Assembly (NCBI GenBank): GCA_019636695.1
Contig: JAHBXD010000005.1
Coordinates: 1-64,000 of the forward strand
From: Phycisphaeraceae bacterium
GTDB taxonomy: Bacteria > Planctomycetota > Phycisphaerae > Phycisphaerales > UBA1924
DNA: 64,000 nt
Direction: 5' to 3'
Shown: positions 1 to 64,000 of the stretch, piece by piece
Position numbering within the stretch: the stretch's first letter is position 1
Layout: each line of letters opens with the position of its first letter
Position numbers and translations under genes: made by a program
Notes under the pieces: generated by a model
What the model was told of the DNA's origin: nothing
Database searches by the model: none
The model's input: the letters and a program-made list of their open reading frames with translations, nothing else

Positions 1-78
1 ACCCTTCGGAGCCGGAAGGAGAACACCCTCTTCGCCGAGGCCGCGTTGAAGGTCGCCGCCTACGCCATCAAGGTGTAG
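1..78 (+). CDS. C-terminal fragment of unidentified protein
   Basis: The frame beginning at base 1 stays open for 25 codons and ends at TAG 76-78, with the tail ENTLFAEAALKVAAYAIKV. Most of the gene lies outside the window. The tail might belong to a transposase, which would fit the neighbouring Rhs fragment, but 25 residues cannot establish a family. Between its stop and the stop of the Rhs tail at 192 are 113 bases in which I see no gene. Confidence 0.4.
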   Translation, partial: TLRSRKENTLFAEAALKVAAYAIKV

Positions 79-191
79 CCCTTCACCCGTCGATCGGGGG
101 CTTCTGGACTGAGCAGGCTTGGGTGTCGCCAGATACAATGAACACAGTACTGATGTAATGGACAATACTACATACGTTATGCTGCCAAATC

Positions 192-1322
192 TCATCGAGG
201 TACCCTTCTGCCATCTTTGCACTGCTCATTAGAGACACCCGGACCTGGTTTCCTTCCTAGCAGGAATGGAAGGCAACTATCCAAGGCGCATCTTGTCTGC
301 TCTTCCGGCGTGGACAATGGATTCACTGATCTGCAAGCGCTGCCGCACACACAGGATGGATCATAGCCAAGTCCTTCATGTGATGGGCCGGGAGGACATC
401 CTCCGTCACCTATGTACGCTTCTATTTCTTGACACATTTTGTTTTCAGGATTGTTCCAGTCATCAATGACTTCGGGGGGTGGATTGCCTCTCGGGGGAAA
501 TCCGTAATCGCAGGCTTGTCTCGCGTGAATGAGTTCGTGTCCAAGCGTTCTATTGTTGCCAGAACATGACGGATTGCCTACAGCATCAGTACATATTACG
601 ATGGAGTTCAAGGACGGATTATACACCCCGCATGTCGTTCCGCCCGCGATATTTGAGGCACATGATATACAATTTATGGTTAATCTATAAGCCCTTGAGG
701 GACATTTGTTGGCCAGCTTGCGCCACGCTTCTTGGGCTGGCGTATTCCATTGGCGACGTCTAATATCCTCATTGCAAGATGGTAAAAATGTTGGAGAATC
801 AAGTGCTCCTGGCACTCGACGTATGGCGTCATCAGACAACGGATCCGGTGCCACGGGCGTGATATCTGGACTGACGGGAGGGTTGGAAAATATAATAGGG
901 CGTGGGCCAAGGGCATTAAGTGAGGAACAGAGTCCCATTGTATCATTGAGCGACATTGGTCTTGCGCGGAATGAGCCATACAACCCCATCCCATCCACGT
1001 ACCCCAGCGGATCTCTCCGCGTCCACCTTCCGGTGTCGGGATCAAGGACGCGATGCCTGACGTGGTACTTGTGCGTGACGGGATCCCATTCGTATCCGGC
1101 CAGCCCCTTGCGGTTGCGCAGGGACGCGGTGCCGAGCGCCAGGCCGGTGTGCCCTTCACTCAGGACGTTGCGGCCCAGGTCGTCGGCATCATTGAGGCGG
1201 TCCAGCCAGAAGAAGAAATCATCGGCGTCGATCACGCCATCGGGCCTGCCGTAGTCGGGGTCACCCGGCGGCTCGCGGGCGGGCCGGGGTGTCGCGGCGG
1301 GTTGGGAGGTGGCCCAGAGCAC
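192..1322 (-). CDS. Orphan Rhs core tail with HExxH (Atp23-like) metallopeptidase tip
   Basis: The predicted protein has 376 residues from a GTG start. Residues 20-45 carry a dockerin-like motif (DGVIDADDFFFWLD). Residues 70-118 are the end of an Rhs repeat-associated core (GLAGYEWDP, RHRVLDPDTGRWTRRDPLGY). After this conserved joint, residues 185-310 form a Cys-rich domain with HELIHARQ (262-269) followed by a CQEIEA segment (297-302), the zinc-site layout of Atp23/M76 peptidases (HExxH, then C-x-EI-A). In polymorphic toxins the variable tip after RDPLGY is the effector, so a zinc peptidase toxin is inferred. The large Rhs shell that should precede it is missing, so this is either a silent tip cassette or a remnant. 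No immunity gene is visible in the 113 bases downstream. The tip DNA looks less GC-rich than the surroundings. Confidence 0.7.
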   Translation of the reverse strand: MLWATSQPAATPRPAREPPGDPDYGRPDGVIDADDFFFWLDRLNDADDLGRNVLSEGHTGLALGTASLRNRKGLAGYEWDPVTHKYHVRHRVLDPDTGRWTRRDPLGYVDGMGLYGSFRARPMSLNDTMGLCSSLNALGPRPIIFSNPPVSPDITPVAPDPLSDDAIRRVPGALDSPTFLPSCNEDIRRRQWNTPAQEAWRKLANKCPSRAYRLTINCISCASNIAGGTTCGVYNPSLNSIVICTDAVGNPSCSGNNRTLGHELIHARQACDYGFPPRGNPPPEVIDDWNNPENKMCQEIEAYIGDGGCPPGPSHEGLGYDPSCVCGSACRSVNPLSTPEEQTRCALDSCLPFLLGRKPGPGVSNEQCKDGRRVPR

Positions 1323-1461
1323 GGGACGAGGATATCAGAGGAAGGGGGAGGGGTGTGCGTGGAAATTCGGGAGAGGATGGCGTGGTGAGGGCACTGACCT
1401 GCTCGCCGAGCGTTGCAGGATCAGTGGCACGGGTTCGGGCCATCGGCCAGTGTCCATGCTC

Positions 1462-1490
1462 TGGTATACTCTGACATACTCGGAAAGGAG
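1462..1490 (+). promoter_or_regulatory. Extended -10 promoter and ribosome binding site of lipoprotein gene
   Basis: TGGTATACT at 1462-1470 matches an extended -10 element (TGn plus a near-consensus hexamer). No good -35 is seen. AAGGAG at 1485-1490 lies five bases before the ATG at 1496, so the expected leader is only about 20 bases. Confidence 0.5.
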
Positions 1491-1495
1491 TTGCT

Positions 1496-2383
1496 ATGCG
1501 TCAAGCCTCAGCCTGTCGATGCATCGCACTGGCATATTTGTCGTCAGTCCTGTTCACTGCGGTCGGTTGCGGGAGTGGGGAAAGCGGTGCTTCGGCCAGT
1601 AAGCCCCGTTCAACAAACGCTCCCGCGGGCAACTCGGCTGGCGCCTTGCCAGGCGTGTACGAGGCGAAGCTGGTCGAGAACGGGATTGAAACGCTCGTGA
1701 CCATGGACTTCAAGCCCGACGGCAAAGTGATTCTTACGTTTGCGGCTCCGAATGCCCGACAGGAGGCCACGCTCACCTACACCGAGGATGGCGACCGGAT
1801 CACTGTCTATCCCGTCAAGGGAGACCATAGCAGCCTGTTCGTTCGCACCGGTGATGTGCTCGAGGGCGATGTGCATTTCACCGGAGTGAAGACGGTCCGC
1901 CTGGCGCGCCAAGGAAGCGCCGCTTCCGGGCAGACGGGAGTCATCAGTGGCGCGACCCTTCCCCGCGCCGCCAAGCCGCCCACAGGCAAGCCCTCCCAGA
2001 ACGAATCCTTTCAGAGCGATCGCAAACTCATGAAGATCGGTCAGGCAGTCCTTGAATATGGGATGAAGAACAGCAACAAGTCGCCTGCGAGCCTGCATGA
2101 GCTGGTGCAGTCGGGGAAGCTCACAGCCGACGACCTGCAATCGCCCTGCGGCCCCGTCGCCGATGGCAAACAGGATTACTGGGTCAGACTCGACGATCAA
2201 ATCTTCGGCATGGATTCGACGCTTATGATGGCCTATGACCGCGCTGCCTACGCGCGCGGCGGGCCCATCTCCGTGCTGTTCTGCGACGCCCACGTCGAGC
2301 GGCTTCCCATGCAGCAGTTCGACGCGATGTTGAAGAACCCGAAGAACAGCGGCACAGACTTCCAGCTTCCGCCCCCGCAATAG
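1496..2383 (+). CDS. Putative lipoprotein with DUF1559-like C-terminal motif
   Basis: The protein has 295 residues. The N-terminus has a hydrophobic signal segment ending in a lipobox-like AVGC (Cys near residue 25), so export and lipidation are inferred. Residues 50-140 look like a small beta-rich domain (GVYEAKL, VTMDFKPDGKV), reminiscent of domains that score a value against a substrate, but I cannot name it. The C-terminus contains PISVLFCDAHVERLP, similar to the end of planctomycete DUF1559 proteins (NVLFADGHV), which normally follows a type IV pilin-like start that is absent here. The start is fixed by a strong AAGGAG. Function unknown. Confidence 0.75.
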   Translation: MRQASACRCIALAYLSSVLFTAVGCGSGESGASASKPRSTNAPAGNSAGALPGVYEAKLVENGIETLVTMDFKPDGKVILTFAAPNARQEATLTYTEDGDRITVYPVKGDHSSLFVRTGDVLEGDVHFTGVKTVRLARQGSAASGQTGVISGATLPRAAKPPTGKPSQNESFQSDRKLMKIGQAVLEYGMKNSNKSPASLHELVQSGKLTADDLQSPCGPVADGKQDYWVRLDDQIFGMDSTLMMAYDRAAYARGGPISVLFCDAHVERLPMQQFDAMLKNPKNSGTDFQLPPPQ

Positions 2384-2529
2384 ACTGTGCGACCGACAAT
2401 CGACGACGACCCTTGCCGATGTTCCATAACGCACGCCCTCGCGATCAAGTAGAGGTTCACATCTCGAACGAGGTCCGCAAGAAACCTGCCGCGTGGCGCG
2501 TCGGGTGCGGGCGGGTGGCCCATCCAACC

Positions 2530-2569
2530 GGAGGAAGAGGAGAAGGGAAAGGGGAAGAAGGAGGAGGAG
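2530..2569. repeat. 40-base uninterrupted polypurine tract
   Basis: From 2530 to 2569 the plus strand consists only of G and A, and purine richness continues to about 2586. It sits in the 207-base gap between two convergent genes (stops at 2383 and 2591). Such a tract could form triplex DNA or slow polymerase. No terminator hairpin is visible in this gap. Confidence 0.7.
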
Positions 2570-2590
2570 CAGAGACTAGGGAAGCAGCTA

Positions 2591-4342
2591 TTACGTCTGC
2601 AGGATTCCGGTTTTGAAGTCCCGGTCGTAGTTCCACCCCTGATTTGCGGTGTCGAGTGCGGCGATGAGTTCATCGCGCGTCTGGTGGGGTTCGATGATGC
2701 GGTCGAGCCAGCCGCGGGCGGCGGCGTGGCGGATATCGGCCTGCTCGGTGTAACTGGCGTGGATAGCGGCGAGGATCTGCTTGTGGGTTTCCTCGTCGAT
2801 GGTTTCGCCGCGGCGCTTGCGGGCGGCCTCTTCGATGGTGGCGAGGGTGCCGGTGGCCTGATTGGCGCCCATGACCGCGCACTTGGCGCTTGGCCAGGCA
2901 AAGGCCAGGAACTGGTCGAAGGCCCTGCCGCACATGGCGTAATTTCCCGCGCCGTAGGAGCCGCCGAGGATGACGACGATTTTGGGGACGATGCAGTTGG
3001 CCATGGCGTTGACCATCTTGGCGCCAGCGCGGATGATGCCGCCTTGCTCGGAATCGCGGCCAACCATGAAGCCGGTGGTATCGTGCAGGAAGAGGAGGGG
3101 GATTTTGCGCTGGTTGCAGTCCATGATGAAGCGGGCGGCCTTGTCGGCCGAGTCGTCGTAGATGACGCCGGGCATGTTGGTGGATTTACTCGGCCCCGCC
3201 TTGCCGCCGGGCATCTGGCGGGTGGTGAGTTTCTTCTGGTTGGCGACGATGCCGACGGCGTGGCCGCCGATATGTGCGTAGCCGCAGACGAGGGACTGGC
3301 CGTAGTCGGGCTTGTATTCGTCGAAGTCGGGAGCGAGGGATTCGTGGCCATCGTCATTGGGAACGGCGCGGGCATCGACGATGCAAGCGAGGAGGTCGCG
3401 GACGTCGTATTGCCGGCCGGGGGTGTCGGTGAAGATGGTGTATGCATCGCGTGCATCGCGGAAGGAGGACAGCGTTGATGCTCGTGATTCGCCGGATGCC
3501 GTACCGCCGCGATGCTGTGTAGACGCCGCAACACGCGGGAGGCCGTATTTCTCCATCAGGCTTCGCAGCCGATGAATGCACGATTGGTCGTCTTTCTCTT
3601 TGAAGTCGATGGTTCCGCTGATGGCGGCGTGCATTGCGGCGCCGCCGAGTTCTTCGTCGGTCACCTGCTGACCGATGGCGGCTTTGACGAGGGCCGGGCC
3701 GGCAAGGTAGAGGCCGCTCCCTTCGGTCATCAAAAGCGTGTCGCAGAGGACCGGGAGATATCCGCCTCCGGCGACGCAGTAGCCCATGATGGCGGCGATC
3801 TGGGGGATGCCATCGGCGCTGAGGACGGCGTTGTTGCGGAATATGCGGCCGAAGTCGTCGGTGTCGGGGAAGACGTCTTCCTGCAGGGGAAGAAAGACGC
3901 CGGCGGAATCGACGAGGTAGACCAGGGGGAGACGGGCCATTTGCGCGATCTGCTGCGCGCGGATGATCTTCTTGCACGTCATCGGGAAGAACGCGCCGGC
4001 TTTCACCGTGGCGTCGTTGGCGATGATCATCCACTTCCGGCCGTGGATCGTGCCGATGCCGGTAACTACGCCCGCCGCCGGGGCGCCGCCGTGCTCGGTG
4101 TACATGCCGTGCGCGGCCCAGAGGCCGAGTTCCTGGAAAGTGTCGGGGGGAAGAGGAGGATGAGCAGCAGGCGCCCCGTCGGGTGAAGACGAGGAATCCA
4201 CCAGCAGCGCAATGCGTTCGCGGGCAGTCAGACGGCCTTTCTCGTGCTGGCGCTGGATGGCCTTTGCCCCCCCACCCTCACGGATTCGGGCTTCGGTTTC
4301 GAGGAAATCGTGCGTCAGGGCTTGGAGCGGGCTGGCTGTCAC
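2591..4342 (-). CDS. Acyl-CoA carboxylase, carboxyltransferase beta subunit
   Basis: The product resembles methylcrotonyl-CoA or propionyl-CoA carboxylase beta chains, which transfer CO2 from carboxybiotin to an acyl-CoA in the cytosol. Family features are seen in order: KGRLTARERIALLVD near residue 40, VVTGIGTIHGRKWMIIAND, VYLVDSAGVFLP, and a second half with FLHDTTGFMVG and GGSYGAGNYAMCGRAF that form the acyl-CoA and biotin pockets. I chose GTG 4342 (583 residues), preceded by GGAGAG. A longer frame to 4429 has a non-conserved N-terminus. An extra Ser/Ala-rich stretch lies near residues 290-315. No biotin carboxylase gene is adjacent, so the partner subunit must be elsewhere. Substrate cannot be decided. 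Confidence 0.9.
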   Translation of the reverse strand: MTASPLQALTHDFLETEARIREGGGAKAIQRQHEKGRLTARERIALLVDSSSSPDGAPAAHPPLPPDTFQELGLWAAHGMYTEHGGAPAAGVVTGIGTIHGRKWMIIANDATVKAGAFFPMTCKKIIRAQQIAQMARLPLVYLVDSAGVFLPLQEDVFPDTDDFGRIFRNNAVLSADGIPQIAAIMGYCVAGGGYLPVLCDTLLMTEGSGLYLAGPALVKAAIGQQVTDEELGGAAMHAAISGTIDFKEKDDQSCIHRLRSLMEKYGLPRVAASTQHRGGTASGESRASTLSSFRDARDAYTIFTDTPGRQYDVRDLLACIVDARAVPNDDGHESLAPDFDEYKPDYGQSLVCGYAHIGGHAVGIVANQKKLTTRQMPGGKAGPSKSTNMPGVIYDDSADKAARFIMDCNQRKIPLLFLHDTTGFMVGRDSEQGGIIRAGAKMVNAMANCIVPKIVVILGGSYGAGNYAMCGRAFDQFLAFAWPSAKCAVMGANQATGTLATIEEAARKRRGETIDEETHKQILAAIHASYTEQADIRHAAARGWLDRIIEPHQTRDELIAALDTANQGWNYDRDFKTGILQT

Positions 4343-4595
4343 GTTTGCGGCTCTCCGGATGGGCGAGGGGTAGATTATGCGATCCGATCTTTGGGGGCCT
4401 AGGCGGCATGGAATCGCCCTTCGGGGCATTCTGTCGAGCCTGGCTCGGCCGCGTCACCGCCCCAAGCGGAGCGCTTTGCCTTGCAGGTTGCACATCCGTG
4501 CGCGGCGATGATCCACAATTCCGGCTGGCGTACACCCGATCATCGCCGGAGCAGTAGGCTGACGCCTTCTCAACGCCGTCCAATGGAGGTGTCCC

Positions 4596-5087
4596 GTGTC
4601 CCGAATGAGCACACGATCAAAGTCAGTTTCCGTGCCGGTCAAGGCCAAGTCTGTGGGCGGGATGAGCGGTGAAACTGGACGATTGGTTGCCGACGTCGGC
4701 GGTCGGAAGGTGACCATCCACACGACAGGCACGCAGATGGGACATGCAACACTAATGCAAAGCCTTGCAGAAAAACAGAACCTCATCGAAATGAATGTCG
4801 AGCAATCACTCAAGGACGGCGGCGCGAACGATGTTGAGGGATCCGCTGCCTACAACCGGGGTCAACTCGCGATAGTCGTTGACAAAGTGCACGGCCAAAT
4901 CCCCGATGGCGAGGACGCAACGGTTGTCTTCGTCTGTCAGTCGGGCAAAGTCCGATCGGTAACTGCCGCGTGTGCCTTATACAAGAGGCTACTTAGCGTG
5001 ACAGGCGATGCTGCTTTTACCGCCTTTGTTTCGTATGAGGACCGCGTGCTTTGGCAGGACGAGATCGTCAAGAAAAGCAACGAGTGA
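4596..5087 (+). CDS. Hypothetical protein with CX5R phosphatase-like loop
   Basis: The product has 163 residues. GTG at 4596 is chosen because GGAGG lies six bases upstream; an ATG at 4605 is the alternative. Near residues 110-121 is VVFVCQSGKVRS, which fits the Cys-x5-Arg-Ser/Thr P-loop of cysteine phosphatases (C114, R120) after a hydrophobic strand and before a helix. An acidic segment GQIPDGED precedes it. The first 30 residues are low complexity. No other domain is recognised. A tyrosine/dual-specificity phosphatase or rhodanese-like fold is inferred from the loop alone. Confidence 0.6.
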   Translation: MSRMSTRSKSVSVPVKAKSVGGMSGETGRLVADVGGRKVTIHTTGTQMGHATLMQSLAEKQNLIEMNVEQSLKDGGANDVEGSAAYNRGQLAIVVDKVHGQIPDGEDATVVFVCQSGKVRSVTAACALYKRLLSVTGDAAFTAFVSYEDRVLWQDEIVKKSNE

Positions 5088-5198
5088 TCCTGCTTGGTGC
5101 AAGCCGGCTCTCCCGCAACGCTGCCGCCGGCGCGTCCAGTGCCCCCGTCGCCGCCTCACGTTCTCGCCCCGCCAACCTCTCCCGACATTGCACACTTG

Positions 5199-5224
5199 AG
5201 CAATTTGGCGATCTAGCAATTTGG
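5199..5224. repeat. 10-base direct repeat, 16-base period
   Basis: AGCAATTTGG occurs at 5199-5208 and again at 5215-5224, in the gap between a plus-strand gene ending at 5087 and a minus-strand gene ending at 5251. It may be a small duplication; no function is evident. Confidence 0.5.
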
Positions 5225-5250
5225 AAGTTTGCCGCCGCGGCCTCAGCCGC

Positions 5251-5781
5251 TCACCTCCGCACCCATGCCCACTCCGCCAAATGATCCACCAGAAGCAGCG
5301 CCGCCTGCGCATCGGCATCCCCCGCATCCAGCGGTATCGCAGCGCTCGCACGCTGCCCCATCCGCGTGATCGTGATCAGCGCGATCGGTCGGCCGAACTC
5401 CGAGGCAAATCCCTGCTCGCTCGGCACCCGATGCGGGTGGCCCTCCCGCAGCAAACCGCTCTGCTCAGCCATCTCCCAGAGGCGTTGCATCTGCGCCCCG
5501 TCCAGACGCCGTGTGGGCGGGGGGAAGAGATGGACATCGGCCCCCGGACCGAGGGAAGCACGGAGGAGACGGTCAGGCTCGAGGATGTATCGGGCCGGGC
5601 GCATGGGCCGGGGCATGGCGGCCACAACCGTGGCATCGTGCTCGGGCGAGTAGACCACCACGGCGAGGGCAAAGTCGGCCGGGATGGCGCCCGGTTCGAC
5701 ACGCGTAATGGGGGCAGCGCAGCCGCCGAGAAGGGTGCCGCAGAGCGCGAGCGCGAAGCCGAGGATGTACAGACGGAGCAT
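5251..5781 (-). CDS. Putative lipoprotein, unknown function
   Basis: The 176-residue product starts with a hydrophobic segment and the clear lipobox LLGGC (Cys 21), so it should be lipidated and envelope-bound. The remainder (FALAVVVYSPEH, RLWEMAEQSGLL) does not match a family I recognise. It stands alone: the gene on its 5' side is pheT on the other strand, giving divergent transcription with a gap of about 210 bases in which I see nothing beyond the two gene starts. Confidence 0.7.
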   Translation of the reverse strand: MLRLYILGFALALCGTLLGGCAAPITRVEPGAIPADFALAVVVYSPEHDATVVAAMPRPMRPARYILEPDRLLRASLGPGADVHLFPPPTRRLDGAQMQRLWEMAEQSGLLREGHPHRVPSEQGFASEFGRPIALITITRMGQRASAAIPLDAGDADAQAALLLVDHLAEWAWVRR

Positions 5782-5993
5782 GGGCGGAAGTTTAGCCTTT
5801 CGAGGCTTTCGAGTGTCGAAGCGGATCGCGTGGGCGATCGGCGCTTAAGACTCAACGAACGCGAAGCCGCGGGAAGCGCCGAGGGGACGCGGGAGGCGTC
5901 GAGAACGAGATGACAAGCACGGAGGGTGTGGAGGGAGGAAAGAGGCGCGGGTGAGGCATCGCGCGGGTCGGGTGTTTCCTATCCTTACGCCCT

Positions 5994-8108
5994 ATGCATA
6001 TCAGTCTCCGCTGGCTGAATCAGTATCTCCATCCGCAGATCTCCGCCGCCGAAGCCGAGTCCGTGCTGACGAGCGTGGGGTTTCCCATCGAGTCGGTGCA
6101 GTCGCTGCCCGGGGGTGACACGCTGTTGGATGTTGAAGTGACCTCGAACCGGGGCGATTGCCTGAGTCATGTCGGGCTTGCGAGGGAGATCGCTGCGTGC
6201 GTTGGGGGCGGGGCGCGGTCGTTTCGGCCGCCGGAGGCTGGCGACCCGCACCATACGGGGAGGGGTACGCCGGCCCGGCAGGTGTTTTCGTTGTCGAACA
6301 CCGTGCCTGAGGCCTGTCCGTATTTCACGGCGCAGGTGATTCGGGGGGTGAAGATCGGCCCTAGCCCGGCATGGCTTTCCGATGCGTTGGAGGCGGTCGG
6401 ACAGCGTTCGATCAACAACGTCGTGGATGTGACGAACTGGCTGTGTTTTGAACTGGGGCAGCCTTCGCATGTGTTTGACCTGGCCAGACTGGCGGGCAGC
6501 TCGCTGGTTATTCGATGGGCGAAGAGCGGCGAGAAGCTCAAGACGCTTGATGGGAAAGAACGCGAATTGCAGGCGGATGAGCTGGTCGTGGCGGACAGCG
6601 AACGGGCGCAATCGCTGGCGGGTGTGATCGGTGGGTTTGATTCGCAGGTGACCGAGGCCACGACGGACATCGTTCTCGAAGCGGCGACGTGGGATCCGAC
6701 GGTGGTGCGACGCGGTTCGCGGCGGCATCGCGTGCGCACGGACGCCTCGGCACGGTTTGAACGGTGGGTAGACCCGCGTACGGTGCAGTTCGCCGCCTGG
6801 AGAGCCGCGAGGCTGATCTTGGATGTTGCGGGGGGAGAACTGGCGCCTGGATTCATGCACGAAGGCAGACCATTGGATGCCGCGGCGAGGATCACGTTTC
6901 GTCCGAGCCGGTGTCGGGGAATTTTGGGGATCGAAACACCGGTTGCGGAGATCATCCGGATTTTCCGGGCGCTTGAAATCGAGGTCACGCAGCGGGATGA
7001 GGACACCTTGCTCTGCGAACCCCCGGCCTGGCGGAGCGCGGACTTGGTGCGGGAGATCGACCTGATCGAGGAAGTGGCGCGTGTTCGCGGGATGAACGCG
7101 GTGCCGACGCTCGAGCGGCTGCCGATAGTCGCCGGGCCGGCGCAACGGTCGGAGGGAAGACGGCGAGAGTTGGGGGCAATTCTGACCGGGCAAGGGTTTT
7201 TTGAAACCGTGACATTCAGTTTCACGACGCCGGTTCGCGCGGAAGCATTCCTGCCGCAAGGGCTTGAGGCGGTCGGCGTGGATGATGAACGACGCGGAGC
7301 GGAACCGACGTTGCGGCCGAGCCTGCTGCCGAGCCTGCTGCAATGTCGTCGGGCCAATCAGGATGGGCAGGTGGAGATTGCCGGGGGCGTGCGGTTCTTT
7401 GAGCGTGCGGCGGTCTTCGCGCAGGCGCCCGGGGGGGGACGGCGGACAGTCGAGCGTCGCGTGGTGGGCCTGCTTGCTGATGTCGTCGGGAGCGGCAAGA
7501 AGCGGAGCTTTGAGGAGTTGCAGGCGTCAATACGGATGATGCGCGGCGTGGTGGAGGCCGTGACCATGGCGTTCGGCGGCGGGAGATCGGTGGTGACGGT
7601 GAAGCCGGCAGAGCCACCCGCGGCGGGATGGGATCGTGCTTCGCACGGCGAGATCGTCGTGCATTCGAACGGGAAGGTGTTGACGCTCGGTCGGTCGGGG
7701 CTGATTGCAGAGCGCGTGCAGCGGGAGTATGGGCTTGAGGTTCCGGTGGTGGCGGCGGAACTGGACGAAGGCGTGCTACTCGATTTGTCGCGCCCGGTGG
7801 GTGGGATTGACCCGTTGCCGGGGTTTCCGTCGATTGAGCGCGACCTCTCTGCGATTGTTGATGAGGGCGTGACGTGGAATCGGATCGTGGAAGTGGTGAG
7901 GGAGTGCCGACTGGGGCATTGTGAAGACGTCGGGTTTGTCGGCAGTTATCGGGGCAAACAGGTCGGGGAGGGAAAGAAATCGGTCACGCTTCGCCTGCGG
8001 TTTCGAGCGCCTGATCAGACGCTCCGTCATGAGGATGTTGACCCGCAAATGACAACGCTGGCAGGTGTCTTGGAGCGCGAGGTCGCGGCGGTCTTCCGTA
8101 CTACCTGA
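5994..8108 (+). CDS. pheT: Phenylalanyl-tRNA synthetase beta chain without EMAP domain
   Basis: The beta subunit of the (alpha-beta)2 enzyme charges tRNA-Phe and contributes editing. Seen in order: an N-terminal segment ISLRWLNQYL, then directly the TSNRGDCLSH motif near residue 50, the B3/B4 editing region (SINNVVDVTNW), the B5 region, the inactive synthetase-like core, and a C-terminal FDX-ACB anticodon-binding domain (FPSIERDLSAIV, SVTLRLRFRAPDQTL). It has 704 residues against about 790 in the usual form. The tRNA-binding (EMAP/OB) domain normally inserted at about residues 40-150 is absent. pheS is not adjacent. Confidence 0.95.
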   Translation: MHISLRWLNQYLHPQISAAEAESVLTSVGFPIESVQSLPGGDTLLDVEVTSNRGDCLSHVGLAREIAACVGGGARSFRPPEAGDPHHTGRGTPARQVFSLSNTVPEACPYFTAQVIRGVKIGPSPAWLSDALEAVGQRSINNVVDVTNWLCFELGQPSHVFDLARLAGSSLVIRWAKSGEKLKTLDGKERELQADELVVADSERAQSLAGVIGGFDSQVTEATTDIVLEAATWDPTVVRRGSRRHRVRTDASARFERWVDPRTVQFAAWRAARLILDVAGGELAPGFMHEGRPLDAAARITFRPSRCRGILGIETPVAEIIRIFRALEIEVTQRDEDTLLCEPPAWRSADLVREIDLIEEVARVRGMNAVPTLERLPIVAGPAQRSEGRRRELGAILTGQGFFETVTFSFTTPVRAEAFLPQGLEAVGVDDERRGAEPTLRPSLLPSLLQCRRANQDGQVEIAGGVRFFERAAVFAQAPGGGRRTVERRVVGLLADVVGSGKKRSFEELQASIRMMRGVVEAVTMAFGGGRSVVTVKPAEPPAAGWDRASHGEIVVHSNGKVLTLGRSGLIAERVQREYGLEVPVVAAELDEGVLLDLSRPVGGIDPLPGFPSIERDLSAIVDEGVTWNRIVEVVRECRLGHCEDVGFVGSYRGKQVGEGKKSVTLRLRFRAPDQTLRHEDVDPQMTTLAGVLEREVAAVFRTT

Positions 8109-8121
8109 ACATGTGCCGCAG

Positions 8122-8137
8122 ATATTGCTAACAATAT
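8122..8137. repeat. AT-rich inverted repeat between pheT and ilvE
   Basis: ATATTG-CTAA-CAATAT forms a perfect six-base inverted repeat with a four-base loop. It stands out as AT-rich in a GC-rich context and is followed by TATCAT at 8143-8148. It could be an operator or part of a promoter for ilvE; this is inference. Confidence 0.4.
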
Positions 8138-8249
8138 ATGACTATCATGGCGTTGTGGATGGATATTCACGTCGAACCCGGTGAAGGGGTGATGGGTACG
8201 GGTGGTATCCTTGGGGCAACGTTCCCCTCTGTTACGGAAAGGATGCCGC

Positions 8250-9218
8250 ATGAGCACGATCGCAGGTCCAACCAAGGGAAAGGTGAACCCCGTGCCGACC
8301 GTCAGCACGCCATCAGCTTCGGAACCGATCGTGTATGTGAACGGGAAGATGGTGCCCAAGAGCCAGGCGGCGGTCAATGTGTTTGACCACGGGCTTTTGT
8401 ATGGCGACGGGATTTTTGAGGGGATCCGCGTATACCGAGGCCGGATTTTCAAGCTCGGCCAGCACCTTGACCGGCTTTGGCGGTGCGCGGAGGCCATCAA
8501 GCTGAAGATTCATATCTCGCGTGATGAGATGGCGAGGATCTGCCGCGAGTGCGTGGCGGCGAACGCGATCACGGAGGGATACATCCGACTGCTGGTCACG
8601 CGAGGGGAAGGGACGCTTGGTCTGAACCCGTACCTTTGCCCGGTGCCGGGAATCATCTGCATTGCTGACCAGATTCGGCTGTATCCGGTGGAGATGTACG
8701 AGAAGGGCATGAAGGTCATCGTGGCGGAGCGCCCGCGGATTCCGCCGCAGTGCCTCGATCCACGGATCAAGAGCCTGAATTATCTGAATAACGTTCTGGC
8801 GAAGGTTGAAGCACTTGATGTGGGTCTGTTCGAGGTGATCATGCTCTCGACGGACGGATGGGTGACAGAAGGATCGGGCGACAACATCTTTATCGTGAAA
8901 AACGGGAACGTGATTACCCCGCCCGCGGAGGTGGGTGTGCTTGAGGGAATCACGCGCAAGTTCGTCATGGATGAACTGTGCCCGGCGCTGGGTGTCACGT
9001 GCGAAGAGCGGAACTTCCGCATTGAAGAGGTGTACTCGGCGGAAGAAGTCTTCCTGACCGGGTCCGCTGCGGAGATCATCGCGGTGACGAAGGTCGCCGC
9101 ACGCAAGAGCGAGGGCGGCAAGGAATACACGATTTCGGACGGGGAAGGCCCGTTGACGAAGAAGTTGCGGCAGAAATTCCGCGAAGTGGTGACGAGCGAT
9201 AACGTGCCCGAGGATTGA
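8250..9218 (+). CDS. ilvE: Branched-chain amino acid aminotransferase
   Basis: This class IV PLP enzyme transfers the amino group between glutamate and branched-chain 2-oxo acids, the last step of Leu, Ile and Val synthesis. The 322-residue product shows VFDHGLLYGDGIFEGIRVY near residue 45, the PLP-binding lysine in RIKSLNYLNN (K174), the STDGWVTEGSGDNIF motif and the phosphate-binding FLTGSAAEI near the C-terminus. ATG 8250 is preceded by GGAAAGGA. An in-frame start at 8202 would add a non-conserved stretch. A terminator follows. Confidence 0.95.
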   Translation: MSTIAGPTKGKVNPVPTVSTPSASEPIVYVNGKMVPKSQAAVNVFDHGLLYGDGIFEGIRVYRGRIFKLGQHLDRLWRCAEAIKLKIHISRDEMARICRECVAANAITEGYIRLLVTRGEGTLGLNPYLCPVPGIICIADQIRLYPVEMYEKGMKVIVAERPRIPPQCLDPRIKSLNYLNNVLAKVEALDVGLFEVIMLSTDGWVTEGSGDNIFIVKNGNVITPPAEVGVLEGITRKFVMDELCPALGVTCEERNFRIEEVYSAEEVFLTGSAAEIIAVTKVAARKSEGGKEYTISDGEGPLTKKLRQKFREVVTSDNVPED

Positions 9219-9266
9219 ACTCGTCTGGCGTCGGCAAGGTGCTTGCAAACTGAGTGATCACGCGAG

Positions 9267-9301
9267 GGCCGGTGGGGTCGCCACCTGGCCTTCGCTTTTT
9301 T
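9267..9301 (+). terminator. Rho-independent terminator of ilvE
   Basis: GGCCGGTGG pairs with CCACCTGGCC (one bulge) across a short loop, followed by a T run at 9295-9300. It lies about 50 bases after the ilvE stop. The convergent lipoprotein gene ends at 9308, so it may serve that side less well, since no matching T run is seen there. Confidence 0.75.
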
Positions 9302-9307
9302 GTGGTG

Positions 9308-10093
9308 TCAGTCGCCGTTGAAGTTGAGCACGGTCTCGGGAGGAAGGAGCCGGATGGACTCGATCGAGTAGCGAAGCCTGTCGGCTTCGAGGAAGGTGCG
9401 CATCACCAGTTCGATCTTGGAGCCGATTTCGAGGCCAGTGAGAGTGACGTTCTCGTCGAGCCGCGGGAAGGGCATGACCATGGCCTGCATGCCGACAATT
9501 TCACCCTTGGCGTTGCGGAAAGTCGGGATGGCTTCGTGTCGGATCAGCAGCTCTCGAAGGGGGAAAGCCGGATCGGGAAGTTGAGCGATCTCTCCCCGAA
9601 CGATGTAGCGATGCACCGAGTCTGCCTGAGGCTGCGTCTGCAGGTCAAGTTCGGTATCGGGATCGAGCGGGAAAAGGCTGGTTACGCGCCACGCCGGGGC
9701 GCCGTCGGTCCAGTAGACATCGAAGACGAACTCCACGACATCGCCGACTTCGATCGCTCGAAGGTCAAGGCCGGGAAGGATGTGCGGAAATTCCATGACC
9801 ATGGCATTCATGCCGATGATCCGGCCTTGCGCGTTGACAAAATCGGGAATCGGCTCGTGATAGATGCGCAGTGATTGCCCAGGCGCTGGAAGGGCGACGA
9901 TTCGCCCGCGAACTTCGTACGACTGGTCGGCCGCGCGATGCTCCCACGGCGCGTCGTGCATGGTTGTCTGCGGCGAGCGGCTGCCGCAGCCGACGAGCGC
10001 GCCGATCGCGCAGACGACTATGGCGGCACGGAAACCGCGCAGGGGATGGATTCCGGCTTTACTGAAACGTGGATGACCAGATGTCGCAGTCAC
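9308..10093 (-). CDS. Lipoprotein with two tandem CusF-like copper-binding domains
   Basis: The 261-residue product has a signal segment with lipobox LVGC (Cys 36). Two homologous domains follow, at about residues 58-137 and 162-250. Each has a HExIP segment (HEPIP 79-83, HEAIP 186-190) and a Met-rich segment (MNAMVM 95-100, MQAMVM 202-207) before a hydrophobic Phe/Pro pair, then VGDVVEF- or IGSKIEL-like strands. This matches the small periplasmic Cu(I)/Ag(I)-binding CusF/copper-binding family, normally a single domain. A role in envelope copper handling is inferred. The GTG start overlaps the stop of the upstream gene in a GTGA, so the two are probably translationally coupled. Confidence 0.7.
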   Translation of the reverse strand: MTATSGHPRFSKAGIHPLRGFRAAIVVCAIGALVGCGSRSPQTTMHDAPWEHRAADQSYEVRGRIVALPAPGQSLRIYHEPIPDFVNAQGRIIGMNAMVMEFPHILPGLDLRAIEVGDVVEFVFDVYWTDGAPAWRVTSLFPLDPDTELDLQTQPQADSVHRYIVRGEIAQLPDPAFPLRELLIRHEAIPTFRNAKGEIVGMQAMVMPFPRLDENVTLTGLEIGSKIELVMRTFLEADRLRYSIESIRLLPPETVLNFNGD

Positions 10094-10398
10094 TTCACCG
10101 AAAGGTAGGACGCGACCGACTCAAGATCACGCGCGATGTCGGGCGTGTAGGGCATTTGCCATGACTGCCCCTTGGCAACCTTGACGACCTTGCCGCAACG
10201 CGGGCGGATATACCAGACGCGGCCGCCTCGACCGGTAGTCGGGGTCGTTTGGCGCCGAATGCGCTGGCCGGCGCGAAGGGCTTTGGCCGTCGCAGGATCA
10301 CGCCGCATAAGGCGAGCGATGGTGTCCTTCGGTCCCTTGGCGAGGGGGACAGACTGAATGGTGCACTCGATCATTTTGCCAGGGGTGTAGGTCGCCAT
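10090..10398 (-). CDS. Small basic hypothetical protein
   Basis: The 102-residue product is rich in Arg, Lys and Thr (RAGQRIRRQTTPTTGRGGRVW) with no signal peptide, transmembrane segment or recognised domain. Its stop overlaps the start of the CusF-like lipoprotein gene by four bases, suggesting one transcript. A basic cytosolic, possibly nucleic-acid-binding protein is the most that can be inferred. The 100 bases between it and the PglD-like gene hold no visible element. Confidence 0.55.
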   Translation of the reverse strand: MATYTPGKMIECTIQSVPLAKGPKDTIARLMRRDPATAKALRAGQRIRRQTTPTTGRGGRVWYIRPRCGKVVKVAKGQSWQMPYTPDIARDLESVASYLSVK

Positions 10399-10498
10399 GG
10401 GGGATCCTCAGTCTCGTTCAGTCAGATGGCCAATGCCTCGGGCCACGATGATAGGCCTCAGTCGGCAGAGGTCCAGAGGCAAGGGGTTTCCCTGGCGA

Positions 10499-11146
10499 TC
10501 AGGCCGAGCTGTTTCGGGCTGGAATGCCGACGACCGTGGCCCCATCGGGGACATCGCGCGTGACGACCGCTCCTGCACCCACGATCGCTTCGTTGCCGAT
10601 CGAGACTCCAGGGAGGACTTTTGCCCCAATGCCGATGAGGGCGGCGTTGCCGACAGTAACGCGACCGGCAAGAATCGCGCCTGGTGCGATGTGGGTGCAT
10701 GACCCTATTCGGACCTCATGCTCGACGATTGCGCCGGTGTTGATGATGGCGTGAGGGCCGATCTGAGCCGCGGTATGGATGACTGCCCCAGGGCCGACCC
10801 ACACCCCTTCGGCGAGATCGGCGGTTGAGGAAATGACGGCCTTGGGGTGCACCAGTGTCAGGGCACCGGGTATGGCTGCCCAGGAGCCTTCGAGCAGGCT
10901 TTTGCGTTGTGAGGGATCGCCGATCGCAAGGATCCATGAGCGGCTTTGGGCTTGTGCAGTGTCGATGAGGGGGCCGAGCCGGTGGGCTTCAAAGGGCGGT
11001 CGGGTGGCGGCAGGGTTCTCGGCGTCGTCGAGCACGCCCGCGAGGGCATAGCCGCTGAGCAGGGCGGTTTCGGCGACGACAAGGGCATGCCCCCCGCCAC
11101 CGACGATCAGGAGGGCTCCCTTGGAGTTGGTGCGCCATTCCCGCAT
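10499..11146 (-). CDS. PglD/NeuD-like sugar O-acyltransferase
   Basis: The first part has a GVIVGGGGH-type nucleotide-like loop (LLIVGGGGHALVVAE) typical of the PglD N-terminal domain. The second half is a left-handed beta-helix of hexapeptide repeats (VWVGPGAVIHTAAQIG, GSCTHIAPGAILAGRV, IGNEAIVGAGAVVTRDV) as in trimeric acetyltransferases. Such enzymes acetylate UDP-linked amino sugars or sialic acid precursors for surface glycans. ATG 11146 (215 residues) is chosen because the longer frame to 11230 starts in sequence without family similarity. No sugar-pathway gene is adjacent, so the substrate is unknown. Confidence 0.85.
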   Translation of the reverse strand: MREWRTNSKGALLIVGGGGHALVVAETALLSGYALAGVLDDAENPAATRPPFEAHRLGPLIDTAQAQSRSWILAIGDPSQRKSLLEGSWAAIPGALTLVHPKAVISSTADLAEGVWVGPGAVIHTAAQIGPHAIINTGAIVEHEVRIGSCTHIAPGAILAGRVTVGNAALIGIGAKVLPGVSIGNEAIVGAGAVVTRDVPDGATVVGIPARNSSA

Positions 11147-11259
11147 GGGGGCATGATGACGAGAGTTCGGCGTTGTGTCTAGCCGGGGTTGGCCGAGCGG
11201 TAGGTGATGGCCTATTCTCCGTTCCTGCACGCACGGGGTGATATGCTTCGTGCGGTATC

Positions 11260-11333
11260 GGGCGATTAGCGCAGCTGGCTAGCGCGCCTCGTTGACATCG
11301 AGGAGGTCACTGGTTCGAGTCCAGTATCGCCCA
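11260..11333 (+). tRNA. tRNA-Val (GAC)
   Basis: A full cloverleaf is visible. Acceptor GGGCGAT (11260-11266) pairs with ATCGCCC (11326-11332), the anticodon stem CCTCG/CGAGG encloses loop TTGACAT with anticodon GAC, and the T arm is ACTGG-TTCGAGT-CCAGT. The discriminator is A; CCA is not encoded. Confidence 0.95.
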
Positions 11334-11370
11334 TTGTTGAGGATTCTAAGGGATCACACGAAACACCACA

Positions 11371-11403
11371 CCCCACTAAATCCGCTGGATTTGTGGGGTT
11401 TTT
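11371..11403 (+). terminator. Strong intrinsic terminator after tRNA-Val
   Basis: CCCCAC and AAATCC pair with GGATTT and GTGGGG around a GCT loop (one bulged T), followed by TTTTT at 11399-11403. It lies about 40 bases downstream of the tRNA. Confidence 0.85.
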
Positions 11404-11697
11404 CGTTTTGCCTTCGGATGCCGTGGGATCCCTTTGGTGCGCTTGTGTTGCCGGATTTGCTGCCGCCTCACCGAGCCCCGCCGCCATATCGAAGTGTGCA
11501 TCGCGGGTTTGCAGGGAGTGCCGGGCCGCGATCTGCCGGGAATGCCCTAGCCGGCCCGCGTCGTGCATCCAATGCCGATGCGCCGTATGTGCGCCGAACA
11601 AACGATCCGTCAGACAGGCTCTAGGCCTTCTGCGCCCCGCCGAGCCACGCGCTCCCCACACACACTCGCTCGGCCGCAGCCCGTAGAATCTCCTCGC
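11404..11697. other. Intergenic region between tRNA-Val and tRNA-Leu, no gene seen
   Basis: Together with the terminator this makes a gap of 364 bases between the two tRNA genes. Open frames here do not resemble proteins and some read through the tRNAs. I see no convincing promoter or RNA element apart from the terminator. Confidence 0.5.
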
Positions 11698-11785
11698 GGG
11701 CCTGTGGCGGAACTGGCAGACGCAGCGGACTTAAAATCCGCGGCCGGGTCGCACCGGCGTGCGGGTTCGACTCCCGCCGGGCCCA
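11698..11785 (+). tRNA. tRNA-Leu (TAA)
   Basis: Acceptor GGGCCTG (11698-11704) pairs with CGGGCCC (11778-11784) with one G-T pair. The anticodon stem GCGGA/TCCGC encloses CTTAAAA with anticodon TAA. A long variable arm and T arm GCGGG-TTCGACT-CCCGC identify a class II leucine tRNA. Discriminator A; CCA not encoded. Confidence 0.95.
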
Positions 11786-11813
11786 TTTTCCTCCTCCCGG
11801 AGTTGCCGCACTC

Positions 11814-13040
11814 TTGCCCGCCCCCCACGACCCGACACACACCCCTTCCGTGCCGGTCGTGGCTGTCGTCGTCACGTGGAACCGCCCCGACGACGTCCGC
11901 CGACTCGTCCGCGCACTTGCTGATGCACCCACTCCTCTCTCGCTCGTTGTCGTCGACAATGCTTCCGACACCCCGATCGACAACCTCCACCCCGTCGAAC
12001 ACCATCTCGCCAACGCCTCCATCGATCCGGCGAATCCCGCGTTCTCTACAGACCCGGCCGCGCTCCCGCTCGACCCTCACTCTTCGCTCCAACGCCTCCT
12101 TATCGTGCGCAACACCGTAAACATGGGCGGTTGCGGCGGCTTTCTCACCGGACATCACGTCGCCCGCAGCCTGCTGGCCGACACGCCCGAAGCCTTCCTC
12201 TGGCTCCTTGATGACGATGCCCTACCCGCCCAAGATTGCCTCGGTCACCTCCTCAACGCCATGGCGCTCGATCAACGCCTCGGGGCCGTCGGGTCGCGTA
12301 TGGCCGATCCGGCCGATCCTGCACACTCGCTCGAGGGGCCGGTCTATTTCGACACCACCAGCGGGCTTTTCCAACCCGCCCCCGCGCCCGACAACCCCCT
12401 TTATGCCCACTACGTGCAATGGCGAAGCCGCATCGACAACGGCGACACTGACGCCGCATTCCACGGCATTGTGCCGTGCGACATCATGGCGGCCTGCTCG
12501 CTTCTCTGCCGATGGTCAGCCGTGTGTGCGGTCGGGTTCTGGGATCCGCGCTACTTCCTCGCCGCAGACGACGCCGAGTGGTGCATCCGCCTTCGACGGC
12601 ACGGCTACAGCGTCGCCTGCTGCCTCGATGCCGTCGTTTTTCACGAGCCGTGGCATCGGAAGCGCACCCCCGAGCGCGAGTATTACCGCAGACGCAACAT
12701 GCTCTGGCTCTGGCTCGACCACCTGCCCCCCGAGACCTTCCTCACGCTCGCCCGGGCACGCGTGCAACGCATGATGCAGCAGTCACTCCGGGCCATTCGC
12801 CGCGGAAACTACCGCAATGCAGAGATCTTCCGGCGAACCATCGACGATGCCGTCGCCTCTCGCGGCGGGCGCCTCGACATCGCACCCCCCGCCGGGTGGC
12901 TGCGCAGGCCGAGAGCGCTGGTGCGCTGGCTCCGCACACGAACAGCAGCCCGGCGCTGGCTTCGCACCATCGCCGCGAAGGCTCAGGCCGCACCATCGCC
13001 GCCCGTTCAGGGGCAGCTGGCGATGAACCCGTCAAGATAG
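11814..13040 (+). CDS. Family 2 glycosyltransferase, GlfT2-like
   Basis: The 408-residue cytosolic enzyme should transfer a sugar from a nucleotide donor to a glycan or lipid. Seen: VVAVVVTWNRPDDVRRLVRAL and VVVDNAS of the GT-A fold near residues 15-51, NMGGCGGF near 104, the metal-binding DDD at 133-135 (WLLDDDA), a DDAEWCIRLRRHGY acceptor region, and HEPWHRKRTPEREYYRRRN, all typical of rhamnosyl/galactofuranosyl-type enzymes. The start TTG 11814 follows CCGGAG at about 12 bases; GTG 11850 is an alternative. The last 34 bases overlap the 3' end of the convergent nuclease/phosphatase gene. The C-terminal 60 residues are Arg/Ala-rich. Confidence 0.85.
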   Translation: MPAPHDPTHTPSVPVVAVVVTWNRPDDVRRLVRALADAPTPLSLVVVDNASDTPIDNLHPVEHHLANASIDPANPAFSTDPAALPLDPHSSLQRLLIVRNTVNMGGCGGFLTGHHVARSLLADTPEAFLWLLDDDALPAQDCLGHLLNAMALDQRLGAVGSRMADPADPAHSLEGPVYFDTTSGLFQPAPAPDNPLYAHYVQWRSRIDNGDTDAAFHGIVPCDIMAACSLLCRWSAVCAVGFWDPRYFLAADDAEWCIRLRRHGYSVACCLDAVVFHEPWHRKRTPEREYYRRRNMLWLWLDHLPPETFLTLARARVQRMMQQSLRAIRRGNYRNAEIFRRTIDDAVASRGGRLDIAPPAGWLRRPRALVRWLRTRTAARRWLRTIAAKAQAAPSPPVQGQLAMNPSR

Positions 13041-14770
13041 AAGAAGAAATCCGAGGCGTCGATCACGCCGTCCGGCACGCCGTATGAAGGATCACTCGGA
13101 TCGGCCGACCCGGTCAGGTCCGCGACCGCGAGATTGCCCGAAATGAACTGGTCAAGGAAGTAGAAAAAGTCGGCTGCATCAACCACGCCGTCCGGCACGC
13201 CGTACGCCGGATCACTCGGATCCGCCGACCCCGAAAGATCGGCCCGCGCACGGATCGTGAACGACCACGGACCGTTGCTCGCCTGCGTATCGCCCGCGAC
13301 ATTCGACGCCGTGACGCTCCACCAATATGTGCCGCACGGTTCAAGCGATGAAGTCAACACATGCGAAGTCTGCGTCAGGCCCGGAATGTCAGCCACCGGC
13401 GCGCCGAGTCCGGGATCATCCGAAACGATCAGGCGATACGTCTGCGCGCCCGCCGAGGCCTCCCACGTGCACATCAGGTTCGCGGCATCCAGCGCCACGG
13501 CCCCGTTCGCTGGGGAAAGAAGCACAAAATCGCCGGGTGGTGGATCGCTCGGCACGAGCGGCAGAATGAAATCGCCGATCACCGGGCGATGGTCGCTCGC
13601 CATCGAACTCGCCAGCGACAGATTCGGATACCCGATCAGCTCCGGCGGCGTGCCGCCGCCGACATTCGCCGTGGCGCTGTTGAACTGGAACGACCGACGC
13701 AGCGTCGCGATGCTGTCCTGCCAGATCAGGTAATCGAGTTTGCTCGATGACAACGTCGCCCGCACCGCCGGATTGAACGGATCCCGCGAATCGTCATACA
13801 GACAGTCCGTCATGTCACGATCCGTACCGTCCATCCCGCCGATCATGCCCCCCGCGGCAAGATACGACACCGGCCCGCGCTCGGCCGGAGTCACGTTCTC
13901 ATCTTCGTTGAAGTCGCCGCCGAGAATCACCGGCGTCAGCGGGCTGAGCACGCTCGTCGCCGGCGGGTTATCCAGAATCCGCCCGTTGGGGTCGGGCGTC
14001 GAAGTGCCGTTCCCGTTATAGAGATATTGCACGTAGTAACTCACGTTGCGCGCGGCGTTCACACGATCGGTATGATCGCTCGAGGACGACCCGCTCTTCA
14101 AGTGCGCCCCGCCCACGACCAGGTCCCCCGCGTAGATCGCATCCGGCAGGTCGATCTCGACGAACTGGAACCCGCGAATCCCTCCGCGGCCGCCCACCGC
14201 CCATTGGTCGGCGATGATGAACGGAATGTCGTCATACACCGCCCGGGTATCCCCGTTCAGGTCCGCGAACGGATAGCGGCTGAGAATCACGTTTCGATTG
14301 AAATTGTCCGTGGCACTCGTCACAAAAATGTACGGCATGTCGAAATCAGGCGCATACCGCCGCACATACGAAGTGACCGGCACGTTCCCGCGAAACGGAT
14401 CGTTCCCCCCGTGGAACAACAACTGAATCGTCGTCGTCAGGTTCGCCACCGAATCCACGCCCGTCCCGGTGCCGTTGCCCGTGTTGTCGCCGCATTCCTG
14501 AAGAATCAGCACATCCGGCCGCATCGAGGCGATGATCCGCGCGACCGCGTTCCAGTTGTTCAAACTCTGCCCGGTCCCGTCATCTACCTTCGGGTTCGTC
14601 GAGCAGATCGTGTCGCGCACGTTCCACGTCATCACCCGAATGTCCGCCTGATCGGTCTTGCCCCACTGCCCCTGCGCGGGGTTCCATTGCGCCAAGGCGG
14701 GCTGCGCCCACACCAACGCACACACACATATATACAACACGGCGCGAGGCCACGCAGCGGCGGTATTCAT
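13007..14770 (-). CDS. Secreted endonuclease/exonuclease/phosphatase-family protein with dockerin-like tail
   Basis: From ATG 14770 the product has 587 residues. Residues 1-28 are a signal peptide ending QPALAQ. About residues 40-390 are an EEP-fold hydrolase with VMTWNVRD, LILQECGD (metal-binding Glu), GGDFNEDE and SSMASDHRPVIG (catalytic His), so it should cut nucleic acid or phosphodiester/phosphoester bonds outside the cytoplasm. About residues 395-500 form a fibronectin-like beta domain (WSVTASNVAGDT). The tail has two copies of a dockerin-like unit (DGVVDAADFFYFLDQF and DGVIDASDFFFYLDGF) and ends in Cys-Pro. This GC-type dockerin tail is known in Phycisphaerae exported proteins and probably serves anchoring or sorting. 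The frame to 14875 is rejected because the signal peptide begins at 14770. Confidence 0.9.
   Translation of the reverse strand: MNTAAAWPRAVLYICVCALVWAQPALAQWNPAQGQWGKTDQADIRVMTWNVRDTICSTNPKVDDGTGQSLNNWNAVARIIASMRPDVLILQECGDNTGNGTGTGVDSVANLTTTIQLLFHGGNDPFRGNVPVTSYVRRYAPDFDMPYIFVTSATDNFNRNVILSRYPFADLNGDTRAVYDDIPFIIADQWAVGGRGGIRGFQFVEIDLPDAIYAGDLVVGGAHLKSGSSSSDHTDRVNAARNVSYYVQYLYNGNGTSTPDPNGRILDNPPATSVLSPLTPVILGGDFNEDENVTPAERGPVSYLAAGGMIGGMDGTDRDMTDCLYDDSRDPFNPAVRATLSSSKLDYLIWQDSIATLRRSFQFNSATANVGGGTPPELIGYPNLSLASSMASDHRPVIGDFILPLVPSDPPPGDFVLLSPANGAVALDAANLMCTWEASAGAQTYRLIVSDDPGLGAPVADIPGLTQTSHVLTSSLEPCGTYWWSVTASNVAGDTQASNGPWSFTIRARADLSGSADPSDPAYGVPDGVVDAADFFYFLDQFISGNLAVADLTGSADPSDPSYGVPDGVIDASDFFFYLDGFIASCP
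13035..13250. repeat. Tandem dockerin-unit DNA repeat
   Basis: Two units of about 80 bases, starting near 13035 and 13155, share long stretches such as CACGCCGTCCGGCACGCCGT and GGATCACTCGGATC. They encode the paired dockerin motifs. A related stretch (AGAAGAAGAAATC followed by GGCGTCGATCACGCC) occurs near 1208-1240 in the Rhs fragment. Confidence 0.65.
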
Positions 14771-14900
14771 GGCAAACTCTCTCAATCTGCATGCAGGCCG
14801 GTCGAGCCGGCGTGGGTTGCCATCATAGGGCACGCTCCCGCCCGGCGCTGCGCCGGTTCCGCCAAAACCACCCAAGGTCCGGTATCCGTCGGGCCCGCGA

Positions 14901-16310
14901 TCAACCCAGCCGCGCCACGAACAGAATCACGTTGAAAAGCAGGCTCACCGCCAGCGTCACCACCAGCGCGATAAACAGCGGATCTCGCACCATGTGCCGC
15001 TTGCGATCACGCTTGAGTTCCGCCTCACGATCGAGCGCCTGCTGCGCCGGCGCCGCGGCTTCGGCCTCCACCACGCTCGCCAGGGCCTGCGCGTCAAAAG
15101 CGTCTTTGTGCGCCAGCGGCGGCGAGTGCCCGTCCCGCACCGCCTTCAGGTCGATCAGCAGATCGCGGCACGTCTGGTAGCGCTTCGAGGCGCTCTTGGC
15201 CATCATCATCTCGATGACTTCCGCGACCCCCGAGCTCAGTTTCGGGTTCACCTGGTCCGGCGGCACCAGTTCGGACTTCAGGTGCTTGTGCATCACGCTC
15301 GAAGGGTTCTTCCCGTCAAACGGCACGCTCCCCGTCACCATGTGATACAGCGTTGCGCCGAGCGAATAGATATCCGTCGGCGGGCCGACATTCACCTCAC
15401 CCCGAATCTGCTCCGGGCTGATGTAATACGGCGTGCCGAAGGCCTTGCCCTGCTCGGCCTCCGCCGCTTCCTTGTCCGAAATCGCGCGCGCAAGGCCGAG
15501 ATCCGCGACCTTCACCACCCCCTCGCGGTTGATCATCACGTTTTTGGGCTTGATATCGCGATGGATCAGCCCCCGCTCATGCGCGTGTTGCAACGCTTCG
15601 GCGCATTGAATCGCGATATCCACCGCTTCACGCTCCGGAAATCGCTTGTGCTTGACGATGTCGTCATAGACCGTCCGGCCCTCCACATACTCCATCACGA
15701 AGAAGTGGTATTCACCGGCCTTGCCCACGTCATACGCCTGCACGATGTTCGGATGATTCAGTTGCGCTGCCGCGCGCCCCTCGGCATAAAACCGCTCGAC
15801 AAACTGCGGATTCTGACCGAACTTCTTGGGCAGAATCTTGATCGCCACCGTCCGATCAAGGCTCAACTGCTTCGCCTTGAAGACCGTCGCCATCGCCCCC
15901 GCACCCAGTTTGCCCAGCAGTTTGTACCCCGGAATCGTCTGCCCGCTGCGCTCCGCCTCGAGAATCTGCTTCAACCGCGCAATCTGACGCTTGGTGACAA
16001 ACTCATTGGCCACCAGCGCGTGCGCCAGAGATCGCTGCACCGCGGGCTCGATCGTTCCCTGCACCATCTCAAGACAGTGCTGCACCTCTTCAGGCGTCGC
16101 CAGCCCCGTCTCGACCACCAACCGACCGATCAATGTGTCAAGATTCGTCTCGTTGCTCTTGGCCGCCGCCTGAATCTGTTCTTCCGTCTCAGCGACCGAC
16201 GGAGGCGGCGGCGGCGCCTCGCCCCCTTGAGGGGCAAAACGCGCCGGCGCGTTCGGATCCGCAACCGGCACGGTCTTGTCAGGATCAAACTCGCGAGACG
16301 CCTGAGTCAT
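14901..16310 (-). CDS. Hanks-type Ser/Thr protein kinase, membrane-anchored
   Basis: The 469-residue product phosphorylates proteins at the cytoplasmic membrane face. About residues 50-125 contain an N-terminal domain (LIGRLVVETGLATPEEVQHC) like those often preceding planctomycete kinases. The kinase domain spans about 130-390: glycine loop LGAGAMATVFKA, VAIKIL lysine, HRDIKPKN catalytic loop, DLG in place of DFG, and GTPYYISPEQ activation segment. A Lys/Arg-rich linker precedes a single C-terminal transmembrane helix (LFIALVVTLAVSLLFNVILF), so there is no extracellular sensor domain. ATG 16310 is chosen over 16370 because the extra residues are not conserved in character. The 221 bases to the divergent permease gene show no clear promoter. 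Confidence 0.92.
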   Translation of the reverse strand: MTQASREFDPDKTVPVADPNAPARFAPQGGEAPPPPPSVAETEEQIQAAAKSNETNLDTLIGRLVVETGLATPEEVQHCLEMVQGTIEPAVQRSLAHALVANEFVTKRQIARLKQILEAERSGQTIPGYKLLGKLGAGAMATVFKAKQLSLDRTVAIKILPKKFGQNPQFVERFYAEGRAAAQLNHPNIVQAYDVGKAGEYHFFVMEYVEGRTVYDDIVKHKRFPEREAVDIAIQCAEALQHAHERGLIHRDIKPKNVMINREGVVKVADLGLARAISDKEAAEAEQGKAFGTPYYISPEQIRGEVNVGPPTDIYSLGATLYHMVTGSVPFDGKNPSSVMHKHLKSELVPPDQVNPKLSSGVAEVIEMMMAKSASKRYQTCRDLLIDLKAVRDGHSPPLAHKDAFDAQALASVVEAEAAAPAQQALDREAELKRDRKRHMVRDPLFIALVVTLAVSLLFNVILFVARLG

Positions 16311-16531
16311 TGCGCAATCCATGCGCCGACGGTGAACCCTGGCACGCCCCAGGGGGTCGCCGCCGACCATCCGCCACCATGCACCCTATCTGACACCTGT
16401 CGATTCGTCAATGTTCCTTCCCTGGAGCCTGCATTTCTTCCCCACCGCTTAGACCGAGAACCCCCCACTCTCCCTACGCTCCCGACAGACCTTGCGTTCT
16501 CGGACACCATGACAACCCGGATCTGCCTTGC

Positions 16532-18451
16532 ATGCTGCTCACCGAAGACCGCCCACGCTCGCTCCGATGGTTCCATGCCGGACCACTCCTCTACGGAGAC
16601 TGGGGTACCAGCCGACTGTACGTCCTCGGTCTCGCCTTCTTCTTCACTGCCCATGCCTCGGTCGTCTTTCTGGCCGCCATCGCCGTGCTCATGGTCGCCG
16701 TCGCCTGGGCATACACCCTCATCTGCCGCTGCTTCCCCGACGGCGGGGGCGTCTATACCGCCGCCCGGCAACTGAACCATACCTGGGCCGTCGTAGGCGC
16801 AACCCTGCTCATCGGCGGCTACATCATGACCGTCGCCATCAGCGTCGTCGAAGCGTACCACTACTTCGGGATCGGCTCGGAATGGATTTTCCCGCTCTCG
16901 GTCGCCACCATCGCCCTGATCGGCGTGCTCAACTGGCTCGGCGCTCGCAGCGCCGGCCGCTTCGCTTTGGTCATCGCCTTCGTGGCCCTCGCCGTCTCCT
17001 TGCTGATCGCCCTGCTCGCGATCCCCTTCTTTTTTAAGGGGGTCCGATCCATCGAGTTCGTCGGCCTCGGCACTCCCCAAGAAGCCTGGGTCCACTTCAC
17101 CCGCGTCTGCCTAGCCCTCGCCGGCATCGAAGCCGTCGCCAACATGACCGGCCTGATGCGCAAACCCGTCGCGCGCACCGCTCGCCGGACCATCTGGCCC
17201 GTCCTGCTTGAAGTCGTGGCCCTCAACCTTTTCTTCGGCATTGCGATCACGGGCCTCCCGACGATGATCGACATCCACCAGGCGCCCGTGGTCACCTACG
17301 CCGATTCCCCGCTCCCGCCCGAAGTGCTTGCCGTGCGCGATACCGCGATGAACGTCCTTGCCCAGGAAAGCGCCGTCAACGCCCTCGGCCACCGTTACGG
17401 AGGCATCTTCGCTGCCTCCGCCGCGATCATTTTCGGGCTTCTGCTCCTCTCAGCCGCGAACACCGCCGTGATGGCCACCGTCTCGGTGCTCTACTCGATG
17501 GCGCAGGACCGCGAAATGCCGCGTCCGCTCACGCGCCTCAACTATTCCGGTGTTCCGTGGGTGGGGCTGATCACCGCCTGCGTCGCCCCGCTCGCGGTGC
17601 TCACGATCACGCGTGATGTCGCGGTGCTTGCCGAGTTATACGTCATCGGTGTTTTCGGGGCCGTGACGACCAGCGTCATGGCGCTGGCGATGAATCGCGC
17701 GCTTGAAATTGCTCGCCGCGAGCGCATCGGCCTCTGGATCCTCGGCGTGATCCTCACGCTGATCAGCCTCACGATCGTGTTTACGGCCCCCAATGCCACG
17801 CTCTTTGGTGGTGTCCTTGTTTGCTCGACACTTGCCGTCCGCCAGAGCGTCCGATGGTTCCGGCGCGGCGCCCCGCCCCCCCTCGACCAGCCGCAGGCCG
17901 GCTGGCTCTCTGAAATTCAGTCTCGCCCTGCGGTCATCAACCCCGACCAGCCCAGGATCATGCTCGCTTCACGCGGGCGCTATCAATCCGAGTTTGCCGT
18001 CGATCTGGCGCGCAGGCGCAAGGCCGCCCTTTTTGCCATCTATGTTCGAACCCTGCGTCTGATCGACTTCGCTCCGGGCACGGCCCCTCGCCTGGAAGCC
18101 GACCCCGATGCGCAACAGGCCCTGGGCACCACGGCATTGCTCGCGCGCCAGGCGGGAGTTCCCTTCGTCCCCATCTACGTCGTCTCGACCGAGATTGCTG
18201 ACGAAATTCTCGATTACACCGTGACCTACGGCTGCGACACCCTGATCGTCGGGAAGTCACGTCGATCGCTCTTTGCCCGCAGGGTCGAAGGCGATGTCGT
18301 GACCCGCGTAGCGGCAGGGCTTCCGGATGATGTCGCCCTGATCACCCGGGCGGCCGACACCCCCCACGTGCCTCGGCCCATCCCTCAAAGCTCACCCTCC
18401 GAAACGCGCCCCCAGGCACCGGCTGACGACGACCACCTCGGACACGCCTGA
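16532..18451 (+). CDS. APC-superfamily permease with C-terminal UspA-like domain
   Basis: The 639-residue product has about 12 hydrophobic segments in residues 25-455, beginning with GPLLYGDWGTSRLYVLGLAF, which resembles the unwound-helix region of amino acid/polyamine/organocation transporters. Residues 470-610 are soluble (PRIMLASRGRYQSEFAVDLA, YGCDTLIVGKSRRSLFAR) and match a universal stress protein-like fold, a known fusion that may regulate transport by nucleotide binding. The substrate is unknown. It lies divergent to the kinase gene and 48 bases before pcrA. Confidence 0.85.
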   Translation: MLLTEDRPRSLRWFHAGPLLYGDWGTSRLYVLGLAFFFTAHASVVFLAAIAVLMVAVAWAYTLICRCFPDGGGVYTAARQLNHTWAVVGATLLIGGYIMTVAISVVEAYHYFGIGSEWIFPLSVATIALIGVLNWLGARSAGRFALVIAFVALAVSLLIALLAIPFFFKGVRSIEFVGLGTPQEAWVHFTRVCLALAGIEAVANMTGLMRKPVARTARRTIWPVLLEVVALNLFFGIAITGLPTMIDIHQAPVVTYADSPLPPEVLAVRDTAMNVLAQESAVNALGHRYGGIFAASAAIIFGLLLLSAANTAVMATVSVLYSMAQDREMPRPLTRLNYSGVPWVGLITACVAPLAVLTITRDVAVLAELYVIGVFGAVTTSVMALAMNRALEIARRERIGLWILGVILTLISLTIVFTAPNATLFGGVLVCSTLAVRQSVRWFRRGAPPPLDQPQAGWLSEIQSRPAVINPDQPRIMLASRGRYQSEFAVDLARRRKAALFAIYVRTLRLIDFAPGTAPRLEADPDAQQALGTTALLARQAGVPFVPIYVVSTEIADEILDYTVTYGCDTLIVGKSRRSLFARRVEGDVVTRVAAGLPDDVALITRAADTPHVPRPIPQSSPSETRPQAPADDDHLGHA

Positions 18452-18499
18452 TAAGCGAAGATCTTCGGGATACGCTGGGGCTGAAGCTGGAGGGAACGG

Positions 18500-20797
18500 A
18501 TGCCCTTGGAACCCGATGCCTTGCTCGATGGTCTTACCCCGCCCCAACGCGAGGCCGTGCTCCATGTCGATGGCCCGCTGCTGATCCTCGCGGCGGCAGG
18601 ATCGGGCAAGACCCGGGTCATTACCCGGCGGGTGGCGCGCCTGCTCTCGCTCGGCATTCCGCCGTGGTCGATTCTGGCGCTGACCTTCACGAACAAAGCG
18701 GCGGGAGAGATGCGTGAGCGCATCGCGCACCTCCTCGAGCACGACCCCCGGCTGACGCGCGGGCTGACCGTGACGACCTTTCACTCGCTGTGTGCGCGGC
18801 TGCTGCGCCGATATGCGCCAGAGGCCGGGCTGCAACCCGATTACACCATTTATGACACCGCCGACCAGGTTTCGCTGCTCAAGAAAGTCCTGGCCGATCT
18901 CGATCTGAGTTCGAGCAACTGGCCCGCGCGGAGCGTGCTTTCGACGATCAGCAACGCCAAGAACGACCTGCTCGATGCACAAGGATTTGCCGCTCGATCG
19001 GGCGATTTTTATTCCAAGCAGATCGCCCGGATCTATGAGTCGTACGAGCGGGCGCTTCGGTCGGCCAATGCCGTCGATTTTGATGACCTCTTGATGTGCA
19101 CGGCGCGAATGCTCCGCACCGAAGAGCGTGTACGCACCGAGGTGCGTCATCGCTGGCGATACCTGCTGATTGATGAATATCAGGACACCAACCGCGCCCA
19201 GTTCGAGATCGCCCGGCTGATCGCCGGCGACTGCACGAACGACCCCGATGCCGAGAAGCCCAACATCTGCGTCGTGGGTGACCCAGACCAGTCGATCTAC
19301 GGCTGGCGCGGGGCCGATATCTCCAACATCCTCCAGTTTGAAGAGCTTTTTGCCGGATGCCGCGTCATCGCGCTCGGAGAGAACTTTCGATCGACCGGGC
19401 CGATTCTCGCGTGTGCCGACGCGCTCATCCGGCACAACAAGATGCGTAAGCACAAGCCGCTTTTCACCAGCACGCCGGGGGGCGAGCCGGTCGAGGCGAT
19501 TCTCACGCACGATGAACAGCACGAGGCCCGGCTGGTCGCCGACTGGCTGCGGCGTCATCGTGAAGACGATCGGGCCTGGCGCGACATGGCCGTGTTCTAT
19601 CGCACCAACTCGCTGAGCCGGGTGATGGAAGATGCGCTTCGATCTGCGGGCATTCCGTATGTGATCGCCCGGGGAACGGCGTTTTACGACCGTGAAGAAG
19701 TGCGGAACGCCTTGGCCTATCTGCGGGTGGTGGCCAACCCGGCCGATGAGGTTTCGCTGCTGCGCATCATCAACATGCCCGCCCGGGGCATCGGTAAATC
19801 CACGCTCGATGCGGTTTCACAGTGGGCGGCAGCGTCGGGATGTACGCTGTTCGAGGCGCTGCGCCGCGCCCGCGAGATCGGCGGGCTATCCCCACGCGCC
19901 CAGCAGGCCCTGGCGGGGTTTGTCTCCCTGATCGACGGGCTTTCCGGGTCGGGCACGTTCATGGGCGAAGCAGTCAGCAGCATGCTTTCAGAACTTGTCG
20001 AGCGGGTCATCCGCGAGAGCGGCCTTGAGCGGCACTATCGCGCGCAGGCCGATGCCGGAAAATCGGAATCGGACGCCGAACGCCTGGACAACCTCGCCGA
20101 ACTTGTCTCCTCGGCCGCGCAGTTTGAACGCGAGTATGACCCGGGGAGCGACCCGGCGGCGTTTCCCGGTCCGGATGTCCTGGGCGAAGCCGGGTCGGCC
20201 GACCCGCCGGCGTTGCTGGCGATGCTGCGCGGCTATCTCGAATCGGTGGCGCTCGTGGCCGACGCCGATGCGGTGGACCCCGCGCAGGGCGCGGTGACCC
20301 TGATGACCCTTCATGCCGCCAAGGGGCTTGAGTTTTCGTGTGTGGCGATGATCGGTCTTGAAGAAGGGCTGCTGCCGCATTCGCGCGCGCTGGAAAACCC
20401 GGACGACATGGAGGAAGAGCGCCGGCTGTGCTTCGTGGGCATCACGCGAGCGCGAACGCGCCTGGTGCTGACCTCGGCCCGCATGCGCACGCAACGCGGG
20501 TTTGCCGAGCGCACCATTCCGAGCCGGTTTCTGAACGAACTGCCGCGAGAACATTGTGTATTCAGCGATCAGACAACGCCCGCCTTTGAAGAGGCGCCCG
20601 AGGTTTCAGCCCGCGCGACACACACGACTCGCGCGACACCGTTTCCGCCCGGGTCGATCGTGCGGCACCCGCAGTTCGGCCTCGGGCGTGTGCTGGCGGT
20701 CAGCCCGGGAGCAAGCGCCCGGGCGCGGATCGAATTTCACGAGGCCGGGGTGAAGACCCTGGTGCTCGAATATGCCCGCCTGACACGGGTGAAGTGA
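18500..20797 (+). CDS. pcrA: UvrD/PcrA-type DNA helicase
   Basis: This is a superfamily 1A 3'-5' helicase acting in repair and in clearing recombination intermediates. The 765-residue product shows the Q motif (LTPPQREAVLH), Walker A AAAGSGKT near residue 35, ALTFTNKAA (Ia), DEYQDTN (II), VGDPDQSIYGWRGA (III), LGENFRS (IV), VTLMTLHAAKGLEF (V) and FVGITRAR (VI). The C-terminus has a Tudor-like segment (GSIVRHPQFGLGRVL) typical of PcrA, which binds RNA polymerase. GGAGG lies ahead of ATG 18500. Confidence 0.95.
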   Translation: MPLEPDALLDGLTPPQREAVLHVDGPLLILAAAGSGKTRVITRRVARLLSLGIPPWSILALTFTNKAAGEMRERIAHLLEHDPRLTRGLTVTTFHSLCARLLRRYAPEAGLQPDYTIYDTADQVSLLKKVLADLDLSSSNWPARSVLSTISNAKNDLLDAQGFAARSGDFYSKQIARIYESYERALRSANAVDFDDLLMCTARMLRTEERVRTEVRHRWRYLLIDEYQDTNRAQFEIARLIAGDCTNDPDAEKPNICVVGDPDQSIYGWRGADISNILQFEELFAGCRVIALGENFRSTGPILACADALIRHNKMRKHKPLFTSTPGGEPVEAILTHDEQHEARLVADWLRRHREDDRAWRDMAVFYRTNSLSRVMEDALRSAGIPYVIARGTAFYDREEVRNALAYLRVVANPADEVSLLRIINMPARGIGKSTLDAVSQWAAASGCTLFEALRRAREIGGLSPRAQQALAGFVSLIDGLSGSGTFMGEAVSSMLSELVERVIRESGLERHYRAQADAGKSESDAERLDNLAELVSSAAQFEREYDPGSDPAAFPGPDVLGEAGSADPPALLAMLRGYLESVALVADADAVDPAQGAVTLMTLHAAKGLEFSCVAMIGLEEGLLPHSRALENPDDMEEERRLCFVGITRARTRLVLTSARMRTQRGFAERTIPSRFLNELPREHCVFSDQTTPAFEEAPEVSARATHTTRATPFPPGSIVRHPQFGLGRVLAVSPGASARARIEFHEAGVKTLVLEYARLTRVK

Positions 20798-20869
20798 GTA
20801 ATCTCCGGATCGCCGTTTCGCATCCGCCTCCGCGCACGCGGGCATCGGCAAACACCGGATGAGGCTCGA

Positions 20870-21373
20870 CTACGCCGCGTGTGCGATGACGGGTGCGACG
20901 GCGTGCGGAGGCTCGACGAACTCAAAATCATGCTCGGATGATTGCACTTCGAACAAGGCATGGAGGGCATCGTCTCGCAGACCCGGGGGGATCGCGGCGG
21001 CGGGATCGGTATGGATCACGGATGTCTTGGTGGCAGGTGTTGGCGGTTTGGCCCGCGGGGATGAGGTCGCGAGGCGGATGAGTTGCGATGCAGCACGCCG
21101 TCGCGTCTCGACGACGGAGTTGGGAGCGCCCGTCGGGATGGGTTGTTCGGCGATGTCGGCCAGGGCGGTGACGGCGGTTTCGACATCAATGGCCAGGCGA
21201 GCGCGAACCGCTTGGGCGGCCTCATACTTTCGAATGACGGCCTGGGTTTCGGGGCTGTCGAACCAATCGAGGAGTTGGACGATGGTGAGGCCGTGTTTCT
21301 GGGCGAGATCAAAGAGGTTATAGGACTTTTTTGTGAGGAAATCGGCGAGGAGGGTGTGTGTATCGGTATTCAT
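20870..21373 (-). CDS. Hypothetical protein, possible helix-turn-helix, likely leaderless
   Basis: The 167-residue product is soluble and largely helical. Residues 18-45 (YNLFDLAQKHGLTIVQLLDWFDSP) could form a helix-turn-helix, and 80-105 (VVETRRRAASQLIRLAT) is a basic helix. I do not recognise a family; DNA binding is inferred weakly. A well-formed promoter places the transcription start within a few bases of the ATG. It lies divergent from copA and convergent with pcrA. Confidence 0.65.
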   Translation of the reverse strand: MNTDTHTLLADFLTKKSYNLFDLAQKHGLTIVQLLDWFDSPETQAVIRKYEAAQAVRARLAIDVETAVTALADIAEQPIPTGAPNSVVETRRRAASQLIRLATSSPRAKPPTPATKTSVIHTDPAAAIPPGLRDDALHALFEVQSSEHDFEFVEPPHAVAPVIAHAA

Positions 21374-21381
21374 AAGGGTAA

Positions 21382-21410
21382 AGTATGGGATGAATACGGG
21401 TCGAAGTCAA
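21382..21410 (-). promoter_or_regulatory. Sigma-70-type promoter giving a leaderless transcript
   Basis: Reading the minus strand, TTGACT (21410-21405) and CATACT (21387-21382) are separated by exactly 17 bases. The predicted start of transcription, about seven bases after the -10, falls at or next to the ATG at 21373, leaving no room for a ribosome binding site. Confidence 0.65.
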
Positions 21411-21553
21411 GGAGTATTTTTGGATTTTGTTGAGTAATTTCAGCGGAGGCTTGGCTCAGCCGAGGGCCGTCGAGCATGCGATGATGCCATGCCGCAGTGG
21501 GTGTTGCTTGGCGTGCTACGACGACCGAGAGCACGTGACGGGAGGTTGCCACG

Positions 21554-23971
21554 GTGGATCGAGAGCACCAAGAAGCGCGTGGCGTCGATGAGGATGCCCC
21601 TCGGTCGGTGCGCGAGGAAGTGCCTGGTGCGGCGGAGAGGTGTGATCTTCCGATCGAGGGCATGTCGTGCGCTGGGTGTGCCGCGAGGATCGAGCGGCGA
21701 CTTGCCGGTGCGCCTGGGGTGCTTTCGGCGCATGTCAACTTTGCGACGAAGGTCGCGACGGTGCGGTATGCCCCGGCCTCGACGACGCCTGAAGCGATCG
21801 CCGGTGTGGTCGATGCCCTGGGCTATCGTGCCCTGCCCTCACCCACGTCGAGCATGGACGGGCGGCTCGGGGGTGCGGCTTCGGCCCATGGGTCAAATAC
21901 GCACGGGCGGAGCAGTGCAGATGGCGCCGGGTCGCCGCACGCGGGACATTCCACCCCGGATGCGGATGCCTCGAGGGCGCTCAAGACCAAGGTGATCGTC
22001 GGCGCGGTGCTGTCGCTGCCCGTGCTTGTGATCGCGATGTCGCACGGTCTGATCGAAGCTTTCAACGTGCCTTGGATCAACTGGGTGCAACTGGCGTTCG
22101 CAACGCCGGTGGTGGTGTGGTGCGGCGGTCGTTTTTATCGTTCGGCCTGGAAGGGACTTCGGCATCGCAGTGTGAACATGGACACGCTTGTGGCCATGGG
22201 GACGGGTGCGGCCTATGTGTATTCGCTTGCGGCGACGATCTGGCCGGCCTTCTTTGCCCAGGCGCACGACCAGCACGCGGGGCACGAGGTCGCGCACACG
22301 GGCGGAGCACCGGTGTATTTCGAAGCCGCTGCGGTAATCATCGTGCTGGTGCTGCTCGGGAAACAGTTTGAGGCCCGCGCGATGAGCCGGACGACTGAAG
22401 CGATCCGTCGATTGGCGGACCTTTCCCCGCGGACAGCACGTGTTGAGCGTGGGGGCACGGAGCAGGATCTGCCGATCGAGGCGGTGACGAAGGGCGATCG
22501 GGTGCTGGTGCGGCCTGGAGAGCGGATTCCGGTTGACGGCACGATCGAAAGCGGGCGATCGTCGGTCGATGAATCGATGCTGACGGGCGAGAGCATGCCG
22601 GTGGAGAAGAACCCCGGCGACGGGGTTTTCGGCGCGACGGTCAACACCACGGGTTCACTGCGGATTGTCGTGACGAGAGTCGGCGCTGAGACCGCGCTTG
22701 AGCAGATTGTGCGCCTGGTTCGCGAGGCCCAGGGGAGTAAGGCCCCGATCGCGCGGCTTGTTGACCGGATCAGCAGTGTTTTTGTCCCGATCGTGATCGC
22801 GATCGCAACGGCGACGTTTGGTGTGTGGTGGTTTGTCTCGCCCGAAGAGACGCGCCTGAGCATGGCCCTTGTTACGGCGGTTTCAGTGCTGATTATCGCG
22901 TGCCCATGTGCGCTCGGCCTTGCGACACCGACGGCGATCATGGTGGGCACGGGGCGCAGCGCCGAGGAAGGCATTCTCATCAAGGGTGGTGAAGCGCTGG
23001 AGACCGCACACCGGCTCAGCGCGATCGTGCTTGATAAGACCGGGACGATCACCCGAGGAACGCCATCGGTGACGGAGATCATCCCTTCGACGCGAGGAGG
23101 GTTTGACGAGGCAGAACTTCTGCGGATTACGGCATCGGCCGAGCGACACAGCGAACACCCGATCGCGACGGCGATTGTTCGCGAGGCAGCGTCGCGGGGC
23201 GTGCCGTTGTCGGAGCCGAGCGCGTTTCGTGCGATAGCGGGGCGAGGAATTGAGGCGACCGTGGAGGGGAGGCGGGTGGTCGCAGGCACGGCCGCGCTGC
23301 TTACTGAGTGCGGAATATCGAGCACGATGGACGAGGAGGCCGCGCGGCTTGCGCTCGGCGGGCGCACCTTGATGTTCGTCGCGGTGGATGGGGATGAGGC
23401 GGGGCTGATCGCCGTGGCCGACACCGTGCGGCCTGAATCGCGCGAAGCGATTGCGACCATGCACGAGATGGGGCTGCACGTGGTGATGGTGACAGGCGAC
23501 CTTCAGCGCACGGCCGAGGCGATTGCCGCCGAGGTGGGTGTCGAGCGGGTGATCGCCGAATCGCTTCCGCAGGAGAAGGCCGCGCACGTGAAGGCCCTGC
23601 GCGCCGAGGGGTACGTTGTCGGGATGGTGGGCGACGGCATCAACGATGCGCCCGCGCTTGCCGCGGCGGATGTCGGGCTTGCGGTGGGCACGGGGACGGA
23701 CATCGCCATGGAATCGGCCGACATCACGTTGATGCGGGGCGACCTTCGGGCGGTGCCTCGGGCGATCGCACTCTCGCACGCGACGATGCGGACGATTCGC
23801 CAGAATCTTGGCTGGGCGTTTGCGTACAACGTCGCGAGCATTCCGGTCGCGGCCGGAGTGCTGTATCCGCTGACGGGGTGGCTGCTTTCGCCGATGATCG
23901 CCAGCGCGGCGATGGCATTCAGCAGCGTCAGCGTGGTGCTGAACAGCCTGCGCCTGGGGCGACGGAGATGA
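21554..23971 (+). CDS. copA: Copper-exporting P1B-type ATPase
   Basis: The 805-residue membrane pump exports Cu(I) from the cytosol using ATP. One N-terminal heavy-metal domain has GMSCAGC (36-42). A linker rich in Ser, Gly and His follows. The transmembrane metal site CPC is at 450-452 ([14 protein letters not shown]), the phosphorylated aspartate is D494 (DKTGT), and TGES, HP (SEHPIATA) and [12 protein letters not shown] motifs are present. A luminal loop near residue 240 is His-rich ([11 protein letters not shown]). GTG 21554 is preceded by GGAGG at nine bases. No copper regulator or chaperone is adjacent, but a CusF-like lipoprotein lies 11 kb away. Confidence 0.95.
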
Positions 23972-24102
23972 ACCTGGCGCCGGTGCGTTCGCCTCTCGGG
24001 TTGGACATGGGAGCGGTGGGTCGGTTCGCGGTGTGCGGCCAAGCGATCGGCTGCCTCACACCGCCGGTCAACGCTTGACGCCGGGGCAGTACACTGGGCC
24101 GC

Positions 24103-25815
24103 ATGAGAACCCTGAGCGTGATCGCGTGTCTGGCCGCCCTTGTCACTCACGCGCGCGGCATGGCCCAGCCCCGCCCGGACGCGGCGGAGAGCATCTGGAT
24201 GAATGCCCGGATCTACACGATGGATCAAGCATTTCCGCGTGCCGAGATGATCGCCGTGGCCGATGGGCGGGTGCTTACCGTGGGCCGGAATGCCGACATC
24301 GCGCGATGGTCAGGCCCTGAAACAACCATTTATGACATGAAGGGAGCAACCCTGCTCCCGGGGATCATTGACGCGCATGGGCACGTCGCGGGGCTGGGCG
24401 CGTTTGCGATGGGTGTGCTTGATCTCAGCGCGGCGACATCGTTTGAAGACCTCGTGACCGGCGTTGCCGCACGGGCGCGGGTTGAGCGCGAAGGGGCGTG
24501 GATTCGCGGCGGTCGCTGGGATCAGGCCTCGTGGAAGTTTCCTGACGGCCGAGCGGCGGAACTTCCGCACCACCACATGCTGAGCGAAGCGGTGCCTCGC
24601 CACCCGGTGTGGCTGCGCCGGGTCGATGGTCATGCCGCGCTTGCCAACGCGGAAGCGATGCGCAGAGCGGGCATCACGCGAAACACACCGAACCCCCCGG
24701 GAGGCGAGATCCTACGCGATGCGACCGGGGAGCCGACGGGTGTTTTCATCGACAACGCGATGCGGCTGATTGAAAGGGTGATCGACACCCCCACACCGCG
24801 ATATCGCGACCTTGTGCTCCGCGCGCAAGAGGTCTGCCTCAGCGTCGGGCTGACCGGAGTGCACGATGCGGGGATCTCTCCGGAGGAAGCCGAGATTTAT
24901 CAACAGATGGCGAAAGACGGCGAGTTGAAGATGCGGGTGTACGGCTTACTCGGTGCGCGCGATGCGGCGTGGACGGCCGATCACATCGCGAGCCATGCGC
25001 CGATCGTCGGCGAGTTTTTCACATTCCGCGCGGTGAAGATGTACATGGACGGCGCGATGGGCAGCCGCGGCGCGTGGCTGCTCGAGGCGTATACCGATCG
25101 CCCGAAGGACGAATCGGGCGAGGCGTATACGGGTTTGAATGTTCGTCCGCCAGCCGATGTGCGCCTGGTCGGAGAGGCGGCGATTCGGCACGGATGGCAG
25201 ATCTGCACCCACGCGATCGGCGATCGGGCCAACCGCGAGGTGCTGGATCAATATGCGCAGGTGCTGCGGCAGCGCGGGACTGTTGAGCACCCCCACCGCT
25301 TTCGGGTTGAACACGCCCAACTGCTGCACCCAGACGATATCGGGCGATTCGCCGCGATGGGTGTCATCGCCTCGATGCAGCCTCGACATTGCGCCACCGA
25401 TCAGCGGTGGGTTGAGGCTCGTGTCGGGCCTGCGCGGGCCAAGGGGGCCTATGCGTGGGCAAGCCTGCTCGACGCGGGGGCGGTGCTGGCCTTCGGGAGC
25501 GACTTTCCGGTTGAACCACCCAGCCCGTGGCTTGGATTTCACGCGGCCGTGACGCGCGAAGAGCCTGCCGGCGGCCCCGCGGGCGGATGGCAGCCTCAGG
25601 AACGGTTGACGCGCGAGCAGACGCTGCATGCATTTACGCTGGGCGCTGCCTATGCGGGGTTTGAAGAAGACGTCAAGGGGTCGCTGGTACCGGGGAAGTA
25701 TGCGGACTTCATCGTGATTGACCGCGATGTCATGACCTGCCCGGAAGAAGACATCCCGGGGACACGAGTGCTGTGGACCGTAGTCGGCGGGAAAGTGGTT
25801 TTTTCGGCCCAGTAA
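24103..25815 (+). CDS. Exported YtcJ-like amidohydrolase
   Basis: The 570-residue product begins with a signal peptide (about residues 1-22, ending GMAQ) and belongs to the amidohydrolase 3 family of metal-dependent hydrolases. Seen: LLPGIIDAHGHVAGLG (metal-binding HxH), VHDAGISPEE, the lysine-bearing VKMYMDGAMGSRGAW, ICTHAIGDRAN, FRVEHAQLL and LAFGSDFPVEPPSPW (catalytic Asp), then EQTLHAFTLGAAYAGFE. The substrate, an amide or cyclic ester or amide, is unknown. It starts 131 bases after copA on the same strand. Confidence 0.88.
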   Translation: MRTLSVIACLAALVTHARGMAQPRPDAAESIWMNARIYTMDQAFPRAEMIAVADGRVLTVGRNADIARWSGPETTIYDMKGATLLPGIIDAHGHVAGLGAFAMGVLDLSAATSFEDLVTGVAARARVEREGAWIRGGRWDQASWKFPDGRAAELPHHHMLSEAVPRHPVWLRRVDGHAALANAEAMRRAGITRNTPNPPGGEILRDATGEPTGVFIDNAMRLIERVIDTPTPRYRDLVLRAQEVCLSVGLTGVHDAGISPEEAEIYQQMAKDGELKMRVYGLLGARDAAWTADHIASHAPIVGEFFTFRAVKMYMDGAMGSRGAWLLEAYTDRPKDESGEAYTGLNVRPPADVRLVGEAAIRHGWQICTHAIGDRANREVLDQYAQVLRQRGTVEHPHRFRVEHAQLLHPDDIGRFAAMGVIASMQPRHCATDQRWVEARVGPARAKGAYAWASLLDAGAVLAFGSDFPVEPPSPWLGFHAAVTREEPAGGPAGGWQPQERLTREQTLHAFTLGAAYAGFEEDVKGSLVPGKYADFIVIDRDVMTCPEEDIPGTRVLWTVVGGKVVFSAQ

Positions 25816-25827
25816 CCCGCAACACGT

Positions 25828-25868
25828 ACACCACGCGGAAGACCCGGTTTGCGTTCTATGCGTGGTGT
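25828..25868. terminator. Inverted repeat between convergent genes, possible bidirectional terminator
   Basis: ACACCACGC (25828-25836) and GCGTGGTGT (25860-25868) are a perfect nine-base inverted repeat with a 23-base loop. It lies 12 bases after the amidohydrolase stop and about 90 before the stop of the convergent hydrolase. No T run follows, so Rho-independent termination would be weak. Confidence 0.45.
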
Positions 25869-25957
25869 TGTTGAGTACCCGTCACACCGCGACGCCGGCG
25901 GGCTGGTGGTGCTTCCGGAACGCGGCTTCGAACGGTGCGGAACCCCGGGTCGCCACG

Positions 25958-26938
25958 TCACGATTCGGGAATGAGGTTCCACCAGCCCTTGCCGTTGTCG
26001 CGCACGCGGACGAGCGGTGTTTTCGGCTCGTGGTCGAGACAGAGCAGCCAATCCGCCGCGGCGGCTTCTTCGAGGAACCAGCGGCGACTGAGCATGGAGG
26101 TATACGGCTCGACGTCGTAGGCAAGGCTGTAGGCGGCGCCCGAGTGCCAGACCGTGGGCATGACATCGGGAGTAAAGACGACCGTGCGATTTCGGTCGTC
26201 GGTGAACATCATCGCCTGCTGACCCCAGGTATGCCCGGGAACAAGCAACACGAAGATGCCGGGAAGGACTTCCGTGCGTCGAATTGCCGCCGAACCCAGG
26301 GGCTGTGCTGACCGATCGGGGTGCCCGCCAGCGGGATAGGGTCGGGGCGAATCGACCAGACGCAGACGCTCGCGGCCGTCGGGAAGGGGCAACATCAGCG
26401 GATCGAGATGATCGCGGAAGTAGGTGCGGGTCATCACCGAGTTGTTTGCGCGGGCGTCGTGCCATTCCTGGCGCTGGACGATGATCTCGGCCCTCGGCAG
26501 CGTGAGTTTGACGGCGTCGGCATCTCCGGAACGGTGCGCAGGCGGGACGACAGCATCTGGCGTTTCTCCGGGGCGCACTCTGCGGGTGAGGCCTCCGGCG
26601 TGGTCAAAATGCAGGTGGGTGACGATCGCGGCGTCGATGCTTGCGGGGTCGTGCCCGGCGGCGATGAGGGCCGATTCCATGGTCGCGCCGTCGAGACCGA
26701 AAACCTCGGCCATTTTGGGATCAAGTTTGTCGCCCGTGCCGCATTCGAGGATGACTTTGAGCGGCCGTGTTGTGTTTGTGGATTCAAGCAGCAGACAGTT
26801 GTGGGCGAGTTCGATGCGTCCCTTGTCATCCGTGGGCACGGTCTTGCCCCAGACAACCCGGGGAATAAGGCCGAACATGCCGCCCCCATCGAGAAGGAGG
26901 CGACCGGCGCGGAGGAGTGTCCAGCGGTAGGTGGTCAT
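25958..26938 (-). CDS. Metallo-beta-lactamase-fold hydrolase
   Basis: The 326-residue product (ATG 26938) has the MBL zinc motif THLHFDHAGG near residue 115, GHTWGQQAM and a following FTPDVMPTVWH that provide further His and Asp ligands. The first strand LLLDGGGMFGLIPRVVW is typical of the quorum-quenching-lactonase-like and related subgroup. There is no signal peptide. It probably hydrolyses an ester, lactone or thioester; the substrate cannot be told. The longer frame from 27070 is rejected because its added N-terminus is not conserved-looking. Confidence 0.85.
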   Translation of the reverse strand: MTTYRWTLLRAGRLLLDGGGMFGLIPRVVWGKTVPTDDKGRIELAHNCLLLESTNTTRPLKVILECGTGDKLDPKMAEVFGLDGATMESALIAAGHDPASIDAAIVTHLHFDHAGGLTRRVRPGETPDAVVPPAHRSGDADAVKLTLPRAEIIVQRQEWHDARANNSVMTRTYFRDHLDPLMLPLPDGRERLRLVDSPRPYPAGGHPDRSAQPLGSAAIRRTEVLPGIFVLLVPGHTWGQQAMMFTDDRNRTVVFTPDVMPTVWHSGAAYSLAYDVEPYTSMLSRRWFLEEAAAADWLLCLDHEPKTPLVRVRDNGKGWWNLIPES

Positions 26939-27177
26939 GGGCAGAGCGTAGCGGGAATTCTCGCGGGAGAAATGGCGGAGAAGACCTGAAAGGGTTGCCT
27001 GAACGGGGAAGCCTAGAAAGAGGCGCTGGGGGTGATGTCGGCAGGACATCTCCTTAGTTGAAGACCGCACGACCGCGCTGCGGGCAGAGCGACTGTCAAC
27101 CCCTGTAATCAGGCGGTGTCCCGGGCACGCCAGCGGGAATCAAAGACGAAGTGTGCAACCGGCACTATGCTGGGGAC

Positions 27178-28074
27178 ATGGATGATATCGACCGAGCGAT
27201 AGAAGTGCTTGCCGCGTGCCACCCACGGGAAATCCAACGACGCGGCTGGCACTTTCAGAAAAACAACTATTACTCAGCATTGAACGACTGCGCGTTCTTG
27301 GAGTCAAACCGGGATCTGTGGGATACGCTCGAACTGCCCGAAGACATCGATTGGAACATCGAAGGGCAACTGGCCACCGCGAAAGAAGTCGGCCGATTCG
27401 TGGATGAGCTTCGGGATGTTCCGGAGACCGGCCCTCAACCCGGCCCGTCTTGGGACGGCACGTTCCACTGGGTGAACGGCATGTGGAACAATGCCGACGC
27501 CATCGTGCAATATGGCCTGATGCGTTCGCGCTCTCCGAAGCGTGTGATTGAGGTTGGGTGCGGCTGGTCGAGCGTGCTGATGGCCAAAGCCCTTTCACGT
27601 AACGAGCAGAAAACCCACGTCACCATGATCGAACCCAATCCGAGGGATGCGCTTCTCAAACGATTACCTCCCGACTGGACCCTGAAGACGCACATGCTGC
27701 AGCGAGTGCCGCTCGATCTGTTCACGGAACTGGAAGCAGGCGACGTATTGTTCTACGACGGATCTCACGTTGCAAAGGCTGCAAGCGATGTCAACTGGTT
27801 CTTTTTCCGTGTGCTGCCACGGGTAAACCCGGGAGTGCTCATCCATGTACACGACATCTTTTTTCCTGGAGAGTATCCGGAACCGTGGATTTTTGATCGC
27901 TGTCAGACGTGGAACGAGCAGTACCTTCTGCATGCGTTCCTGATGCACAACGAAAAGTACCGCGTAGTCATCGCGAATCGGATGCTGGCCGCGCTGCGTC
28001 GCGATGAAGTCGAACGGGCGTACAAAGGCGTGCGACCGGCGATCGGGGCAAGTTTCTGGATGATGAAGACATGA
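27178..28074 (+). CDS. Class I SAM-dependent methyltransferase-like protein
   Basis: The 298-residue product has a Rossmann start VIEVGCGWSSVLMAKAL (glycine-rich SAM-binding motif) near residue 125, an acidic strand end MIEPNP, and FYDGSHVAKAASDVNWFF, where the DGSH acidic/His pair resembles methyltransferase family 24. The N-terminal 100 residues carry aromatic-rich sequence (WHFQKNNYYSALND). ATG 27178 has TGGGGA just upstream; GTG 27151 is an alternative. Such proteins are often in surface glycan loci. The target is unknown. Confidence 0.75.
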   Translation: MDDIDRAIEVLAACHPREIQRRGWHFQKNNYYSALNDCAFLESNRDLWDTLELPEDIDWNIEGQLATAKEVGRFVDELRDVPETGPQPGPSWDGTFHWVNGMWNNADAIVQYGLMRSRSPKRVIEVGCGWSSVLMAKALSRNEQKTHVTMIEPNPRDALLKRLPPDWTLKTHMLQRVPLDLFTELEAGDVLFYDGSHVAKAASDVNWFFFRVLPRVNPGVLIHVHDIFFPGEYPEPWIFDRCQTWNEQYLLHAFLMHNEKYRVVIANRMLAALRRDEVERAYKGVRPAIGASFWMMKT

Positions 28075-28144
28075 AGAACACATCGCGGTTTACCCGCAAT
28101 CTACCTGGGATGTCGCTTCGACCAGCGTAGCGGCATGTGTACGA

Positions 28145-28200
28145 CATGGACCTCCTCGGCGAAGCCTTCGCAGGTCCATGGCACGCGAGAGCGCTCTCGC
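28145..28200. repeat. Nested inverted repeats between convergent genes
   Basis: CATGGACCT (28145-28153) pairs with AGGTCCATG (28172-28180), and inside it GCGAAG pairs with CTTCGC. Immediately after, GCGAGAGCGCTCTCGC (28185-28200) is a perfect 16-base palindrome. They lie between the methyltransferase stop at 28074 and the stop of the peptidase at 28210. A bidirectional terminator or a mobile palindromic element is possible. Confidence 0.55.
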
Positions 28201-28209
28201 CCGCGGTTG

Positions 28210-29721
28210 TTACGGCGTGCGCGCGGCTTCGAGCGCCCGTGAGTAAAAGCCCGCGATATCGATCTTGAGTTTTTCGAGGTCGTGGCGGCGGATGTACATC
28301 ATGTGACCGGATTCGTAATAGTGGAATTCCATGTTGCCGCGGAGTTCGGGATCAAGCTGCATCTGCGCGGCTGTCTGCTCGGCCGCGAAGAAGGGCGTGG
28401 CGAGGTCGTAGTATCCGCAGGCCCAAAGCACCTTGAGCGAAGGGTTCTTGGACATGGCCCTACGCATGGTTTCGGCGAGATTGGCGTAGCGGTTCTCGTA
28501 GTCGCCGTAACTCCAGGGCTGCACGCGGCCGGTCAAGATCTCGTAGGGAAGGTCGCTCTCAAAGCCGAGTTCGCGACGGACATAGTCATTGAGGGCCGCC
28601 GTATACGGCCCTTCGATGGCGATCATTGAAGGATCCCACTCCGGGTTGTTGCCGATGGCGAGCCGGTCGATGCCCTTGAATCGACTGTCGAGCCGGCCGA
28701 CGGTGCGGCGTTCGGCACGAAGAAGTTCCTTCGTGAAATTGAAAATGCTGATGCGCAGATTGGAACGTTCGCAGAACTCGGGCGAAAGGCCTGTGTAGCG
28801 GGAAAGCGCGCGGGCAATCTCGGTGCGTTCCCGCGGAGTCAGGCGATCGCCCTTGGAAAGCGCCAGGAGGTAGTCGGTCGATGCCCAGCGCCGGGCTTCC
28901 TCGAGCGTCGCTTCGAGGTTTCGCTGGAGGGCCGGTTCGAGCCTGCCGTGATAAAAGGCGGTCGCGGTGTAGGTGGGAAGGAAGTTCCAGAACGGCTCGT
29001 CGTTGCCGACATCGAATCGGGCGGTCTGGAAGTTCAGGATCGGCGAAATGAGCAGGATGCCGTTGAGGTACATGCCGTGCGTCTCTTGCAGATATCCGCT
29101 GAGCGAAGCGGCACGCGTGGTGCCGTAGCTTTCGCCCACGAGAAACTTGGGGCTGGCCCATCGGGCCTCGCGTGTCGTCCAGAGGCGAATGAAGTCGCCG
29201 ACGGCCTGGGTATCCTGACGCACACCGTGGAATTCGCTGCCTCGAACGCCCTCGACCGGCCTGCTGTAGCCGGTGGTGACGGGGTCGATGAAGACGAGAT
29301 CGGTCAGGTCGAGCCAGGCGTGCTCATTGTCTACGAGGGCGAAGGGCGGGCGCTGGTCGAACCCTTCTGGCCCCATGTCGACCCGGCGCGGCCCGAGCGC
29401 GCCCAGGTGCAACCACACGCTGGATGACCCCGGCCCGCCGTTGAAAGAGAAGGTGAGCGGCCGCTCGGCAGGATTATCAACGCCCGTGCGGGTGTAGGCG
29501 ATGTAGAACATGCGCGCTCGGGGCTTGCCCTCGTAATCGGGAAGCGTGAGGTAACCGGCCGTCGCGGTGTAGGCGATCTCGCGACCTCCGATCATCTTTG
29601 TGTGATGCGTGACGCTGAGCGCTTCGCGGTCTTTCGCGGCGGCATCGGGTGTCGATCGGGCCAGGACATCCGGCGAAGCACCGAGAACGCATGCAAGCAC
29701 CAACGCGGCGAGGAAACGCAT
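28210..29721 (-). CDS. Exported S10 serine carboxypeptidase
   Basis: The 503-residue product (ATG 29721, preceded by GGAGG) has a signal peptide of about 22 residues and an alpha/beta-hydrolase fold. The oxyanion region FNGGPGSSSVWLHLGALGP near residue 95, the nucleophile GESYGTT near residue 198, the aspartate in CGYYDLATPF and the histidine in YESGHMMY complete the S10 catalytic triad. It should remove C-terminal residues from peptides in the periplasm or outside. No maturation partner is adjacent. Confidence 0.92.
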   Translation of the reverse strand: MRFLAALVLACVLGASPDVLARSTPDAAAKDREALSVTHHTKMIGGREIAYTATAGYLTLPDYEGKPRARMFYIAYTRTGVDNPAERPLTFSFNGGPGSSSVWLHLGALGPRRVDMGPEGFDQRPPFALVDNEHAWLDLTDLVFIDPVTTGYSRPVEGVRGSEFHGVRQDTQAVGDFIRLWTTREARWASPKFLVGESYGTTRAASLSGYLQETHGMYLNGILLISPILNFQTARFDVGNDEPFWNFLPTYTATAFYHGRLEPALQRNLEATLEEARRWASTDYLLALSKGDRLTPRERTEIARALSRYTGLSPEFCERSNLRISIFNFTKELLRAERRTVGRLDSRFKGIDRLAIGNNPEWDPSMIAIEGPYTAALNDYVRRELGFESDLPYEILTGRVQPWSYGDYENRYANLAETMRRAMSKNPSLKVLWACGYYDLATPFFAAEQTAAQMQLDPELRGNMEFHYYESGHMMYIRRHDLEKLKIDIAGFYSRALEAARTP

Positions 29722-29816
29722 GGGCAACCCTCCGAAATACGACATCCGGCGTACACACCTGCTTGAGGCTCATGGTATACCAGAGCCACAGTGGCTTTGT
29801 CGCGGAGGACGATCGC

Positions 29817-30590
29817 ATGGCTGAGAACCCTGCTTCGGAACTGATTCGGGTGGCCGAGCGGCTGAGGGGCGGCAGGCGCGTGGTTGCGCTGACCGGAGCG
29901 GGTGTGAGCGCCGAGAGCAAGATCCCGACGTTCCGCGACGCGATGTCAGGCTTGTGGGCGAGTTTTGACCCGCAGCGACTGGCGACACCGGAGGCGTTTG
30001 AGGCTGATCCGGCGACCGTGAGCAAGTGGTATGACTTTCGCCGCGAGAAGTGCGCCCAGGCGCTGCCCAACCCCGGACATCTTGCGCTTGCTCGACTTGA
30101 AGGTCTGCTTGAGACTCGCGGCGGGAGGCTGGACATTCTGACGCAGAACGTGGATGGCCTGCACCAGCGCGCCGGATCGAAGCGCATCACGGAGTTGCAT
30201 GGGTCGATCATGCGCTGGCGATGCACGCGCACCAACGCGCGCGCGGATGATCTGCCGATGCCGCTGCCCAGTTACCCGATGCCTTCGCCAAGCGGCGGGT
30301 GGTATCGCCCTGACGTTGTGTGGTTCGGTGAGATGCTTCCGGAAGCGGCGCTTGCCGCGGCATGGGAGGCACTGGAAGGGTGCGAGGTCTTTCTGAGCAT
30401 CGGCACGAGCGCGGTGGTGTATCCCGCGGCGGGATTCGCCGATGAGGCCCGCTCGCGCGGAGCGCTGATCGTGGAAGTGAACCCGGAACAGACGCCCCTG
30501 ACAAGCCGGGCTGATGTCGTGCTGCGCGGTCTGAGCGGGGTGGTCTTGCCCCAACTCGTCGATGCGATCATGGATGCTCGCATGGCGTAA
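29817..30590 (+). CDS. Sirtuin-family NAD-dependent deacylase lacking zinc ligands
   Basis: The 257-residue product uses NAD to remove acyl groups from lysine. Seen: GAGVSAES (27-34), IPTFR (36-40), TQNVDGLHQRAG (109-120), catalytic H128 in ELHGS, RPDVVWFGE (164-172) and the GTSAVVYPAAG NAD region, as in CobB/SIRT5-type enzymes. The zinc ribbon that normally follows HG with two Cys pairs is degenerate: only C136 is left (WRCTRTN) and the rest is a Pro/Ser/Met-rich loop. ATG 29817 follows CGGAGGA. It is convergent with the ribosomal operon. Confidence 0.9.
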   Translation: MAENPASELIRVAERLRGGRRVVALTGAGVSAESKIPTFRDAMSGLWASFDPQRLATPEAFEADPATVSKWYDFRREKCAQALPNPGHLALARLEGLLETRGGRLDILTQNVDGLHQRAGSKRITELHGSIMRWRCTRTNARADDLPMPLPSYPMPSPSGGWYRPDVVWFGEMLPEAALAAAWEALEGCEVFLSIGTSAVVYPAAGFADEARSRGALIVEVNPEQTPLTSRADVVLRGLSGVVLPQLVDAIMDARMA

Positions 30591-30679
30591 AACGCGGAAC
30601 AACGAGGCTCGCATGACCGGATGGGCTCGATGGGCAACGCCATTGGTGCGGCCCTGGCCGGGGTCGGCAGCATGAGGCC

Positions 30680-30709
30680 AAGCAAACGCCCGAGGCAGAG
30701 CCTCGGGCG
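30680..30709 (-). terminator. Terminator of the ribosomal protein operon
   Basis: CGCCCGAGGC and GCCTCGGGCG form a perfect 10-base stem with a three-base loop at 30687-30709. On the minus strand it is followed by TTTGCTT. It lies 55 bases past the rplQ stop and also faces the end of the sirtuin gene. Confidence 0.75.
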
Positions 30710-30763
30710 GCGAGCAGGCATAAGACTCTGAAACGGGCCGTAAATAAAGAAAGGGAAATCGTG

Positions 30764-31402
30764 TCAGGCTTGCGCCGGGGCGGCCTTGGCAGATTCACGC
30801 TCTTTGCGGAGTTTGGCGGCATAGGCGGTGCGTTTGTCGGCCGTGCGACGACGGGTGCTGACGCGCCCGCCGATTTCCGGCCCTTCTTCGGCGCCGCAGA
30901 GTTGGAGCACGCAGGTCGGGGCCTTGTCGCCCAGTCGGCGATATTCGAGCTTGACGATGCGGGTGTAGCCGCCGGGCCGATCGGAAAAGCGCGGGGCGAC
31001 ATTCTCGAAGATGTGCTTGACAAGTTTGGGAGCCTTACGAAGCTCGCCGTAGCGATTTCGCTCGACTTCCTTGGACTCGGGAAGGTCGAAGAAGGCGGCG
31101 GCACGCGATCGGAGTTTGTCGACGTGCTCTTTCTCTTGGTCGGTGGCGTTCTTCGGGAGGAAGAGCCAATCAAAGCCGAGGCGGTCGCGCCCGAGCATGG
31201 CGATCACCTGACGGCGGGCATGCAGGTCGCCGCGCTTGGCTTTGGTGATGATGCGCTCGACAAAGGGTTGCACGGCCTTGGCCTTGGGTACCGTGGTGAC
31301 GATCTGGCCGTGCTCGAAAACGCTCGCCGCGAGATTGCGGAGCATCGCCTGACGATGGGCGGATGTGCGATTCAGTTTGTAGCCGGCCTTGCGGTGGCGC
31401 AT
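30764..31402 (-). CDS. rplQ: 50S ribosomal protein L17, enlarged
   Basis: The start MRHRKAGYKLNRTSAHRQAM and the later PRFSDRPGGYTRIVKL are diagnostic of L17, which sits near the peptide exit tunnel. The product has 212 residues against about 120-130. About 50 residues are inserted in the middle (from ATDQEKEHVDKLRS to RNRYGELRKA), and a basic/Ala-rich tail of about 35 residues is added. AAAGGAG lies just before the ATG. It is the last gene of the operon. Confidence 0.95.
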   Translation of the reverse strand: MRHRKAGYKLNRTSAHRQAMLRNLAASVFEHGQIVTTVPKAKAVQPFVERIITKAKRGDLHARRQVIAMLGRDRLGFDWLFLPKNATDQEKEHVDKLRSRAAAFFDLPESKEVERNRYGELRKAPKLVKHIFENVAPRFSDRPGGYTRIVKLEYRRLGDKAPTCVLQLCGAEEGPEIGGRVSTRRRTADKRTAYAAKLRKERESAKAAPAQA

Positions 31403-31419
31403 GGTGGAACTCCTTTGAA

Positions 31420-31510
31420 CCCGGTGGAAATACCGGGTGTCCGGGATTCTGGGCCTCCGGACCGGGCTTTGTGACCCCCTTGTGCGCGGGGCGGAAGTGT
31501 AGAGGGGGTC
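31420..31510 (-). promoter_or_regulatory. Two inverted repeats in the rpoA-rplQ gap
   Basis: CCCGGT-GGAAAT-ACCGGG (31420-31437) forms a hairpin just upstream of the rplQ ribosome binding site. GACCCCCT (31473-31480) pairs with AGGGGGTC (31503-31510) around a 22-base loop. The gap is 194 bases, larger than most in this operon. A control element or processing site is inferred. Confidence 0.4.
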
Positions 31511-31596
31511 GAAGGTTGGGGCCAGTGCATGCCTTGGTGCGCCTGGCCCGGGGCGCGACCCGTGGAAATGCGAGCCGGGGTTACCCCCGGCGGCGA

Positions 31597-32610
31597 TCAG
31601 GCGGTTTCTTTTCCGGCGGCGGCGAAGCCCTCGGGAAGGGTCATCCCCAGATCGAGATTGAGTTCCTGAAGTTTCTTGCGGACTTCGCGGAGGCTCGTCC
31701 GGCCGAATGAGCGGAGCTTGAGAAGCTCGCTCTCGGATTGGGTGACGAGTTGGGCGACGGTGTCGATGCGGGCCGATTCGAGGCAGTTGCTCGCCCGGAC
31801 CGAAAGTTCGAGTTCGGAGATGGGGAGGCTGAGACGCCGCAGGAGGTCTTCATCGACGCTGGCGGCGGCGGCGGCTTCGTCGCTGACACGATCGTCGCCG
31901 AGTTCGAAGTACTGGACGAAGGGATTGAGGTGTTTACGGAAGATCTTGGCGGCTTCGACGAGGGCCATTTCAGGAGAAACGGTGCCGTTGGTCCAGATCT
32001 CAAGGATGAGTTTGTCGTAGTTGGTGCGCTGGCCGACGCGGGTATCTTCGACCTTGTAGCGGACGCGCTGCACCGGCGAGTAGATGGCGTCGATGTGGAT
32101 CAGGCCGATTTCCTGCTCGTCTTTATCTGAATATTGCTCGGAAGCAGGGATGTAGCCGCGGCCCTTGGCGACATGGAACTCGACCTCGAAATCGACTTCC
32201 GAGGTGAGCGTGGCGATGACGAGGTCGCGATCAAGGATGGTGATGGAAGGGTCGGCCTCGATAAGGTCGGCGGTGACTTCGCCGGGGCCGCGTGCGGCGA
32301 GGCGCATGGTGCGCGGCTCGTCGCCTTCCATTTTGACGACCATGCTCTTGATGTTGAGGACGATGTCGGTGACATCTTCGAGGACGCCGGGGAGCGTCAT
32401 GAACTCGTGATCGGCGCCCTTGATTTTGACGCCGGTGACCGAAGCGCCTTCGAGCGAACTGAGCAGCACGCGACGGAGGCTGTTGCCCACCGTGGTGCCG
32501 AACCCGCGCTCGAACGGCTCGATCGTGAACCGCCCGAAGGTATCGGAGCGGGACTTGGCATCCTGAACGACGCGAGTGGGAAGTTCGAGACCACGCCAGC
32601 GTACGCGCAT
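31597..32610 (-). CDS. rpoA: RNA polymerase alpha subunit
   Basis: The 337-residue product has the assembly domain (FTIEPFERGFGTTVGNSLRR near residue 30, the conserved dimerisation helix) and a C-terminal domain (ELELSVRASNCLESARIDTV, LLKLRSFGRTSLREVRKKL) that contacts UP elements and activators. Length is normal. It follows rpsK directly because rpsD is absent from its usual place between them. Confidence 0.97.
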   Translation of the reverse strand: MRVRWRGLELPTRVVQDAKSRSDTFGRFTIEPFERGFGTTVGNSLRRVLLSSLEGASVTGVKIKGADHEFMTLPGVLEDVTDIVLNIKSMVVKMEGDEPRTMRLAARGPGEVTADLIEADPSITILDRDLVIATLTSEVDFEVEFHVAKGRGYIPASEQYSDKDEQEIGLIHIDAIYSPVQRVRYKVEDTRVGQRTNYDKLILEIWTNGTVSPEMALVEAAKIFRKHLNPFVQYFELGDDRVSDEAAAAASVDEDLLRRLSLPISELELSVRASNCLESARIDTVAQLVTQSESELLKLRSFGRTSLREVRKKLQELNLDLGMTLPEGFAAAGKETA

Positions 32611-32643
32611 GTGTACCTTCCTTCATTCTCAGCAGACGCCCGA

Positions 32644-32801
32644 GAGCATGTCCGAACATCGGACTTGCGTGCTCGCCGCCGGATTTCTCGGAACCCATTC
32701 GCGCTGCTGAGGCCGCGACAGGCCCTTCTCTATCCGGAGGCGGAAACGACGAAATCGATCGTGCGGGCCAAGCCCGGGTAGTGCGTGCGGCCGAAGGCCG
32801 C
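32644..32801 (-). promoter_or_regulatory. Three hairpins in the rpsK-rpoA gap
   Basis: The 279-base gap holds three stems. GAGCA and GTCCG pair with CGGAC and TGCTC at 32644-32674, CGGGC-CAA-GCCCG is at 32764-32776, and GCGGCC-GAA-GGCCGC at 32787-32801. No T run follows on the minus strand, so they are not obvious terminators. The gap occupies the position where rpsD normally lies; I see no S4 remnant. Confidence 0.45.
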
Positions 32802-32889
32802 GGAAGAAGTGTGCGAACCCCGGAAGCGTGCGCGGTTCGCTGTGGTGCGCTGTGCAGCGATGCCGCAGCGCAGGTGTGCATTCCCGCGA

Positions 32890-33267
32890 TCAGACGCGAC
32901 GGCGCTTCGGAGGACGGCAGCCGTTGTGGGGCACGGGTGTGCGATCTTCAACGGCGGTGACGCGAAGGCCGGTGCTGGCGAGGCCGTTGACGGCGCTCTC
33001 ACGACCAGAGCCGGTGCCCTTGATGCGGACTTCGATTTCCTGCATGCCGAGCTTGCGGACCTTCTGACCGGCCTGCTCACCCGCACGCGTGGCGGCAAAG
33101 GGCGTGGCCTTGCGGGCGCCCTTGAAGCCGACGGTGCCGGCCGAGTCCCAGGCGATGGTTTCGCCGTTGGTATCGGTGAGGGTGACGATGGTGTTGTTTT
33201 GGGTGGCCTTGATGTGGGCCACGCCGCGGACGACATTCTTCCGGACTTTTTTTGCCTTCTTGGCCAT
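32890..33267 (-). CDS. rpsK: 30S ribosomal protein S11
   Basis: The product of 125 residues shows [35 protein letters not shown] and the C-terminal [20 protein letters not shown], all hallmarks of S11, which forms the platform of the small subunit near the Shine-Dalgarno helix. Length is normal. It follows rpsM with a gap of about 100 bases. Confidence 0.97.
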
Positions 33268-33366
33268 GCTTGCCTCTGCGGATCATCCGACGCCGGGCGT
33301 CGTCCCCGCGATGTGACTGGATGCGGACTCTGACGTTTTGCGGCCCGGATAGGCCGGGCGATGCGA

Positions 33367-33747
33367 TTACTTGGCTTTGACGCTCTTCTTGCCGGCGACG
33401 GTCTTCTTCTTGCCCTTACGAGTGCGGGCATTGCAACGGGTGCGCTGGCCGCGGCAGGGCAGCCCGCGACGATGGCGATCGCCGCGGTAGGAGCGGATGT
33501 CTTTCAGGCGCTGGATGTTCTGCTGGACCTGACGTCGCAGAGCGCCTTCGACGATGAACCCACCGTCGAGAATGGCGTTGATGCGGGCAATGGCCTGCTC
33601 GTCCAACTCGTTGGCGCGCAGGTCTGGGTTGACGCCCGCCTCTTTGAGGATGTCTGCGGCATACTTGGGGCCGATGCCGTGGACATACTGCAAGGCGTAG
33701 AGAATCTTCTTGCGATCCGGAATATCGATGCCTGCGACGCGGGGCAC
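33367..33747 (-). CDS. rpsM: 30S ribosomal protein S13
   Basis: The product (126 residues) starts MPRVAGIDIPDRKKILYALQ and contains RSYRGDRHRRGLPCRGQRT, diagnostic of S13, which sits in the head of the 30S subunit and bridges to L5. It lies 55 bases downstream of rpmJ and has a normal length with a Lys-rich tail. Confidence 0.97.
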   Translation of the reverse strand: MPRVAGIDIPDRKKILYALQYVHGIGPKYAADILKEAGVNPDLRANELDEQAIARINAILDGGFIVEGALRRQVQQNIQRLKDIRSYRGDRHRRGLPCRGQRTRCNARTRKGKKKTVAGKKSVKAK

Positions 33748-33802
33748 GTGGACGCTCCTGAATGCCGCGGGTGCTGAAGCGCCGCGGCGATGGGTACGAG
33801 AA

Positions 33803-33919
33803 TCAGCCTTGGACCTGCTTGTGCTTCGGCTCGGCCTTGCAGATCACGCGGAGCTTGCCCTTCCGCCGGATGACCTGGCACTGGCTGCAGATACGTTTGA
33901 CGCTGGCCTTGACTTTCAT
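33803..33919 (-). CDS. rpmJ: 50S ribosomal protein L36
   Basis: This short gene encodes 38 residues beginning [20 protein letters not shown] and ending KHKQVQG. Zinc ligands of the C+ form are intact (the CSQC pair, a third Cys in RVICKAEP and the His in PKHKQ). It lies between secY and rpsM, where infA and map often precede it but are absent here. In the 91-base gap to secY, CCGGCC-ATAGC-GGCCGG (33948-33964) forms a hairpin. Confidence 0.95.
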
Positions 33920-34010
33920 GGCATGGCTCTTGAATGGGTTTTGTCAGCCGGCCATAGCGGCCGGTGGAGATTCTAGGCAGGGTTCGGGGCAGTGGGAAGA
34001 GGGTGGGCGC

Positions 34011-35435
34011 TCAGCCTCTTGGCCCCCTGATTCGGGGCGCCTTGGGGTCTTCACCCCCACCGAGGAAGCCCGCATAGTTCCGCATCATGAGGTTGGCCTC
34101 AATACGTTGGAGGAAGTCGAGAGCGACGGAGACGACGATGAGCAGGCCGGTGCCTCCGAAGAACTGGGCGACCATGAAGTCGACGTTGAGCGCGCGGGAG
34201 ACAACCATCGGAAGCACGGCGATGATCGAGAGGAACGCCGCCCCGACGAAGGTGATTCTTTCCATCACGGCTTCGAGATATTCGGCGGTTCGGGGCCCCG
34301 GGCGCAGACCGGGAATGAAGGAGCCGTGCTCACGGAGCTGCTTACTCATTTCTTCAGGGTTGAACTGGACGCTGATCCAGAAGTAACTGAAGAAGTAGAC
34401 CATGGCGATGTAGATCATGACGTAGATGAACTCGCCCGGGGTGAGTTCTCGACTAATCCACGCGGTGACATCGATCCAGAAGCCCGTGCCGGTTTTACTC
34501 GGATTGACCGCGTCGGCAATGGCACTGACGATGACCGAAGGGAAGATCATGAGGCTGGAGGCGAAGATGATGGGCATCACGCCGCCGTGGTTGATGCGGA
34601 GGGGGAGGTAGGAACGCTGGCCGCCGATGACCGTGCGGCCGCGGGTGTGCTTGGCCTGCTGGATGGGAATTCGCCGTTGGGCGACGGTCATGATGACCGA
34701 GCCGGCAACGACCAGAACAAACCCGCCGATGAGCAGGGCGAGTGAGCCGTAGTCGATCGCGCCGGGACGGCTGGGATCGAAGTTGTTGATAACCCAGGTG
34801 ATGGCCCAGGGAAGTGAAGCGACAATGCCGGCCATGATGATCATGGAGGCGCCGTTGCCTATGCCGTGGCGGTCGATCTGTTCGGCGAGCCACATCAGGA
34901 AGAGCGTTCCGGCCGTGAGGCAGGTGACGGCCATGAACCACCAGATCGGGCTTGATCGGAGGCCGGCGTAGACCATGTCCTGAGCGGTGATGAACTGCAG
35001 CCAGAGAATGGCCTGAATCAGGCAAAGCGGAACAGTGAGGCGGCGCGTCCAGTCCTGGATCTTCTGGCGACCGGTGGGGCCTTCCTGTTGCAGATTTTTA
35101 ATGGTCTTGGAGACGGTGCCGACCAACTGCATGATGATCGACGCCGAGATGTAGGGCATGATGCCCAGGCCGAAGACCGTAGACTGACCGAAAGACCCGC
35201 CGCTGAAGACGCTCATGAAGGTTGCGGCCTTGCCGAACGCGCTGCCTTCTTCGGTCTGCTGGCGGAAGAACGAAATCAACTGGGATTGATCGACGCCGGG
35301 CAGGGGAATCCAGAACCCGATGCGGTAGACCGCCAGCATGGCCAGGGTGAAAAGGATCTTGGTGCGGAGTTCCGGCACCTTGAACACATTCACGACCGGA
35401 GTCAGGCGGAGGGCATCGAGAAGCGCCTTGATCAT
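34011..35435 (-). CDS. secY: Preprotein translocase subunit SecY
   Basis: The central channel subunit of the Sec translocon spans the inner membrane with about ten helices. The 474-residue product shows the N-terminal TKILFTLAMLAVYRIGFWIPLPG, the plug and lateral gate regions (GIMPYISASIIMQL), the cytoplasmic loop QRRIPIQQAKHTRG and YLPLRINHGGVMPIIFASS, and the last loop with GLRPGPRTAEYLE. It is about 30 residues longer than usual, mainly in the region after the IFASS motif (NPSKTGTGFW). It follows rplO with an 85-base gap; adk and map do not follow it. Confidence 0.97.
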   Translation of the reverse strand: MIKALLDALRLTPVVNVFKVPELRTKILFTLAMLAVYRIGFWIPLPGVDQSQLISFFRQQTEEGSAFGKAATFMSVFSGGSFGQSTVFGLGIMPYISASIIMQLVGTVSKTIKNLQQEGPTGRQKIQDWTRRLTVPLCLIQAILWLQFITAQDMVYAGLRSSPIWWFMAVTCLTAGTLFLMWLAEQIDRHGIGNGASMIIMAGIVASLPWAITWVINNFDPSRPGAIDYGSLALLIGGFVLVVAGSVIMTVAQRRIPIQQAKHTRGRTVIGGQRSYLPLRINHGGVMPIIFASSLMIFPSVIVSAIADAVNPSKTGTGFWIDVTAWISRELTPGEFIYVMIYIAMVYFFSYFWISVQFNPEEMSKQLREHGSFIPGLRPGPRTAEYLEAVMERITFVGAAFLSIIAVLPMVVSRALNVDFMVAQFFGGTGLLIVVSVALDFLQRIEANLMMRNYAGFLGGGEDPKAPRIRGPRG

Positions 35436-35520
35436 CTCCGTGGGTTCTCCCGGTCAGAGTCTGGCGATGAGCCGCGGTCGCCGACCGTACGCCGCGGATG
35501 GGACGAAAGTCGCGAGGGCG

Positions 35521-36114
35521 TCATTCGGAGTCGGCGCCGACAGAAGGAGCCGGCTTGTTTTTGCCGCGGCGGAGTTTCTTGGTGAGATTCTTGGGGGTGC
35601 GATCGCCGGAGTTGCGGTCGATGCCGCGGACCTTATCGCGGCGCGTGCCGGTCTCGTTGACGGTGCCGCCGGCTTCGGTGATCCGCCGGCGAGCAGAGGC
35701 CGTGACGCGGTGCACTTCGACATCGAGTTTGACCGTAAGGGATGCGACTTCCTTGCCCAGGTCGCCGAGGATCTTGATCTCACGGCTGTCATCGCGGATG
35801 AGGCCGGCCGCGATCAACGTCTGGGTGGTGACCTTGCCGCCGCGAGCGAAGGCAGGATGGTTGATGAGATCGCGGAGGTTCACGGTCCAGAATTCGACCT
35901 TGAAGTTGGCGTTGGTGAAGCCCATCTTCGGCATGCGCCGGAAGAAGGGCATCTGGCCGCCTTCAAACTGGAAACGAGTGCTGGAGCCGCGGCGAGAGCC
36001 GTAGCCCTTGTGGCCGCGACCGGCCTGTTTGCCCCAGCCCGAGCCGTGGCCGCGACCGATGCGCTTGCGCTTCTTGTTGCGTGGAGCGAGGGGGGTGAGT
36101 TCGTGAATCATCAT
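35521..36114 (-). CDS. rplO: 50S ribosomal protein L15, extended C-terminus
   Basis: KKRKRIGRGHGSGWGKQAGR near the start is the classic glycine-rich L15 segment, and GFEGGQMP-like FEGGQMPFFRRMPKMGF follows. The protein has 197 residues against about 146; the excess is a basic C-terminal tail (KNLTKKLRRGKNKPAPSV). It binds 23S rRNA late in assembly. rpmD (L30), which normally lies between rpsE and rplO, is missing. Confidence 0.96.
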   Translation of the reverse strand: MMIHELTPLAPRNKKRKRIGRGHGSGWGKQAGRGHKGYGSRRGSSTRFQFEGGQMPFFRRMPKMGFTNANFKVEFWTVNLRDLINHPAFARGGKVTTQTLIAAGLIRDDSREIKILGDLGKEVASLTVKLDVEVHRVTASARRRITEAGGTVNETGTRRDKVRGIDRNSGDRTPKNLTKKLRRGKNKPAPSVGADSE

Positions 36115-36176
36115 GGCTGTTGGCTCCGGCCCAATCGCGGGCCAGCGAAATCATTGGCTGAATCAAGGCGCTGGGA

Positions 36177-36851
36177 TCAGGCCCCCGGCGCGCCCCCTGC
36201 ATCGCCGCCCTGGTTGCCGCCGCGGCCACCCCGACGGCGCCCGCCGCGTTGTTCGCGCTCGGGCTTGGTTTCCTTTTTGATGCGCGGGGTGAGGGGCACG
36301 GCGGGCATGAACTGGCGACCGCGTGCCACGCGTTCTTCGGTGATGGTTGGATCGAGCTTGAGGCCGCGAAGTTCGGCGACCTTGGCCGAGGTGCGCAACT
36401 GCGCGATGGCATCGAAGGCGGCCTTGACGAGGTTGGCCGACTGGGTTGAGCCGTAGCACTTGGTAAGGCAGTCGGTGATGCCGGCGTGCTCGAGCAATGC
36501 GCGGATGGTGCCTCCGGCGACGACGCCCGTACCGGGAGAAGCGGGAATAAGGCGGACCTTGGAAGCGCCGTAGGTGCCCTCGACCTCGTGGGGGATGGTG
36601 GTGCCCTCCATCGGTACGGTGTAGAGCTTGCGCCGGGCGACCTTCTGGGCTTTTTCGATCGCCTGGGGAACTTCGACACCCTTGGCATAGCCGTAGCCGA
36701 CGCGGCCGCGGCGATCGCCGACGATGACCAGGGCGCCGAACTGGAAGCGGCGTCCGCCCTTGACCGTGGCGGCCGTGCGATTGACGCCGACGGTGTGGGA
36801 CTCGATCTGTGCGGTTTCTTCCATCAACTCGGGAGGCATTGTCGCCCTCAC
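36177..36851 (-). CDS. rpsE: 30S ribosomal protein S5 with RG-rich tail
   Basis: The S5 core begins near residue 33 ([20 protein letters not shown]) and includes [17 protein letters not shown] and an N-terminal RNA-binding fold; it helps decoding accuracy. The protein has 224 residues against about 165. There is an N-terminal extension of about 30 residues and a C-terminal tail of about 50 residues that ends in repeated Arg-Gly ([11 protein letters not shown]) and a Gly/Ala stretch. Confidence 0.96.
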
Positions 36852-36892
36852 TGGGTATCGCGGACTTGCCGCGAAGGGGATAAACGACTGGG

Positions 36893-37255
36893 TCAGAACT
36901 TCAGTCCGCCTTCGCGGGCGGCCTCGGCAAGGGCCTTGACACGGCCATGGAACCGGAACCCGCCGCGGTCAAAGACGACCTTCTCGACACCGGCGGCCTT
37001 GGCTTTGCGTGCCAGCGCCGCACCGACGGCGGCGGCGGCGGCGGCGTTGCCGGTTTTGTCGAGTTTGACGTCAGGATCGCGCGTGGAGGCAGCGACGATG
37101 GTGCGGCCGGCGAGGTCGTCGATGACCTGCGCGTAGACGTGGTTGAGGGATTTGTAGACGCTGAGCCTGGGGCACGAAGGGGTGCCGGAGACCTTGCGGC
37201 GAATGCGGACGCGCCGGCGATCGCGCATTTTGACTTTGTGCTTTTGGCGATTCAT
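36893..37255 (-). CDS. rplR: 50S ribosomal protein L18
   Basis: The 120-residue product starts [20 protein letters not shown] and contains [18 protein letters not shown] and [20 protein letters not shown], the L18 signature; it binds 5S rRNA. ATG 37255 is the start that matches family length. It lies 23 bases after rplF. Confidence 0.97.
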
Positions 37256-37278
37256 CGGATGGGCTTTCTCTGCGTGGA

Positions 37279-37830
37279 TCAGGAACCGAACTGCTTGCCC
37301 TGCTTGCGACGGATGGTTTCTTCGGCGTACTTGATGCCTTTGCCGTTGTACGGTTCGGGCTTGCGACGAGAGCGCAACTCGGCGGCGAACTGGCCGACGC
37401 GCTGCTTGTCCGGCCCCGTAATCGTGATGAGTTGCTTCTCCACCGCGACGTTGACACCCTGAGGAATATCCAGAATCACGGGGTTTGCAAAGCCGAGGAC
37501 GAGTTTGATCTGCTTGCCGGTAACGGCCGCACTCCACCCCACACCCACAACCTCGAGCTTGCGCTCGAAGCCTTTGCTGACCCCATCGACCATGTTCTGG
37601 ATGACCGCGCGGGTGGTGCCCCAGTCGGCCCGAACCTGGCTGTCATCGGTACGGGCGAGATCGACCGCGCAGGTGATCAGCTTGCCGGAGTCGTCGAGAC
37701 GGACCTCGACGTGCGGCGGGTGGGTATGGGTGAGGGCGCCCTTAGGCCCCTCGACCTTGACCTGGCGGTTCTGGATCGCCACCTTGACCCCCGAGGGCAC
37801 GGCGACGGCTTTTTTTCCGATCCTGGACAT
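37279..37830 (-). CDS. rplF: 50S ribosomal protein L6
   Basis: The product of 183 residues starts [20 protein letters not shown], has the two repeated L6 domains, and ends with [20 protein letters not shown], which touches the sarcin-ricin loop and factor-binding site. Length is normal. ATG 37830 is chosen over an upstream in-frame start at 37932 because it matches the family N-terminus. Confidence 0.97.
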
Positions 37831-37883
37831 TGCGGAATCCTCCGGGCGGGAATGCCCCGGCCCGAGTACAAACTGCTGGGACA

Positions 37884-38282
37884 TTATTCGACGAGGGCGA
37901 GCACCTCGCCGCCGAGGCGCTGTTCGCGGCACATGCGGTCGCTGAGAACCCCCTTACTGGTGGAGACGACGAGAATGCCGAGGCCTTGGAGCGGACGCTC
38001 GAGATCATCGACGCCGCTGTAGACGCGACGGCCGGGCTTACTGACACGGTCGATACGGTGAAGGACCGTTTCGCCGCGAGGACCGTATTTGAGGTTGAGG
38101 CGAATGAGGCCCTGACGGCCGTCTTCGATGACGTCAAAGTCGTTGACATAGCCCTCGCGTTTAAGCACATCGGCGATGCCCCGGTTGACCTTGCTGTTGA
38201 GCACGGTCACGGTGCGTTTGCGAGTGCGTCCGGCGTTGCGGATTCGCGTGAGCATGTCGGCGATGGGGTCGCTCAGTGACAT
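37884..38282 (-). CDS. rpsH: 30S ribosomal protein S8
   Basis: The 132-residue product shows SDPIADMLTRIRNAGRTRK at its start and GILVVSTSKGVLSDRMCREQ at its end, diagnostic of S8, a primary 16S rRNA binder. In enterobacteria S8 represses this part of the operon through the rplE leader. Here the rplX-rplE gap is 75 bases and I saw no clear mimic. Confidence 0.97.
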   Translation of the reverse strand: MSLSDPIADMLTRIRNAGRTRKRTVTVLNSKVNRGIADVLKREGYVNDFDVIEDGRQGLIRLNLKYGPRGETVLHRIDRVSKPGRRVYSGVDDLERPLQGLGILVVSTSKGVLSDRMCREQRLGGEVLALVE

Positions 38283-38354
38283 CGGCCTATCCCGTCTTGG
38301 CGGGGGGTGCATTCCCCCGAGGTGTCATGCAACGTAATCTCAGTGACTCGACGA

Positions 38355-38540
38355 CTACCAACTGGCCTTTCGCATGCCGGGAATCTTGCCCTCGAGGGCG
38401 AGTTTGCGCAGCATGATTCGGCTGATTCGGAACTTGCGGTACACGCCGCGAGCCCGGCCTGTGAGTTCGCACCGGCGGACGGTGCGCGTCATGTACTTCG
38501 GTGTGCGCTTGCTTTTGGCGACTTGTGCCTTCGTGGCCAT
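38355..38540 (-). CDS. rpsN: 30S ribosomal protein S14, short form lacking zinc cysteines
   Basis: The protein has 61 residues, the length of the zinc-binding (type Z) S14, and ends [16 protein letters not shown] as that type does. The usual two CxxC pairs are lost: the first reads RRCELTG with one Cys and the second reads FRISRIM with none. It is therefore a short zinc-free variant. Its ATG shares one base with the rplE stop (TGATG), which suggests translational coupling. Confidence 0.95.
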
Positions 38541-39175
38541 CAGTTCTCTCCGACTTTCGTGAACGGCATGCCCAGTTGCTCAAGCACGAACTCGCTGAGT
38601 TGCTTTGAACTGTTGCGGAACGTGAGGTTGATGTTCATGCCGTGGGTAAACTCGGCCTCGGCCATGTTGATTTCGGGAAAGACGCCCTGCTCGTTGATGC
38701 CCATGGAGTAGTTGCCCTGCCCGTCGAAGCCGGTGCGGGGAAGGCCGCGGAAGTCCTTGATTCGCGGGGTGGCGAGGTGAATCAACCGGTCGAGGAAGTG
38801 CCACATGCGATCGCGACGGAGCGTGACCATGAGCGCGGTCGAGAAGCCTTCACGCACCTTGAAGTTGGAGACCGACTTCTTGGCCTTGAGGAGGATGGGC
38901 TTCTGCCCGCTGATCTTCGTCAACGTATCGGTGACGGTCTTGACGATGTGCGGCGGCACCTTGGAGCCGTCGAGATGACGGCCGATGTTGACATTGATCG
39001 TCAACTTCTCGAGGCGCGGCTGGGCCATGCGATTGGTGATGCCGAACGTCTCGGCGACCTTGGGACGAACCGCTTCGTCATAGGTCTGCTTGAGCCGCGA
39101 CTTGCCGGCGACTTCGGCCTGCACGGCGTCGCCTTTCTTCGGCTGCTTGGGCTTGCTGTCCTTTTTCTCGGCCAT
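38540..39175 (-). CDS. rplE: 50S ribosomal protein L5
   Basis: The 211-residue product contains [46 protein letters not shown] and [11 protein letters not shown], diagnostic of L5, which holds 5S rRNA and contacts the P-site tRNA. About 30 Lys/Gln-rich residues precede the core, making it longer than usual. ATG 39175 is chosen with AGGTG upstream; an in-frame GTG nine bases earlier is possible. Confidence 0.96.
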
Positions 39176-39250
39176 GACCTTCACCTGGGTGTTGCGTGTG
39201 AGTGGTGGATGCGGGCTTGCGGAACTGTGCGTGCGAATAACGCGGCGGGA

Positions 39251-39583
39251 TTACGCCGACGGCCCCCGAACCTGGCCGAGCACTTTGCCGCCGCGAACGG
39301 CGACGCGAACCTTGCTGCCGTCATCGCGAACCTGGAACCGCACGCGGGTGGGTTGTCCGTCGACGACAGGCTGGACGTTGCTGATATGGATGGGGGCTTC
39401 ACGGGTGATGACGCCGCCCTGCGGATTGACCCGCGTGGGGCGCATGTGCTTCGTGCGGAGGTTGAGGCCCTTGACGATCACGCGTCCGGCCTTGGGGTCC
39501 ACGCGAAGCACCTCGCCGACCTTCCCTTTGTGGTCGCCGGCGATAATCATGACCTGGTCGCCTTTACGGACATGCGCGGGCAT
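39251..39583 (-). CDS. rplX: 50S ribosomal protein L24
   Basis: The 110-residue product has the KOW motif (HVRKGDQVMIIAGDHKGKVG) at its start and RVDPKAGRVIVKGLNLRTKH, diagnostic of L24, an early-assembly protein at the tunnel exit. The start lies one base after the rplN stop. Confidence 0.96.
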   Translation of the reverse strand: MPAHVRKGDQVMIIAGDHKGKVGEVLRVDPKAGRVIVKGLNLRTKHMRPTRVNPQGGVITREAPIHISNVQPVVDGQPTRVRFQVRDDGSKVRVAVRGGKVLGQVRGPSA

Positions 39584-39584
39584 T

Positions 39585-39971
39585 TCAGAGCACCTCCGGC
39601 GCGAGAGAAACAATCTTCATGTAGTTGCGCTCGCGCAACTCGCGGGCGACAGGCCCGAAAATGCGCGTGCCCTTGGGGTTGCCGTCGTCGTTGATCAGGA
39701 CGACAGCGCTGGAATCAAAGCGGATATGCGACCCATCCTTGCGGCGGCGCATCTTGCTTGTGCGCACGACGACGGCCTTGGACATATCGCCCTCTTTGAT
39801 GTCGCCGCCCGGGAGGGCCTTCTTGACCGAGATCAGCACGCGGTCACCCACGCCGGCAGTCTGGCGGGTGAACTTGCCGCTGGCGGTCGAGCCTTTATAG
39901 ACGCGGATGACATAGGCGATTTTCGCGCCGCTGTTGTCCGCCACTTCGCATCTTGATTCTGCCTGCAACAT
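39585..39971 (-). CDS. rplN: 50S ribosomal protein L14
   Basis: The 128-residue product starts [20 protein letters not shown] and contains [19 protein letters not shown] and [18 protein letters not shown], diagnostic of L14, which forms a bridge to 16S rRNA. Slightly longer than the usual 122. It is almost contiguous with rplX. Confidence 0.97.
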
Positions 39972-40037
39972 CGTTCCGACCGTCCTTCTGTGCCCTCGAC
40001 CGCGGGAACATCCGCGAGGGGAGTCTCTGACGCTGGG

Positions 40038-40310
40038 TTACCCGACCTGCGAACGCTTCTCCACGACGCGCACGATGCGCCAACGCTTGGTCTTGCTGAC
40101 CGGGCGGCACTGGGCGACTTCGACTACATCGCCCTGGTGCGATTCGTTCCGCTCGTCGTGCACGTGCAGCACGGTGCGACCGCGAACGTACTTGCCGTAC
40201 TTGGGGTGGGGCGCCCGGAAATCAATGACGACCTTGCGCGTTTTGTCGCGCTTGTCGGAGGCCACCACACCGACCTTTGTGCCCTTGAGTTCGCTGCTGG
40301 TTTCGCTCAT
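40038..40310 (-). CDS. rpsQ: 30S ribosomal protein S17
   Basis: The product of 90 residues contains KVGVVASDKRDKTRKVVIDF and HPKYGKYVRGRTVLHVHDE, diagnostic of S17, a primary 16S rRNA-binding protein with an OB fold. ATG 40310 gives the family length; the frame continues further upstream without similarity. Confidence 0.96.
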   Translation of the reverse strand: MSETSSELKGTKVGVVASDKRDKTRKVVIDFRAPHPKYGKYVRGRTVLHVHDERNESHQGDVVEVAQCRPVSKTKRWRIVRVVEKRSQVG

Positions 40311-40394
40311 GCTACCGTCATCCTTCGGGAGGCCAGGCTCCCCATGGTTCTGCCTGTGGCGGGTGCGGCGGAGAGTGCCCGTGCCGCACACCGG

Positions 40395-40604
40395 TTAGTT
40401 GCTCCGCCCCTGGGCCGCCATCACCCGGGCACGCTGTTCGGTGAGCAGACGCGCGATGTCCCTACGGACATGGCGAAACTGCGAGACATCGCCGACTTTT
40501 TCGGTCACAGCCTGCTGACGCAGACGGAAGAGCTTTTCACGCAGGGAGCGCAACTCAAGCGCCAACTGCTCGTTCTTCATGTTGCGGACTTCACTGGGCT
40601 TCAT
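40395..40604 (-). CDS. rpmC: 50S ribosomal protein L29
   Basis: The 69-residue helical protein starts MKPSEVRNMKNEQLALELRS and contains LREKLFRLRQQAVTEKVGD and VRRDIARLLTEQRAR, diagnostic of L29 at the tunnel exit, where nascent-chain factors dock. It lies 47 bases after rplP. Confidence 0.95.
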   Translation of the reverse strand: MKPSEVRNMKNEQLALELRSLREKLFRLRQQAVTEKVGDVSQFRHVRRDIARLLTEQRARVMAAQGRSN

Positions 40605-40651
40605 CGTTCCATCCTTCGCCGATTCCGACCGGCGGGGTTTGCTGTGACCTG

Positions 40652-41083
40652 TTACACCGTGACGCGTCGGGCCACGAATCGGCACCGGACGGGCATTTTC
40701 ATGGCGACGCGGGCGAAGGCTCGCTTGGCGGTGTCTTCTGTAACGCCGGTGATCTCGAAGAGAATCGTGCCCGCCTTGATACGCGCTGCCCAGTAGTCGA
40801 CATCGGCCTTGCCGGTGCCCATTCGGGTCTCCAGCGGCTTTTTGCTGACGGGCTTATCCGGGAAGACACGAATGAACAGTTTGCCTTCGCGCTTGAGAAA
40901 GTGCTGGGCCGCCACGCGTCCGGCCTCGATGCAGTTGCTCTTGAGCCAGCACGACTCGAGCGCCTGAAGGCCGAAATCGCCGTAGGCCACATAGTTGCCG
41001 ACGGTGGCGTTGCGGTTGACGCGCATGGTCCGCCGAAACTCTTTGCGGAACTTGACGCGGCTTGGAATCTTGTATGGAGGCAT
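40652..41083 (-). CDS. rplP: 50S ribosomal protein L16
   Basis: The 143-residue product shows VGNYVAYGDFGLQALESCWL, RVFPDKPVSKKPLETRMGTG and a basic end, diagnostic of L16, which lines the A-site tRNA path. Length is normal. It lies 50 bases after rpsC. Confidence 0.97.
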   Translation of the reverse strand: MPPYKIPSRVKFRKEFRRTMRVNRNATVGNYVAYGDFGLQALESCWLKSNCIEAGRVAAQHFLKREGKLFIRVFPDKPVSKKPLETRMGTGKADVDYWAARIKAGTILFEITGVTEDTAKRAFARVAMKMPVRCRFVARRVTV

Positions 41084-41133
41084 TGCTGATCGCCTTCTTC
41101 TTTCCGAACTTCAGAAACGTATGGCCTTTCCGC

Positions 41134-41832
41134 TCAACGACGTCCGCGGGCCCGCATGCGGTTGCCAGGCGCGGCTTCATCCTCAACCTGCTGCTCGCCG
41201 TAGAACCCCCGGAAGACCCAGCACTTGACGCCGATTGCCCCGTAGGGGGTGAACGCCTCGGCAAAGCCGTATTCGATCCGGGCCTGAAGGGTAGAGAGCG
41301 GCAGAGACCCGAGACGCACATCGAGCGTGCGGCTCATCTCGGCGCCGCCGAGGCGACCGGCAAGAACGATCTTGACGCCCTTGGCGCCTGACTGCATCGC
41401 CTGCTCGCAACGCATTTTGACGACGCGTCGGAAGCTGGCCCGACGCTTGAGCTGCTCGGCCACGCTTTCAGCGAGGAGCTGGGCGTCAATGTCCGGATTC
41501 TTGATCTCAACGATGGAGATGTTGATCTTGCGGCCCGTCATCAACTGGAGTTCTTCGGTCATCCGTTCGACTTCGGCGCCTTTGGGGCCGATGACCAGAC
41601 CCGGACGGGCCGTGCGAAGAATGACCTTCAGCTCTTCACGGGTGCGCTCGATGTGGATATCGGCCACGGCGGCGTTCGGGGGCCGGCGGTTCAACCGCTT
41701 GTCGAGGTATTTGCGGATCTTTTCGTCCTCAACAAGCAGCTCGCCGTACAGGGCCTTGGGCGCATACCAACGGCTGCGATGCGCTTCAGTAACGCCGAGG
41801 CGAAGCCCGAATGGATGGGTCTTCTGTCCCAT
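41134..41832 (-). CDS. rpsC: 30S ribosomal protein S3
   Basis: The 232-residue product starts MGQKTHPFGLRLGVTEAHRS and has the KH domain (RPGLVIGPKGAEVERM) and MRCEQAMQSGAKGVKIVLAG with GAIGVKCWVFRG, diagnostic of S3 at the mRNA entry. Its ATG shares one base with the rplV stop (TAATG), which suggests coupling. Confidence 0.97.
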   Translation of the reverse strand: MGQKTHPFGLRLGVTEAHRSRWYAPKALYGELLVEDEKIRKYLDKRLNRRPPNAAVADIHIERTREELKVILRTARPGLVIGPKGAEVERMTEELQLMTGRKINISIVEIKNPDIDAQLLAESVAEQLKRRASFRRVVKMRCEQAMQSGAKGVKIVLAGRLGGAEMSRTLDVRLGSLPLSTLQARIEYGFAEAFTPYGAIGVKCWVFRGFYGEQQVEDEAAPGNRMRARGRR

Positions 41833-42377
41833 TACGCTTTTTCCTCCACCGCGATGGTGATGTGGCTGGTCTGCTTGATGATGGCGTGCGCGCGGCCCCG
41901 GTCCTTCGGACGGAATCGCTTGATCTGCGGGCCTTCGTCAACACAGCTCACCGTGACGACCAAGGCGTTGAGATCGGCATCGGCCGCACGGGCGTCGGTC
42001 ATCGCCGCGAGCAGAGCCTTGCGGATGTTGACCGCGGCCCGCTTGGGGCTGTAGGAGAGGGCGATGTCGGCCTTGCGGGCGTTCTGACCGCGAATCATGT
42101 CGGCCACAAGACGCACCTTGCGGGTGCTGCCGCGGGTAAAAAGCACTCGGCTTTCGAACCGGGCGATATCCTTGGGCGCAGCCCCCACCGCCTGGGCCAG
42201 CTTGGCGATGTCCTGATGCTTGCAGCGAGGATGATCGCGGCCGTTGAGCCAGTTGTTCACAGCGCGGGCGGCTGTCTCGGGCGGCAGGCCCGTGCGCTCG
42301 ACCGCCGCGGCGAGCGCATCGACGCCGACGTTCGCCTGCACGGCACGTTGCATGAGTTTGTCAGGTACGAGTCTCAC
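41832..42377 (-). CDS. rplV: 50S ribosomal protein L22 with N-terminal helix-turn-helix-like extension
   Basis: The L22 core covers about residues 73-181 (STRKVRLVADMIRGQNARKA, DEGPQIKRFRPKDRGRAH, KQTSHITIAVEEKA) and should line the exit tunnel. The protein has 181 residues against about 110. The first 72 residues are not part of L22 and look like an XRE/lambda-repressor-type helix-turn-helix: a run of short helices with ALAAAVERTGLPPETA, NNWLNGRDHPRCKHQDI and AKLAQAVGAAPKDIA. The extension is in frame with no stop and no internal start near the core that would replace it. Its role is unknown. Confidence 0.93.
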   Translation of the reverse strand: MRLVPDKLMQRAVQANVGVDALAAAVERTGLPPETAARAVNNWLNGRDHPRCKHQDIAKLAQAVGAAPKDIARFESRVLFTRGSTRKVRLVADMIRGQNARKADIALSYSPKRAAVNIRKALLAAMTDARAADADLNALVVTVSCVDEGPQIKRFRPKDRGRAHAIIKQTSHITIAVEEKA

Positions 42378-42391
42378 GAGTCAGCTCCAGA

Positions 42392-42679
42392 TCACTTGCT
42401 GCCGGCGGAGATGCCTTCCTTCTTGTTCGTGTGGCCGCGGAACGTTCGCGTGGTTGCAAACTCTCCGAGCTTGTGGCCCACCATGTCTTCAGTGATGAAG
42501 ACATCGATGAACACCCTTCCGTTGTGCACTTTGAAAGTCTGTCCGACGAACTCGGGGACAATCAGGCACGAACGCGACCAGGTCTTGATCGGCTCGCGCC
42601 GGCCGGTCTGCACACTGCGCTCGACCCTTCGGTAGAGCTTCTCGTCAACGAAAGGGCCTTTTTTCGAACTACGGCTCAT
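42392..42679 (-). CDS. rpsS: 30S ribosomal protein S19
   Basis: The 95-residue product starts [20 protein letters not shown] and contains [20 protein letters not shown] and [20 protein letters not shown], diagnostic of S19 in the 30S head. ATG 42679 gives the family length; the open frame runs further upstream without similarity. It lies 14 bases before rplV. Confidence 0.97.
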
Positions 42680-42729
42680 GGTCTGTTCCCGATGCCATGC
42701 CGCCCGTGCGGCGTGGAGATGTGTGTCAA

Positions 42730-43587
42730 TCAGCGCAACTGGCCATACCGCTTGGTCCGGCGGCGGCGGATGATGAGGTCCTGACCCGGCTTCTTCCGAT
42801 TTCGCGTAGAGCCGCCCTTGGCCGGCACGCCGGTTGGTCCGCACGGAGGACGGTTGCCCTTGCTGCGGCCCGAACCGCCGCCCAACGGATGGGCGTTGTG
42901 GCTCTTGGCGATGCCTCGGGTCTTGGGACGAATACCGAGGTGACGGCTGAGGCCCGCCTTGCCCAGGCGACGGTTGCTGTGATCGGGGTTGCCGACCTCG
43001 CCGATGACCGCGCGGCAATCGGCATGCACCTTGCGAATTTCGCCGCTTGGCATCACCAGGGTGGCATAGCCCCCCTCGCGGTTGGAAAGCCGGGCGTATG
43101 TGCCGGCTGAACGGCAGAGTTGCGCTCCGCGTCCTGGGTGCAGTTCGATGCAGTGGACGGCGATGCCGGTGGGAATGAACTTGAGCGGCATGCAGTTGCC
43201 CGGATCGGCATCAACCGGCCCGGACGAGGAAGAGATGATCTTCTGGCCATCCTTGAGATTGCGCGGAGCAATGATGTAGCGCTTCACGCCGTCGGCGTAG
43301 CGGATCAGCGCGATGTGCGAGGAACGGTTCGGATCGTATTCAATACCGATGACCGTGCCCTCAACGCCGTCGCGGTCGCGTCGCTTGAAGTCGACAGCGC
43401 GATAGAGGCGCTTCGCGCCGCCGCCGCGACCGCGGACCGTGATCTTGCCCGAGTAATTTCGGCCGCTTGTGCGTGTCAACGGACGGAGCAGCGACTTCTC
43501 GGGCGACTTCTTGGTCACCTCTTCGTGGGTGTTCACCGATGCGAAGCGTCGCCCGGCGCTGGTTTTCTTGTATACGCGAATACCCAT
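42730..43587 (-). CDS. rplB: 50S ribosomal protein L2
   Basis: The 285-residue product shows [39 protein letters not shown] and a C-terminal [19 protein letters not shown], diagnostic of L2 at the peptidyl transferase centre; the conserved His lies in this loop. About ten residues longer than usual. Confidence 0.97.
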
Positions 43588-43635
43588 GCTTCACTCCACT
43601 CGTCTGACGAACCCGATCACGTCCCGCGACTCGGG

Positions 43636-43917
43636 CTAGAACAGCTCGATCGCCTGCCCCTCCTCAAGCCGCACCATGGCCTTCTTGACCTGCGTGCCCT
43701 CGACCCAGCCGTACCGCAGGCGACGAATTTCGCCCTTGAGCGTGCTGGTCCGCACGTCCCGCACGCGGACACCGTAGATCGACTCGACGGCGGACTTGAT
43801 CTCATCCTTGCGGGCGCGACGATCGACGATGAACGTGTATACGCCCTGTTCATTCATTGCGGCGGTGCTCTTCTCCGTCAGCACCGGCTTTTTGATGACA
43901 TAGGTGCTGTCGATCAT
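43636..43917 (-). CDS. rplW: 50S ribosomal protein L23
   Basis: The 93-residue product has VIKKPVLTEKSTAAMNEQGV at its start and a YTFIVDRRARKDEIKSAVE helix, diagnostic of L23 at the tunnel exit, the docking site for trigger factor and SRP. Its ATG overlaps the rplD stop in ATGA, so L4 and L23 are coupled. Confidence 0.96.
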   Translation of the reverse strand: MIDSTYVIKKPVLTEKSTAAMNEQGVYTFIVDRRARKDEIKSAVESIYGVRVRDVRTSTLKGEIRRLRYGWVEGTQVKKAMVRLEEGQAIELF

Positions 43918-44666
43918 TTCGAAGCTCCCTTCGCCTTGCCCTTGGCACGAGCAGGACTCCCGGCGGAGGCATCAGCGGTTGCCGCGGTTGCGGAATACTG
44001 GTTGGCCTTGCCGCTCTTGTCCGTCCGGCTGCTCGGGCCGGTCAGCCAAGCTTCAAGATCCGATTTTTCGATGATCAGGTAGCGGTGATTGAGCATCTCG
44101 AAGCAGGTCATCTGATCGACGCGGCAGAGCGAAACGTCGTCGATGTTGCGAGCGCTCAGGCGGGCATTTGCGCAGCGGGCCGGATCCATCGACAAGGCGA
44201 CCAAAGCCTTGCGATCGATTTTGAGGGCTTCCAGCATCGCCTTGAAGTCTTTGGTTCGAGGGGTGTCAAACGCGAGCGAATCGATCACCCGGACTTCATC
44301 ATCACGCAATTTGCCCAGGAGCGCATTGCGGTTGGCCCGCCGACGCATCTTGATGGGCATATTCTGGTGATAGTCTTCGCGTGTGCGATGCTTGGCGAAT
44401 GTGTGACCGCCACCGCGGAACTGCGGAGGGCGACGGTCGCCGTGCCGGGCGTTGCCGGTGCCCTTCTGCTTATAGATCTTCCGGGTCGAGCCTTCAACCT
44501 CGGCTCGACTCTTGGTGCGTGCCGAGCCTTGACGCTTGTTGGCGTGATACACCACATACGCCTGCTTGATCAGCGCAGCGTTGATGGCGCCGCCGAGCGC
44601 CTGCTCGTCGATCGGCATGGAGCCGACCTGAACACCCTGTTTGTTATAGACGGGGACATCGAGCAT
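43914..44666 (-). CDS. rplD: 50S ribosomal protein L4, extended C-terminus
   Basis: The 250-residue product begins MLDVPVYNKQGVQVGSMPID and contains RTKSRAEVEGSTRKIYKQKG and GNARHGDRRPPQFRGGGHTF, diagnostic of L4, whose loop lines the tunnel. It is about 45 residues longer than usual because of an Ala/Ser/Lys-rich C-terminal tail. The 307-base gap upstream is packed with hairpins. L4 is the classic autoregulator of S10 operons in other bacteria. Confidence 0.96.
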   Translation of the reverse strand: MLDVPVYNKQGVQVGSMPIDEQALGGAINAALIKQAYVVYHANKRQGSARTKSRAEVEGSTRKIYKQKGTGNARHGDRRPPQFRGGGHTFAKHRTREDYHQNMPIKMRRRANRNALLGKLRDDEVRVIDSLAFDTPRTKDFKAMLEALKIDRKALVALSMDPARCANARLSARNIDDVSLCRVDQMTCFEMLNHRYLIIEKSDLEAWLTGPSSRTDKSGKANQYSATAATADASAGSPARAKGKAKGASK

Positions 44667-44700
44667 GATGTCGTTACCTCGTCGTCGCCTGTTCCACCAT

Positions 44701-44873
44701 CCCGCGGGGCTGCCACCCGTGGGTTTTCGCCTATCTGTCCGCCTCCATTCGCCCGCATGCGTCTGCGGGCTGCCCGAACCGTTCGGGCGGGGCCGGATCA
44801 GAATCGACTCGGCGCTGCATCGACCAGTGGTCGATGCTTCGTGTTGTGGTCGTCCGGCGGTTTCCTTTCGGAC
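44701..44873 (-). promoter_or_regulatory. Cluster of five hairpins upstream of rplD
   Basis: The 307-base gap between rplC and rplD (44667-44973) has no gene. It contains CCCGCGGG/CCCGTGGG (44701-44723, one mismatch on the transcript), GCCCGCA/TGCGGGC (44751-44770), GCCCGAAC/GTTCGGGC (44772-44788), GCATCGACC/GGTCGATGC (44817-44837) and GTCCG/CGGAC (44852-44873). Four of the five stems pair perfectly, and the stem nearest rplD ends about 35 bases before its ATG. A cis-regulatory leader, perhaps for L4 autoregulation or an RNA processing site, is inferred. Confidence 0.6.
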
Positions 44874-44973
44874 CCACCGAACGCCGAGGCCGTGCACTTT
44901 GCCGACCCCGGAACCAACCTGCGCCGAGAAAACGCCCTCGACGCACGCACCTGTTCGCCCTCGCAACCCGGAA

Positions 44974-45645
44974 TCAGGCCTTGGCCTTACTCCGATACAG
45001 CCGCACCGCCGGACGAACGACGACGGTGGACTTGTTGTGACCCGGCACCGGCCCCTTCACGAGAAGGAGACCCTTCTCCGGATCGATACGAACAATATCC
45101 AGCGAACGCACCGTGACGCGCTCGGCGCCCAGGTGGCCCGACATTTTCTTCCCCTTTTTCAAACCGCCGCCGAAGCCGCGGTTTGAACCATGCGAGCCGA
45201 TCGACCCCGGCGAACGGTGCTTACGCTCGACACCGCGGGAGGCGGGCATGCCTTTGAAGTTGTGGCGCTTCATCGTGCCTGCAAAGCCCTTGCCCTTGCT
45301 GACACCGACAACGTCAACGTACTTGGTCCCCTCAAACAGACCGACGGTCAACTCCTGGCCGAGGGTATACCCGTCAAGGTCTTTGTCAGTCACGCGGAAC
45401 TCGCAATGATGGCGCAGGGGATTGCACCCGGCCTTGTGATCGTGCCCGATCATGGCCATGGTGGCATTGCGGGCCTTCATTTCGCCCGAGCCGACCTGCA
45501 CCGCGGCGTAGCCGTCCTTCTCCGCAGTGCGAAGCTGCGTGACAAACGACGGAGCCACGTGCAGAACCGTCACGGGAACGCTCACGCCGTCTTCACGGAA
45601 GACGCGTGTCATGCCGAGCTTGGTTGCAAAAAGTCCGATCGACAT
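44974..45645 (-). CDS. rplC: 50S ribosomal protein L3
   Basis: The 223-residue product starts MSIGLFATKLGMTRVFREDG and contains GFAGTMKRHNFKGMPASRGV, HRSPGSIGSH and KKGKKMSGHLGAERVT, diagnostic of L3, whose loop reaches the peptidyl transferase centre. ATG 45645 has AGGTGG upstream. It is separated from rpsJ by 176 bases that include a terminator-like element. Confidence 0.97.
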   Translation of the reverse strand: MSIGLFATKLGMTRVFREDGVSVPVTVLHVAPSFVTQLRTAEKDGYAAVQVGSGEMKARNATMAMIGHDHKAGCNPLRHHCEFRVTDKDLDGYTLGQELTVGLFEGTKYVDVVGVSKGKGFAGTMKRHNFKGMPASRGVERKHRSPGSIGSHGSNRGFGGGLKKGKKMSGHLGAERVTVRSLDIVRIDPEKGLLLVKGPVPGHNKSTVVVRPAVRLYRSKAKA

Positions 45646-45777
45646 CGAGCAAACCACCTGATCTCATCGCGGGGTTCATCACCCGCACGAGCCCGATTCG
45701 GCGGGCCGCCGCTTCGTGCGCCAGGCCGAGGCCTGCACAGAGGAAGGTTTGGATCGCCGGACCACCCGGCGAATTCG

Positions 45778-45815
45778 GAAACAAAAGAGTCGGGGGCGTT
45801 TCCGCCACCGACTCT
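45778..45815 (-). terminator. Intrinsic terminator or attenuator directly after rpsJ
   Basis: On the minus strand AGAGTCGG and GGCG pair with CGCC and CCGACTCT (one G-A mismatch) at 45815-45786, followed by TTTTGTTTC. It starts seven bases past the rpsJ stop codon. It is the only terminator-like structure I found inside the ribosomal operon and would lower transcription of rplC and later genes. Confidence 0.65.
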
Positions 45816-45821
45816 GGAAGA

Positions 45822-46130
45822 TCATGCCTTGATTCTGACAAAGACACCCGCGGGAACCACAAGTCGGTTCAACGCTTCGACCGTACGGGCATTGGGTTCG
45901 ATGATGTCGATGATTCGCTTATGTGTGCGAATCTCGAACTGCTCGCGGCTTTTCTTGTCGATGAACGGAGAACGCAGGACGGTGTAACGCTCGATGCGCG
46001 TCGGCAGCGGAATCGGACCCGCGACCTTCGCGTTTGTGCGTTTGGCGTGGTCCACGATCTCGCGTGCTGAAAGATCCAGCGCGACGTGGTCGTAGGCCTC
46101 CATCCGAATTCGAATCTTGCCGCCTGTCAT
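45822..46130 (-). CDS. rpsJ: 30S ribosomal protein S10
   Basis: The 102-residue product contains [40 protein letters not shown] and [12 protein letters not shown], diagnostic of S10, a 30S head protein that also acts in antitermination with NusB. It is the first gene of the operon. tuf and rpsG/rpsL, often upstream, are not here. Confidence 0.97.
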
Positions 46131-46513
46131 GCGTCACCGTCTCGGCACACCGGCCAGGGAGCCGGCCTACGAACCCTGGAACCCCCGCCGACTTCCGCCT
46201 GCAAGACTGCCGGCCGAATGTGCCGACACGCCCGCCTGCTCCCGGTATTTGCCCGCCGAACCGCGACGAACCACCGGAAACCCGAACCGCCCGGGTGGAG
46301 ACGACGAAGCCCGATCGACGCAGCAACCGCACCGTGCGCTGTGTCGGATCGAGCCGAGAAGGGTACCCGGAACTCTCGCCGAGTCAACGCCCTGTCTAGA
46401 GTGCCCTCCCGAGGACTCGGGCCAACCGGCACCCCGTCCGAGCGGACTCGTCTCGATGACCGGTCCCGGTTTTGATTCGACGGCAACCAGACCCCCCGAA
46501 AGAGGTGGCTGTG
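46131..46513. other. 383-base divergent intergenic region upstream of rpsJ
   Basis: It separates rpsJ (minus) from an exported-protein gene (plus). Apart from the putative promoter at 46360-46387 and the AGAGGTGG binding site of the plus gene, I see no gene. Several reading frames cross it but none has protein-like composition. The expected S10 leader of about 220 bases is GC-rich and may fold. Confidence 0.5.
46360..46387 (-). promoter_or_regulatory. Putative promoter of the S10 operon
   Basis: On the minus strand TTGACT (46387-46382) is followed after 16 bases by TACCCT (46365-46360). The same -35 hexamer occurs at the promoter at 21405-21410. Transcription would start near 46353, giving a leader of about 220 bases before rpsJ. 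Confidence 0.45.
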
Positions 46514-47980
46514 ATGATGAGAACACTTGCGGCGACCTTCATTTTAGGGTTTTCCCTTAGTCTTTGCGCCGCCTCTGGGCAGCCCGCAGGAAGCGCGCAG
46601 CCAGCGCTCGGGATTGCCCTCGAAGATGAACCCCTTGTCTTGCCCGAAGTCGGGCTGACCCTGCCGCTGCCGGAGGGTGCACGGGTTGAAATGGGCCGCG
46701 GCGGGTCGGCAATCCTGGCCAACATTATTTCGAAAGATGATTTGTGGATGCTGAGCATCCAGAACCCGGCCTCGAGCGTTGCCGGGCTAACCCCCCGGGA
46801 GTTCGGCGACCGGATCATCAACGAACACCGCCGCCGACACGGCCAAGTCCGAAGTTGGACTGAGGGCGACAGGCTGGTGGAAACGATCGAGCGATCACGA
46901 GCTGTTCTGGTCGATCGCATCAGCAACCTCAAGATTGCGGGGCTTCAGGCGGATCGGTTCTACATGCAGATGCCCGACGCGGTGGGCGACGAGATCGTGG
47001 TCCGTGGATATACGGTGGTTGAAGTCACTTCCGGCCAGTATGTGGTCTTCGAACTTCGGTGTGAAACCCAGCACATTGAAGTGAGTCGGCTGATGTACGA
47101 GACGCTCGTCGCCGGGGCCACATTTGTCGATCCGCTGATGCTCGAGGCCGAACGCGGCAAAGCAGTGATGCGCGGTCAGGCTGCCCTCGGACGACTCTCT
47201 CAGAACGTGTATGACGAGGCCGCGGCGCTGGTCGCTGATCGCTGGGAGCGCCTCTACCGGCCCGCGCCGACCGGGGCTGACGCGGATGCGACCGAACTCG
47301 GATATCGACGGACACGCGCCTGGAAGGGTGTGCGCGGCGAGCTCGACCCTTCGACCGCCCCTTCCCGCTATCGTCGTGAGGACCATCAGCCGGGGTATCT
47401 CTTCGCCATCCAGAGCCGAATTCTCCACTCTGATGGAAGTGCGATTGACTCGGTCGCCCGGTACTTCATGAGCTTGGATGGCAAGCAAGAGTATTGGACG
47501 ATCCTGATGACCGTTCGCAACCGCCCGGGGCAGACGCAGGGAGGGCCGCTGCCCACGTATGTCGAAACCGGAGTTCGCGATGAGCGCATGATGCGGATCG
47601 TGATCCATGCCCCCGGCGAACCCCCCAAGGAGATTTTGCCGCTGATCCAGGGCGGGGGATATATCAGTCAGGTGCAGACGTTTCTTCTGCCGCAGCTGCT
47701 GATTCTCGGTGGGATCGCCGACGACTACGCGTTTTATGCCTATTCGAGTCAGGAGCAGCAGATCCGACTGCGAACGGTTTCGGTACAGCGTCCGGCTCAC
47801 AATCCTTCTCTATGGCGGATCACGACGCGGCTTCGCGTGCAAGACCGGCCCCAGGTCGCCGAGTATGCCGAAAACGGGATGTGGCTGCGGACGCACGTGG
47901 GCGACGGCAAGGTTTGGGAACCAATCCGGTTTGAGCGACTCGTCGAACTCTGGCGTCGCAAGGGCATGCCGATGGACTGA
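46514..47980 (+). CDS. Exported hypothetical protein
   Basis: The product has about 488 residues with a signal peptide (MMRTLAATFILGFSLSLCAA) cut near residue 25. The rest is soluble with no recognised domain; LPEVGLTLPLPEGARVEMG and SIQNPASSVAGLTPREFGDR resemble a beta-rich domain sometimes seen in planctomycete exported proteins of unknown role. The start is ATG 46514, with AGAGGTGG just upstream; ATG 46517 also fits. It lies 27 bases before cdsA and may share its transcript. Confidence 0.7.
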   Translation: MMRTLAATFILGFSLSLCAASGQPAGSAQPALGIALEDEPLVLPEVGLTLPLPEGARVEMGRGGSAILANIISKDDLWMLSIQNPASSVAGLTPREFGDRIINEHRRRHGQVRSWTEGDRLVETIERSRAVLVDRISNLKIAGLQADRFYMQMPDAVGDEIVVRGYTVVEVTSGQYVVFELRCETQHIEVSRLMYETLVAGATFVDPLMLEAERGKAVMRGQAALGRLSQNVYDEAAALVADRWERLYRPAPTGADADATELGYRRTRAWKGVRGELDPSTAPSRYRREDHQPGYLFAIQSRILHSDGSAIDSVARYFMSLDGKQEYWTILMTVRNRPGQTQGGPLPTYVETGVRDERMMRIVIHAPGEPPKEILPLIQGGGYISQVQTFLLPQLLILGGIADDYAFYAYSSQEQQIRLRTVSVQRPAHNPSLWRITTRLRVQDRPQVAEYAENGMWLRTHVGDGKVWEPIRFERLVELWRRKGMPMD

Positions 47981-48007
47981 CCGCCGGCAGTCCGTACACT
48001 CCGCCAC

Positions 48008-48895
48008 GTGCGCGACCGCCTTCTGCTGGGACCGGTATTGATCGCCCTTCTCGTGGGGCTGTTCTGGGCTGACGAGGCCTTGGATCACACCACTGCCCCC
48101 GCATGGCTGCACGGTTTTTTTGCAGACCAGACGACGTTCCCTCCCGGGACGGTGCTCTTTCTTGCCGGTGTTCCGCTGCTGATCCTGGCTGCTCGTGAAT
48201 TATCGGCCATGTTCAAGGCCAACGGCATCGACGCCTCGCGCCGGGTCATGTCTGTCGCGGCGATCCTGGGTCTGTGCGTTACGAGCCTGATTCCTGACGG
48301 GCTTGGGGGAGTCCGCGCCTCGCAGACAGCGCACACGACGGCGGCGATCGTGCTGCTGGGGGCGCTGCTCTTTCACTCGCGAAAACGAACCTTCGAAGGC
48401 GTGATGGCCTCTGCCGCGGGGGCGCTTCTGAGTTATGTCTACCTAGGACTGCTGTTCGGGTTTCTGCTGGCGATCAGGCGCGAACATTCGGCGTGGGTCG
48501 TGCTCTGGGTGCTCGTCGTCACGAAGAGTTGCGACATCGGCGCCTTTTTCACCGGGAAGTCGATCGGTCGCCGCAAACTGATTCCTTGGCTCAGCCCGGG
48601 CAAGACCTGGGAAGGGTTGTTCGGTGGGGTGATTTTCGCGGCGATGATCGGCGCCGGTGGTGCGATGATTCTTGATGCAGGGGGGATCGCACGTATTTCA
48701 TGGGTGGCGGGTGCATGCGCTGGAATGCTTTTCGGGATGGTCGGCCAGGTGGGCGACCTGCTTGAGAGCCTGCTGAAACGCGACTCAGGCATCAAAGACG
48801 CCAGTTCCACGCTTCCGGGCTTCGGCGGTGTGCTGGATGTGCTCGATTCACCGCTGCTCGTCGCGCCGGTGGCGTATTGGTGGCTGGCGGCCTGA
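48008..48895 (+). CDS. cdsA: Phosphatidate cytidylyltransferase
   Basis: This integral membrane enzyme makes CDP-diacylglycerol from phosphatidate and CTP. The 295-residue product has about eight hydrophobic segments and the CdsA signature near its C-terminus (VGQVGDLLESLLKRDSGIKD, then PGFGGVLDVLDS). SPGKTWEG near residue 195 is also conserved. Start is GTG 48008. It is convergent with uppS, whose stop lies 24 bases away. Confidence 0.93.
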   Translation: MRDRLLLGPVLIALLVGLFWADEALDHTTAPAWLHGFFADQTTFPPGTVLFLAGVPLLILAARELSAMFKANGIDASRRVMSVAAILGLCVTSLIPDGLGGVRASQTAHTTAAIVLLGALLFHSRKRTFEGVMASAAGALLSYVYLGLLFGFLLAIRREHSAWVVLWVLVVTKSCDIGAFFTGKSIGRRKLIPWLSPGKTWEGLFGGVIFAAMIGAGGAMILDAGGIARISWVAGACAGMLFGMVGQVGDLLESLLKRDSGIKDASSTLPGFGGVLDVLDSPLLVAPVAYWWLAA

Positions 48896-48919
48896 CTGCT
48901 CGACCATTCGGCGCAAGAA

Positions 48920-49759
48920 TCAACCGGTAACGGCGGGCGTATCAAGTCCACCGAAACGACGCGCACGCGAGGCATAGTCGCGGATCGCGGCGTGGAGATC
49001 CTCGACGCCGAAATCAGGCCAGAATGTCGGGGTGACGTGCAGTTCTGCGTAACTGATCTGCCAGAGCAGGTAGTTGCTGACTCGCATCTCGCCGGCGGTG
49101 CGGATCAAGAGGTCAGGATCGGGGAGCCCCACGGTGTAGAGGTGTGCAGCGACGGTGTGCTCGTCGATTGTGCCGGGGTCAAGTTCACCCTTGGCCACCT
49201 TGCACGCGATCTCGCGTACCGCATCGGTGATCTCCGCGCGTGAGCCGTAGTTGAGCGCAATGCAGAGGGTCGGCCCTTGGACACAGGCAGTCGCGGATTC
49301 CACACTTTCGAGTGCTGCACGAACATTGTCCGGCAGGCCTTGCCTGCGCCCGATGACACGGAAGCGAATGCCGTGTTCGACCAGCGACTCCCGCTCGCCC
49401 TCGCAATAGGCGATGCAGAGATCCATCAACGCGGCGACCTCGTCATCGGGCCGTTTCCAGTTTTCAAGCGAGAATGAGTAGAGCGTCAGCACCTCGACAC
49501 CGAGCCTGCCCGCGGCCTCGACGACGGTACGCACCGCCTTGGCCCCGTTACGATGCCCAAAAATGCGCGGGAACCCCCGCTCCTGCGCCCAACGACCGTT
49601 GCCATCCATGATAATGGCGATGTGCCGCGGGATTCGGGCCGGGTGGACATCAGGAAGCTCGGCCAGCGGGTTGGCTCGCGGGTTGACGGCCCGCATGCGG
49701 TTCTGCACGGCGACTGCGGTCGGATCGGCGGCAAATGCGCCCGCGGCGAGCTGAGTCAT
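48920..49759 (-). CDS. uppS: Undecaprenyl diphosphate synthase (isoprenyl transferase)
   Basis: This cis-prenyltransferase extends farnesyl diphosphate to the C55 carrier used for peptidoglycan and glycan synthesis. Seen: HIAIIMDGNGRWAQERG near residue 47 with the catalytic Asp, GHRNGAKAV, LTLYSFSLENWKRP, and the C-terminal PDLLIRTAGEMRVSNYLLWQ. The product has 279 residues, with about 40 extra non-conserved residues at the N-terminus. Its neighbour cdsA is often adjacent in other bacteria, but there on the same strand. Confidence 0.95.
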   Translation of the reverse strand: MTQLAAGAFAADPTAVAVQNRMRAVNPRANPLAELPDVHPARIPRHIAIIMDGNGRWAQERGFPRIFGHRNGAKAVRTVVEAAGRLGVEVLTLYSFSLENWKRPDDEVAALMDLCIAYCEGERESLVEHGIRFRVIGRRQGLPDNVRAALESVESATACVQGPTLCIALNYGSRAEITDAVREIACKVAKGELDPGTIDEHTVAAHLYTVGLPDPDLLIRTAGEMRVSNYLLWQISYAELHVTPTFWPDFGVEDLHAAIRDYASRARRFGGLDTPAVTG

Positions 49760-49832
49760 GCTGTGGGGTACTCCGCGTGGTGTGCGAGGACATCATGCCC
49801 GCGCGAGGTTGAGCACGTGAGGAAATCGGCAA

Positions 49833-50657
49833 TCAGTTGCCGCTGAATCGAAGCTGCATGAACGACTCACGGTTCAAGGCTTCATGCGTGCGAGAAAGCA
49901 CATGGATGCGAAAATAACTCTCCTGGCCGTCGGCGCCGGTGGAATAGCCGTAGATATGCTCGATCCGCGGGTCAACGCGCAGGCGGATCGTCCATATCCC
50001 CGCGGAACCGATGGTCTGCACACGAGGGGTGGTCATGCCCGGCTCAAAGAGCGACACGGTCGTCCCCGGATCGCCGCGCCCGAAGAAACTCATTTCCAGT
50101 TCGGGCTTGACATAAGGTGTGCTGTACATCACTTCGACATTTTTCGCCGCAAAGTCGATCCGCTGGCCACCGATCGTCCGCCCGCGGGTCGCGGAGATCT
50201 CGTCGTGCATAGCCGCGAGACGACTCATGTTCGCCACAACCATGCGCACGGTGTAGTCATGCACACGCATGCCCGGAGGCGCATTAGACTTGGCGATCGG
50301 TTCGGCGCGATATTCCACGCCGTAGACATTGCCCGTCTGGTGATACTTCGTCAGGATGGGGGCGATCTGCGACCACTCGTTGCCGGACTCGTTGCCGTTG
50401 GCATCGAGAAAAGTGCGTACGTTCTCAAACCGCAGGCTGACGGCCACCGCCACCTGGTCGGTCGGGGTGCCGGGAAGAACATTCGCGACGCTCGGGCCGT
50501 CGGCGCATCCCGGAAGGCCTGCCATACCGACGCCGAGGCCCACGACCATCGCAGCGATATGAAGGCGACCTCGGTCGAAAGCCCGTAACACTCGGGCACG
50601 AAGGGCCGCGCACCGCGGAGAAGGAGCAGATGAAACCGGCATCCATGTCTGTTTCAT
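49833..50657 (-). CDS. Putative lipoprotein, unknown function
   Basis: The 274-residue product has a basic start, a hydrophobic segment and lipobox GLPGC (Cys near residue 51). The rest (VAVAVSLRFENVRTFLDANG, RIDFAAKNVEVMYSTPYVKP) looks beta-rich and envelope-located, with no family recognised. It lies 73 bases from uppS on the same strand. Confidence 0.7.
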   Translation of the reverse strand: MKQTWMPVSSAPSPRCAALRARVLRAFDRGRLHIAAMVVGLGVGMAGLPGCADGPSVANVLPGTPTDQVAVAVSLRFENVRTFLDANGNESGNEWSQIAPILTKYHQTGNVYGVEYRAEPIAKSNAPPGMRVHDYTVRMVVANMSRLAAMHDEISATRGRTIGGQRIDFAAKNVEVMYSTPYVKPELEMSFFGRGDPGTTVSLFEPGMTTPRVQTIGSAGIWTIRLRVDPRIEHIYGYSTGADGQESYFRIHVLSRTHEALNRESFMQLRFSGN

Positions 50658-50792
50658 GCCCAGAGCGTACCCGGCTCGACAGGCCGATGCGCGTCGTCAT
50701 CGATTGCCCTCGGCCCGGCGAGATGCGTTTATGGCCTGGAAAGGCGCCGGCAGGTGGCCGACGCAGCGCGGGCCAGTACAATGCGGCCTCCT

Positions 50793-50875
<83 letters not shown>

Positions 50876-50937
50876 TTGCAGAGTGCCCCCGGGAGTTGCC
50901 CCTGGGCCGAGGTGCGTTCGCCCCCGATACGCGGGAC

Positions 50938-52341
50938 TCAGGACTTCCATACGAGCAACATGAGACTTACCCACGCGAACGCAGCCAGCATGACCACCGC
51001 GCAATAGCCCACGATGTCTCGGGCCTTCACGCCTGTAATGGCCAGCAGCGGCAGCGCCCAGAAAGGCTGGAGCATGTTGGTCAGTTGATCGCCGTAGGCG
51101 ACGGCCATGATGATTCGCCCCGGCTCAACACCCATTTGCAAAGCGGTCTGCAGCGCGATCGGCCCCTGCACGGCCCATTGCCCACCACCCGATGGCACCG
51201 CGAGGTTGAGAAGCGCTGCCGACCAGCACGTCAACATCGGCAGGGTTTCAGGCGTACTGACCGAGGCGATATGGTCGGCCACCTGGCCGATGAGGCCACT
51301 GGTCACCATCATCGACATGACGGCTGCATAGATGGGAAACTGCACGAGAATCCCGGCACATCCGCGGACACCCTCTGTCGCCGACTGCATGTACCTTCGC
51401 AGTGATCCATGCGCCAGCATGCCCAGCCCGAACATAGCGAGGTTGACCTCGTTGAGTCCGAGACGCATCACCCCTCTCTGCACCAGGAAGTGAACCACGA
51501 GTGCAATGGCCGCCCCGGCGAGCAACACCGCAAGCAGGCGCGAACGATCCAACCTGCTCGCGAGCGTCTCCGGCTCTGCTCTTCGCGTTTCTTCTGCATC
51601 TGAAAGCGGCGGCGCAGGCGGGGCGGCACACACACCGTCACGGGGCGCAAGCAGAGCAAGAAGCACCGGGGCCAGAACAACCAGCCCTCCGGTGATCAGG
51701 AGGTTCTGCATCGAAAATAACGATCGGCGCAGCGGGGTGACGATGTTATCCCCCGAGGTTTCGACAAACGCCGCGGGAAGCATGTTCCTGAGCTGCTCGA
51801 CCGATGTACACGAAAGCGGCGCAGTGCCCGAGAGGCCGCCGTGCCACACGAGCAGGCCCATATACCCGGCGGCGACGATCAACGGATAGTGGATGGGCTT
51901 GCCCGAGGCCGCCGCGACGCGGCCGACCTCGCGTGCCAGCAACGCCCCGACAATCAGCCCCAGGCCCCAGTTGAGTAACCCGGCAACGCACGCAGTGAAC
52001 CCGACCAGAGCGGCAGCACTCGCGCCTGTTCGCGGCAAGGCCGCAAGCGAACGGATGAGCCTTGCCACGGGCCGACTGGAAGCGAGCGCATGCCCGGTCA
52101 CGAGCACGAGGCACATCTGCATCGCGAACGTCAGCAGTTTCCACATGCCCTCTGAGCCGATCAGGCCGTCGGCTAATGCCGTAGCACGGCCGAACACACC
52201 CGCATCGGGCACTGCGGGGAACCGCCCGAACACCATCGCGAGCAATGCGACGAAACCCGCAAGCAACACAGCAAGAACGATCGGATCGGGCATGATCCGC
52301 CGGAAGATCGCGCTGACATACCCGCCGCAGCGAGCGATCAT
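50938..52341 (-). CDS. AtoE-like short-chain fatty acid transporter
   Basis: The 467-residue integral membrane protein has about 11 hydrophobic segments and matches the SCFA transporter (AtoE) family: FRRIMPDPIVLAVLLAGF at the start, LVWHGGLSGTAPLSCTS and LAVPSGGGQWAVQGPIALQT are conserved. It should take up short-chain fatty acids such as acetoacetate or butyrate. Its ATG overlaps the upstream aminotransferase stop (ATGA), so the two are co-translated. No CoA transferase is present nearby. Confidence 0.9.
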   Translation of the reverse strand: MIARCGGYVSAIFRRIMPDPIVLAVLLAGFVALLAMVFGRFPAVPDAGVFGRATALADGLIGSEGMWKLLTFAMQMCLVLVTGHALASSRPVARLIRSLAALPRTGASAAALVGFTACVAGLLNWGLGLIVGALLAREVGRVAAASGKPIHYPLIVAAGYMGLLVWHGGLSGTAPLSCTSVEQLRNMLPAAFVETSGDNIVTPLRRSLFSMQNLLITGGLVVLAPVLLALLAPRDGVCAAPPAPPLSDAEETRRAEPETLASRLDRSRLLAVLLAGAAIALVVHFLVQRGVMRLGLNEVNLAMFGLGMLAHGSLRRYMQSATEGVRGCAGILVQFPIYAAVMSMMVTSGLIGQVADHIASVSTPETLPMLTCWSAALLNLAVPSGGGQWAVQGPIALQTALQMGVEPGRIIMAVAYGDQLTNMLQPFWALPLLAITGVKARDIVGYCAVVMLAAFAWVSLMLLVWKS

Positions 52342-53531
52342 CGTCGCACCTTCCAGGCTTGCAGCCCTTGAAGGCGTTTGATGGCTTCAAGAAGGGTCTC
52401 GTCCTTCTTGCAGAATGCAAATCGAACAAACCGTTGTCCCAACTCCTTCTGCTGGTAGAAAACGCTCGGCGGAATGGCGGCAACACCGAGATCTTCGGTG
52501 AGACGCCGACAAAAACTGATGTCGTCACCGTCGTAAACATCCGAAAAATCAGCCATGATGAAATACGTTCCGGCGGGTGGAAAGACCTTCAGGCCAAGCG
52601 CGATCAAGGCGTCGAGCAGCATGTCTCGTTTCTGTCGAAAACGGGAGACAAGATCCGCAACGTAGTCATCTGATCTGGTAATCGCCACCGCGGCGGCATG
52701 CTGCAGCGGCGTCGCCGTTGCAAAGGTCAGGAACTGATGGGCCGAACGCAGTGCCCGAGAAAGTCCGGAAGGCCCGACCGCCCAACCGACCTTCCACCCG
52801 GTCAGGCTGAAGGTCTTGCCGAGGCTCGAGAGGGTCAGCGTCCGTTCGAACATGCCCGGAAGGGTCGCGATCCGGACGTGGGGCTGATCCGATTCGTAGA
52901 CCAGATGCTCATAGACCTCGTCGCTGATGACAATCAGATTCCGTTCGATGCAGACCCCGGCGATCGCGAGCAGTTCCCGCTCGCTGAATACCTTGCCCGT
53001 GGGATTGTGCGGCGTGTTCAGCAGCACAACCTTCGTGCGGGGAGTCACGGCCCGGCGCAGTTCATCCATATCGAAGGCAAACGTCGATCCCTCCGGACGG
53101 AGTGGAACGCAGCGAGCTACCCCTCCTGCCATGGCGACGCACGCCCGGTATGAGTCGTAATACGGCTCGAAGAGCACGACTTCGTCACCGGGATTGACCA
53201 GCCCGAGCATCGACGCGGCAATGGCCTCTGTGCATCCGCTTGTGACCGTGACCTGTTCGTCCGGGTCAAGGTCTATGCCGAGGTCTTCGGCCCATCGCTT
53301 CGCGATCGCCTGGTTGAGCAGGGGAACCCCCTGCGTGCGCGCGTATTGGGCGTGCCCCGCGCGAATGGCCTCTATGGCAGCTTCTTTCACGAAGTCGGGG
53401 CCATCAAAATCGGGAAAGCCTTGGGAGAGATTGATCGCGTTGTTCGCCATCGCGAGCCGAGTCATCTCGGCGAAGATGGTCGTCCCGAAGGGGCGCAGGC
53501 GATCGGAAACCGATGCATCGGCAGCGTTCAT
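52338..53531 (-). CDS. Class I/II PLP aminotransferase (YbdL/KAT-like)
   Basis: The 397-residue cytosolic enzyme shows NAINLSQGFPDFDGPDFV, YARTQGVPLLNQAI, NTPHNPTGKVFSERELL, SDEVYEHLVYE and the PLP-lysine region SSLGKTFSLTGWKVGW, typical of the methionine/kynurenine/glutamine transaminase subgroup. The amino donor is not decided by sequence. It is the first gene of a two-gene operon with the AtoE-like transporter. Confidence 0.93.
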   Translation of the reverse strand: MNAADASVSDRLRPFGTTIFAEMTRLAMANNAINLSQGFPDFDGPDFVKEAAIEAIRAGHAQYARTQGVPLLNQAIAKRWAEDLGIDLDPDEQVTVTSGCTEAIAASMLGLVNPGDEVVLFEPYYDSYRACVAMAGGVARCVPLRPEGSTFAFDMDELRRAVTPRTKVVLLNTPHNPTGKVFSERELLAIAGVCIERNLIVISDEVYEHLVYESDQPHVRIATLPGMFERTLTLSSLGKTFSLTGWKVGWAVGPSGLSRALRSAHQFLTFATATPLQHAAAVAITRSDDYVADLVSRFRQKRDMLLDALIALGLKVFPPAGTYFIMADFSDVYDGDDISFCRRLTEDLGVAAIPPSVFYQQKELGQRFVRFAFCKKDETLLEAIKRLQGLQAWKVRR

Positions 53532-53565
53532 CTATGCAAGATACCGCATGCCCGGCCCGCACAAC

Positions 53566-54114
53566 CTAGGCCCCCAGAGGCACGGTCGCCAGCACCCGAT
53601 GCTCAGCGCCCTCCGGATGGAGCACGCTTCGAACAAGGGACACGCACGTAACAGAAAATCCGCCGAGAGCCACGGGGAACTGCACCTGCGTACTCGGAGC
53701 CTTGGCCGGGGCAAACCGCGCGAGCGTCAGGTGGGGGGTGTAGGTGTCTCTCCCGCCTGATTTTCTGCCCCTGCGGAATCGATGAGACAACCGGGCATGC
53801 AACTCGAGCAGCGACGGCGGTGCGCTGGTCTCGATCACCAACGCTCGAACGACGCCACGCGCCGGCAGGCTGCGTAACGCCCGCGGTTCGATGAAAAAAG
53901 GCGTGATCCCGCCGCAGGCATTGCGGATGGATTCCTCAACCTGCCCTAGGGCGGATTGATCCACTTCACCGAGAAAATGCAATGTCAGATGCACTTGAGG
54001 GGCAGGCGTCGGTCGCAACCCGGCCAGCGGCAACCCGCCAAGCAGCCCGAGGGCCGATGCAGACCATTCCGCAGGGGGGTACGCCGCGACAAACAGTCGC
54101 CATGTGCTCCGCAT
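53566..54114 (-). CDS. thpR: RNA 2',3'-cyclic phosphodiesterase
   Basis: The 182-residue product has the two HxTx motifs of the 2H phosphoesterase superfamily (VHLTLHFLGE near residue 42 and PHLTLARF near 128). It opens 2',3'-cyclic phosphates and is also known as a 2'-5' RNA ligase-like enzyme. ATG 54114 is chosen because the longer frame from 54156 runs into the tRNA-Arg gene. Confidence 0.9.
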   Translation of the reverse strand: MRSTWRLFVAAYPPAEWSASALGLLGGLPLAGLRPTPAPQVHLTLHFLGEVDQSALGQVEESIRNACGGITPFFIEPRALRSLPARGVVRALVIETSAPPSLLELHARLSHRFRRGRKSGGRDTYTPHLTLARFAPAKAPSTQVQFPVALGGFSVTCVSLVRSVLHPEGAEHRVLATVPLGA

Positions 54115-54131
54115 GGTGTTTTCTGGCTCAA

Positions 54132-54205
54132 TGCACCCGGCGCGACTCGAACGCACAACCTTTGGCTTCGGAGGCCAACGCTCTATCCAATTGAGCTACG
54201 GGTGC
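54132..54205 (-). tRNA. tRNA-Arg (CCG)
   Basis: On the minus strand acceptor GCACCCG pairs with CGGGTGC, anticodon stem TTGGC/GCCAA encloses CTCCGAA with anticodon CCG, and the T arm has GTTCGAGTC. Discriminator A; CCA not encoded. It is 17 bases ahead of thpR on the same strand. Confidence 0.94.
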
Positions 54206-54305
54206 TCATATGACAGGGAGGGTCGCCCCGCCCCACTGGCGACAGATGCTACGATCGGCCCCCGAAGAGGGCAATACGTCCCCGGCGACTTCGAGCGATT
54301 CCCCC

Positions 54306-55598
54306 ATGTCATCCCCAGTCGTCGTCACCCCCCGTGGTGCAGCCCCGCTCTGGACCGTGCTCGCCATCGCGCTGCTCTCGAGCATCGGCACCGCATTTGT
54401 CCAGCAAGGCGTCTTCGTACTCCTCAAGGCGAGGTACGACGCTTCGCCCGCAATCACGTTCGGCGTGGCAACGGTCTTCGGCGTGATGTATCTCGCCGCG
54501 GCCTTGGGCATTGGCCCGGCACTCAGCCGCATCAATCGACGGTCAAAGCGAATCACGACCCGGCTGATTCTCAACTGGGTGCTTGTCCTGATGGGCCTGA
54601 CATGCATGATCCCCTGGATAACGCAAACCGCGTTCTCGAGCACGCACATCGGGTGGTGGTGGATCACCATTGCCGTGTATGCCCCGCTCACCGGCATCCA
54701 CTGGCCCGTGGTCGAAAGCTACCTCAGCGGCGGCAGGACCGAATCGGGATTGCTTCGCGCCACGGGGCGGTTCAATATCGTCTGGGGCGCCTCGATGCTC
54801 CTGGCGTATCTCTTCATGACGCCCTTTGTCCAGTCTTATCAGGTCGAGGTTCTCGCGCTCGCCGGTGGCGTGCATCTTGCCACGCTCTTTGTCGTGGCCA
54901 AAATGCCTTCTGACCCTGCCGAGCACGCCGAACACACGCGAATCGCTCCCGAGTCATATCGCCGTCAACTCGCGGTTTTCCGGATTCTGCTGCCGGCGAG
55001 TTATCTTGTGCAAGGTTCGCTGATGCCGTTTCTTCCATCAGCCGTGAAACGGCTCGACATCCCGACCGAGTTCTGGGCGGTCGTCATCGCCACGTGGTAC
55101 GCCGCGCGCGTGGTTGTCTTTGCCGCTTTCGGACGCTGGCACGGTTGGCATGGGCGCTGGGCCACCCCGATCTGCGGAGCAGTCCTCATGCTCACGGGCT
55201 TTGCCCTGTGCCTGCTCGCTCCAGGAATCGCCGACCACGCCGGCGCGTCGGTCGGTCGCTGGCTGCTTGTGATCGGGCTTATCCCTTTTGGTGCGGGCAT
55301 GGGCGTGATCTACTCCGGGGCGATCTACTACGCTCTCGAAGTCGGACAAGCAGAAGTCCATGCCGGCGGTACACACGAATCGCTGATCGGCCTGGGGATG
55401 ACCCTAGGCCCTGCGTGCGGGTTGGGCATAGCCGCAGCATCGCAATATGGGTGGATCGCCCCAGGTGCTGCTGACTCCATTCTTCTCGCCCTCACGTTGA
55501 CCGCTGGAGTGATCTTCGGCGGCTTCGCGATTGCGTCGTCTCTTCGGCAGGCGCGGGCCGCTCGCCTCAGCGGAAGCGAACTCCCCCCACCCGTGTGA
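54306..55598 (+). CDS. Major facilitator superfamily transporter
   Basis: The 430-residue product has about 12 hydrophobic segments, with a MFS-like loop between the second and third helices (ALSRINRRSKRITTRLIL). The segment IHWPVVESYLSGG is typical of the MFS fold. The substrate is unknown. ATG 54306 is chosen because it begins 10-15 residues before the first helix; an in-frame ATG at 54210 is possible, and neither has a good ribosome binding site. Confidence 0.8.
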   Translation: MSSPVVVTPRGAAPLWTVLAIALLSSIGTAFVQQGVFVLLKARYDASPAITFGVATVFGVMYLAAALGIGPALSRINRRSKRITTRLILNWVLVLMGLTCMIPWITQTAFSSTHIGWWWITIAVYAPLTGIHWPVVESYLSGGRTESGLLRATGRFNIVWGASMLLAYLFMTPFVQSYQVEVLALAGGVHLATLFVVAKMPSDPAEHAEHTRIAPESYRRQLAVFRILLPASYLVQGSLMPFLPSAVKRLDIPTEFWAVVIATWYAARVVVFAAFGRWHGWHGRWATPICGAVLMLTGFALCLLAPGIADHAGASVGRWLLVIGLIPFGAGMGVIYSGAIYYALEVGQAEVHAGGTHESLIGLGMTLGPACGLGIAAASQYGWIAPGAADSILLALTLTAGVIFGGFAIASSLRQARAARLSGSELPPPV

Positions 55599-55767
55599 CG
55601 AACAAGTTATCGGTGAAAGGCGCGCGTGCGGCAACCGTCTGCGCCCTTTCCCAGTACGCTGAGTGGGGCGCTTCGTCCACGACCCGTCACCCCTGGGGGA
55701 CGAACGGACGATCCGAACCGTGGTCCGTCGGCAATAGGGCCGGCCGTCGCGGGGAACGAGATCCGAT

Positions 55768-58017
55768 ATGAAATCACGAACACTCCGAACCAGCGCTCGA
55801 TCGTTCCTTGTGGGCCTCGCCGCCGCGACGGTAGCCTTCGCAGGCGTCGCGCATTGGACACCCGCGGCGCAACCCGTAACCGCCACGGAGCAGGTGGTCG
55901 GGGTCGAGACCTGGGCACGCGAGCTGTGGACGGCAGCGAGCAGCGGCTCGTCAGCCAGGTTTGAGACCCTGCTTGAGCACGCACCGGGCGAAATCGATGC
56001 GGCCCTGCGCGAGACGCTAGTTTCATACCGCAACTCACTGGCGGCCCGAGAACACGAGCGTGCAGAACAGATGCGGAAGGCCTCAGAAGAACTTGAGGCC
56101 GAGCTGACCAAGGCCGAGGCTGAACGCGACCTGAGCAAAGCCCTGGTTTCGGCGGTGCAGCTTGTAGAGTTGGCCCCCCGCGCACGTCGTCAGGCTGTGC
56201 TGAACGATCCCACGCTGCGCAGGGTGGTCGAGGCCGCCGCGGCAAAGGCCCACGCACACGAACAGCGTGGTGAATGGCTTCATGCCAACGAGTTGTTCTA
56301 TCGTCTGAACCTGCTGTTCGATGTCGAGGCGACCTACAAGGCCGATGCCGAGCGACTGGCTCGGCGGTTGACGATGATTCAGCTCTATGCCCCGCGCCGG
56401 ATGTGGGAGCTGCGCAACGAGCACCGCATCGCTTCGGGCGAAAACCCGCTGCCTCCTTATAACGCCGTCGCTGACAACTATGTCGAGAAGCTTCGCGGCG
56501 TCCAAAAAGTGACCGTTCGCGAGGCACTTCGCGCCGCGGCCGATCAGCACGTAGATCGGGTATCGATGCTGCAGATTGTACTCGGGGGCATCGACGCCAT
56601 CGAAACCCTGGTCACGACGCATGACCTGCGCCAGACCTTCCCATCGCTCGCCGATGACATCGCTCGCGAGGCGTTTCTTGTCCGGCTACGCGATGTGCGT
56701 CAGCGAACGACCGCCGCGGCCCATGCCGCCAACCTCACGACGCTGATGAACACCCTCGCGCTGATCGAGCAGGCCAATGCCGAACTTCTCGATCTCCCGG
56801 TAGAGGCGATTCTCCACGAGTTCGCCGGCGGTGCGACATCACAGCTTGATGAGTTCAGCGGCGTGATCTGGCCGGAGGAAGTTCGTCACTTTGAGCGTAC
56901 CACGCAGGGGAACTTCTCAGGCGTAGGCATCCACATCATGATGGATGAACTTCGCAATATCAAGGTGCATAGCCCTCTTGAAGGGACTCCTGCGTTCCTT
57001 GCGGGCATTCAGCCCGGCGATGTGATTCGATCGGTTGACGGTGTTTCGACGGTCGGCATGGGCATCAATCAGGCGGTCGAGCTGATTACCGGCCCGCGCG
57101 GCACAAAAGTCATGCTCGGCATCGAGCGCCGGACCAAGACCGAAGACGGCGAAGAGGTCGCCTCCACGCTTGAGTTTGAACTCACCCGCGCGCAGATCCA
57201 GGTTCGCACGGTCAAGGGGTGGCAACGCACCGGACCGAAGGAAAACGATTGGAACTGGTTCATCGACGAAGATCGCGGCATCGGCTATCTCCGCATCATC
57301 CAGTTCACCGAAGCCACGACTCGCGAACTCGACGACGCCATCGAGCAGATGAAGGCCAAGGGCCTGACTTCGCTCATCCTTGACCTGCGGTTCAATCCCG
57401 GCGGCCTGCTCAGTGAGGCCATCAGCGTCAGCGATCGCTTTCTTACCTCGGGCACGATCGTCTCGACGCAGAACCGCGCCGGTCACGTCGGCGGCCGTCG
57501 CGGGGCGACATCGAGCGCCAAGCTCAACCAGATTCCGGTCGTCGTGCTCGTGAACGAAGGCTCGGCCTCGGCCAGCGAGATCGTTTCCGGCGCGCTGCAA
57601 GACCACGCCTCCGACGGCAGAATGAACGCCGTGGTCCTCGGCGAACGAACATTCGGTAAAGGGAGCGTGCAACGCGTCTGGCCGTTGCCGGGCGATAACT
57701 CCGCCATGAAACTCACCACCGAGTATTACCTTCTGCCCAAGGGCCGCAAGATTCACCGCCAGCCCGGCGCTTCGAGTTGGGGTGTCGAACCCGACTTTGA
57801 AGTCGACATGCTCCCGAGCCAGATCGCCAAGGCCCTGGAGATCCGGCAGAATGCCGACATCCTTCGCTCGGGCGACCGTGAACTGGACATCCCCGACCCA
57901 CGCCTGCTGCTCACCGAGGGTCGTGACCTTCAGTTGCACGCCGCGGTTGTGCTCTTGCAGGCCCGCACGCCCCCGGCCTCTCCCCTGACACACTCTGTAC
58001 GCGAGAACCGCCGATAA
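55768..58017 (+). CDS. Exported PDZ-S41 C-terminal processing protease
   Basis: The 749-residue product has a signal anchor at residues 10-30, a long helical N-terminal half (about 50-380, with coiled-coil-like EEELEAELTKAEAERD), a PDZ domain (about 385-470, GVGIHIMMDELRNIKVHSP, GIQPGDVIRSVDG) and the S41 catalytic domain. The catalytic Ser lies in VNEGSASASEIV and the Lys in ERTFGKGSVQRVWPL. It cuts exported proteins, often at their C-termini. A strong terminator follows. Confidence 0.93.
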   Translation: MKSRTLRTSARSFLVGLAAATVAFAGVAHWTPAAQPVTATEQVVGVETWARELWTAASSGSSARFETLLEHAPGEIDAALRETLVSYRNSLAAREHERAEQMRKASEELEAELTKAEAERDLSKALVSAVQLVELAPRARRQAVLNDPTLRRVVEAAAAKAHAHEQRGEWLHANELFYRLNLLFDVEATYKADAERLARRLTMIQLYAPRRMWELRNEHRIASGENPLPPYNAVADNYVEKLRGVQKVTVREALRAAADQHVDRVSMLQIVLGGIDAIETLVTTHDLRQTFPSLADDIAREAFLVRLRDVRQRTTAAAHAANLTTLMNTLALIEQANAELLDLPVEAILHEFAGGATSQLDEFSGVIWPEEVRHFERTTQGNFSGVGIHIMMDELRNIKVHSPLEGTPAFLAGIQPGDVIRSVDGVSTVGMGINQAVELITGPRGTKVMLGIERRTKTEDGEEVASTLEFELTRAQIQVRTVKGWQRTGPKENDWNWFIDEDRGIGYLRIIQFTEATTRELDDAIEQMKAKGLTSLILDLRFNPGGLLSEAISVSDRFLTSGTIVSTQNRAGHVGGRRGATSSAKLNQIPVVVLVNEGSASASEIVSGALQDHASDGRMNAVVLGERTFGKGSVQRVWPLPGDNSAMKLTTEYYLLPKGRKIHRQPGASSWGVEPDFEVDMLPSQIAKALEIRQNADILRSGDRELDIPDPRLLLTEGRDLQLHAAVVLLQARTPPASPLTHSVRENRR

Positions 58018-58043
58018 CGCAGTCCCGACCGTTCGCCCCCATT

Positions 58044-58077
58044 CCCCGCGCGATCCGCTTGGGTCGCGTGGGGTTTT
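58044..58077 (+). terminator. Terminator after the S41 protease gene
   Basis: CCCCGCGCGATCC pairs with GGGTCGCGTGGGG in a 13-base stem (two G-T pairs) around GCTT, followed by TTTT. It begins 27 bases after the stop codon. Confidence 0.85.
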
Positions 58078-58255
58078 CCATGGGTCTTTGCTCACGCAAT
58101 CGGCGGCAGCTCCCGATCGAACCTTCCGGACCTTGGCATGGCCCTTCAAGGTCGCTCGCCTATCGTTCCCCGAAGATGATGCGCCCCATCGCGCGGGCCG
58201 GCCCCTCAGGATGGTTGCCTGCCCTCGCCTGCCCCACTTCCGAAGGAATCCACGC

Positions 58256-59362
58256 ATGTCGCAGGTCGCTTCCAAGCCCGCCTCACGCCCTTCCGGGGAA
58301 CGCCTGAGTGCACGGCTGCCCGACGCCACGCTCCGGCAGTGGCTGTTCGACATGCAGTTGATCCGCGAGTTTGAGACGCGCTGCATGCAGGCCTATCAGC
58401 AGGCCAAGATCGGCGGGTTCTGCCACATTTACATCGGGCAGGAAGCCTGCGCCGTGGGCACCATCGGCTGCCTGCAGAAAGATGACCCGGTCATCACCGC
58501 GTACCGCGATCACGGACACGCCCTCGCCCGCGGCATGAGCGCCCGCGCCTGCATGGCCGAGATGTTCGGCAAACTCGCCGGATGCGCCAAAGGCAAAGGC
58601 GGCTCGATGCACATGTTCGACAAGCCCAATGCCCTCTACGGCGGCCACGGCATCGTCGGTGCACAGACACCTCTCGGCGCTGGGCTTGCCTTTGCGACAA
58701 GGTATGAATGGGAAGTCCTGGGCACGGGCACCAAAAAAGTCACGCTCTGCTATCTCGGCGACGGGGCGATCGACCAGGGCGCGTTTCACGAGGCGCTGAA
58801 CCTGGCTTCGCTTTTCGGTCTGCCCGTCATCTATGTCATTGAGAACAACGGCTACTCGATGGGAACAGCCATCCATCGCCACACCGCCAACCATGAACGC
58901 CTCACGATGCGCGGCGAGTCATACGGCATCAAGAGCATTGAGATCGACGGGTTCGACATTCTGAATGTCTACGACCAGTTCAAACCGCTTGTCGATGAAT
59001 GCCGCGATCTGCAGCGGCCGGGGTTCGTCGATCTCAAAACCTACCGCTACCAGGGCCACTCGATGAGTGACCCGCAGAAATATCGCACGAAGGAAGAGGT
59101 CGAGCAATGGAAGGAGCGCGATTCGATCGCCAGCCTTCTGCATCACCTTATGAACGACCGCAAGGCCGTTACTGAAGATGACTGGAAGGCGATGCAGAAA
59201 GAGATCGCAGACATTGTCCGCGACAGTGTCGAGTTCTCCGAGGCGGCCGAACCGCCTGATGTCGACAAGGAACTCTACGCCGATGTTCTGGTCAACCCGC
59301 AGCCCAATATGAGTCCCATGGGCGACTATGTCCACGGGGCACGCAACCCGCTGCTGCCCTGA
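58256..59362 (+). CDS. pdhA: Pyruvate dehydrogenase E1 component, alpha subunit
   Basis: The TPP-dependent subunit decarboxylates pyruvate in the PDH complex. The 368-residue product shows LIREFETRCMQAYQQ, RDHGHALARGM, KGGSMHMF, the TPP motif GDGAIDQGAFHEALNLASLF and ENNGYSMGTAI, typical of E1 alpha. ATG 58256 has GAAGGA upstream. The beta subunit (pdhB), E2 and E3 genes are not adjacent: the next gene is a prenyl synthase. It could also be a branched-chain 2-oxo acid dehydrogenase alpha chain. Confidence 0.9.
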   Translation: MSQVASKPASRPSGERLSARLPDATLRQWLFDMQLIREFETRCMQAYQQAKIGGFCHIYIGQEACAVGTIGCLQKDDPVITAYRDHGHALARGMSARACMAEMFGKLAGCAKGKGGSMHMFDKPNALYGGHGIVGAQTPLGAGLAFATRYEWEVLGTGTKKVTLCYLGDGAIDQGAFHEALNLASLFGLPVIYVIENNGYSMGTAIHRHTANHERLTMRGESYGIKSIEIDGFDILNVYDQFKPLVDECRDLQRPGFVDLKTYRYQGHSMSDPQKYRTKEEVEQWKERDSIASLLHHLMNDRKAVTEDDWKAMQKEIADIVRDSVEFSEAAEPPDVDKELYADVLVNPQPNMSPMGDYVHGARNPLLP

Positions 59363-59383
59363 AACAAGTGATCCCAGCGCGCC

Positions 59384-60313
59384 GTGGCTCTACCACCGAC
59401 CGTCGAAGCCCCGCTCCACGACATCGAACGGCACCTCGCCGCGGTGATTGCGTCGTTCGCCTTGCCTGATGCGTTGCGCGCTGCCATCGAGTATGCCGCA
59501 CTCGGCCCCGGCAAACGCATTCGGCCTTTGCTGACGTGGCATTGTGCGAAAACCGCTTCGGCACTCGCTTCGAACTCTGACGAGCGAGCAACCGAAACAC
59601 GCCCCGCGGCACACTCTCCTCTTGCCGCGTGTGCCGCGGTCGAACTCATCCACGCCTTCAGCCTTGTCCACGACGACCTTCCCGCCCTCGACAACGACGA
59701 CCTGCGACGCGGACGCCCGACGCTTCACCGCCATACCACCGAGGCCATGGCCGTCCTTGCCGGCGATGCGATGCTTACCGCCGCGTTTGCGGCCATGCTC
59801 CTCCCGGTCGATGGTGAGGCCATGCCGCCCTCGCTCGCGATATCGCTGCTCGCCGAACTTTCTTCATCCACTATGGACATGATCGCCGGACAAGTACACG
59901 ACACCATGGGTGGGCTGCCGCCGCACTTGTCGCCGATCGAACAAGTCGCGTTGATCCATCGTCGCAAAACCGGGGCACTTATCGCCGCCGCGTGCCGCAT
60001 GGGCGCCCGCTGCGCCGGCGTAAGTGAAGGGTCGTTGGAACCCTTTGCTCGCTACGGCGAGGCGATCGGCCTGATGTTCCAGATCGTCGATGACCTGCTC
60101 GACGTCGAGCAGAACGCTTCGCACACCGGCAAACGCACCCGGAAAGACCATGCCGCCGGCAAGCAGACCTATCCGGCCGTCCTCGGTGTCGAGGGCGCAC
60201 GCGACGAGGTTCGGCGTCTTGGCATGCAGGCCGCCTCGCTGCTTGCCCCGTTCGGCGAGGGGGCACGACCGCTGCTTGAACTCTCGGAATGGCTGATGCG
60301 TCGTACCCGATAA
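59384..60313 (+). CDS. ispA: Short-chain trans-polyprenyl diphosphate synthase
   Basis: The 309-residue product condenses isopentenyl with allylic diphosphates, most likely to farnesyl or geranylgeranyl diphosphate. Seen: GKRIRPLL near residue 44, the first aspartate-rich motif HDDLPALDNDDLRRG (96-110) and the second MFQIVDDLLDVEQ near 225. It is close in size to FPP synthases. GTG 59384 starts 21 bases after pdhA. A Ser/Thr/Asp/Glu-rich insert lies near residues 62-76. Confidence 0.88.
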   Translation: MALPPTVEAPLHDIERHLAAVIASFALPDALRAAIEYAALGPGKRIRPLLTWHCAKTASALASNSDERATETRPAAHSPLAACAAVELIHAFSLVHDDLPALDNDDLRRGRPTLHRHTTEAMAVLAGDAMLTAAFAAMLLPVDGEAMPPSLAISLLAELSSSTMDMIAGQVHDTMGGLPPHLSPIEQVALIHRRKTGALIAAACRMGARCAGVSEGSLEPFARYGEAIGLMFQIVDDLLDVEQNASHTGKRTRKDHAAGKQTYPAVLGVEGARDEVRRLGMQAASLLAPFGEGARPLLELSEWLMRRTR

Positions 60314-60420
60314 CCCCCCGTCTAAGAAGGTGGAACAGGCATCCGAACTGCGACTCCGGCGATACACTATTCGTGAGTTTCAGAAGGATTTGAAACGACA
60401 TCCGTCATGAAAGATCTTCC

Positions 60421-62430
60421 ATGAGCCTGCTTGACCAGATCAACTCCCCTGCCGACCTCCGGCGGCTTCCCGTCACCGCACTCGGTGACCTCGCCGAGGA
60501 AATTCGCAGCCGGATCATCGAGGCGGTCTCGCGGGTTGGCGGACATCTGGCGCCGAATCTCGGCGTGGTCGAACTGACCATCGCCCTTCATTATGTTTTT
60601 GATTTCGCGCACGATCGGCTGCTTTTTGATGTCGGCCACCAGTGCTACCCGCATAAGCTGCTCACCGGGCGTGCGCACCTGCTCGAGGGGCTGCGGACAC
60701 GAGCCGGTATGGCGGGGTTCCCCGCTCCGACCGAGTCGCCCTACGACCTCTTCGCTGTCGGGCATGCCGGAACCGGGATCTCGACCGCCGCGGGCATGGC
60801 ACGGGGCGATGCGCTCTCGAATGAGGCCTTCCACTCCAAGCATAAACCGGGGGGAAGGCGTATCGTCACGCTCATCGGTGATGCTTCCATCGTCAACGGC
60901 GTCGCCATGGAAGGCCTGAACAACGCCGGCACGCTCAATCGACAGTTCCTCATCGTGCTCAACGATAATGGCATGTCGATCAGCAAGCCCCAAGGGGCGA
61001 TCGCGCAATACTTCGACCGTCTCAGGCTCAGCCACATGTACGGCGGTTTCAAAAAGGGTGCCCGGCGCGTACTCCGCAGGCTCCCCGGCGGCGGCCTCCT
61101 GCAAGAGGCCTATCACAAACTCGGCGAGGCTGCCAAGGCGCTCTATGCCGAAGATTCGTGGTTCGAACACTTCGGCCTGGTGACCGTCGGCCCCATTGAC
61201 GGGCACGATTTCCCTGCTCTGCTCGAGTTTCTTACCGAAGCCCGCGACTTTGACCGCCCGATGGTGCTCCACGTCAAAACCATCAAAGGCAAAGGGCTTG
61301 ACATCGCCGAGCGCGATGCCACGCGGTTCCATTCCCCCGCGGCGTTCCGCCTGTTCACCGACCCCGATGGTGAACCCTCCACGGGTTGCCGCGTCGAGGT
61401 TGCTACGGGCGGAAGGTCTTTCACTACGGCTTTCGGCGACGCCATGCACGACTTGATGGCCCACGATCCTCGTACGGTCGCCTGCACCGCCGCGATGCCT
61501 GACGGCACCGGCCTGACACGTGTTCTTGCCGATTATCCTGATCGCGCCTGGGACGTGGGCATCTGTGAATCTCATGCGATGGACATGATGGCCGGCCTTG
61601 CCAAAACCGGCTATAAGCCCTTCTTCGCCGTCTATTGCACTTTCCTGCAACGGGCCTTTGACCAAGCCTTCCAGGAAGTTGCGCTCCAGGGCCTTCCCGT
61701 ACGGCTCTGCCTCGATCGTGCAGGGCTTGTCGGCGGAGACGGCGCTGTGCACCATGGCTTCTGCGATACGGCCCTGCTTCGCACGCTTCCCGGGGCCACG
61801 CTGCTCGCCGCCATGGATGAACTGAGCCTTCGCGCGGCACTCGAGTTCATGCGCACATACGACGATGGCCTTTCCGCCGTGCGATACCCGCGTGATCACA
61901 TCGATCCGCGTCTGGCCGATACGCCGTGCCCGCCCTTTGTTCTCGGCAAGGCACGGGTACTTACCGACATCTCGGCTGAATCCCCGGAGGCGCCCGATGT
62001 TGCCATCCTCGCTTTCGGGTCGCTCGCCATGCAATGCCTCGACGCCGCGGCGTCGCTGCGAGAGGATTACCGCGTCGCCGTCTACGACGCGCGCTTCGCC
62101 AAACCCGTAGACGCCGAACTCATCCGTGAACTGCTCACGCGCGGCATCCCCATCCTCACCGTGGAAGATCACAGCATCATCGGCGGCTTCGGCGCCGCAG
62201 TAATCGAATCCGCGGCCGAACAGCGCCTCGACGCCTCGCGAATCGTGCGACTCGGAATTCCTGATGCCTGGATCCACCAGGACAGCCGGAACACCCAACT
62301 TGTCGAAGCAGGTCTTGACGCCCAGGCGATCGCCCGCGCTCTACGCTCGCTGCTCGACACACCGCCGGCCGAGCCACCGCCGATCTCGACACTGCGAGAA
62401 CCAAAGCCAGGCGCCGCTGCACCCCGTTGA
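60421..62430 (+). CDS. dxs: 1-deoxy-D-xylulose-5-phosphate synthase
   Basis: This TPP enzyme makes DXP from pyruvate and glyceraldehyde 3-phosphate, the first step of the MEP isoprenoid pathway. The 669-residue product shows GGHLAPNLGVVELTIALHYV, FDVGHQCYPHKLLTGR, a TPP site (GDASIVNGVAMEGLNNAG), LNDNGMSISKP, the second-domain PFFAVYCTFLQRAFDQ and LCLDRAGLVGGDGAVHHG. Length is slightly above the usual 620-640. The start overlaps a five-codon upstream frame (60407-60424) whose TGA shares bases with the dxs ATG. Confidence 0.95.
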   Translation: MSLLDQINSPADLRRLPVTALGDLAEEIRSRIIEAVSRVGGHLAPNLGVVELTIALHYVFDFAHDRLLFDVGHQCYPHKLLTGRAHLLEGLRTRAGMAGFPAPTESPYDLFAVGHAGTGISTAAGMARGDALSNEAFHSKHKPGGRRIVTLIGDASIVNGVAMEGLNNAGTLNRQFLIVLNDNGMSISKPQGAIAQYFDRLRLSHMYGGFKKGARRVLRRLPGGGLLQEAYHKLGEAAKALYAEDSWFEHFGLVTVGPIDGHDFPALLEFLTEARDFDRPMVLHVKTIKGKGLDIAERDATRFHSPAAFRLFTDPDGEPSTGCRVEVATGGRSFTTAFGDAMHDLMAHDPRTVACTAAMPDGTGLTRVLADYPDRAWDVGICESHAMDMMAGLAKTGYKPFFAVYCTFLQRAFDQAFQEVALQGLPVRLCLDRAGLVGGDGAVHHGFCDTALLRTLPGATLLAAMDELSLRAALEFMRTYDDGLSAVRYPRDHIDPRLADTPCPPFVLGKARVLTDISAESPEAPDVAILAFGSLAMQCLDAAASLREDYRVAVYDARFAKPVDAELIRELLTRGIPILTVEDHSIIGGFGAAVIESAAEQRLDASRIVRLGIPDAWIHQDSRNTQLVEAGLDAQAIARALRSLLDTPPAEPPPISTLREPKPGAAAPR

Positions 62431-62458
62431 TATCCTCACGATTTCGGAGCACGCCGAA

Positions 62459-63328
62459 ATGTCCCGACGCGTTCTGCTCCTTATCAACCGCAACAAACCC
62501 GAGGCTATCCGCGCCGCAGCCGATGTCCGCGCGCTTATCCGAGGCCACGGTCTGCTCGTCGCCGAGTGGGACGCAACGGACGATGGCCCCCCGCCACCCG
62601 TCACCGCCGATCTCATCGTCGTGCTCGGGGGCGATGGCACTCTACTCAGTCAGAGCCGCCGATGGGCGCCCACCGGCGTGCCGCTCCTGGGTGTCAACTT
62701 CGGCAAGCTCGGGTTCATGGCCGAGTTCGACCTGCCCGCCCTTACGACTCAGGCCGCGGCAATCTTCGGAAATGCCCCCCTCCCGACGAGAGTGCTGCAG
62801 CAAGTTGCCGTGACCCTTCTCCGCGCAGGGACAGCCCCTGACCAAGGGCAGTATGTCGGCACTGCCCTCAACGAGGTCGTCGTCACCGCAGGGCCGCCCT
62901 ACCGCATGATTGCCCTCGACATCTCGATCGACGCCGGAGCACCCACTGTGGTGCATGGAGACGGCCTGATCATTTCAACCCCGACAGGCTCCACTGCCTA
63001 CAACCTCTCCGCCGGCGGGCCGATCATCGCCCCCATCGTCGATGCGCTCGCCATCACCCCGATTGCAGCACACTCGTTGGCGTTCCGCCCCATCATCGTC
63101 GCTGCGGCAAGCCGCATCGAACTCGAACTCTCCCGCGCCAATGACCAAACCCCCGGCACCAGTCTGGTGCTCGATGGCCGAGTCGTCGCCGATCTCGCCA
63201 CGGGCGATCGCATCGTCATCTCACCCGGGCCCGGCGTGACGTTTGTCGCCAACCCACGGCGAGACTACTGGGCCACGCTTCGAGAAAAACTCCATTGGGC
63301 TGCCCCGCCTCTGCTTCGGCAGACATAA
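62459..63328 (+). CDS. nadK: NAD kinase
   Basis: The 289-residue product phosphorylates NAD to NADP. Seen: the GGDGT motif (57-61, VVLGGDGTLLSQS), NFGKLGFM, ALNEVVV and the GSTAYNLSAGGPIIAP loop. ATG 62459 gives the family start MSRRVLLLINRNKP; the frame extends upstream into dxs but without similarity. It lies 28 bases after dxs, consistent with one transcript. Confidence 0.95.
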   Translation: MSRRVLLLINRNKPEAIRAAADVRALIRGHGLLVAEWDATDDGPPPPVTADLIVVLGGDGTLLSQSRRWAPTGVPLLGVNFGKLGFMAEFDLPALTTQAAAIFGNAPLPTRVLQQVAVTLLRAGTAPDQGQYVGTALNEVVVTAGPPYRMIALDISIDAGAPTVVHGDGLIISTPTGSTAYNLSAGGPIIAPIVDALAITPIAAHSLAFRPIIVAAASRIELELSRANDQTPGTSLVLDGRVVADLATGDRIVISPGPGVTFVANPRRDYWATLREKLHWAAPPLLRQT

Positions 63329-63355
63329 CCCTTCATCCCCCTACACTCTTCGAGC

Positions 63356-63721
63356 ATGGAGATTTTTAAGGAGTTCACATTCGAAGCGGCCCATCAGTTG
63401 CCCTGGCTCCCCCAGGGGCACAAGTGCCGCAACATGCACGGACACTCCTACCACGTCCGGCTGACCCTCCGCGGCAGGATCGACCCCGAAACCGGCTGGG
63501 TGCGAGATTTCGCCGAGATCAAGCAGGCGTTCCAGCCCCTTCTGCGCCAGCTCGACCACGCCGTTCTCAACGATGTTCCGGGCCTGGAAAAGCCCACGAC
63601 AGAAAACATCGCCCGCTGGATCTGGCAGCGTCTCCGCCCCTCCCTGCCCCAGCTTGTGCAGATTGACATCCGCGAAACCGCAACCTCGGGGTGCGTCTAC
63701 CGCGGCGAAGATGAAGCCTGA
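63356..63721 (+). CDS. queD: 6-carboxy-5,6,7,8-tetrahydropterin synthase
   Basis: The 121-residue product makes the precursor of queuosine and other 7-deazapurines from 7,8-dihydroneopterin triphosphate. Zinc ligands H13, H28 and H30 and the catalytic Cys (C24 in HKCRNMHGHSYH) are visible, as are GWVRDFAEIK, LDHAVLND and PTTENIARWIW. It lies 27 bases after nadK. queC and queE are not adjacent. Confidence 0.93.
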   Translation: MEIFKEFTFEAAHQLPWLPQGHKCRNMHGHSYHVRLTLRGRIDPETGWVRDFAEIKQAFQPLLRQLDHAVLNDVPGLEKPTTENIARWIWQRLRPSLPQLVQIDIRETATSGCVYRGEDEA

Positions 63722-63776
63722 ACCCCGCCCGCACACCGACAGGCCTATCCGGTGACCGCCGACGCGGGCAAAGAAG

Positions 63777-63850
63777 GGTGACCGACGGGACTCGAACCCG
63801 CGACGTCCTGGACCACAACCAGGTGCTCTGCCAACTGAGCTACGGCCACC
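63777..63850 (-). tRNA. tRNA-His (GTG)
   Basis: On the minus strand acceptor GTGGCCG pairs with CGGTCAC, anticodon stem CCTGG/CCAGG encloses TTGTGGT with anticodon GTG, and the T arm has GGTTCGAGTCC. The base before the acceptor is G and pairs with a C discriminator, the G-1/C73 hallmark of tRNA-His. No gene follows in the last 150 bases. Confidence 0.95.
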
Positions 63851-64000
63851 GACAAGGCGCACAAAGCGCACCCCAACCATAAGGACGCCGGTCCCGACCG
63901 GTCAACCCGTCCCGGTTGCATCCTGCAACCCTCCCCCCTCGGGTGGCAACCGACACCTGCACAGCCCTAGGCTTGGGGATCAACCCATCCGTTTGCCTTG

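What the first reader, a model, noticed from the sequence alone, without database searches (positions are those of the whole stretch)
192..1322. Orphan Rhs tail with an Atp23 (M76)-like metallopeptidase tip
The sequence shows an Rhs core end (RDPLGYVDGMGLYG), then a Cys-rich domain with HELIHARQ and a CQEIEA segment 35 residues on. Eukaryotic Atp23 peptidases use HExxH followed by C-x-EI-A with a DW segment between, and DDWNNPEN lies here at that spot. Rhs tips are known toxins; an M76-like tip is not one I know as standard. The Rhs shell is missing and no immunity gene is visible next to it, so the piece is either a silent cassette waiting for recombination or a remnant.
Basis: partly seen in the sequence, partly recalled or inferred. 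Interest (0 to 1): 0.72.

Follow-up and report, generated by a model that had tools for sequence, protein, structure and literature searches.

The report
Orphan Rhs toxin tip, M76 peptidase-type
This is the detached business end of a bacterial Rhs contact-weapon, and it carries a zinc peptidase of the family of Atp23, a mitochondrial enzyme family listed as eukaryote-only in 2014; related planctomycete bacteria hold a whole arsenal of such tips, each next to a likely membrane-anchored antidote gene.

Summary
The 376-aa ORF (192-1322, minus) is an orphan Rhs tail: repeat-derived leader, dockerin-like stretch, end of the Rhs core, then a foreign-composition, Cys-rich tip (GC3 0.44 against 0.77 in the core). 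The tip alone matches Pfam Peptidase_M76 just above its cut-off (26.1 against 25.2 bits). Many homologous tips end Rhs proteins in Planctomycetota (25 of 301 genomes of the order). Of 17 aligned tips, 15 match M76 at E<=0.01, best 57.2 bits; shuffled controls score at most 12.9. HExxH, a later Glu (E299) and several Cys are conserved. A well-modelled relative (pLDDT 89) resembles zincins; the window tip modelled poorly. Relatives' tips are followed by short genes with an N-terminal membrane segment (23 of 27, against 11 of 77 controls). Best reading: a silent cassette for an extracytoplasmic M76-type metallopeptidase toxin, its immunity gene broken here. Toxicity, proteolysis and neutralisation are inferred. 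A MEROPS-based table of 2014 lists M76 only in eukaryotes.

The parts
192..1322 (-). Orphan Rhs tail ORF, 376 aa, GTG start
1275..1450 (.). Interspersed repeat (9 matches in the genome, 5 long or near full length); its part 1275-1322 supplies the first 16 codons (VLWATSQPAATPRPAR) of the ORF; the same in-frame leader starts orphan Rhs tails at C4:2662 and C6:124485
1197..1259 (-). GC-type dockerin-like stretch, residues 22-42 (weak in the window, 20.3 bits; 43.5 bits, over the cut-off, in the C4 paralogue)
930..1121 (-). Rhs_assc_core end, residues 68-131
   Evidence: 39.4 bits, cut-off 32.5
195..776 (-). Cys-rich M76-type metallopeptidase tip, residues 183-376
   Evidence: PF09768 26.1 bits, E 8.7e-6; GC 50%, GC3 0.44
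525..539 (-). HELIH zinc-binding motif, H262-E263-H266
426..428 (-). E299, invariant in 17 of 17 aligned tips, candidate third zinc ligand
116..195 (-). 5' end (26 codons) of the overlapping partner gene, candidate immunity gene: signal/TM-like N-terminus, start ATG in ATGA overlap with the toxin stop
1..115 (+). End of an IS element (DDE_Tnp_1 transposase; terminal repeats TGCT...AGCA); cuts the partner gene; 116-124 (GGCTTGGGT) is the expected 9-bp target repeat

Best explanation
The ORF is an orphan (displaced) Rhs toxin tail whose tip is a metallopeptidase of the M76 (Atp23) kind. In relatives the same kind of tip sits at the end of Sec-exported Rhs proteins of about 1,700-2,300 aa and is followed at once by a gene for a small membrane-anchored or lipoprotein partner. 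Mechanism proposed: the exported Rhs shell delivers the tip to a neighbour; the tip folds with disulfides outside the cytoplasm, binds Zn through H262, H266 and E299, uses E263 as general base and cuts an envelope protein; the partner, anchored on the outer face of the producer's membrane, blocks it. In this genome the copy has no export signal or shell and its partner gene is cut by an IS, so it is a silent cassette that could act only after recombination with an intact Rhs gene. Shown: sequence homology, conserved residues, zincin-like model of a relative, gene order, IS end, foreign composition. Inferred: metal binding, proteolysis, toxicity, immunity, site of action, target.
For: M76 matches: window tip 26.1 bits; relatives 57.2, 45.6, 41.2, 40.3, 37.8, 33.7, 31.8, 29.9 bits; 15 of 17 tips at E<=0.01; shuffles <=12.9. 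Tips end Rhs ORFs in nearly all loci read; 25 of 301 genomes of the order carry one. Invariant C218, E263, H266, E299, C324, C345; H262 and C271 >=90%. Relative's model pLDDT 88.8, pTM 0.85; structural rows are mostly HExxH zincins (best 2ejq, Z 7.3, rmsd 2.0, 73 aligned). Partner genes: N-terminal hydrophobic segment in 23 of 27 against 11 of 77 controls, Fisher p 4e-11; many with lipobox-like Cys. Two tips 47% identical have homologous partners (E 1.5e-7). Full-length forms have signal-peptide-like N-termini. The tip's GC3 is 0.44 against 0.77 in the core. Another tail in the genome carries a Tlde1 domain. Orphan Rhs toxins can be activated by recombination in Salmonella (PMC3967940).
Against: The whole window ORF scores just under the M76 cut-off (23.7) and AlphaFold on the window tip is poor with four sequences (pLDDT 43). 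No activity data. A membrane-anchored partner is not specific to M76 tips: other planctomycete Rhs tips have one too, so it supports 'toxin plus immunity outside the cytoplasm' for the whole class, not a property of M76. The window's partner gene is a 26-codon stub. One relative (G707) has DELSH, which should not bind zinc. Tips and partners in the counts are related, so the p-value is optimistic.
Confidence: 0.72

Rival explanations
1. A decaying remnant: same origin (M76 tip of an Rhs toxin), but the piece is functionless and on its way out, not a reserve cassette.
For: Shell and export signal missing, leader comes from an interspersed repeat, partner gene cut by an IS, no YD repeat found in the held genome.
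Against: Tip ORF fully open with every conserved residue kept; the core segment is 79% identical in DNA to another tail in the genome, which is a recombination substrate; same-genus genome G630 keeps an array of such tails plus a 1,703-aa Rhs frame.
Confidence: 0.35
2. A generic small zincin tip (Wss1/SprT-like or one of the Tox-MPTase families of Zhang et al. 2012) that resembles M76 only through HExxH and many Cys.
For: Structural rows include Wss1, Spartan, IrrE, selecase at Z 5-6; Tox-MPTase1-5 are zincin tips on Rhs, MPTase1 and 4 occur in planctomycetes.
Against: M76 outranks SprT and WLM for every tip scanned one by one, up to 57.2 bits over profile positions 2-163 of 170; shuffles keeping HExxH lose the score. 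Not excluded that Tox-MPTase1, whose alignment I could not test, overlaps this family.
Confidence: 0.13
3. An Rhs-internal processing peptidase that frees another domain rather than being the toxin.
For: PVC-type metallopeptidases can serve as releasing peptidases in polymorphic toxins (PMC3482391).
Against: The domain lies at the extreme C-terminus, after the core end, with no further domain behind it, and different tips with different partner genes occupy the same place.
Confidence: 0.06
4. An effector against eukaryotes (grazers, algae) that copies Atp23, with the neighbouring gene doing something other than immunity.
For: M76 was listed as eukaryote-only in 2014 (PMC3890501), so a eukaryotic target or source is conceivable.
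Against: A tightly linked small partner gene follows nearly every tip, as expected for weapons that also hit kin.
Confidence: 0.08

Closest known systems
Peptidase family M76 (Atp23, PF09768)
   Same: HExxH, a Glu on the following helix, many Cys (yeast Atp23 has ten, and needs the oxidising Mia40 pathway of the intermembrane space; PMC5349226, PMC4951193), significant profile match over most of its length in relatives
   Different: bacterial, fused to Rhs, with a partner gene and more Cys; MEROPS-based table of 2014 lists M76 in no bacterial or archaeal phylum (PMC3890501)
Rhs polymorphic toxins with zincin tips (Tox-MPTase1-5, Tox-HopH1; Zhang et al. 2012, PMC3482391)
   Same: zincin at the C-terminus of Rhs, planctomycetes among the hosts
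   Different: no M76/Atp23 tip named in that text, no immunity listed for Tox-MPTase1-5; here a Cys-rich tip with a membrane-anchored partner
Orphan rhs-CT/rhsI modules of Enterobacteria (PMC3967940)
   Same: displaced tail with a bit of core, linked immunity gene, no export signal
   Different: no intact main rhs gene found in the held assembly, leader from a repeat, immunity gene cut by an IS
Tlde1 tips (PF10908)
   Same: another Rhs tail in this genome carries it, likewise a domain known from envelope-acting effectors (my knowledge)
   Different: unrelated domain, L,D-transpeptidase type

Membership tests
Peptidase M76 (PF09768) | score over Pfam's curated cut-off (25.2 bits) | tested here: met
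   tip alone 26.1 bits, whole ORF 23.7, so marginal for the window; relatives up to 57.2
Peptidase M76 (PF09768) | HExxH plus a later conserved Glu (Glu-zincin, subclan MA(E) in PMC3890501) | tested here: met
   H262, E263, H266, E299; E invariant in 17 of 17 tips; two successive helices in the relative's model
Peptidase M76 (PF09768) | zincin fold | tested here: inconclusive
   relative: zincin rows, best Z 7.3; window tip: model too poor; no solved M76 chain found by sequence
Peptidase M76 (PF09768) | metal-dependent peptidase activity | not testable with these tools
   needs purified protein
Rhs polymorphic toxin | Rhs core end followed by a variable tip | tested here: met
   TIGR03696 39.4 bits; different tip after a 79% identical core at C4:104701
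Rhs polymorphic toxin | YD-repeat shell and export region in the same protein | tested here: not met
   absent in the window ORF and no YD repeat match in the held genome; present in relatives
Rhs polymorphic toxin | adjacent immunity gene | tested here: inconclusive
   26-codon stub overlapping the stop in the window; short membrane-anchored partner next to relatives' tips
Orphan rhs-CT module | displaced tail with core homology and linked partner, lacking shell | tested here: met
Orphan rhs-CT module | activation by recombination with a main rhs gene | not testable with these tools
   no intact main gene in the held assembly; needs isolates or long reads
Tox-MPTase1-5 | match to those domain models | tested here: inconclusive
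   no such Pfam family reported for the window at E<=10 or for relatives at E<=1, but I could not confirm that all five have models in the library

The most novel reading that the evidence does not exclude
Family M76 is not a eukaryotic invention: Rhs toxin tips of Planctomycetota are its diverse bacterial reservoir, and mitochondrial Atp23, a Cys-rich peptidase of another oxidising compartment next to a membrane, was recruited from such a toxin (or the toxins from it); the tips may then also cut an envelope membrane protein.
Probability: 0.25. Interest if true: 0.85.

Novelty: new variant of a known kind. Interest (0 to 1): 0.62.

Why it matters
It adds a peptidase family listed in 2014 as eukaryote-only to the arsenal of bacterial polymorphic toxins, with ready toxin/partner pairs to test. 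It bears on where Atp23, needed for mitochondrial ATP synthase assembly, came from, and it points to a class of disulfide-rich, envelope-acting Rhs weapons in Planctomycetota that standard family searches miss because single tips fall at or under the cut-off.

Tried and rejected
tblastn of the window tip and of the G743 tip in plasmids: no match. Viral contigs: no Rhs-linked relative; two loci encode an unrelated small zincin. Genome-contig hits in haloarchaea are a different surface zincin family, in line with the weak Hvo_1808 match. PF09768 weak hits in G200, G374, G229, G311, G370 look unrelated. PADLOC: nothing. PDB by sequence: no relative. The other half of the IS-cut partner gene was sought at contig ends and by pattern and not found; contig C9 is masked. 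Papers: no hit joining M76 or Atp23 with Rhs or polymorphic toxins; library limited to open-licence papers. A first alignment of six tips was too diverse for degenerate-pattern scans.

Full report
The observation. The ORF at 192-1322 on the minus strand is open for 376 codons from a GTG. It reads, from the N-terminus: 16 residues out of an interspersed repeat; a GC-type dockerin-like stretch (residues 22-42); the end of an Rhs core (residues 68-131, TIGR03696, 39.4 bits against 32.5); a linker; and a tip of 194 residues (183-376) with 16 Cys. HELIH is at 262-266, C297-Q-E299-I-E301-A-Y after it, DDWNNPEN between.

Is it M76? With the whole ORF, Pfam's only match even at E<=10 is PF09768 Peptidase_M76, 23.7 bits, just below the curated 25.2. 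With the tip alone it is 26.1 bits, E 8.7e-6. A marginal match became secure through relatives: searching 392 genomes of the phylum with PF09768 brought up further tips on Rhs proteins and few others, and searching with profiles of those tips brought up many more (397 genomes of the class; 301 of the order, 25 positive). Of 17 tips aligned, 15 match M76 at E<=0.01, some with 45.6 and 57.2 bits, the latter over profile positions 2-163 of 170. Ten sequences made by shuffling five tips around an untouched HExxH region scored at most 12.9 bits for M76, so the match is not a by-product of HExxH plus Cys composition.

Residues. Invariant in the 17 tips are C218, E263, H266, E299, C324 and C345 (window numbering; C183 is also an invariant column near the alignment's start), with H262 and C271 in at least 90% (numbering checked). 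E299 rather than E301 is the constant Glu. One member (G707) has DELSH instead of HExxH.

Fold. The relative on CALMLO010000049.1 (uncultured Phycisphaerales) gives pLDDT 88.8 and pTM 0.85: helix with HELIH at 67-82, helix with the invariant Glu at 90-104. Foldseek finds nothing at E<=0.001; the second look ranks HExxH proteins first (2ejq Z 7.3, rmsd 2.0, 73 aligned; Wss1 Z 5.9; IrrE; M30; Spartan; selecase). These Z values are middling and show a zincin-like arrangement, not a specific family.

The partner gene. The toxin stop TGA and an ATG overlap (ATGA) at 192-195, with AGAAGGG upstream, and the new frame reads MRFGSITYVVLSITSVLCSLYLATPKP before it meets, at position 115, the end of an IS element (the last residue shown is completed by IS bases). 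The IS is a DDE_Tnp_1 element, complete at C2 and C3 of the same genome with 9-bp target repeats (GATTAGTGT, ATCGGAATA); the window begins at base 1 of contig C5 inside it. The far side was not found. In relatives the same position holds a short gene whose product begins with a hydrophobic segment, often a lipobox-like Cys: 23 of 27 called partners against 11 of 77 partners of other long ORFs in the same material. Related tips have related partners (tips 47% identical; partners E 1.5e-7). The same holds for Rhs tips of other kinds in these genomes, so a membrane-anchored partner is a general trait of these systems.

Delivery and state. Relatives include Rhs frames of 1,671 to 2,304 aa, several with signal-peptide-like N-termini. 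The window copy has no such part, and a YD-repeat model finds nothing in its genome (the model is weak on planctomycete shells); a search with a full-length relative finds only pieces there, while the same-genus genome G630 has a 1,703-aa frame and a tandem array of tails with core blocks 73-88% identical. The tip is compositionally foreign: GC 50%, GC3 0.44, against 63.5% and 0.77 in the core and 63% in the window. This is the picture of a displaced toxin cassette. In Salmonella such orphans are fused to the main rhs gene by recombination and then deployed (PMC3967940); for this genome that step is inference, and decay is the main rival.

The leader. The first 16 codons and some 130 bp upstream belong to a repeat with nine matches in the genome. 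Two other orphan tails, with a different core, start with the same in-frame leader, while copies also lie away from Rhs genes. How the repeat came to cap Rhs tails is unexplained.

What is new. The polymorphic-toxin survey of Zhang et al. 2012 names several zincin tips on Rhs (Tox-MPTase1-5, Wss1-like; PMC3482391), none as M76, and its held text holds neither 'M76' nor 'Atp23'. A 2014 table built on MEROPS gives M76 for 21 eukaryotic phyla and none in Bacteria or Archaea (PMC3890501). I found no paper joining M76 with Rhs in the open-licence library. So: a known kind of system (Rhs polymorphic toxin, orphan cassette) with a tip family that appears undescribed. Whether later MEROPS or InterPro releases list bacterial members I could not check.

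Limits. The genome is a 9-contig assembly, 94% complete. Search sets are samples, and some weaker hits were not read by hand. Function rests on homology, gene order and knowledge of the families; nothing was assayed.

Noticed in passing
window 1275-1450; C4:2662-2759, C6:124485-124655, C7:9765-9919, C2:197613-197775: Interspersed repeat of about 170 bp; at three Rhs tails it supplies the same in-frame leader (VLWA..Q.A..P.PxR) and a GTG start, and a part of it lies next to a broken Rhs fragment at C4:106748.
   Followed up: partly
G000:C4 about 1417-2499 (-), L045: Orphan Rhs tail with a Tlde1 domain (PF10908, 34.4 bits), started by the same repeat.
   Followed up: partly
G000:C6 2-1120 (+), L048: Another Rhs tail whose tip holds HELFH followed by EEIRS, with no Pfam match; perhaps a different zincin, followed by a gene with an N-terminal TM segment.
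   Followed up: no
G000:C4, L075 6275-7687 (+): Rhs tail with a GC-type dockerin domain (43.5 bits) inserted just before the core end; the window tail keeps a piece of the same insert, and same-genus G630 has a similar insert.
   Followed up: no
G157:C49 12454-19998 and G261:C40: Array with M76 tips of two kinds, the first kind present twice in G157 (once on the full-length Rhs, once as an orphan copy), each with its partner gene, followed by a third, different tip.
   Followed up: partly
G000:C1 start and C3 start: The two contigs look joined through another collapsed copy of the IS (left end at C1 base 1, shared 9-mer ACTGGTTAT at C3 base 1).
   Followed up: partly
G707:C31 (L087, L131): M76-type tip with DELSH in place of HExxH: an apparently inactive member with an intact reading frame.
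   Followed up: no
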